A stretch of 23,625 nt of DNA from a virus: positions 1-23,625 of IMG/VR virus record IMGVR_UViG_3300008448_000658, one strand, 5' to 3'. The position numbers and the translations under genes are program-made. The notes under the pieces were generated by a model. That model did not search any database and was not told where the DNA came from. It saw nothing but the letters and a program-made list of their open reading frames with translations. This document shows positions 1 through 23,625 of this stretch, one piece after another; positions within the stretch are counted from its first letter, which is position 1; each line of letters opens with the position of its first letter.

Positions 1-1
1 G

Positions 2-607
2 CTTAGTTTCAAACTCTTTATCAAAGAAGCCAAAGAACATCATGTCCATGTATCTTTTATGGGAGCCAGTCCAAACACCCACATGGGCCACAATGACGTA
101 TTTGATACCATGGGAAAACAAGGCCCAAGTTTCGTTGGTCTTTCAGGTAAATCTACCGTTTTCTCAGACTCGGAAAGATCAGAGATTGCTTCAAGACAAA
201 CAGGCGGTAAGATAGACTTTAAAGTAGAAAAAACAGCAGGCCAAACGGTCGGAAGAGCCTGGGATTCTCTTGGCAAAAAGCCTGGAAAAAGAGTTCTAAA
301 TCTTCATTTTGGTTATGATCAGGCAGGACCTGGTAAAATTGCCGAAAACCTTAAAAAATCTGTCGAGGCTGGTAAAATCCCCGAACTTAATGGTGGCAAG
401 TTTGATGAAGTTCACATTCATTATCCAGAAAATGTTGGTCGTCCCCATGGCTTATCTGGAACAAATATGCGTCTTGCTGCAGCAAATGGCGACTTAAAAA
501 CATATCGTGAACATGTTGGTAAAGGTTTCTCTGAAGAAGAAGTTAAAAATATGATGATCAGAACTCAAGAAGCTATCAAACGCGGATCTCTACCACTTAA
601 ACGTTAG
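2..607 (+). CDS. Putative capsid-targeted internal virion protein (5' partial)
   Basis: The reading frame is open to the left edge, so the gene is cut at its 5' end, probably by only one or two codons. Its first visible residues, LSFKLFIKEAKEHH, resemble the T4 capsid-targeting peptide MKTYQEFIAEA, and IKE/A fits the T4 prohead-protease cleavage rule (L/I-x-E). The remaining ~190 residues are soluble, Gly/His/Lys-rich and without membrane segments; I recognise no enzyme motif in them. The ATG at 59 is internal and would delete the targeting-like peptide, so I do not use it as the start. The gene sits directly before a large helical structural-type gene. Inference: an internal head protein delivered with the DNA. 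Function is otherwise unknown. Confidence 0.7.
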   Translation, partial: LSFKLFIKEAKEHHVHVSFMGASPNTHMGHNDVFDTMGKQGPSFVGLSGKSTVFSDSERSEIASRQTGGKIDFKVEKTAGQTVGRAWDSLGKKPGKRVLNLHFGYDQAGPGKIAENLKKSVEAGKIPELNGGKFDEVHIHYPENVGRPHGLSGTNMRLAAANGDLKTYREHVGKGFSEEEVKNMMIRTQEAIKRGSLPLKR

Positions 608-611
608 TAAT

Positions 612-619
612 TATAAGTA
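612..619 (+). promoter_or_regulatory. T4-type late promoter candidate (TATAAGTA)
   Basis: TATAAGTA matches the T4 late octamer TATAAATA at 7 of 8 positions. It lies 36 bases before the ATG at 655, a spacing close to the exact octamers at 6373, 11471 and 21951. A Shine-Dalgarno AAGGA at 642-646 follows. The mismatch keeps confidence moderate. Confidence 0.4.
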
Positions 620-654
620 GTTAATAAACTCAGATAAGTCTAAGGAAAACTCTG

Positions 655-2046
655 ATGGCCAACGAACCTAGAATCTACAAAAAAGGAATTCCTACAGCTT
701 GTTCAGGTGGTTCAATGCCACCAACGATACCAGTTTCAAAAAAGAACAACGTTAATACTGTGAGAATTAACATAGCTGATGAGTATGTTAACGAGAAATC
801 AAAGGGTGATGAATACGAATATGATTATGAGGGTGATATGGCTATGTCACAGCTCAAGAGCATCATGATGAATGCCAAACAGCTTCATGATATGTTAGAG
901 CCAAATACCAATTTACCTGAATGGGTTCAATCTAAGATTACCCTCGCTAAAGATTATATCGAGACTGCACGTGATTACCTGCAAACTCAGATGAACGAAG
1001 AATTTGTTACAGAAGCTGTTAAGTTGCCGCCACAATATATAAAAAGGGGATATACGGCTGCTAGAAGAGCACACGGTGGTGGAATGACCAAAGCTGATTG
1101 GGAATCCTTTGATGACGAAACAAAATCAAAAATAAAAAGACATGCTATGGCTATTGCTTTCTCTTTACATAAAAAAGCAAAAGCGGAGGCCAGAAAGAAC
1201 AAGAAAGTTGAGAAAGTTAAGAAAGAATCGATCGAAGAGGGTCGCGCTCTTACTTTCCAGCAGAGACTCGTCAGATCTCGCCAGATGAGAAGAATCGAGC
1301 CAAAGGTTTATCGTGGCCAGATCCGTTATCAAGATCGAGTTCCCTCTCAAGCCAGGCTTGAGAAAAGAGCCGAAAGAATGGCCAGAAACCTCATCAAGAT
1401 GAGAATCTCCCACACTCCTTATGATCAGATGAGCATCCCTGAAAAGATTATGATCGACAAGATTCTTGAAAAGAAACAGAAGGCAATCAAGAAACTGGCA
1501 CAGAGACTTCTTCCAAAGGTAAGAAAGATCTCCATGCAGAGAATCTCTGGTTCCCAGATTCCAATGCAGACAGTACAGTATCAGTCGACTGATTATGACG
1601 ATACCCTTTCAATGATCGAGAGCAAACTCTCCAACGTTGAAGATAATAATCTAAAGGAAAGCCTACAGACCATTATCGCTCTTTCGACAAACGAAGAAAC
1701 GGCTGCAGTACAATCACTCAGAAAGAAAGCTGATGTTGCTAAAGTTTCCTTTGAGGAAATCGTTTCGGTATACGCAGAGGCTGTTTCAGAATATACTCCA
1801 CAGAAGATTACATCTGAGCAGTATGCCTTTAATGCAGTAAATAGCTTTGTTTCGAATAAAGTGAATCAACTGGCAGAGAATATGTTTATTGGACCACAAG
1901 GTATCTTAGATATCGGCAATAGAGTTGCTGGTTTTGTTGGCGCAACAGGTATCAAGAATGCTATCCCAGTAGCCACAAAGGTTGCAGTGGATTCAGCTAA
2001 AACTACTATGGCAACTCTCCGTAGTAAAGCAAAGGAGAAGAAGTAA
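655..2046 (+). CDS. Large helical virion-internal/core-type structural protein
   Basis: A 463-residue protein, very rich in Lys, Arg and Gln, with no membrane segment. Three blocks can be seen. Residues ~63-112 (SQLKSIMMNAKQLHDMLEP...LPEWVQSKITLAKDYIETARDYLQT) match a short helical segment I recall from small structural proteins of T4-like marine phages. Residues ~199-295 are a strongly basic helix-rich block beginning ALTFQQRLVRSRQMRR. Residues ~300-463 form a helical tail ending in Gly/Ala-rich and basic sequence. IEE/G at 193-196 fits a prohead-protease site between blocks one and two. The start has AAGGA eight bases upstream. The basic block uses more CAG, ATC and CTC codons than its flanks, so the protein may be mosaic. 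Inference: a DNA-associated or head-core protein. Confidence 0.75.
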   Translation: MANEPRIYKKGIPTACSGGSMPPTIPVSKKNNVNTVRINIADEYVNEKSKGDEYEYDYEGDMAMSQLKSIMMNAKQLHDMLEPNTNLPEWVQSKITLAKDYIETARDYLQTQMNEEFVTEAVKLPPQYIKRGYTAARRAHGGGMTKADWESFDDETKSKIKRHAMAIAFSLHKKAKAEARKNKKVEKVKKESIEEGRALTFQQRLVRSRQMRRIEPKVYRGQIRYQDRVPSQARLEKRAERMARNLIKMRISHTPYDQMSIPEKIMIDKILEKKQKAIKKLAQRLLPKVRKISMQRISGSQIPMQTVQYQSTDYDDTLSMIESKLSNVEDNNLKESLQTIIALSTNEETAAVQSLRKKADVAKVSFEEIVSVYAEAVSEYTPQKITSEQYAFNAVNSFVSNKVNQLAENMFIGPQGILDIGNRVAGFVGATGIKNAIPVATKVAVDSAKTTMATLRSKAKEKK

Positions 2047-2405
2047 TGCCCAGACCAAAGAGTATTTCTAATACCCCCGCTGCTCGCGCCTGGAGAGCTG
2101 AAACTCAAAGAACAAGCACATCATCTTCGCTTGATAATGCCGAAGTTTTAGTTAAAAAACTGAAACCACCTGTTGTTAGCTATAACGGAAGAGAAAGAAC
2201 AATTACCAAACTTACCGATGAAACTGTTGCGGAAATGATCGATCCCGCTTTGGCTATCACAGGAGCCATTGCAGGTGGTGTTGCTGCTGGAAACCTCATC
2301 AACAGAATAAGAAAAGCTTTAGATCTTAACAAAGAAATCAAAAAAGCAAAACAAGCAGCTGAACGACCAATTAAAATGCCTCCAAAAAATAGTTTTAATA
2401 AATAG
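2046..2405 (+). CDS. Small structural-region protein with hydrophobic Gly/Ala segment
   Basis: This 119-residue protein starts at an ATG that shares a base with the previous stop (TAATG), which implies translational coupling. The N-terminus (residues 1-40) is Ser/Thr/Arg-rich. A hydrophobic small-residue stretch near residues 67-86 (PALAITGAIAGGVAAGNLI) could be a membrane-interacting or amphipathic segment, and a Lys-rich helix follows. I do not recognise a family. Its position between two structural-type genes suggests a virion role, but that is inference. Confidence 0.65.
   Translation: MPRPKSISNTPAARAWRAETQRTSTSSSLDNAEVLVKKLKPPVVSYNGRERTITKLTDETVAEMIDPALAITGAIAGGVAAGNLINRIRKALDLNKEIKKAKQAAERPIKMPPKNSFNK
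2397..2404 (+). promoter_or_regulatory. Weak late-promoter-like octamer (AATAAATA)
   Basis: AATAAATA matches TATAAATA at 7 of 8 positions, differing at the first base. It overlaps the stop codon of the preceding gene and lies 39 bases before the ATG at 2443, the usual distance in this window. The AT-rich context makes a chance match likely. Confidence 0.25.
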
Positions 2406-2442
2406 AACAAGAAATACAATAATTTTTTAAAAGGATAGACAT

Positions 2443-3396
2443 ATGTGGGGTAATAGAGACGCTAAACTAGCCAATACTGGAACAGTCCAGATTTACGCAA
2501 ACGGCCTATGTGCCGGAACCAGCACTCTGTTTCAGACCGAAGCAAAGATTGGCGAATTCATTGTCGCCGATTCTAAGAAATATCTAATCGTCAGAATCGA
2601 CTCGAACACTGCTGCTCAGGTTCAAGCGTCAAACCTTGGAGCGGCTGTTGCGACAGTTGGGGCTGGAAACACCTATATTCTCCAACAGGCTCCTGCCTAT
2701 ACCGCAGCTACCGAAGTCAACGGAAACGCCCTTGAGGTTTACGGTATCGACACAACCGAAATGGGAGTTGCCAACGGTTCGGTTATCTCTATTCCTGTAG
2801 CTTTCCCAGGTTCTGGTTATAGTTCCAATGCTACGCTAACGATCACAGGAAATGCAACTGGAAACGCCCAATCTAATTCTAGTGGTAAAATTTCTGTCTT
2901 GAACATTACTGCTTCTGGAAACAGCTATACTACTGCACCATCAGCAACTATTGCTGCTCCAGGAGCGTTAACATTTAACGCAAATACCGCAGTTGCAGTA
3001 AACGGACAGATTACTGTGACAAACAAATTTCAAAATGGTGATATAGCAACTTACCTTGTTGCTGCTTCAAACACCGCCATTTCTCCACTTAGCAATGGTT
3101 CAACATATTTTATCGTCAACTCTAACTCATCAGTAGTTTACTTGGCCGACACACTCGGCGGACCGCCAAAAGAACTTATTAAAGGTCCTACAGAATCAGG
3201 TCACTCTCTACAGGGCCAAACTGCCCTTGCTGGACTTGCCGTGATCTCTGGCCTTGCTGGTAAGGTTGCCCATGCTGGCTGGGTTAGACGAATTGTTGGT
3301 ACAGGCGGACGTGCTGGAAGAATCCAGTATGAAACTCTAGTAGCTATGGGAACAATCGCTGGCGACGCTGAAGATACTGTTGCTAAGGACGCATAA
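2443..3396 (+). CDS. Virion surface/decoration-like structural protein
   Basis: A 317-residue protein with low charge and high Ala, Gly, Thr, Ser, Asn and Val content, typical of beta-rich virion surface proteins. The N-terminus (MWGNRDAKLANTGTVQIYANG) and the C-terminus (HAGWVRRIVGTGGRAGRIQYETLVAMGTIAGDAEDT) match patterns I recall at both ends of structural proteins in T4-like marine myoviruses, where the middle is variable. Residues ~115-180 hold two related Gly/Asn/Thr strands (GSGYSSNATLTITG and GNSYTTAPSATIAAPG), suggesting an inserted Ig-like or beta-sandwich domain. AAGGA at 2431-2435, seven bases before the ATG, supports the start. Likely displayed on the head or tail. The exact homologue is not certain. 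Confidence 0.7.
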   Translation: MWGNRDAKLANTGTVQIYANGLCAGTSTLFQTEAKIGEFIVADSKKYLIVRIDSNTAAQVQASNLGAAVATVGAGNTYILQQAPAYTAATEVNGNALEVYGIDTTEMGVANGSVISIPVAFPGSGYSSNATLTITGNATGNAQSNSSGKISVLNITASGNSYTTAPSATIAAPGALTFNANTAVAVNGQITVTNKFQNGDIATYLVAASNTAISPLSNGSTYFIVNSNSSVVYLADTLGGPPKELIKGPTESGHSLQGQTALAGLAVISGLAGKVAHAGWVRRIVGTGGRAGRIQYETLVAMGTIAGDAEDTVAKDA

Positions 3397-3400
3397 TTAA

Positions 3401-3649
3401 ATGACTGATACTACCAATAAAGCGAAAGTTATAGAAGAACTACCAGCAATGGCCTCTGTTGTAAAGGCAGATTTGCTGGTAGTTCATGATGTGTCAGCCA
3501 ACACCACAAGTAAGGCTAATCTTTCTGTATTAATCAAATCATTAGTAACTGGCCCATACGCCAACGATGCGGCAGCTGCAGCTGCAAACGTTGCTGTTTC
3601 TGAATTATATTATAACGCAAATGGTGTTGTATACTTCAGGAGATCATAA
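3401..3649 (+). CDS. Small structural protein with ANDAAAAAANVAV...YYNANGVVY tail
   Basis: An 82-residue protein. The N-terminal part (IEELPAMASVVKADLLVVHDVS) looks like the short head segment found at the start of many phage fibre and adhesin proteins. The C-terminal part (PYANDAAAAAANVAVSELYYNANGVVYFRR) matches a tag I recall at the ends of small structural proteins in T4-like phages. It starts four bases after the previous stop. A virion-associated role is likely; the specific role is unknown. Confidence 0.65.
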   Translation: MTDTTNKAKVIEELPAMASVVKADLLVVHDVSANTTSKANLSVLIKSLVTGPYANDAAAAAANVAVSELYYNANGVVYFRRS

Positions 3650-3650
3650 A

Positions 3651-3902
3651 TTGTTACTGGATAGGGTTAAAAATATCTTGTTTGAAGACGATAAAATAGC
3701 ACAACTTCCTGGAACAAAAACACTACAAGTAGGTGATACAGTAACTCATCCTGAACATGATGGGGAATTTAAGATACATACCTTACCAACTGGCAAAAAC
3801 ATTGTTGGTAAAATTGCTTTCATTTATCCTTCACATATTGATAGACCAACTCCAAGCGATTTGGTGAAAATCATGAACCCAGAGAGACTAAAAGTAAAAT
3901 AA
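3651..3902 (+). CDS. Small conserved-type phage protein, TTG start
   Basis: I place the start at TTG 3651, giving 83 residues (LLDRVKNILFEDDKIAQLPGT...). AGGAG at 3638-3642 is eight bases upstream, and this start leaves one base between the previous stop and the start. The longer frame from ATG 3567 would run 83 bases into the previous gene and has a poor N-terminus. The residues VGDTVTHPEHDGEFKIHTLPTGKNIVGKIAFIYPSH suggest a small SH3/KOW-like beta-barrel of the kind common in phage hypothetical proteins. No function can be assigned. Confidence 0.6.
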   Translation: MLLDRVKNILFEDDKIAQLPGTKTLQVGDTVTHPEHDGEFKIHTLPTGKNIVGKIAFIYPSHIDRPTPSDLVKIMNPERLKVK

Positions 3903-3904
3903 TA

Positions 3905-4294
3905 ATGTTTGTTATTCTTGATGATTCAAATTTTGTGATCTTTGCTGCGAAACACTATGACAACCCCCAGTGTTTGAATACCAGCGAATTTGTTGAAGAT
4001 CTGAATCGATTCAAGTATATCAAGAAACTTCTTAACAGATACCACGAATATGGTGAACTGAAAGAAAGACTTATATTAAACCACCTGATCGTTTTATATA
4101 ACTGCTTTGATCAAGAAACGACCAGAATGCTTTTCGTCAAGATGCCAAATTATTATCAGTATCTGAAACCTTTTGTTGTTTATCTAAATAGACTACCAGA
4201 TAAGATTGAGAATATTGGTTCAGATAATAACACGATACTTACTAGTGATATCATTATGGATGAAAAGATCGTAGAAGCATTAAGGAGTCTGTGA
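3905..4294 (+). CDS. Conserved T4-like phage protein of unknown function
   Basis: A 129-residue, mostly helical protein with the string NRFKYIKKLLNRYHEYGELKERLILNHLIVLYNCFDQETTRMLF. I recall this pattern from a small protein family widespread in T4-like marine phages, usually in structural or replication-adjacent clusters (possibly the family called DUF7207; the name is from memory). There is no signal peptide, membrane segment or catalytic motif. It begins two bases after the previous stop, and its stop overlaps the next start (TGATG). Confidence 0.7.
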   Translation: MFVILDDSNFVIFAAKHYDNPQCLNTSEFVEDLNRFKYIKKLLNRYHEYGELKERLILNHLIVLYNCFDQETTRMLFVKMPNYYQYLKPFVVYLNRLPDKIENIGSDNNTILTSDIIMDEKIVEALRSL

Positions 4295-5019
4295 TGAAGC
4301 ATTGGTCTGAAAACGAAGATGATCTTGTCGTATATCACGGAACGCATATTAGAAATGTTTCAGATATTCTAGAGAATGGTATCAAAAACAAAGATCCCAG
4401 GACAGGCATGGTTTCTGTTGCTATTGGAGATCGTGGCAAACAAGTTGCTAAAGCGTATGCTGCTATGGCTGGTGCTGGTGGGGAATATAATTACCGTACA
4501 GCAGGTCAAAGACCTGTAAATGTACCGCCTGAACATAGAGCGGTAATAGTTGCTCATCTTCCTATGTATTGGGTCCGCCAAAATGTTGATACAACTTTTG
4601 GTGGTAATTCTGATGCAGTCAAAGAAAGACTAAGAAACCCTGCAGCACACAATGCATTTGTGGCTAAAAACGGTGAAGATACTAAGTATGATGAAACCAT
4701 GGAATTAAGATTCAGCAAGCCAATTCCTCATGAGTTTATACAAAAAGATAATAATGAAAATACTAAATATGTTACTGGAGAATCAAAGGAACAACCAATG
4801 AAAACGTTCAAAGAATTTGTTGAAGAATCCCTTTCCGAAGAAGTTCCAACAACTTCAGCAGGAGGTGGTGGAGATTCAAAGATTAAAAACTTTGACCCAG
4901 TCTTAAAATTTAATAATATTGTGTCAATGTTAAAAAGAAGACCACTAGAAGATACGTTTAATAATGACCCCAAAACACGCAGAAGATTGTCAAGCATCGG
5001 CGTCCCAGGACTACCATAA
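4294..5019 (+). CDS. ADP-ribosyltransferase-like protein with internal capsid-targeting-like motif
   Basis: I choose ATG 4294, which has AAGGAG at 4282-4287 six bases upstream and overlaps the previous stop; GTG 4291 is only three bases from that SD. The product has 241 residues. Residues ~11-152 show the layout of an ART/PARP-like fold: VYHGT (H15), then ILENGI, a VSVAIG strand, AKAYA (Y55), and near the domain end METLRF-like MELRFSKPIPHEFI (E137 region), together resembling the H-Y-E triad. Residues 169-183 read MKTFKEFVEESLSEE, close to the T4 capsid-targeting peptide, and LSE/E is a possible prohead-protease site. A Gly-rich linker and basic tail follow. T4 packages its own ADP-ribosyltransferase (Alt) in the head, so the pairing makes sense. 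The ART assignment is by pattern only. Confidence 0.6.
   Translation: MKHWSENEDDLVVYHGTHIRNVSDILENGIKNKDPRTGMVSVAIGDRGKQVAKAYAAMAGAGGEYNYRTAGQRPVNVPPEHRAVIVAHLPMYWVRQNVDTTFGGNSDAVKERLRNPAAHNAFVAKNGEDTKYDETMELRFSKPIPHEFIQKDNNENTKYVTGESKEQPMKTFKEFVEESLSEEVPTTSAGGGGDSKIKNFDPVLKFNNIVSMLKRRPLEDTFNNDPKTRRRLSSIGVPGLP
4798..5019 (+). CDS. Possible nested start producing a separate CTS-type protein
   Basis: The ATG at 4798, inside the ART-like gene and in frame with it, begins MKTFKEFVEESLSEEVP, which is where such a motif normally begins a protein. AAAGGA lies seven bases upstream (4785-4790), a good ribosome-binding site. Use of this start would give a 73-residue internal-head-type protein ending in a basic tail. 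The alternative is simple fusion, with only the long product made. The sequence allows both. Confidence 0.35.
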   Translation: MKTFKEFVEESLSEEVPTTSAGGGGDSKIKNFDPVLKFNNIVSMLKRRPLEDTFNNDPKTRRRLSSIGVPGLP

Positions 5020-5031
5020 AGAGATTTTATC

Positions 5032-5505
5032 ATGAACAACATTTGGACCTTTATATCTCTGTTTCTTTTCCTTAGCGGTTTGGGTGCTGGGGTGTATTTC
5101 TATTACCAAGACACACAAAACAGAATGCTGACAATGGCTTCTGATATCAGCACTCTTAAGATCGTTACCGATCAGCAGGATGACACAATTAATAAATTGG
5201 TTCTAGACACAGAAACCATGAAAGTCATTTCCGAAAAGATCGACGAAGCCCAGAAGATATCCCAGAAAGTGGTTGATGATCTGGCCAACACATTCAGAAA
5301 AATGACACTCGATGGCCCAAGGGATATTGGCAATCTTGCACAGGCAAGACCAGAGTCAATCGAAAGAATCGTAAATAACGGAACTGATAAAGTTTTCCGT
5401 TGTGTGGAAATATCTACAGGAAGCATTTTAACCGAAGAAGAAAGAAAAGAGTATGATGAAACTGGGAAGTTACGCGACTGTCCTGGCACTATTCTTCCTG
5501 AGTAG
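5032..5505 (+). CDS. Inner-membrane coiled-coil protein, i-spanin candidate
   Basis: A 157-residue protein with one N-terminal membrane segment (residues ~4-26, IWTFISLFLFLSGLGAGVYFYY) and a long periplasmic helical stretch (~30-105) with regular hydrophobic spacing (ISTLKIVTDQQDDTINKLVLDTETMKVISEKIDEAQKI). The C-terminal third carries two Cys in a short CVEISTG...DCPGTILPE segment. This topology is that of an inner-membrane spanin (Rz-like). The next gene, an outer-membrane-type lipoprotein, starts inside its 3' end, which is the arrangement of many Rz/Rz1 pairs. Spanins join the two membranes to complete lysis. The assignment is from architecture, not sequence similarity. Confidence 0.6.
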   Translation: MNNIWTFISLFLFLSGLGAGVYFYYQDTQNRMLTMASDISTLKIVTDQQDDTINKLVLDTETMKVISEKIDEAQKISQKVVDDLANTFRKMTLDGPRDIGNLAQARPESIERIVNNGTDKVFRCVEISTGSILTEEERKEYDETGKLRDCPGTILPE

Positions 5506-5824
5506 TTGTTCCAGCACACCAAAGCCCATTGAGGTTAAAACGGTCCCCATAGAGAGGCCTGCTCCTGTAATTCAAGAACCCGATCCCGTATCACTTAGAG
5601 AAATTAAGTGGTATATTGTTACCGAAGAAAATTTCCCACAACTAATGGAAGAATTTAAAAGCAAGAACATCAACCCTGTTCTTTTTGCTCTAACCGATGA
5701 CGGTTATGAAGCCCTGAGCTTAAACTTTGCCGACATCAAAAGATATATAGACGACAAAAATGGCGTTCTATTAGGCTACAAAGAGTATTATCAGGGAGCA
5801 GAAGATGGATCCGAAGGAAACTAA
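5453..5824 (+). CDS. Lipoprotein, o-spanin candidate, overlapping the i-spanin candidate
   Basis: A 123-residue protein starting at ATG 5453 (or 5456), 53 bases inside the preceding gene in another frame. The N-terminus MMKLGSYATVLALFFLSSC is a signal peptide with lipobox LSSC (Cys19). A Pro-rich linker (PKPIEVKTVPIERPAPVIQEPDP) follows, as in Rz1-type o-spanins. The C-terminal ~75 residues (LREIKWYIVTEENFPQLMEEF...FADIKRYIDDKNGVLLGYKEYY) form a compact domain I recall next to membrane proteins in T4-like phages, larger than a classic Rz1 tail. So it may be an o-spanin with an added domain, or another phage lipoprotein. Its stop overlaps the next start by 20 bases. Confidence 0.6.
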   Translation: MMKLGSYATVLALFFLSSCSSTPKPIEVKTVPIERPAPVIQEPDPVSLREIKWYIVTEENFPQLMEEFKSKNINPVLFALTDDGYEALSLNFADIKRYIDDKNGVLLGYKEYYQGAEDGSEGN

Positions 5825-6020
5825 TACTGACAATTCTGTTCGGGATACACTGGTGATTCTTATTGGAAATCTTCTAGCTCGATATAAAGGCAGCAAAAAC
5901 GACAACACCAAAGAAGTTCTCATGCTTATTGCTGCTCTTAATTTGATCGATATTGCTGGAGAAAGCGAAAACAAACAACTTCTTTCGGTGGCAAGAAGAC
6001 TTATAAGCGGAGCAAAGTAA
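5805..6020 (+). CDS. Small protein of unknown function in the lysis-like module
   Basis: A 71-residue protein predicted to be mostly helical (VRDTLVILIGNLLARYKG, EVLMLIAALNLIDIAGES, QLLSVARRLISG). It lacks a clear signal peptide or membrane span. AGGGAG six bases before the ATG supports the start, which lies inside the lipoprotein gene. It is directly abutted by the three-TM gene. A regulator of lysis timing (antiholin-like) is conceivable from position alone. Confidence 0.6.
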   Translation: MDPKETNTDNSVRDTLVILIGNLLARYKGSKNDNTKEVLMLIAALNLIDIAGESENKQLLSVARRLISGAK

Positions 6021-6371
6021 ATGTTAGAAAATACCACAATTGAGCTTATTCTTTGGGTTATCTCCATGCTTGCAGTTTCTTGGGCTTCTTGGAGTTTCTC
6101 CAAGAAACTTGGTTCATACCAAGAAGAAACAGCAGCGATTCCAAAAGTTAATTCCGTAGCTGGTTCTAAATTATTTGCTATATTAGCTATGAACTATCTT
6201 GTTGTGACAGTTGGTTGTGCTCTGATGTACACAGTATCTCCCGCCGCTGTTATTGCCCAAATTGTATCAGTTCTTAATTCTTGGTGGTTAATCGAAATTT
6301 TCCTGTTCTTCAACATCATTACCTTCCATTCGATTTGGACAGCAAAAAACAAAATCGTTGTCAACATCTAG
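6021..6371 (+). CDS. Three-TM membrane protein, holin candidate
   Basis: A 116-residue protein with hydrophobic segments at about residues 7-26, 50-71 and 88-106 joined by short loops; the first loop (27-45) is polar. The length and three spans fit a class I holin, and it lies just downstream of the spanin-like pair. The start follows the previous stop without a gap, with GCGGAG eight bases upstream. I see no diagnostic holin motif, and no endolysin is recognisable nearby, so it could be another small phage membrane protein. Confidence 0.5.
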   Translation: MLENTTIELILWVISMLAVSWASWSFSKKLGSYQEETAAIPKVNSVAGSKLFAILAMNYLVVTVGCALMYTVSPAAVIAQIVSVLNSWWLIEIFLFFNIITFHSIWTAKNKIVVNI

Positions 6372-6372
6372 C

Positions 6373-6380
6373 TATAAATA
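6373..6380 (+). promoter_or_regulatory. T4-type late promoter (TATAAATA)
   Basis: An exact TATAAATA octamer, the binding site of the T4 late sigma factor gp55 in known systems. It lies just after the stop of the three-TM gene and 40 bases before the ATG at 6420. The same octamer recurs at the same distance before other virion-type genes in this window. Confidence 0.65.
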
Positions 6381-6419
6381 GATTCAACTTAAGTTATAGC
6401 CCTGAAGGTAATAGAGTAC

Positions 6420-7055
6420 ATGACATTAGAACAAATTATAACGCAAATAATGTCTGTCATCACGCCTGTAGCTGCGGCTATAGTATACGTAATGAACGAA
6501 CGAAGAAAAGCCAAAGCCGATAAGAAACAAGAAGAACTCGATGAAGCCGAAAGAGAACGGTCGTATTCCGAAAGACTTTCAAATAGATTAAAGAGCGCCG
6601 AAGAAACCATCGAAAGAATAACCAAAGAACTTACCGAAGAACGACTTAAACAAAACAAACACCTTGTTCCTTCAGACATCCTCAGAGATTTCATCGACTC
6701 CGACCCTGGCGTTTCTTGGGTTAAAAGAAGAATCGCAGAGTCAGAATTTGTTATGATTAGATGCTCAAAGGGATATGCCAAGATTATTCTTGAAGGACCT
6801 CCCGAACTTTATGATGGGAAATCCGATCATGAGATCTGGGGCAAAGATGCTGCTGCTTCTTTTAATACGACTGACGAACAGGTCTATAAGAAACAAGAAG
6901 GCGTTCATCTAAGCGAAAAGACACCAAAAGGAACATTTGTTGGTAGAAAATTTCCAATCAGACTTCCTGATGGTGGAGATTATGTTGTGGGTATAGGTAT
7001 CTTTGAGAAAGATCAAGAATCTGAAGAAAATGGCTTGCTTAAATTTGCCAAATGA
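6420..7055 (+). CDS. Membrane-anchored coiled-coil protein with PAS domain
   Basis: A 211-residue protein in three parts. Residues ~6-24 are a membrane segment (IITQIMSVITPVAAAIVYV). Residues ~26-80 are a highly charged coiled coil (Glu/Lys/Arg-rich). Residues ~84-196 follow the PAS-fold pattern: SDPGVSWVKRR, then a second strand and helix in FVMIRCSKGYAKIILEGP, the YDGKSDHEIWGKDAAASFNTTDEQVYKKQEG helices, and closing strands KFPIRLPDGGDYVVGIGIFEKD. PAS domains sense ligands or mediate dimers. No kinase, GGDEF or HTH output domain is attached. It has a TATAAATA promoter of its own. I am fairly confident of the fold; the role is unknown. Confidence 0.65.
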   Translation: MTLEQIITQIMSVITPVAAAIVYVMNERRKAKADKKQEELDEAERERSYSERLSNRLKSAEETIERITKELTEERLKQNKHLVPSDILRDFIDSDPGVSWVKRRIAESEFVMIRCSKGYAKIILEGPPELYDGKSDHEIWGKDAAASFNTTDEQVYKKQEGVHLSEKTPKGTFVGRKFPIRLPDGGDYVVGIGIFEKDQESEENGLLKFAK

Positions 7056-7104
7056 GTATAATCAGTAATGCACTGATTTATATCATAGTCATTATGGTGA
7101 ATGT

Positions 7105-8172
7105 ATGGAATGGATTGATCGAAAATATATCTTCCTATTATCTTCTAAACTTCCTCGTTTTAAAGCAAAGTCCAAGTCAATCTTTAACTTTCGCTGCGTC
7201 TTCTGTGAAGACTCTGCTAAGAAAGTTACTAAGGCCAGAGGATATCTGTACCCCAAGAAAGGATCATACAGATATCACTGTCATAACTGCCTAACATCTC
7301 TCTACTTTAAGAACTTTCTGAAGAAATTCGATAATGGTCTTTATTACCAGTATCTGAAAGAATCTCTGCAGACTACCGAGAAACCTGAGTCTATGAAGAC
7401 TGATGTTGAGAAGTTTGCCGATAAGATGAAGAAACCCAAATTCGTTAAGGCTACTGTTCTTAATGAGATGATAAAGATTTCTTCTTTGCCGATATCCCAC
7501 CCTGCCAAGAAATATATTGATGGCAGAAAGATTCCACCAAGGCATCATTTTAGATTGTATTATGCAGAGAACTTCAAGGAACTTGTCAACAAGTTTGTTC
7601 CTGGTAAGCTTTCTGACGACTTTGTTGATGGTCCAAGGATTGTTATTCCTTTTATTGATGAGAACAAGATCCTTATTGGGTTTCAGGGTAGATCGCTTGA
7701 TCCTGATTCTAAGATGCGATATATCTCAATCATGTTATCAGAGGATTCTCATAAGGTCTGGGGTCTAGATTCTGTTGATAAAGAATCTGTCGTATTTCTT
7801 ACTGAAGGGCCATTCGATGCAATGTTTCTTCCAAACTCAATTGCAGCTGCTGGTGGTAATCTAACTTCAACAATTAGCTTGACTGGCATACCAAAAAGAA
7901 ATATAGTAGTGGTTTACGACAACGAACCTCGAAACAAACACATCATGAAGCAGGTTAAGACTGCTACTGAACATGGGTTCAAAGTTGTCATCTGGCCAGA
8001 TCTGCTTGAATATAAAGACATCAATCAGATGATCCTTGGTGGTTATTCTATTGAAGAGATTATGACTATTATCAACAGCAATACATTCTCAGGTATGGAA
8101 GCTTTGTTGGTTCTGGGTCAGAGAAAAAGGTGTGAACTCGATGAAGGAAAACGATATGTCCGATCTGCATAA
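7105..8172 (+). CDS. DNA primase, T4 gp61-like (Zn ribbon + TOPRIM)
   Basis: A 355-residue protein. The N-terminal zinc ribbon has C31-V-F-C34 and C59-H-N-C62, as in DnaG/gp61-type primases that read template DNA. A TOPRIM core follows: the conserved acidic motif TEGPFDAMFL (E234) and the second acidic strand VVVYDNEP (D272), which bind catalytic metals. The order and length (about 340-360 residues) match the primase subunit of T4-like phages, which works with the gp41 helicase to lay RNA primers on the lagging strand. The ATG at 7105 has GGTGA four bases upstream; ATG 7101 stops at once. Its 3' end overlaps the thymidylate synthase start by 17 bases. Confidence 0.88.
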   Translation: MEWIDRKYIFLLSSKLPRFKAKSKSIFNFRCVFCEDSAKKVTKARGYLYPKKGSYRYHCHNCLTSLYFKNFLKKFDNGLYYQYLKESLQTTEKPESMKTDVEKFADKMKKPKFVKATVLNEMIKISSLPISHPAKKYIDGRKIPPRHHFRLYYAENFKELVNKFVPGKLSDDFVDGPRIVIPFIDENKILIGFQGRSLDPDSKMRYISIMLSEDSHKVWGLDSVDKESVVFLTEGPFDAMFLPNSIAAAGGNLTSTISLTGIPKRNIVVVYDNEPRNKHIMKQVKTATEHGFKVVIWPDLLEYKDINQMILGGYSIEEIMTIINSNTFSGMEALLVLGQRKRCELDEGKRYVRSA

Positions 8173-9091
8173 TAACATGACAATCAATCGACACGATGAA
8201 ACTTATAAAAAACTTCTAAGGAAAATCCTTGCTGAAGGCGAGGAAAGAAAAGACCGAACAGGCGTTGGTACGATTTCTATTTTTGGAACACAGCTGCAGT
8301 TTGATATCAGTGATACGTTCCCCGCTCTTACAACGAAGCGGATTGCCTGGAAAGCTGTTGTCTCCGAACTCCTCTGGTTCCTGGAGGGTTGTGATGATGA
8401 TCGCCGCCTTGCAGTTATTTTGAACGAAGCCGCTGAGATCGAAGATGCAGTCAAGGCTGAGGAAATCTATACAAACTCGGCAAAGTATCCAACAATCTGG
8501 ACTGCTAATGCAGAGGCTCCCTATTGGAAAGAGAAAGCATTGTACAACGGCCATGTTGGAGCTATCTATGGGGTCCAGTGGCGTTTCTGGAACAATGATA
8601 TCAACGGACCAGATCAGGTCCAAAATGTTATTGATGGAATCAAGAAAGATCCACATGGAAGGCGACATATTATCAGTGCGTGGAATCCTGCCCAGCTAGA
8701 TAAGATGTGCCTGCCTCCATGTCACGTTCTCTGTCAGTTCTATGTTACCAACTCAGGTCAACTAGATTGTCACATGTACCAGAGATCAGTCGACACTTTC
8801 CTTGGTCTTCCATTTAACATTGCCAGCTATTCACTGTTGGTATATCTTATTGCCCAGTGCACAGATCTCAAGCCTGGTAAGCTTACTATGTCGCTAGGAG
8901 ACACTCATATCTACTCAAACCATGTTGATCAGGTGAATGAACAGCTGTCTCGTGCTCCCAAAGAAGAACCAAAGCTGATCATCAAGAACCCGTCAAGAGA
9001 TCTTCCGCCAGATCACAACTTCAAAGTGGGAGACTTTGTTCTAGAAAACTACAACCCCCATCCAACAATCAAAGCCCCAATGGCAGTATAG
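8156..9091 (+). CDS. thyA: Thymidylate synthase (ThyA)
   Basis: This enzyme methylates dUMP to dTMP with methylene-tetrahydrofolate. Hallmarks are RKDRTGVGTISIFG at the N-terminus (phosphate-binding Arg), the catalytic loop LPPCH with C189 (from the 8156 start), and YQRSVDTFLGLPFNIASYSLL for dUMP and folate binding, followed by GDTHIYSNH. The length of 311 residues is near the family norm, with a small insert around residues 75-100 as in many ThyA proteins. I choose ATG 8156 because AAGGA lies seven bases upstream; GTG 8132 has its SD only one base away. It overlaps the primase gene and forms a nucleotide-supply pair with the RNR downstream. Confidence 0.95.
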   Translation: MSDLHNNMTINRHDETYKKLLRKILAEGEERKDRTGVGTISIFGTQLQFDISDTFPALTTKRIAWKAVVSELLWFLEGCDDDRRLAVILNEAAEIEDAVKAEEIYTNSAKYPTIWTANAEAPYWKEKALYNGHVGAIYGVQWRFWNNDINGPDQVQNVIDGIKKDPHGRRHIISAWNPAQLDKMCLPPCHVLCQFYVTNSGQLDCHMYQRSVDTFLGLPFNIASYSLLVYLIAQCTDLKPGKLTMSLGDTHIYSNHVDQVNEQLSRAPKEEPKLIIKNPSRDLPPDHNFKVGDFVLENYNPHPTIKAPMAV

Positions 9092-9100
9092 GAGAATAAA

Positions 9101-9250
9101 ATGAGTTTCGATACCAATACAGATTTTGTTGTCAATTATGAATCAGCAAAACTTGACGCTTCCGTCTATGTTATTAGTTCTTCTCTAGTAGGGATTATCA
9201 ACATTCGTTTGACCAGTCCATATGACACCAGTCACTTTATCGAAGAATAA
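9101..9250 (+). CDS. Small protein of unknown function after thyA
   Basis: A 49-residue ORF (MSFDTNTDFVVNYESAKLDASVYVISSSLVGIINIRLTSPYDTSHFIEE) starting nine bases after thyA, with GGAG just upstream of its ATG. The composition suggests a small beta-strand protein. I recognise no family. The good ribosome-binding site and tight spacing favour a real gene. Confidence 0.5.
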   Translation: MSFDTNTDFVVNYESAKLDASVYVISSSLVGIINIRLTSPYDTSHFIEE

Positions 9251-9273
9251 ATTAAGTATTATTAATGGCTCTT

Positions 9274-9314
9274 AGATTGTGGTTGGGGTCACTAAATAGA
9301 CCTCCCAGCAATCT
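9274..9314 (+). promoter_or_regulatory. Stem-loop in the leader of the ribonucleotide reductase gene
   Basis: AGATTG (9274-9279) pairs with CAATCT (9309-9314), TGG (9280-9282) with CCA (9305-9307), and GGGGTC (9285-9290) with GACCTC (9299-9304, one G-U). That makes about 15 pairs with two small bulges and the eight-base loop ACTAAATA. It ends 14 bases before the AGG that precedes the RNR start. There is no T-run, so it is not a terminator. It may protect or regulate the RNR message. Confidence 0.45.
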
Positions 9315-9337
9315 CTTAAACTTAAATAGGTGTGTGT

Positions 9338-11203
9338 ATGAAGGATTATCAACGTGTTATCGCTGTCTCAAAGTATGCCAGATGGCTTGAAGACCAAAAT
9401 AGAAGAGAAACTTGGGAAGAAACGGTAAACAGATATTGCGATAATGTTCTGAAAAATCCAGTAATCAAAAAAGAAGTAAAAGAAGAAATTCGTCAGGCCA
9501 TTTTTAGCCTTTCAGTAATGCCTTCAATGAGAGCAATGATGACTGCTGGACCCGCTCTCGATCGTTGCAATGTGGCGGGTTATAACTGTTCTTATCTCCC
9601 AATCGACAGTCTCAGATCTTTTGATGAGATGTTTTATGTGACCCTTTGTGGCACAGGGGTTGGTTTCTCGGTCGAGCGCAAGAACATTGACAAGCTTCCC
9701 CAGGTATCCGAGCACTTCGAAAAGACCAACACAAAGATCGTGGTTGGCGATTCGAAGGCTGGATGGGCAAGAGCTCTCAAAGAACTTCTAGCTCTATTGT
9801 GGTCTGGTCAAATTCCAGATATTGATTACTCAAACGTCAGGCCTGCTGGATCTCCACTCAAAACATTTGGTGGAAGAGCCTCTGGACCAGAGCCTCTAAA
9901 AGAGACGTTTGACTATATTGCCAAGATCGTCATTCAGGCTGCTGGACGTAAACTTCGTGCAATTGAATGCCATGATATCGTCTGTAAGATTGCAGACTGT
10001 GTCGTGGTTGGTGGCGTAAGACGGGCTGCACTTATTTCGTTGTCAGATCTTTCTGATAAAGAGATGGCCCTTGCCAAATCAGGTAACTGGTGGCAGACAC
10101 ACCCACATCGTTCTCTAGCTAACAACTCTGCTGTCTACGAAGAGAAGCCTTCGCTCTCGCAATTTATGGATGAGTGGAAAGCTATCTATGACTCCAAGTC
10201 TGGAGAGCGTGGTATCATCAACCGAGCAGCACTAAGATTGCAAGCTGCAAAAACTGGCAGAAGGAAAGTTGATGGCGTTTCTTGGGGCGTCAACCCTTGT
10301 GCAGAGATTATCCTTCGTCCATATCAATTCTGTAACCTATCAGAAGTTGTTGTAAGAGAAAACGACACCCTTGAAATTCTCAAGAAAAAGGTCGAACTCG
10401 CAACAATCATTGGAACAGTCCAGTCAACCTTCACCAATTTCAAATACCTTCGTAAGATCTGGAAAGATAATTGCGAAGAAGAAAGACTCCTTGGAGTCTC
10501 TCTGACAGGTGTGTTTGATGAGATCAAAGTGTTCGATATGATGGCCGAGCTAAAGCAGCATGCTATTGAAGTAAACGAAAAGTGGGCCAAGAAGCTTGGG
10601 ATCAATCAGTCGGTTTCAATTACTACACAGAAGCCTTCAGGAACCGTTTCAGAGTTGGTCGACGCTGCTCCAGGCGTTCATACAAGGTTCTACAAACACT
10701 ACATCAGAACAATCCGTTCTAATAACGTAGAAACCTTTACCCAGTTTCTGAAGGATCAGGGCGTTCCATGGGAAGCAGATGTGATGAAGCCAAACGATCG
10801 TGTTGTGTTCTCTTTCCCACAGAAAGCCCCAAACAACGCCATCACTTCCAGAGATATCACCGCTATTCAGCACCTTGAGTACTGGATGAGATCACATAAA
10901 GAATGGTGTGAGCACAATCCTTCCGTAACCGTAAAGGTTGGGGAAGATGAATGGCTTGAAGTTGCTTCTTACGTCTACACACACTTTGATGACGTTGCTG
11001 GTATCTCTTTCCTACCCAAAGACGATAGCGTTTATCAGCAAGCTCCTTATCAGGAAATTACTGAGGAACAATATAATACCTGGGTCGAGAACTTCCCAAA
11101 AATTAACTGGGATGATCTACCTAAATATGAAAGAGGCGATCAAACTAAATCGGCTTCTGAGTTTGCATGCGTTTCGGGTGACTGCACAGTGACGGAGATC
11201 TAA
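9338..11203 (+). CDS. nrdJ: Adenosylcobalamin-dependent (class II) ribonucleoside-triphosphate reductase
   Basis: This enzyme reduces ribonucleotides to deoxyribonucleotides with a B12-derived radical. The 621 residues have the layout of the monomeric Lactobacillus leichmannii-type enzyme. C84 in AGYNCSYLPI matches the N-terminal redox Cys. NPCAEI with C321 (thiyl site) is followed exactly 11 residues later by C332 in YQFCNLSEV, the same spacing as C408/C419 of the L. leichmannii enzyme. The C-terminus holds the shuttle pair C611-VSGD-C616. QKPSGTVSEL is the conserved phosphate loop. It has no ATP-cone domain. ATG 9338 (AGG seven bases upstream) is preferred to GTG 9332. The glutaredoxin at 14807 could recycle it. 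The host must provide cobalamin. Confidence 0.93.
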   Translation: MKDYQRVIAVSKYARWLEDQNRRETWEETVNRYCDNVLKNPVIKKEVKEEIRQAIFSLSVMPSMRAMMTAGPALDRCNVAGYNCSYLPIDSLRSFDEMFYVTLCGTGVGFSVERKNIDKLPQVSEHFEKTNTKIVVGDSKAGWARALKELLALLWSGQIPDIDYSNVRPAGSPLKTFGGRASGPEPLKETFDYIAKIVIQAAGRKLRAIECHDIVCKIADCVVVGGVRRAALISLSDLSDKEMALAKSGNWWQTHPHRSLANNSAVYEEKPSLSQFMDEWKAIYDSKSGERGIINRAALRLQAAKTGRRKVDGVSWGVNPCAEIILRPYQFCNLSEVVVRENDTLEILKKKVELATIIGTVQSTFTNFKYLRKIWKDNCEEERLLGVSLTGVFDEIKVFDMMAELKQHAIEVNEKWAKKLGINQSVSITTQKPSGTVSELVDAAPGVHTRFYKHYIRTIRSNNVETFTQFLKDQGVPWEADVMKPNDRVVFSFPQKAPNNAITSRDITAIQHLEYWMRSHKEWCEHNPSVTVKVGEDEWLEVASYVYTHFDDVAGISFLPKDDSVYQQAPYQEITEEQYNTWVENFPKINWDDLPKYERGDQTKSASEFACVSGDCTVTEI

Positions 11204-11204
11204 G

Positions 11205-11465
11205 GTGGCGTTAGAATTGGGTGATTATATCAAGATTCTTCCTGAAGTTGTGTATGATTTTTGGAATAACACCCAATTCACTCCTGAAGAGTATAAGGGA
11301 CTTCCTATCTTTAAAGTGAGGCAAATATCCTTTAATTATACCACACAGGTATACAAACTCGCCTTAGAAAATATTGACTTTCCTGGTTTTATAGATTATA
11401 GAACAGTGCCTGCTGAAAAGATCCAGATAGTACCGCAGACAAAAGACGGCAAAGTTCAATCTTGA
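11205..11465 (+). CDS. Small SH3-like phage protein, GTG start
   Basis: An 86-residue protein beginning at GTG 11205, one base after the RNR stop, with GGAG (11194-11197) seven bases upstream. The sequence LGDYIKILPEVVYDFWNN...FKVRQISFNYTTQVYKLALENI...TVPAEKIQIVP reads as a small beta-barrel of the SH3/KOW type common among phage hypothetical proteins. It is probably co-transcribed with the RNR gene. Function unknown. Confidence 0.65.
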   Translation: MALELGDYIKILPEVVYDFWNNTQFTPEEYKGLPIFKVRQISFNYTTQVYKLALENIDFPGFIDYRTVPAEKIQIVPQTKDGKVQS

Positions 11466-11470
11466 AAAAA

Positions 11471-11478
11471 TATAAATA
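11471..11478 (+). promoter_or_regulatory. T4-type late promoter (TATAAATA)
   Basis: An exact TATAAATA octamer in the 50-base gap after the small SH3-like gene and 38 bases before the ATG of the repeat protein. It places that protein in the late (virion) class. Confidence 0.65.
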
Positions 11479-11515
11479 GAGTAGATTAGAATTTTCATAC
11501 GAAAAAGGGATCAAA

Positions 11516-12898
11516 ATGTCACAGATACTTGCAGAGCTAAAAGAACGCCAAGCTGATGCCTCAAACGAGCAGAGAGCTCTTGAAGAATCAATTAAAACCA
11601 AAATTAAAGAAATGCACGAAGCAGAAAATAGATATAATGCTCGTTTAGAACGAGAACAAAACGAAATCGAAAAACTCAAACAAAGAATACAAGTTCTCTC
11701 AAAAAGATCCCAAGAATTGAATATTCTATCCGACATGGCTTCTGGTAAGATACAAAATACTGTTGAGGTTATCAAGGAAGTCCCTATCGAGGTTATCAGA
11801 GAAGTAACTGTCGAAGTTCCTGGCCCCGAAAGAATCGTTGAAGTCGTTAGAGAAGTTACTGTTGAGGTTCCAGGACCAGAACGTATTGTCAATGTCGAAG
11901 TTCCTGGCCCCGAAAGAATCGTTGAAGTTATTAAAGAAGTGACCGTTGAGGTTCCTGGACCTGAAGTTGTTAGAGAAGTTACTGTTGAGGTTCCTGGACC
12001 CGAGCGTATCGTCGAGGTTCCTGGTCCAGAAGTTATCAAAGAGGTTGAAGTTATCAAAGAAGTAACAATCGAAGTTCCTGGCCCTGAGCGTATTGTCAAT
12101 ATTGAAGTTCCTGGACCTGAAAGAATCGTTGAAGTTCCTGGTCCCGAAGTTGTGAAAGAAGTTGAAGTCATTAGAGAAGTTCCAGTTGAAGTAATCAAGG
12201 AAGTTCCAGTTGAGGTTATCAAGGAAGTTCAAGTTCCAGTTGAAATCCTGAAAGAAGTTCCAGTTGAGGTTATCAAAGAGGTAACTGTTGAGGTTATCAA
12301 GGAAGTTCAAGTTCCAGTTGAGGTTATCAAGGAAGTTCCAGTAGAAGTGATTAAAGAAGTGACCGTTGAGGTTCCTGGACCTGAAGTCATCAGAGAAGTT
12401 GAAGTAATCAAGGAAGTTCCAGTAGAAGTCATCAAGGAAGTCCCTGTTGAGGTTATCAGAGAAGTAACCGTTGAGGTTCCCGGACCTGAACGTGTTGTTG
12501 AAGTTCCTGGACCCGAAAGAATCGTTGAAGTTATTAAAGAAGTAACAGTCGAAGTTCCTGGACCAGAACGTATTGTCGAGGTTATCAAGGAAGTCACCGT
12601 TGAGGTTCCAGGACCAGAACGTATTGTTGAAGTTCAGGTTGAGGTTCCAGGACCTGAGCGGTTTATCAATGTTGAAGTTATCAGAGAAGTAACAGTCGAA
12701 GTTCCTGGACCAGAACGTATTGTTGAGGTGATTAAAGAAGTTCCAGTTGAGATTGTCAAAGAAGTTCAAGTTCCTGTTGAAGATACCACACAAATCACAC
12801 AACTACAGGAACAAGTTGCTGCTCTTCAAGAGTCACTCAATAAGGCTCTAAATCCACCACCAGCTGAGCCAGTAGCAGATCCCGCTCCACCACAGTAA
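11516..12898 (+). CDS. VPV/VPGPE repeat protein, putative filamentous virion or envelope component
   Basis: A 460-residue protein in three zones. Residues 1-80 are a charged coiled coil (heptad-like Leu/Ile spacing, MSQILAELKERQ...IQVLSKRSQELNILSDM). Residues ~83-422 are almost purely two alternating modules: V-P-V-E-V-I-K-E and T-V-E-V-P-G-P-E-R-I-V-E, with 16 copies of VPGPE by my count. Residues ~423-460 are a second short coiled coil (ITQLQEQVAALQESLNKAL) and a Pro/Ala tail. The alternation of Val with Glu/Lys predicts extended beta structure, exposed and rigid. Eukaryotic articulins and alveolins have similar VPV-type repeats, which is a resemblance in composition and not proof of common descent. 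The late promoter implies a virion role such as a fibre or whisker. Confidence 0.85.
   Translation: MSQILAELKERQADASNEQRALEESIKTKIKEMHEAENRYNARLEREQNEIEKLKQRIQVLSKRSQELNILSDMASGKIQNTVEVIKEVPIEVIREVTVEVPGPERIVEVVREVTVEVPGPERIVNVEVPGPERIVEVIKEVTVEVPGPEVVREVTVEVPGPERIVEVPGPEVIKEVEVIKEVTIEVPGPERIVNIEVPGPERIVEVPGPEVVKEVEVIREVPVEVIKEVPVEVIKEVQVPVEILKEVPVEVIKEVTVEVIKEVQVPVEVIKEVPVEVIKEVTVEVPGPEVIREVEVIKEVPVEVIKEVPVEVIREVTVEVPGPERVVEVPGPERIVEVIKEVTVEVPGPERIVEVIKEVTVEVPGPERIVEVQVEVPGPERFINVEVIREVTVEVPGPERIVEVIKEVPVEIVKEVQVPVEDTTQITQLQEQVAALQESLNKALNPPPAEPVADPAPPQ
11762..12781 (+). repeat. Degenerate tandem repeat encoding VPVEVIKE and VPGPERIVE modules
   Basis: About 1.0 kb of in-frame repeats with units of 24-36 bases. 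The protein repeats are nearly identical, but the DNA copies differ at synonymous positions; VPGPE is written gttcctggacctgaa, gttccaggaccagaa or gttcctggccccgaa. This suggests selection on the protein with enough DNA drift to limit recombination. The bias also creates long false ORFs on the minus strand. Confidence 0.9.
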
Positions 12899-12923
12899 TC
12901 ATCTCTAAGAATTTATTCTTAAG

Positions 12924-12953
12924 AACCCCAGGATTTCGTTCCTGGGGTTTTTT
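12924..12953 (+). terminator. Rho-independent terminator after the repeat-protein gene
   Basis: A perfect 10-bp stem, AACCCCAGGA (12924-12933) with TCCTGGGGTT (12940-12949), loop TTTCGT, followed by a T-run through 12953. It lies 26 bases after the stop codon. Confidence 0.85.
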
Positions 12954-12960
12954 ATAAATA
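12953..12960 (+). promoter_or_regulatory. T4-type late promoter abutting the terminator (TATAAATA)
   Basis: An exact TATAAATA whose first T is the last T of the terminator run. The next ATG, at 12981, is 21 bases downstream with AAAGGG before it. One operon ends and the next begins within a few bases. Confidence 0.65.
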
Positions 12961-12980
12961 AAGAAAAGAAAGGGTGTCAA

Positions 12981-13139
12981 ATGAAAAAAATTGTTTTGGG
13001 TCTTGCCTTGTTTCTTACTGCCTGTTCAACGGCAGTAGAACAGCCTGCTGTGCCTTCTGATCCTGCACCAATGCCAACTCCTTCAGGATATATCCAGTTC
13101 TGTAAAGATTTTCCTAAATCCGTTCTTTGTGGGGAATAA
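12981..13139 (+). CDS. Small phage lipoprotein
   Basis: A 52-residue ORF, MKKIVLGLALFLTACSTAVEQPAVP... It has a signal peptide with lipobox LTAC (Cys15), a Pro-rich linker and a C-terminal segment with two Cys (YIQFCKDFPKSVLCGE). AAAGGG upstream and a TATAAATA promoter support expression late in infection. Its stop abuts the ATG of the transglutaminase-like peptidase. I recall similar tiny lipoproteins in T4-like phages, but their function is not known to me. An envelope role, such as exclusion or lysis, is inference. Confidence 0.65.
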   Translation: MKKIVLGLALFLTACSTAVEQPAVPSDPAPMPTPSGYIQFCKDFPKSVLCGE

Positions 13140-13574
13140 ATGCCAAACTTAAAAAATATCACAGAAGTTTTTAATAAAGTAAGATCAAGCATGATCTACA
13201 AATCAGATCAAGCTGTGTTTGGAAAATTAGAATACTGGAAATCCTGGAAAGACGAGATCGCCCAAGGCAAAAGATTTCTCTATGACGATTGCGATGGATT
13301 TGCCCTTACTATGGCAGAGATGTTAGTCGAGGCTGGGTTTGAAAAGAAAGACGTTGCCATTTGTTTCTGTTCTATTGTTATGTCTTCATCTAAACAAGAA
13401 GAATATCATCTTCTTTGCAAGGTAAGAAATCCTGAAGATAACATCTGGTATGTCATGGACAACAACGTATCCAAACCAATGAAGAGAAATGGTGCGGGTG
13501 GACAAGGCTGGAAATTCAAATATATCAGCTGCATGTATGCAGATAAACCAGGAGAGTGGGTTGAAGACATTTAA
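13140..13574 (+). CDS. Transglutaminase-like cysteine peptidase (BTLCP type)
   Basis: A 144-residue protein with the bacterial transglutaminase-like cysteine proteinase pattern. The catalytic Cys is in DDCDGFALTMAEML (C51), the His in EEYHLLCKV (H90) and the Asp in WYVMDNNV (D107), in the order Cys-His-Asp. Upstream, YKSDQAVFGKLEYWKSWKDEI fits the substrate-side segment of that family. Chromosomal relatives act in the periplasm, but this protein has no signal peptide. It starts directly after the lipoprotein stop and overlaps the next gene by 14 bases, so the three form one late operon. Its substrate could be host cell wall or a virion protein. Confidence 0.75.
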   Translation: MPNLKNITEVFNKVRSSMIYKSDQAVFGKLEYWKSWKDEIAQGKRFLYDDCDGFALTMAEMLVEAGFEKKDVAICFCSIVMSSSKQEEYHLLCKVRNPEDNIWYVMDNNVSKPMKRNGAGGQGWKFKYISCMYADKPGEWVEDI

Positions 13575-13917
13575 AGACTTTTTTAATACAAAAACATACA
13601 ACACATCACTTACTCGTGTTGCCAGTTTAATATCTTCAAACATGGCTAAACAGCACGTCGATTCAAAAGTACCAACTTCGGCAAATTATGTTGTCAAGAT
13701 TGACCACCACCCACATGGAACAGACCCCACAAAAGATACTTACAGAGTAAGGGTTAGTAACAACGGACAACCAGTAGTTGATCGCCACTATTCACCTAAC
13801 GAGTTTATCAATAGGGTTGTTAGGGCCCAGGGTTCAGAACCAAAGAAATATGCTACAATAAAACACGACAATTCTTCTCCAGACAGATTTAAGATTGCTA
13901 CTTGGGGCGATAAATAA
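13561..13917 (+). CDS. MKTFKDF-type virion-internal protein, TTG start
   Basis: I start this gene at TTG 13561, which yields MKTFKDFFNTKTYNTSLTRVASL (118 residues) and has AGGAG at 13550-13554, six bases upstream. The ATG at 13489 would place 24 unrelated residues in front and lie deep in the previous gene. The N-terminus matches the MKTFKEF motif at 4798, but without the Glu expected for a T4-type protease site, so processing is uncertain. The rest (VVKIDHHPHGTDPTKDTYRVRVSNNGQPVVDRHYSPNEFI) is a small soluble beta-rich domain I do not recognise. Confidence 0.65.
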   Translation: MKTFKDFFNTKTYNTSLTRVASLISSNMAKQHVDSKVPTSANYVVKIDHHPHGTDPTKDTYRVRVSNNGQPVVDRHYSPNEFINRVVRAQGSEPKKYATIKHDNSSPDRFKIATWGDK

Positions 13918-14325
13918 TTGACTTGGTATTATAATGGAAAAGAATTGAACGAGCCACCCGAAGATGCCTTTGGTTTCGTCTATAAGATAACCAATCTGTC
14001 CAACGATAGACAATATTTCGGCAAAAAGCTTTTTACCAAGGCAGGATACAAGCAGGTCAAGGGTAAGAGAAAGAAGATCAGAAAAGAGTCTGATTGGAAA
14101 ACGTATTTTGGCTCATCAAAAGAATTACAGGCCGATGTTGAGAAACAGGGTGAAAAACAATTTAAAAGAGAGATTCTCCGTTTCTGTAAATCGAGGGGAG
14201 AATGCAATTATTTTGAATCGAAGTATATTCTGGAATACGATGCGATTTTGAGTGATAAATACTATAACGATTGGTTGGCTGTCAAGGTTTCTCGTAGTCA
14301 TCTAAAAAATGTAAAAATTGCTTGA
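13918..14325 (+). CDS. GIY-YIG-like endonuclease, free-standing
   Basis: A 135-residue protein starting at TTG 13918, directly after the previous stop, with a GGGG stretch upstream. The GIY-YIG core is visible as GFVYKITN (residues 19-26) and RQYFGKK (31-37), with WKTYFGSS and the catalytic Glu of the helix NYFESKYI (E100). A Lys/Arg-rich stretch (VKGKRKKIRKESDWK) between the first two motifs could contact DNA. This organisation is found in Seg-type homing endonucleases and related phage nucleases. No second DNA-binding module is evident. Its stop codon overlaps the -35 box of the next promoter. Confidence 0.7.
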   Translation: MTWYYNGKELNEPPEDAFGFVYKITNLSNDRQYFGKKLFTKAGYKQVKGKRKKIRKESDWKTYFGSSKELQADVEKQGEKQFKREILRFCKSRGECNYFESKYILEYDAILSDKYYNDWLAVKVSRSHLKNVKIA

Positions 14326-14350
14326 CTAAAACGAACTTTAATAATAAACT
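14322..14350 (+). promoter_or_regulatory. Sigma70-like promoter before the speD-like gene
   Basis: TTGACT (14322-14327), a 17-base spacer and TAAACT (14345-14350). The -35 box overlaps the TGA stop of the nuclease gene in the string GCTTGAC, exactly as at 16466. The -10 is a 4 of 6 match. Confidence 0.5.
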
Positions 14351-14396
14351 ATAGGTTAAATACCCCTCCAACAATATTAGAAGGAATTCACGTGAA

Positions 14397-14804
14397 TTGG
14401 CACATGTACTGGAACACAAACACCTAATTGTTCGGGCTAAAATGAACAAACCCCCCACTGATGAAAATGAATTCAGCAACTGGATGCTAAGGCTTATTGA
14501 TGCCCTAGACATGGAGTTGTTCATGGGTCCTTATGTGAAATATTCATCTATGCATGGCAATCAGGGACTTACTGGAGTGGCAGTAATCTCAACAAGCTCT
14601 ATCACCGCCCATTTCTGGGACGCAGTGTCTCCAGGGCTCGGTCAAATTGACGTTTATTCTTGTAAAGATGTTAATCCTGAAGTTGTATTCGCAATGCTCC
14701 AGGAATTTGAACCAGTCGATCTAGATTATATCTTTATTGACAGGGATATCGAAGATAGCCTTGCTGTTGTTGGTAGCGGAAAGATCGACTTCAAAGCAGC
14801 TTAA
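14397..14804 (+). CDS. SpeD-like (S-adenosylmethionine decarboxylase family) protein
   Basis: A 135-residue protein, the usual size of class 1b SpeD. The N-terminal EHKHLIVRAKM matches the family's first strand. GLTGVAVISTSSITAHFWD aligns with the SpeD self-cleavage motif: S67 as the pyruvoyl-forming Ser, H72 as the processing His, and C89 (QIDVYSCKD) as the catalytic Cys. The residue before the Ser is Thr instead of Glu, and the His after it is Ser, so processing and substrate may differ. SpeD makes decarboxylated SAM for spermidine; I recall that some SpeD relatives act on ornithine or arginine instead. Start TTG 14397 is the only one that keeps the first strand; AAGGA is 11 bases upstream, which is a weak point. 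Confidence 0.72.
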   Translation: MAHVLEHKHLIVRAKMNKPPTDENEFSNWMLRLIDALDMELFMGPYVKYSSMHGNQGLTGVAVISTSSITAHFWDAVSPGLGQIDVYSCKDVNPEVVFAMLQEFEPVDLDYIFIDRDIEDSLAVVGSGKIDFKAA

Positions 14805-14806
14805 TC

Positions 14807-15085
14807 ATGGACAATAAAATGCAAGAACATGTGATGTACTATGTGTACTCTAAGGATAACTGTGTCTTCTGTCAACAGGCCAAGAGCCTTCTGTTGATTA
14901 AGAATCTTCCGTTTAAGGTTTTGAATCTAGACAAAGATTATACGTTGGAAGAATTTAGGCTTTATTTCCCAAACCAGAGAACCTTTCCGATGGTAACAAA
15001 GACTTGGGAAGAAGAAAACATTGTTAAGACTGATTTGATTGGCGGATTTGATAAATTGAAGGAGTATGTTGATGCCAACCGTTGA
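14807..15085 (+). CDS. Glutaredoxin
   Basis: A 92-residue thioredoxin-fold protein with the active site C19-V-F-C22 (SKDNCVFCQQAKSLL), the cis-Pro loop RTFPMV (P61) and the C-terminal glutathione-side motif GGFDKLKEYV. It begins two bases after the speD-like gene. Phage glutaredoxins commonly supply electrons to ribonucleotide reductase, and a class II enzyme with a C-terminal Cys pair lies at 9338. The ATG at 14807 lacks a strong SD, so the downstream in-frame ATGs (14819, 14831) remain possible. Confidence 0.9.
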   Translation: MDNKMQEHVMYYVYSKDNCVFCQQAKSLLLIKNLPFKVLNLDKDYTLEEFRLYFPNQRTFPMVTKTWEEENIVKTDLIGGFDKLKEYVDANR

Positions 15086-15329
15086 GAAGAGCAGAGAGAA
15101 ATATATCAAGGCTCTGCAAGAAGGTGTTTGTAATGTGGTCTTCACTAAGGCCGATGGCACCGAAAGATTTATGATGTGCACTCTTCTGGCGGATCATATC
15201 CCCGAAGAACAACTTCCAAAGAACACATCCAAGAAAAAGAATGAAGATGTCATTTCGGTTTATGATCTTGAGGTTAAAAACTGGAGATCATTCCGAGTTG
15301 ATTCTGTTAAGTGGCTTGGGTGGGCTTGA
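15072..15329 (+). CDS. Small WYL_2 (Sm-like SH3 barrel) family protein
   Basis: An 85-residue protein. The core CNVVFTKADGTERFMMCTLLADHIPEEQ, then DVISVYDLEVKNWRSFRVDSVKWLGW, matches the small phage family I know as DUF2693/WYL_2, a single SH3-like barrel. Its function in phages is not established; WYL domains elsewhere bind ligands or nucleic acids. The start at ATG 15072 has AAGGAG seven bases upstream, whereas ATG 15066 has it one base away. It overlaps the glutaredoxin gene by 14 bases. Confidence 0.75.
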   Translation: MPTVEKSREKYIKALQEGVCNVVFTKADGTERFMMCTLLADHIPEEQLPKNTSKKKNEDVISVYDLEVKNWRSFRVDSVKWLGWA

Positions 15330-15553
15330 TGATGGCAGCTTTTCCAACCGTTTTATTTACAGAGATCTGGGCTGATGGAAACATGCTGGATATTCTTGTC
15401 AAGAGGAAATTGGCACAAATTGACCACAACTATAAGGTTGTGTTGACAAATTATGGCGTTCAGTTCTTCATCAACTATTCTCATTTGACTAGAAGTGAAT
15501 TAAAAAATCTAATAAAAGATATGGATAATGTGGGAGACACAAATGGAAATTAA
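15329..15553 (+). CDS. Small protein of unknown function
   Basis: A 74-residue protein starting in a TGATG overlap with the previous stop (ATG 15329 or 15332). The sequence LAQIDHNYKVVLTNYGVQFFINYSHLTRSELKNLIKDMD looks like strands followed by a helix. There is no known motif. It overlaps the glycosyltransferase start by 11 bases. Confidence 0.55.
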   Translation: MMAAFPTVLFTEIWADGNMLDILVKRKLAQIDHNYKVVLTNYGVQFFINYSHLTRSELKNLIKDMDNVGDTNGN

Positions 15554-16469
15554 TGAATTGAACAAGAACGCCAACGGGGGCACAGAATTGGTGACCAGAG
15601 GATTGCTTGAGAGACTTGGAAATGAATTTGATGGAATTCAATTAATCACATCAAGAGTAAGAGAAATTGAACGAGGGAAGAAAAGAATTCTTCACCTTCA
15701 GGATTTGCCAGAAGATCCAGAAGCTGCTCACCTGAGTAGTGCTTTGTCAAGAGATAGATTTGATGCCATTGTGTTTGTATCATATTGGCAGATGCAACAA
15801 TATATGGATAAGCTTGGTGTTCCCAACAATCATAAGAATTTTGTTATTCATAATTCTTATGCTCCGATTCCAACAATTGAGAAACCCAAGGACAAGATCA
15901 GGTTGATCTATACGTCAACCCCACACAGAGGCTTGGAAATTCTTGTTCCTGTGTTCGAGTATCTGTATGAACGTTATCCTGGGCAAATTGAGCTTGATGT
16001 TTTTTCTTCATTCAATATCTATGGTTGGCCAGAGCGAGACAGGCCATATGAACAACTGTTTGATCGTTGCCGAAATCATCCTGGTATCAACTACCATGGT
16101 TTCCAACCTAATAGTGTTGTAAGAGAAGCATTACAGAAAGCACACATTTTTGCATATCCTTCTATTTGGAAAGAGACTTTTTGTATTGCTATGGCAGAAG
16201 CAATGTCTGCTAAATGTGTTTGTGTACACTCTGATCTGGCAGCATTGCCAGAGATTTCAGCTAAATTAAATGTAATGTATAGATACACAGACGATATTAA
16301 CGCCCATGCTAGAACATTCATGGAATCACTTGATTTTGTTATACAAAAACATTTATCTAATGGTATTGATAGTCTAGATTTTGCTAAACAATATGCTGAT
16401 TCTTGCTATGGATGGGACACTACTATTTTGCAGTGGAAATCGTTAATAGATTTTGTTAAAAATGCTTGA
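15543..16469 (+). CDS. Glycosyltransferase, GT-B fold (family 4-like)
   Basis: A 308-residue protein from ATG 15543 (GGGAG six bases upstream; ATG 15528 lacks this). The N-terminal domain includes the donor-side Gly-Gly loop NANGGTELVTRGLLERL. The C-terminal domain carries YPSIWKETFCIAMAEAMSAKCVCV, which contains the GT4 EX7E motif (E211 and E219), preceded by the linker strand RLIYTSTPHRGLEILVPVFEYL. The enzyme would move a sugar from a nucleotide sugar to an unknown acceptor. In T4-like phages, candidates are modified phage DNA, a virion protein or the host surface. No hydroxymethylase or other base-modifying gene is visible in this window. Confidence 0.82.
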   Translation: MEINELNKNANGGTELVTRGLLERLGNEFDGIQLITSRVREIERGKKRILHLQDLPEDPEAAHLSSALSRDRFDAIVFVSYWQMQQYMDKLGVPNNHKNFVIHNSYAPIPTIEKPKDKIRLIYTSTPHRGLEILVPVFEYLYERYPGQIELDVFSSFNIYGWPERDRPYEQLFDRCRNHPGINYHGFQPNSVVREALQKAHIFAYPSIWKETFCIAMAEAMSAKCVCVHSDLAALPEISAKLNVMYRYTDDINAHARTFMESLDFVIQKHLSNGIDSLDFAKQYADSCYGWDTTILQWKSLIDFVKNA

Positions 16470-16494
16470 CATTTTGCCACATAACAGGTATGAT
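16466..16494 (+). promoter_or_regulatory. Strong sigma70 promoter
   Basis: TTGACA (16466-16471), a 17-base spacer and TATGAT (16489-16494): 6 of 6 and 5 of 6 matches to consensus. The -35 overlaps the TGA stop of the glycosyltransferase. The start codon of the next gene follows 25 bases later, with GAGGAAA as SD. This is probably an early promoter read by host polymerase. Confidence 0.8.
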
Positions 16495-16518
16495 TGTGTT
16501 CTAGCTTGAGGAAATCAT

Positions 16519-17610
16519 ATGGCTATCGCTAAGAAACGTCGACGTAATGTTGGTGTTACAGGTGACGTCTATTACGGCAAAGAACCAATCATTTCTGGAC
16601 TCGTTACGGGTCTGGAACTATCAAAAGCCCTAACATGGTACAACTATACCCAAGAACCCGAGAAGGGACACCGTTGGCTTGTTGATTGGCTTGACCGAGA
16701 CGGTGTCCCTAAATCCTCCATTCAATGCATCAAACGACTCAATCCTAAACGAATGGTCCCGACCATCTTCTGGATGGCCAAGATGCTTTTGAATGGATCG
16801 AAGTTTGATAAAGATACAACGAAACGCTTTGGCCTTCAGGTCAAAGAGATGATCAATCTCGGAAACAAACTCCGCGATCCCGAAGAAGTCGTTGTAAGAG
16901 ATAAACCGAACATCCAAGAACGCATCAAAGAGAAAGGCCATAATGTTATGGGCGATCTCGAAGAGGCGTACGACAAATTCATCGTCGGTGGTGAGAAGTT
17001 TTCTCTATACGACTATCTGCAGAAAAACACTATCTCTCCGCAAATCGTTGGTATGATCCGAGAATATTACAATCGTGTTCTGGACGATCTGACAGATACA
17101 GACAAAGAAGTCAAAGCCTCCTTCGGGCGCGAGCGTCTGAAGCAGGTACGCATGCTCGAAGAGTGGATGTCTGATCTTGATCGTTACGGCTCTAACCGTA
17201 AGGCTACCAAGGTTCGCAAGCCTCGCAAGAAGAAAGAGAAGCTTGCTGTTGATGTTGTCAAACGTATCAAGTATCAGAAAGAATTCAAGCCGTTCAAGCT
17301 TGTTTCTATTCAACCAACGGACATCGTCGGAACTCAGCAGCTTTGGGTTTATAATACTAAATATAAGCAGCTTACGGTGTTCAACGCCTCCAACTCATCG
17401 GGTCTTTCTTTGAAGGGCACAACTGTTATTGGATTTGCCAAAGAGGATTCTCTGACAAAGAGGCTCCGCAAACCCCAAGAGCAAGTAAACAAAGTTCTCT
17501 CGGGTGGCAAGATTATCTTGAGAAAGTTTATGACTGAAATCAAAACCAAGGGACGTGTTCCCAATGGTCGTATTAATGAGAATTGTATTCTTCTGAGGAG
17601 CATGAAGTAA
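16519..17610 (+). CDS. Conserved T4-like phage protein of unknown function, early promoter
   Basis: A 363-residue protein with a basic N-terminus (MAIAKKRRRNVGVTGDV). Residues ~30-105 form a helical domain (ALTWYNYTQEPEKGHRWLVDWL...WMAKMLLNGSKF). A Lys/Arg-rich hinge lies near 225-250. The C-terminal domain (~265-363) contains PTDIVGTQQLWVYNTKYKQLTVFNA...LSLKGTTVIGFAKEDS and NGRINENCILL. I recall this C-terminal pattern from proteins encoded near RNase H and PhoH in T4-like marine phages, where function is unknown. Its Arg codons are often CGN, unlike the AGA-rich virion genes. Nucleic-acid binding is plausible. Confidence 0.75.
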   Translation: MAIAKKRRRNVGVTGDVYYGKEPIISGLVTGLELSKALTWYNYTQEPEKGHRWLVDWLDRDGVPKSSIQCIKRLNPKRMVPTIFWMAKMLLNGSKFDKDTTKRFGLQVKEMINLGNKLRDPEEVVVRDKPNIQERIKEKGHNVMGDLEEAYDKFIVGGEKFSLYDYLQKNTISPQIVGMIREYYNRVLDDLTDTDKEVKASFGRERLKQVRMLEEWMSDLDRYGSNRKATKVRKPRKKKEKLAVDVVKRIKYQKEFKPFKLVSIQPTDIVGTQQLWVYNTKYKQLTVFNASNSSGLSLKGTTVIGFAKEDSLTKRLRKPQEQVNKVLSGGKIILRKFMTEIKTKGRVPNGRINENCILLRSMK

Positions 17611-17612
17611 TT

Positions 17613-17750
17613 ATGAAATACGATGTGATTCATCGGTTTATTGCAAACCCATTGAATTGGACCTTTGGTTCATTCAAATGGCTCGATGGTTCTTATACTG
17701 TTGGGCTTGGGCCGTTTGGTGAAGTTGACCTGATTGTGAAACCCAAATGA
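17613..17750 (+). CDS. Small protein, paralogue of the 21784 gene product
   Basis: A 45-residue ORF, MKYDVIHRFIANPLNWTFGSFKWLDGSYTVGLGPFGEVDLIVKPK, between the 16519 gene and RNase H. It starts two bases after the former and overlaps the latter by four bases (ATGA). It shares the pattern R-F/W-x2-NP-x2-W ... GPF-x4-I-x-KP with the small protein at 21784. The tight spacing and the second copy argue for a real gene. Function unknown. Confidence 0.6.
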   Translation: MKYDVIHRFIANPLNWTFGSFKWLDGSYTVGLGPFGEVDLIVKPK

Positions 17751-18601
17751 TTCTTATTGACTTACAACAAATCATGATATCCAATTTGATGATCCAGATT
17801 GGTAAGATGAACAAAGATGAAGTTGACGAGTCTCTTCTCCGACACATGATTCTCAATTCCATCAGGGCATTTAGAACCCAATATTCTACCGAATTTGGAG
17901 AGATCGTTATTGCTTGTGATGCCCGAAACAGTTGGCGTCGTGAAGCGTTTCCTTACTACAAAGCAAGTCGTCGCCAAACCAGAGATGAACAGCAACTCTT
18001 TGACTGGAAACTTGTTTTCGAATCTTTCGGCAAAATCAAAGAAGAACTCAAACAGTTTATGCCCTATCGTCTTATCAACGTTGAGGGTGCTGAGGCCGAT
18101 GACGTAATTGCAACTCTTGTTAATCGGTTTGGGCCAGAGGGGCAGAAAATATTGATCCTTTCGGGTGACAAAGATTTCATCCAGCTTCATCAATATATGG
18201 GTGTAGAGCAATATGACCCAGTAAGAAAGAAGAAGATCAGTAATACCAACCCTTCTCGTTTTAAACAAGAACATATTATCCGTGGCGATAAGAGCGATGG
18301 TATCCCAAGCATTCTGATGGCTGATAATTCTCTTGTTATCAAAGAACGACAGAAACCTTTGAGGGAAACCAAGGTTGCCGAGTGGTCTCAGAAACGACCC
18401 GAGGAATACTGTGATCAGGTAATGATTCAGCGTTGGTATCGAAATCAACTCCTTATCGATCTGGATATGGTTCCAGAAAAGATCCAGGAAAGTATTGTTG
18501 AAGAATATGATTCCCAACAAGGCAAGGGAAGAAAACACATATTCAATTATTTCATGTCACATAAGCTAAAGAATATGATGGAAAAGATCAATGAGTTTTA
18601 A
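17747..18601 (+). CDS. rnh: T4-type RNase H (5'-3' FEN nuclease)
   Basis: A 284-residue protein of the flap-endonuclease family that removes lagging-strand RNA primers in T4-like phages. The metal-binding acids are visible in order: D5 (ILIDLQQ), D58 in ACDARNSWRREAFPYYKASR, E116/D118/D119 in VEGAEADDVIATL, D141 and D143 in LSGDKDFIQL, and D181/D184 in IRGDKSDGIPSIL (helix-two-turn-helix). The string YYKASRR is the usual DNA-contact motif. The length is close to that of T4 RNase H (about 305). It overlaps the small gene upstream by an ATGA junction. Confidence 0.92.
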   Translation: MILIDLQQIMISNLMIQIGKMNKDEVDESLLRHMILNSIRAFRTQYSTEFGEIVIACDARNSWRREAFPYYKASRRQTRDEQQLFDWKLVFESFGKIKEELKQFMPYRLINVEGAEADDVIATLVNRFGPEGQKILILSGDKDFIQLHQYMGVEQYDPVRKKKISNTNPSRFKQEHIIRGDKSDGIPSILMADNSLVIKERQKPLRETKVAEWSQKRPEEYCDQVMIQRWYRNQLLIDLDMVPEKIQESIVEEYDSQQGKGRKHIFNYFMSHKLKNMMEKINEF

Positions 18602-18613
18602 AAGGTTTCAAGT

Positions 18614-19033
18614 ATGTTAAGAAATTCACTTTCAAGTATTATCAAACAAGCCTCTCTGATCGAATCAGAGAAAGACAGAATTGCGTTCCTACAAAAGAAC
18701 GACTCTGGTCCTTTGAGGTTCCTTTTGAGGGTGGCATTGTCACCCAACATCAAGTGGCTTCTGCCGCCTGAATTTGTTCCTAACTATAAACCCAACAAGG
18801 TTTATCCAGACCTGCAGGGTATGCTATATTCTAGAACCAGACTGTTGTACATGTTTCTAGATGGAAGTGGCAACCACATCCACCCAGCAAAGCGCGAAAA
18901 GCTTTTTGTTGAATTGTTGGAAATTCTTCTTCCTGAAGACGCTCAGCTGTTGCTTGATATCAAGGACAAGAAATTGCCCAAGACAATCAACAAGAAACTA
19001 TATAACAAATCTTTCACTGACGATAAAATTTAA
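18614..19033 (+). CDS. DUF6433-like conserved phage protein
   Basis: A 139-residue helical protein. The strings DRIAFLQKNDSGPLRFLLRVALSPNIKWLLPPEFVPNYKPNK and KREKLFVELLEILLPEDAQLLLDIKDKKLPKTINKKLYNKSF match the family I know as DUF6433, common in T4-like marine phages beside replication genes; function unknown. The start is supported by AAAGG about nine bases upstream. Confidence 0.78.
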   Translation: MLRNSLSSIIKQASLIESEKDRIAFLQKNDSGPLRFLLRVALSPNIKWLLPPEFVPNYKPNKVYPDLQGMLYSRTRLLYMFLDGSGNHIHPAKREKLFVELLEILLPEDAQLLLDIKDKKLPKTINKKLYNKSFTDDKI

Positions 19034-19049
19034 CAAAGGAAAAACTAAA

Positions 19050-19229
19050 TTGGGTAAGTCTGTCAATAATAAAAAGTATTACCAGGAAATCGAACAGGAC
19101 AATGATGACTGGAATACTGATCGCCAAGAAAATCGCCGCAAGAATAACGAAAAACGTATTAGGCGAGCTCTCAAGACCAAGAATATTGAAGAGTTGATGG
19201 GCATCGACGAAGAAGAGGACTACGTTTAA
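19050..19229 (+). CDS. Small charged phage protein, TTG start
   Basis: A 59-residue protein from TTG 19050 (MGKSVNNKKYYQEIEQDNDDWNTDRQENRRKNNEKRIRRALKTKNIEELMGIDEEEDYV), with AAAGGA nine bases upstream. The longer frame from 18861 runs inside the DUF6433-like gene and is not credible. Very charged; RRALKTKNIEELM followed by an acidic tail is a pattern I recall in small T4-like phage proteins. Function unknown. Confidence 0.65.
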   Translation: MGKSVNNKKYYQEIEQDNDDWNTDRQENRRKNNEKRIRRALKTKNIEELMGIDEEEDYV

Positions 19230-19850
19230 GTGGAATATCATAAAAGCCTAACCAATGTTCTTGGATCTATTTCAGGCGGGAAACACTCAATGATTGCTGT
19301 TTGGGATATTGATAATACTCTTTTCACAACACCAAGCAACAAACTTACTATTCGCGTGGTCGACAAAAAAGATAATGTCCTTGATTCATACACAACCCAA
19401 GAGTTTGCTGAAGTAACTGAGGCCCAGAAAAGATCTATCTTGGCTTCTGGGAAGAGATTTGATTTCAGGGACTTTGCCAAATCTTCTATTTTCAAGAAAT
19501 ATGCTGCTCCGATTGTTGCAAATATTAGAACGGCTTTGATAGAATATAATGATCCCAGATTTTTCTTCATGGTATTGACGGCAAGGGGTGACATGGATGA
19601 TGTTAAACTTTTCTTGTCCCACTTCGAAAACTATAAACTAAATATGAACAGGTGGGGTAAATCCCACATTGTGAGAGCAGGAACTATTGGACTACCGAAA
19701 CACGAAATTATGGCAACGGTCTTGAAAGAAAATAAAATTATTCGAACTATTAAATTCTATGACGACTCCAGTGAAGAAATAAGAAATTTCAAACACATTA
19801 GGAGAGATTTCCCAAATACAACATTTTATGCAAACGGTGATAGTGTATAA
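19230..19850 (+). CDS. HAD-superfamily phosphatase-like protein
   Basis: A 206-residue protein with HAD motifs in order: motif I VWDIDNTLF (D26 nucleophile, D28), motif II LTARGD (T117), a Lys near 157 (GLPKHEI) for motif III, and motif IV KFYDDSSEEI (D178, D179). The spacing resembles phage phosphatases related to the 3'-phosphatase half of T4 Pnkp, but no kinase domain is present. GTG 19230 directly follows the previous stop. ATG 19290 would start just before motif I (MIAVWDID) and cannot be excluded. Substrate unknown; end healing of nucleic acids is one possibility. Confidence 0.75.
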   Translation: MEYHKSLTNVLGSISGGKHSMIAVWDIDNTLFTTPSNKLTIRVVDKKDNVLDSYTTQEFAEVTEAQKRSILASGKRFDFRDFAKSSIFKKYAAPIVANIRTALIEYNDPRFFFMVLTARGDMDDVKLFLSHFENYKLNMNRWGKSHIVRAGTIGLPKHEIMATVLKENKIIRTIKFYDDSSEEIRNFKHIRRDFPNTTFYANGDSV

Positions 19851-20164
19851 TGCCAACCTATAAGTTCAAAAATAAAATTACTGGAAAAGAAATTATCGAG
19901 TTTATGAAGATCTCTGAGAGGGATGACTTCCTCAAAGAGAATCCTGATCTGGTGCAAGTCCCACACGGAGCTCCTCTTATTGCTTACAGGGGTCTCGGAA
20001 GCGAAATTAAAACAGACGGCGGATTTAAAGAAGTGTTACAAAAAGCAGCCGAGGCTCATCCATTGTCGCCTCTAGCTGACAGATATCTCAAAAAAACAAC
20101 AAAACAGCTTAAGACCGAAGAAGTGGTTAAGAAACACAGAAAGCGGGCTGGCAAAACACTGTAA
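19850..20164 (+). CDS. Conserved T4-like phage protein (MPTYKFKNKITGKE)
   Basis: A 104-residue protein, coupled to the HAD gene by TAATG. The N-terminus MPTYKFKNKITGKEIIEFMKISERDDFLKENPDLVQVPHG, then DGGFKEVLQKAAEAHPLSPLADRY and a basic end TEEVVKKHRKRAGK, fit a small protein I recall just upstream of phoH or exonuclease genes in T4-like marine phages. The start resembles FmdB-type zinc ribbons (MPTY.F), but the metal-binding Cys residues are absent. Confidence 0.7.
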   Translation: MPTYKFKNKITGKEIIEFMKISERDDFLKENPDLVQVPHGAPLIAYRGLGSEIKTDGGFKEVLQKAAEAHPLSPLADRYLKKTTKQLKTEEVVKKHRKRAGKTL

Positions 20165-20173
20165 AGGGTACAT

Positions 20174-20932
20174 ATGAAAAGATTGTCCAGAAAACAAAGA
20201 AGAATGATTGAGAGTGGAGATCTTGAACAGAGCGAAGTCTTGAAAGAACAAGTTTTCAAGATAAAGGCTGTTAGACCCATTACTGAAAATCAGAAACAGG
20301 TTTTTGAGAGTTTTTACTCCGAAAGAAATCTTCTTTTGACTGGATCGGCTGGAACGGGAAAGACCTTTATTGCTTGTTATCTTGGGCTTAATGAAGTTTT
20401 CGATTCACCTGAAATCTATCACAGCCTGACAATTATTCGATCAGTTGTTCCCACAAGAGACATGGGATTCATTCCTGGAAAGATTCACGAGAAACAGCAG
20501 GTATATGAGTTGCCTTATGTTTCCATCTTCCAGGAAATGTCTCATCAAGATGAGAAAAAGTCATACGATAAACTTAAATCTGACGGCTTGGTAAACTTCA
20601 TTACAACTTCGTTCATCAGAGGCCATACCCTCAAGAACACAATCGTCGTTGTAGACGAAATCCAGAATATGACAGCTGAAGAAATCCACACGGTGTTCAC
20701 AAGACTTGGAAAGAACACAAGGGTCATATTCTGTGGTGACATACGACAGACAGATCTGAAGATGCTGAGGCAAACTTCGGGTTTCAAAGATTTCGTCAAG
20801 GTTATTGATAAGATGAAATCATTTGACCATATTGCTTTCACAAGAAACGATATCGTTCGTTCTGATCTGGTGAAAGAATATATTATTGCTAGAGAAAAGC
20901 TAGAAGACAGTAATGAGATCGCCAACATTTAA
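20174..20932 (+). CDS. phoH: PhoH-family P-loop ATPase
   Basis: A 252-residue protein. The Walker A motif is G57-SAGTGK-T64 (LLLTGSAGTGKTFIACYLG) and the Walker B is IVVVDEIQNM (D161, E162). RSVVPTRDMGFIPGKIHEK and FCGDIRQTD are typical PhoH motifs. PhoH proteins are widespread in marine phages; ATPase and RNA-related roles have been suggested, but the phage function is not settled. The N-terminus is basic (MKRLSRKQRRM). AAAGG precedes the ATG. The last 20 bases overlap the exonuclease gene. Confidence 0.93.
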   Translation: MKRLSRKQRRMIESGDLEQSEVLKEQVFKIKAVRPITENQKQVFESFYSERNLLLTGSAGTGKTFIACYLGLNEVFDSPEIYHSLTIIRSVVPTRDMGFIPGKIHEKQQVYELPYVSIFQEMSHQDEKKSYDKLKSDGLVNFITTSFIRGHTLKNTIVVVDEIQNMTAEEIHTVFTRLGKNTRVIFCGDIRQTDLKMLRQTSGFKDFVKVIDKMKSFDHIAFTRNDIVRSDLVKEYIIAREKLEDSNEIANI

Positions 20933-21593
20933 GAAATTCAATCATGAGCTTGTAGTTCTTCCCGATCTTCAAACCGAGACGATTGATGGCAAAAGACATT
21001 ATGTCGTCTCGGAAGAGAAGAAGCTACCAAGCGTCACAACCGTTCTCAGTTCCACCGCAGACATGCAGTGGCTGAAAGAATGGAAAGATAGAATCGGCGA
21101 AGACGAAGCCGAGAGACAATCCACAAGAGCAAAGAATCGAGGAACAGCCTTACACAATGTCTGTGAGAAATATGTTCTCAACGAACTCAAAAAACCTGTT
21201 GCCGATCCGTTTGCTTGGTCCAACTTCCTCCCAGTAAAGGAGCAGCTTGATCTTCACTGTGATGATGTCAGACTCGTAGAGGGATGTCTCTGGTCAGAAC
21301 AGTTGAAGATTGCAGGAAGATGCGATCTAATTGCTGGCTGGAAACGTAAGCCAGCGATTATTGACTATAAGACTTCTGGTAAAGAAAAAGATAAATCACA
21401 TATCACAGAATACTTTCTGCAGGCTTCCATCTATTCATATATGTTCTGGGAAAGAACAGGCATTCTTATAAACGATATTGTCATTCTCATATGCGTAGAA
21501 AACCTTCCGTATGCGCAGGTGTTTGAAGAAAAAGCGACTAACTACTTAAAGAAAGCAAGGGCCAGAATAAGGGCCTACGAGGCTCTCTCGTAG
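20913..21593 (+). CDS. PD-(D/E)XK (RecB/Cas4-like) exonuclease
   Basis: A 226-residue nuclease. The motifs are RGTALHNVCEKY (H81), VEGCLWSEQLKIAGRCDLIAGW (E123, D138), the PD-(D/E)XK core AIIDYKTSG (D151, K153) and YFLQASIYSYMFWE (Q170, Y174). No Cys cluster for a Cas4 iron-sulfur site is seen (C84, C116, C125 and C137 are scattered). T4-like marine phages often carry such an exonuclease beside phoH. It probably processes DNA ends in recombination or host DNA breakdown. Its stop codon lies inside the first hairpin of the GC-rich element at 21573. Confidence 0.85.
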   Translation: MRSPTFKKFNHELVVLPDLQTETIDGKRHYVVSEEKKLPSVTTVLSSTADMQWLKEWKDRIGEDEAERQSTRAKNRGTALHNVCEKYVLNELKKPVADPFAWSNFLPVKEQLDLHCDDVRLVEGCLWSEQLKIAGRCDLIAGWKRKPAIIDYKTSGKEKDKSHITEYFLQASIYSYMFWERTGILINDIVILICVENLPYAQVFEEKATNYLKKARARIRAYEALS

Positions 21594-21672
21594 GGCATTT
21601 AGGGCTCCCGAAGCCCAATATAGCCTGTTTCCAGGGAGCTCCTCTCCGAGCTCGAGAGAGGCTCCGAGAGCA
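21573..21672 (+). other. GC-rich multi-stem structured element (possible structured RNA)
   Basis: About 100 bases with far more G+C than their surroundings and several competing helices. Local stems: CCTACGAG/CTCGTAGG (21574-21581 with 21587-21594) and GGGCT/AGCCC (21602-21606 with 21612-21616). Longer stems: GAGGCTCTCTCG (21579-21590) with CGAGAGAGGCTC (21653-21664), 11 of 12 pairs, enclosing GGGCTCCC (21602-21609) with GGGAGCTC (21634-21641), 8 pairs with one G-U. It follows the exonuclease stop, and no T-run follows. It could be a processed 3' end, a structured RNA or a switch between folds. Confidence 0.5.
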
Positions 21673-21729
21673 TATAAAAAACCTAATAAAAACAAAGCCC
21701 CAATATTAACGGGTTTTAATGAAAAAAGA

Positions 21730-21758
21730 TTGCCATTTCCGCCGTATTGAAGTATACT
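21730..21758 (+). promoter_or_regulatory. Sigma70-like promoter
   Basis: TTGCCA (21730-21735), a 17-base spacer and TATACT (21753-21758): matches of 5 of 6 at each box. It drives the small gene at 21784. AGTATACTG recurs at 23382 before the DUF932 gene. Between the structured element and this promoter (21673-21729) I see only AT-rich sequence. Confidence 0.65.
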
Positions 21759-21783
21759 GTTGATGTTATGGGAGATTAATAAC

Positions 21784-21939
21784 TTGAAGATCATCTTTCG
21801 TTGGTTCACTAATCCGAGTTATTGGGTTTGGAACATCAACCTGTATTGCCAGCATACAAAGGCATATGACGAGTGGCGCCAAGAATGGGACATTGGCCCA
21901 TTCTCTATGATTATTCATAAACCCCGAAAAGATGTTTGA
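21784..21939 (+). CDS. Small protein, paralogue of the 17613 gene product, TTG start
   Basis: A 51-residue ORF from TTG 21784 with GGGAG nine bases upstream, about 26 bases after the promoter's -10 box. The protein (MKIIFRWFTNPSYWVWNINLYC...WDIGPFSMIIHKPRKDV) shares R-x-F/W, NP-x2-W and GPF-x4-I-x-KP with the 45-residue protein at 17613. It is aromatic-rich with no signal peptide. No known family. It has its own early-type promoter. Confidence 0.6.
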   Translation: MKIIFRWFTNPSYWVWNINLYCQHTKAYDEWRQEWDIGPFSMIIHKPRKDV

Positions 21940-21950
21940 GAAGAAGATAT

Positions 21951-21958
21951 TATAAATA
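21951..21958 (+). promoter_or_regulatory. T4-type late promoter (TATAAATA)
   Basis: An exact TATAAATA 12 bases after the stop of the small gene and 28 bases before the ATG at 21986. It puts the CTS-type gene in the late class, next to an early-promoter gene. Confidence 0.65.
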
Positions 21959-21985
21959 TATCATAATTCTCAAGAGGAAACTTCA

Positions 21986-22456
21986 ATGAAGACGCTTAAA
22001 GAACATATTGTCAAATCTCTAAGTTCATCTGCTCTTGCTAAACAACTTGATGAAAAATTCTTAGGATTTGGAAAACCGAAGGGTCCTGGACCGTCACTTG
22101 CCAGCTATTATGTTCTCGGACACGCTCATCCAGAAGGTTTGGATTTTTCGAGAGGCACTTATCGAATCAATCTTAGTGCCAAGCATATACAAAGAACCCA
22201 CAAAAAAATAGTAAAAATGATGGGTAAAAGAACTTTGACTAACGACAAGATGAGCAACTTCTCCAATTTCCTCGAGGATAGAGGACATACTGAAAAAAGC
22301 GCATATGATATGGGTGTTAATCACAATAAATTGGGCGCGCATCAGATGGATCATGATGAGATGAGTTCTGACATTAAACAGGATCTCGGACAGTTCAGCA
22401 GAGAGATACCTCCACTAGCAAATGCTTATGGTAGACAAGCTAGACGAACTGCATAA
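21986..22456 (+). CDS. MKTLKEH-type putative virion-internal protein
   Basis: A 156-residue protein. The N-terminus MKTLKEHIVKSLSSSALAKQLDEKFLGFGK resembles the MKTFKEF motif of the gene at 4798 and the T4 capsid-targeting peptide; LDE/K at residues 21-24 would fit a prohead-protease site. The rest is soluble, rich in His, Lys and Met (YYVLGHAHPEGLDFSRGTYRINLSAKHIQRTHKKIVKMMGK), with no recognised fold. GPGPSLASYYVLGHAHPEG faintly recalls the Gly/His style of the partial gene at position 2. AGAGGA lies upstream of the ATG. Probably an internal head protein of unknown function. Confidence 0.65.
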   Translation: MKTLKEHIVKSLSSSALAKQLDEKFLGFGKPKGPGPSLASYYVLGHAHPEGLDFSRGTYRINLSAKHIQRTHKKIVKMMGKRTLTNDKMSNFSNFLEDRGHTEKSAYDMGVNHNKLGAHQMDHDEMSSDIKQDLGQFSREIPPLANAYGRQARRTA

Positions 22457-22497
22457 AGGATAAAATCTTTCAACACACTTTAATAGAAATTGAGGCC

Positions 22498-22547
22498 GCC
22501 ACCTCATAAGTGGTTCAACGTGGGTTCGAATCCCATCCTGCCTACCA
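22498..22547 (+). pseudogene. tRNA(CAU) 3' half, with CCA; 5' half not recognisable
   Basis: The anticodon arm is GCCAC (22498-22502), loop CTCATAA with anticodon CAT (22505-22507), then GTGGT. The variable loop is TCAAC. The T arm is GTGGG-TTCGAAT-CCCAT (22520-22536). CCTGCCT, A and CCA (22537-22547) make a normal 3' acceptor end. The 5' acceptor should read AGGCAGG or a wobble form about 26 bases before the anticodon arm, but that stretch (22472-22497) is AT-rich with no matching acceptor or D arm. GCCTACCAA recurs at 22560-22568, just downstream. So this is a tRNA remnant, a captured host tRNA end or, less likely, an attachment-type site. Confidence 0.65.
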
Positions 22548-22584
22548 ACACCTGTCGGGCCTACCAATTATTGGAAACTAGATT

Positions 22585-22866
22585 ATGAAAATTCGTTTTG
22601 ATACTGTCGAACAAAAAAGAAAATCATTCAACAAAAAAAATTATGTGTGGAAAAAGACCTTCCTCTTTACTCCAGCATTTGTGTGGTTTATTAAACCCGA
22701 AAACGCATCATATCTAAGATTTGAAAAGAACCTATCTATCCTGTGGTTCTGTCAAATGGATAAACGAACCTATATAGATTCTGAATTTCGCAAAATCATA
22801 CAGTATCGCGAATGCGACGATGAACACCCAGAAACAAACGGTTATTACCGAAACTTTGAAGAATAA
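22585..22866 (+). CDS. Small aromatic-rich protein of unknown function
   Basis: A 93-residue protein (MKIRFDTVEQKRKSFNKKNYVWKKTFLFTPAFVWFIKPENASYLRFEKNLSILWFC...) with many Phe, Trp, Tyr and Lys. There is no signal peptide or clear membrane span. Only a weak GGA precedes the ATG. It shows no family I know. The ORF is uninterrupted and follows the tRNA remnant without another reading frame competing, so it is probably real. Confidence 0.5.
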   Translation: MKIRFDTVEQKRKSFNKKNYVWKKTFLFTPAFVWFIKPENASYLRFEKNLSILWFCQMDKRTYIDSEFRKIIQYRECDDEHPETNGYYRNFEE

Positions 22867-22883
22867 TCAAATTGGAGAAGTCA

Positions 22884-23093
22884 ATGAAATATGTTATTTT
22901 GTCTGTTCTGGCATTTAGCGTAGCTGCCTGCTCGAGTGTCGATTATGTGAAGATTGGAACTCGTCAAACAGAAATTCGAGTTGGCAGGGATCATCATGAT
23001 GAGCGGCATGAACGTTGCCGAGTTAAAGAACGTGAGCGTCACGGCAAGAAAGAGCGTCGCGTTGATTGCCGGAGTAGAGATCGCGATGATTGA
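22884..23093 (+). CDS. Small lipoprotein with very charged Arg/His-rich tail
   Basis: A 69-residue protein from ATG 22884 (GGAG six bases upstream); the TTG at 22872 lies across that SD. MKYVILSVLAFSVAACSS is a signal peptide with lipobox VAAC (Cys16). The mature part becomes extremely charged (RVGRDHHDERHERCRVKERERHGKKERRVDCRSRDRDD), with two Cys in a field of Arg, His, Glu and Asp. It would sit on the outer or inner membrane facing the periplasm. A role in superinfection exclusion or metal/LPS contact is a guess. Confidence 0.6.
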   Translation: MKYVILSVLAFSVAACSSVDYVKIGTRQTEIRVGRDHHDERHERCRVKERERHGKKERRVDCRSRDRDD

Positions 23094-23202
23094 CAATAAA
23101 GAATTGAAAAATCTAATAGAGTTGCAGAGAATTCTATTATCAATATCTAGTAAATTGAATGTATTAGATAATGAATTCAATGCAATAGAATGGAAAGAGT
23201 AA
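23086..23202 (+). CDS. Tiny helical protein overlapping the lipoprotein stop
   Basis: A 38-residue ORF (MIDNKELKNLIELQRILLSISSKLNVLDNEFNAIEWKE) whose ATG overlaps the lipoprotein stop by eight bases; GGAG is 11 bases upstream. The helical pattern is regular, suggesting a small coiled coil. The longer frame from 22954 overlies the lipoprotein and is a shadow. Moderately supported. Confidence 0.4.
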   Translation: MIDNKELKNLIELQRILLSISSKLNVLDNEFNAIEWKE

Positions 23203-23330
23203 ATAATACTACTGATTCCTATAGATGCATTATTTCCAAAAAGAAATTAGATAAAATTAATTCCATTATTAATGATCTTTCTGGTAAAAAGAATATCACT
23301 ATGTTAGATATGGCTTCGAAACTCGATTAA
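23190..23330 (+). CDS. Tiny protein of unknown function
   Basis: A 46-residue ORF (MERVNNTTDSYRCIISKKKLDKINSIINDLSGKKNITMLDMASKLD) overlapping the previous ORF by 13 bases. There is no strong SD. The composition is plausible for a small helical protein. It is retained mainly because it fills the space up to the terminator-like hairpins. Confidence 0.4.
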   Translation: MERVNNTTDSYRCIISKKKLDKINSIINDLSGKKNITMLDMASKLD

Positions 23331-23331
23331 A

Positions 23332-23371
23332 AACTTTTAACAAAAAGTTCTACTTTTTGCTTTTCTTTTTT
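23332..23371 (+). terminator. AT-rich alternative hairpins, weak terminator candidate
   Basis: AAAAAGT (23342-23348) pairs with ACTTTTT (23352-23358) around a three-base loop, and TC-rich sequence with T-runs follows to 23371. The same A-rich strand can instead pair with AACTTTT (23332-23338). The two stems exclude each other. With so few G-C pairs, termination would be weak. Confidence 0.35.
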
Positions 23372-23383
23372 CTACTATGCGAG

Positions 23384-23412
23384 TATACTGATAATACGCT
23401 GACGAGACAGCG
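23384..23412 (+). promoter_or_regulatory. Promoter -10 and 5' leader hairpin of the DUF932 gene
   Basis: TATACT (23384-23389) sits in AGTATACTG, the same string as the -10 region at 21751. The -35 region (23361-23366, TTTTCT) is poor. Just downstream, CGCTG (23397-23401) and CAGCG (23408-23412) form a perfect 5-bp stem around ACGAGA, near the likely message start. Confidence 0.45.
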
Positions 23413-23439
23413 GCTTTGAAAATTTGAGGATGAACTACT

Positions 23440-23625
23440 ATGGCTCACATGCTTGAGAAACTGAAAGACGGCTCCTATTCTATGGCTTGGACGGGCGAGA
23501 CGCCCTGGCACGAGCTCGGTAAGCAGGTTCCTGCTGACCTTACTCCCGAACAGATGATGAAAGCGGCGAACCTTGACTGGGAAGTCGAGAAGGTTCCTGC
23601 CTACGCCAACATCAAGGTTGGCAAT
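23440..23625 (+). CDS. DUF932 (phage/plasmid-like) protein, 3' partial
   Basis: The first 62 codons of a protein cut by the window edge. MAHMLEKLKDGSYSMAWTGETPWHELGKQVPADLTPEQMMKAANLDWEVEKVPAYA is the characteristic N-terminus of the DUF932 family (MAYVGETPWHGLG... in relatives), usually about 300-400 residues and found on phages and plasmids; its biochemical role is not known to me. GAGGA lies about nine bases before the ATG. Codons are more GC-rich than in the preceding small ORFs. Confidence 0.85.
   Translation, partial: MAHMLEKLKDGSYSMAWTGETPWHELGKQVPADLTPEQMMKAANLDWEVEKVPAYANIKVGN

What the first reader, a model, noticed from the sequence alone, without database searches (positions are those of the whole stretch)
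4294..5019. ADP-ribosyltransferase-like domain carrying an internal capsid-targeting motif (Alt-like head effector?)
Seen: residues 11-152 have VYHGT, AKAYA and MELRFSKPIPHEFI in ART-like order; residues 169-183 read MKTFKEFVEESLSEE, with a possible L-x-E/E protease site and an in-frame ATG preceded by AAAGGA. Known: T4 packages the ART Alt in its head, and T4 internal proteins start MKTYQEFIAEA. Inference: either an injected effector whose targeting peptide is internal and splits the protein, or two products from one gene through a nested start. An internal targeting motif would be an unusual design.
Basis: partly seen in the sequence, partly recalled or inferred. Interest (0 to 1): 0.75.

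Follow-up and report, generated by a model that had tools for sequence, protein, structure and literature searches.

The report
Capsid-tagged ADP-ribosyltransferase with nested late gene
A virus of bacteria appears to make an enzyme that it packs in its head and injects into the host, but here the address label for the head sits after the enzyme, at what looks like the start of a second small gene hidden in frame inside the first.

Summary
Window 4294-5019 encodes a 241-aa protein. Residues 1-150 fold confidently as an ADP-ribosyltransferase (ART) with an invariant H15-Y55-E137 triad. Residues 169-178 (MKTFKEFVEE) match the T4 capsid-targeting sequence (CTS) at key positions 4, 7 and 10; position 8 is V, not L/I. 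The key evidence is comparative. In most distinct relatives from uncultured phages the CTS is at the N-terminus of the ART (MSFKRWLTE, MLSFSRFITE), and these proteins have no C-terminal tail. Three closely related ARTs (window, L001, L009) lack the N-terminal CTS and carry MK[TS]FKEF after the ART. So the ART is probably a head-packaged effector: it works like T4 Alt but is not an Alt homologue. The internal ATG also looks like a real late gene start. Of about 2,060 plus-strand ATGs in the three contigs, 17 have both TAAATA and a Shine-Dalgarno site; 14 are ORF starts, and the other three are exactly this CTS ATG in the three ART genes. Best reading: one ORF, two products, namely ART-CTS-tail and a nested small CTS protein. 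Packaging, cleavage and enzyme activity are untested.

The parts
4294..5019 (+). ORF of 241 aa: ART domain, then internal CTS, then Gly/Ser-rich basic tail
   Evidence: continuous reading frame also in L001 and L009
4294..4743 (+). ART domain, residues 1-150; invariant H15 (4336-4338), Y55 (4456-4458), E137 (4702-4704)
   Evidence: alignment A2; AlphaFold2 pLDDT about 90 over most of 1-150; fold matches
4762..4805 (+). 44-nt block identical to L001, spanning TAAATA, Shine-Dalgarno and ATGAAAAC
   Evidence: synonymous identity 13/13 inside vs 62/105 elsewhere in the gene, Fisher p=0.002
4764..4769 (+). TAAATA, T4-late-promoter-like, 34 nt before ATG 4798
4785..4790 (+). AAAGGA, Shine-Dalgarno-like site for ATG 4798
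4798..4827 (+). CTS-like motif MKTFKEFVEE (F4, F7, V8, E10)
   Evidence: T4 CTS rules in PMC9026906
4798..5019 (+). putative nested gene: 73-aa CTS plus small tail protein
   Evidence: tail resembles stand-alone CTS ORFs L062 and L078, shuffle p<=0.002
4831..4842 (+). candidate prohead-protease site L-S-E|E (residues 180-183)
   Evidence: sequence; L001 has V-A-E|E in the aligned stretch
2..607 (+). nucleotidyltransferase-like protein with a canonical CTS at its cut-off N-terminus (LSFKLFIKEA)
   Evidence: weak cytidyltransferase PHROG hit
21951..22456 (+). TATAAATA plus Shine-Dalgarno plus MKTLKEHIVK gene: a stand-alone late gene of the same layout

Best explanation
The ORF encodes an H-Y-E ADP-ribosyltransferase that the phage packs in its head and injects at infection. 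In most relatives a T4-type CTS at the N-terminus carries the ART into the prohead core, with an [ILV]-x-E site where the prohead protease would cut it off. In the window's small clade the N-terminal CTS is gone and an in-frame CTS gene follows the ART. That gene keeps its own late promoter (TAAATA), ribosome-binding site and ATG. One locus therefore gives two products: ART-CTS-tail, read from the upstream operon, and a nested CTS-tail protein of 73 aa (88 in L001, 121 in L009). The internal CTS, alone or by assembling with the nested product, brings the ART into the head. Shown here: ART fold, invariant triad, CTS match, its N-terminal place in relatives, and the promoter/RBS/ATG layout. Inferred: packaging, cleavage, injection, use of the nested start, and enzyme activity.
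For: Fold and triad. N-terminal CTS on the ART in most distinct relatives, and none of these has a C-terminal tail. Three N-tagged ART genes lie between neck genes (phrog_211 and phrog_460) in the head-tail operon, and one ART domain is fused to a portal protein. The longest ART-bearing phage records encode T4-type prohead protease and gp23. Nested start: in window + L001 contig + L009 contig, 17 of about 2,060 plus-strand ATGs have TAAATA (-45..-15) plus SD; 14 are ORF starts and the only three inside long ORFs are the CTS ATGs of the three ART genes. TAAATA precedes 54/72 N-terminal MKTFKEF starts but 162/9,281 random ATGs. Stand-alone CTS ORFs with similar tails exist (L062, L078). T4 CTS positions 4 and 7 target, 8 and 10 process; T4 Alt is also processed at its C-terminus; T4 gene 21 has a second start codon (PMC9026906).
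Against: Only three genes form this clade, and two of them share the promoter block by near-identity, so there are about two independent observations. The 8-mer at the promoter is ACTAAATA, weaker than TATAAATA. T4 CTSs act at the N-terminus; none is known here to act inside a chain. The processing positions are weak or lost: V8 in the window, I10 in L001, S8/G10 in L009, with no clear cleavage site after the CTS in L009. Vibrio Ackermannviridae relatives have the ART without a recognisable CTS. The window, G001 and G002 are fragments without gp21 or gp23. No expression or virion data exist.
Confidence: 0.55

Rival explanations
1. Fusion only: one product, ART with a C-terminal capsid tag; ATG 4798 is just a Met codon left from an earlier separate gene.
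For: Open frame in all three members. L015, L021 and L029, which also lack an N-terminal CTS, carry a degenerate CTS-like segment after the ART. Nine internal MKTFKEF cases in other phages lack the promoter; there position 8 is V in 8/9 versus L/I in 73/73 N-terminal cases, as if cleavage were avoided. T4 Alt is C-terminally processed.
Against: TAAATA plus SD at all three CTS ATGs and at no other ATG inside a long ORF; 44-nt block conserved at DNA level.
Confidence: 0.25
2. Nested product only: the CTS serves a small internal protein, the ART is a late intracellular enzyme that is not packaged, and the in-frame overlap is genome economy.
For: CTS at a strong start; tails differ between members as in the diverse T4 internal proteins (PMC3012670); Vibrio relatives lack a CTS.
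Against: Most relatives carry the CTS on the ART itself, so packaging of this ART family is the likely ancestral state; complementarity of N-tag and C-tail.
Confidence: 0.12
3. The motif is a chance resemblance or an assembly fusion of two genes.
For: Short motif; only three contigs.
Against: Same arrangement in three independent contigs; motif rare (2/432 ORFs in a relative); a canonical CTS elsewhere in the window.
Confidence: 0.04

Closest known systems
T4 Alt (head-packaged ADP-ribosyltransferase)
   Same: ART predicted to travel in the phage head; [quoted passage not shown]
   Different: H-Y-E triad instead of Alt's R-S-E (own knowledge); about 150-aa domain; CTS internal and nested; no Alt-family hit in Pfam or PHROGs
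T4 internal proteins IPI-IPIII with CTS
   Same: MKTxxEF[ILV]xE motif with hydrophobic residues at 4 and 7; late-type promoter; variable bodies behind a conserved leader
   Different: In T4 the CTS is at the N-terminus of a separate gene; here it is inside a longer ORF, after an enzyme
T4 gene 21 / gp21s, and lambda C / Nu3 (own knowledge for lambda)
   Same: In-frame nested start that gives a shorter head-assembly product sharing the C-terminus
   Different: Those are protease/scaffold genes; here an injected-effector type enzyme would share its tail with a small CTS protein
Phage ARTs in polyvalent, MuF or portal fusions (PMC9503650)
   Same: ARTs predicted to be head-packaged; one member here (L035) is fused to a portal protein
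   Different: Delivery here is by a short CTS rather than by fusion to a structural protein

Membership tests
ART superfamily | ART fold | tested here: met
   Foldseek Tpt1/KptA E=4e-4 prob 1.0; VIA-align Z 8.5 rmsd 3.1 over 93 aa, with Rhs toxin, diphtheria toxin, DarT and PARP behind at Z 5-6.5
ART superfamily | conserved H-Y-E catalytic triad | tested here: met
   H15, Y55, E137 invariant in 18 sequences
ART superfamily | NAD-dependent transfer activity | not testable with these tools
   needs biochemistry
T4 Alt family | R-S-E class triad and Alt sequence family | tested here: not met
   H-Y-E present; no Alt-family hit in Pfam or PHROGs
Tpt1/KptA RNA 2'-phosphotransferase | N-terminal RNA lobe before the NAD lobe | tested here: not met
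   Only chain residues from about 85 on align; H15 lies 14 residues from the start
T4-type CTS protein | MKTxxEF[ILV]xE with F/Y4, F7, I/L8, E10 | tested here: inconclusive
   F4, F7, V8, E10 in the window (V8 is outside the L/I rule); F4/F7 kept in L001 and L009 but 8/10 not
T4-type CTS protein | CTS at the N-terminus of the product | tested here: inconclusive
   Internal in the long ORF; N-terminal only if ATG 4798 is used
T4-type CTS protein | T4-type prohead protease in the phage | tested here: inconclusive
   Present in the four ART-bearing records that matched, among the longest; the window is a fragment
T4-type CTS protein | present in virion and processed | not testable with these tools
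   needs mass spectrometry

The most novel reading that the evidence does not exclude
An effector and its packaging factor share one reading frame: a nested late CTS protein assembles in the prohead core and, through the identical C-terminal segment of the long product, draws the ART in. Internal CTSs would then be under selection to target without being cut.
Probability: 0.3. Interest if true: 0.75.

Novelty: new variant of a known kind. Interest (0 to 1): 0.58.

Why it matters
It extends CTS-guided effector delivery from T4 to an unnamed H-Y-E ART family in uncultured T4-superfamily phages. It also gives a directly testable case of the targeting signal changing position within a family, with a promoter and start codon nested in the coding frame. 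The CTS plus late-promoter signature could serve to list injected effectors in environmental phages.

Tried and rejected
tblastn of the 73-aa tail, and of L062 and L078, against named phages found nothing useful. A second CTS-led family (L055/L167, MKTFKEF then HYTS...VYTTP) looked ART-like by eye, but no Pfam or convincing PDB relative was found and its model was poor (mean pLDDT 49), so no ART claim is made. The 44-nt block alone is not decisive, since another gene has a run of 19 identical codons. Generic sigma-70 scanning was no better than shuffles. The C-tail motif in L015/L021/L029 is degenerate and is given little weight. No further clade members were found by two more scans.

Full report
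The gene. The window is a 23.6-kb IMG/VR virus fragment with genes typical of T4-superfamily phages: a DNA primase family member (phrog_451), DUF7207 (phrog_407), an exonuclease, a spanin. The gene overlaps the DUF7207 gene upstream and is followed by the spanin gene.

The enzyme. Single-sequence Pfam matches are weak (PARP E=0.005), but across 18 relatives PARP, Tpt1/KptA and ART-PolyVal recur, and H15, Y55 and E137 are invariant. AlphaFold2 with those 18 sequences gives pLDDT about 90 for most of residues 1-150, a helix at 172-181 over the CTS, and a disordered tail. The PDB matches are headed by ART-superfamily folds: Tpt1/KptA first (Foldseek E=4e-4; Z 8.5, 93 aligned, rmsd 3.1), then Rhs toxin TreTu/TreX, diphtheria toxin, DarT and PARP13 at Z 5-6.5. 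It lacks the Tpt1 N-terminal lobe, and its triad is not the R-S-E type of T4 Alt (own knowledge for Alt).

The tag. In T4, CTS residues 4 and 7 drive targeting and residues 8 and 10 drive processing (PMC9026906). Distinct ART relatives from IMG/VR begin MKRFTQYIKE, MRSFKSFIKE, MSFKRWLTE, MLSFSRFITE, MLRFSQFITE, MLTFKQFLLE, MITFKQYLRE or MRSFKQFLSE: 19 of 33 rows match the strict pattern, with L011 and L032 close to it. In a 155-kb relative only 2 of 432 ORFs start this way, the ART and its next-but-one neighbour. In L010, L013 and L025 the ART gene lies between neck genes (phrog_211 and phrog_460; L013 judged by its similarity to L010). In L035 the ART domain follows a portal domain in one protein. 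Four ART-bearing contigs, among the longest, encode T4-type prohead protease and gp23. That phage ARTs are often head-packaged has been proposed (PMC9503650); the CTS on this family adds a route.

Position of the tag. Window, L001 and L009 form one clade (100/100) nested among N-tagged ARTs. They start directly at the ART and carry MK[TS]FKEF after it. No N-tagged ART has such a tail. A second group (L015, L021, L029) also lacks the N-terminal CTS and has a tail with a weaker CTS-like segment, so the tag may have moved more than once. Internal CTSs exist elsewhere: 9 of 82 MKTFKEFxEE sites are inside fused ORFs without TAAATA, 8 of them with V at position 8, against L or I in 73 of 73 N-terminal sites; the nine are mostly one family. 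In the three ART genes the targeting residues F4 and F7 are kept while the processing residues vary (V8/E10, I8/I10, S8/G10).

A nested start. Window and L001 share 44 identical bases over TAAATA, SD and ATGAAAAC, with synonymous identity 13/13 against 62/105 elsewhere in the gene (p=0.002); taken alone this is modest. Stronger is the scan of all plus-strand ATGs in window, G001 and G002. 17 of about 2,060 have TAAATA at -45..-15 plus an SD. Fourteen of these are ORF starts, and the remaining three are the CTS ATG in each of the three ART genes. L009 reaches the same layout with different DNA and a different linker. In other phages TAAATA precedes 54 of 72 N-terminal MKTFKEF starts and 1.7% of random ATGs. 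Tails beyond the CTS differ strongly between members, as in T4 internal proteins (PMC3012670), and the window's resembles stand-alone 56- and 62-aa CTS ORFs.

Judgement. I put about 0.8 on the ART being a head-packaged effector family, about 0.7 on ATG 4798 being used as a late start, and about 0.55 on the full-length protein being targeted through the internal CTS. None of these steps has experimental support yet.

Noticed in passing
window 2-607: Nucleotidyltransferase-like ORF cut by the contig end that begins LSFKLFIKEAKEHH, a canonical CTS with an I-K-E|A site.
   Followed up: partly
window 655-2046: 463-aa protein with an internal EEFVTE|A site and long stretches nearly identical to L001; looks like a basic head-core polyprotein (phrog_23027).
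   Followed up: partly
window 11516-12898: 460-aa protein made largely of EVPGPERIVEV / VEVIKEVPVEV repeats (tandem DNA repeats), preceded by TATAAATA; function unknown.
   Followed up: no
L167-L180, e.g. L167 2001-2549: A second family with N-terminal MKT[FY]xEF[ILV]xE followed by HYTS...GF...VYTTP, possibly another CTS-tagged effector; the model was too poor to judge.
   Followed up: partly
L082 6286: MKTFKEFLEESS fused to a HAD-like FDIDDTLF domain: another possible CTS cargo.
   Followed up: no
L009 3636-4001: Gene just upstream of the ART holds an internal LLSFSDFMAE|S CTS-like segment.
   Followed up: no
L035 2138-4846: One protein with portal, ART and inorganic-pyrophosphatase domains.
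   Followed up: partly
window 14397-14804: S-adenosylmethionine decarboxylase-like gene (phrog_3125, E=4e-14), a possible auxiliary metabolic gene.
   Followed up: no
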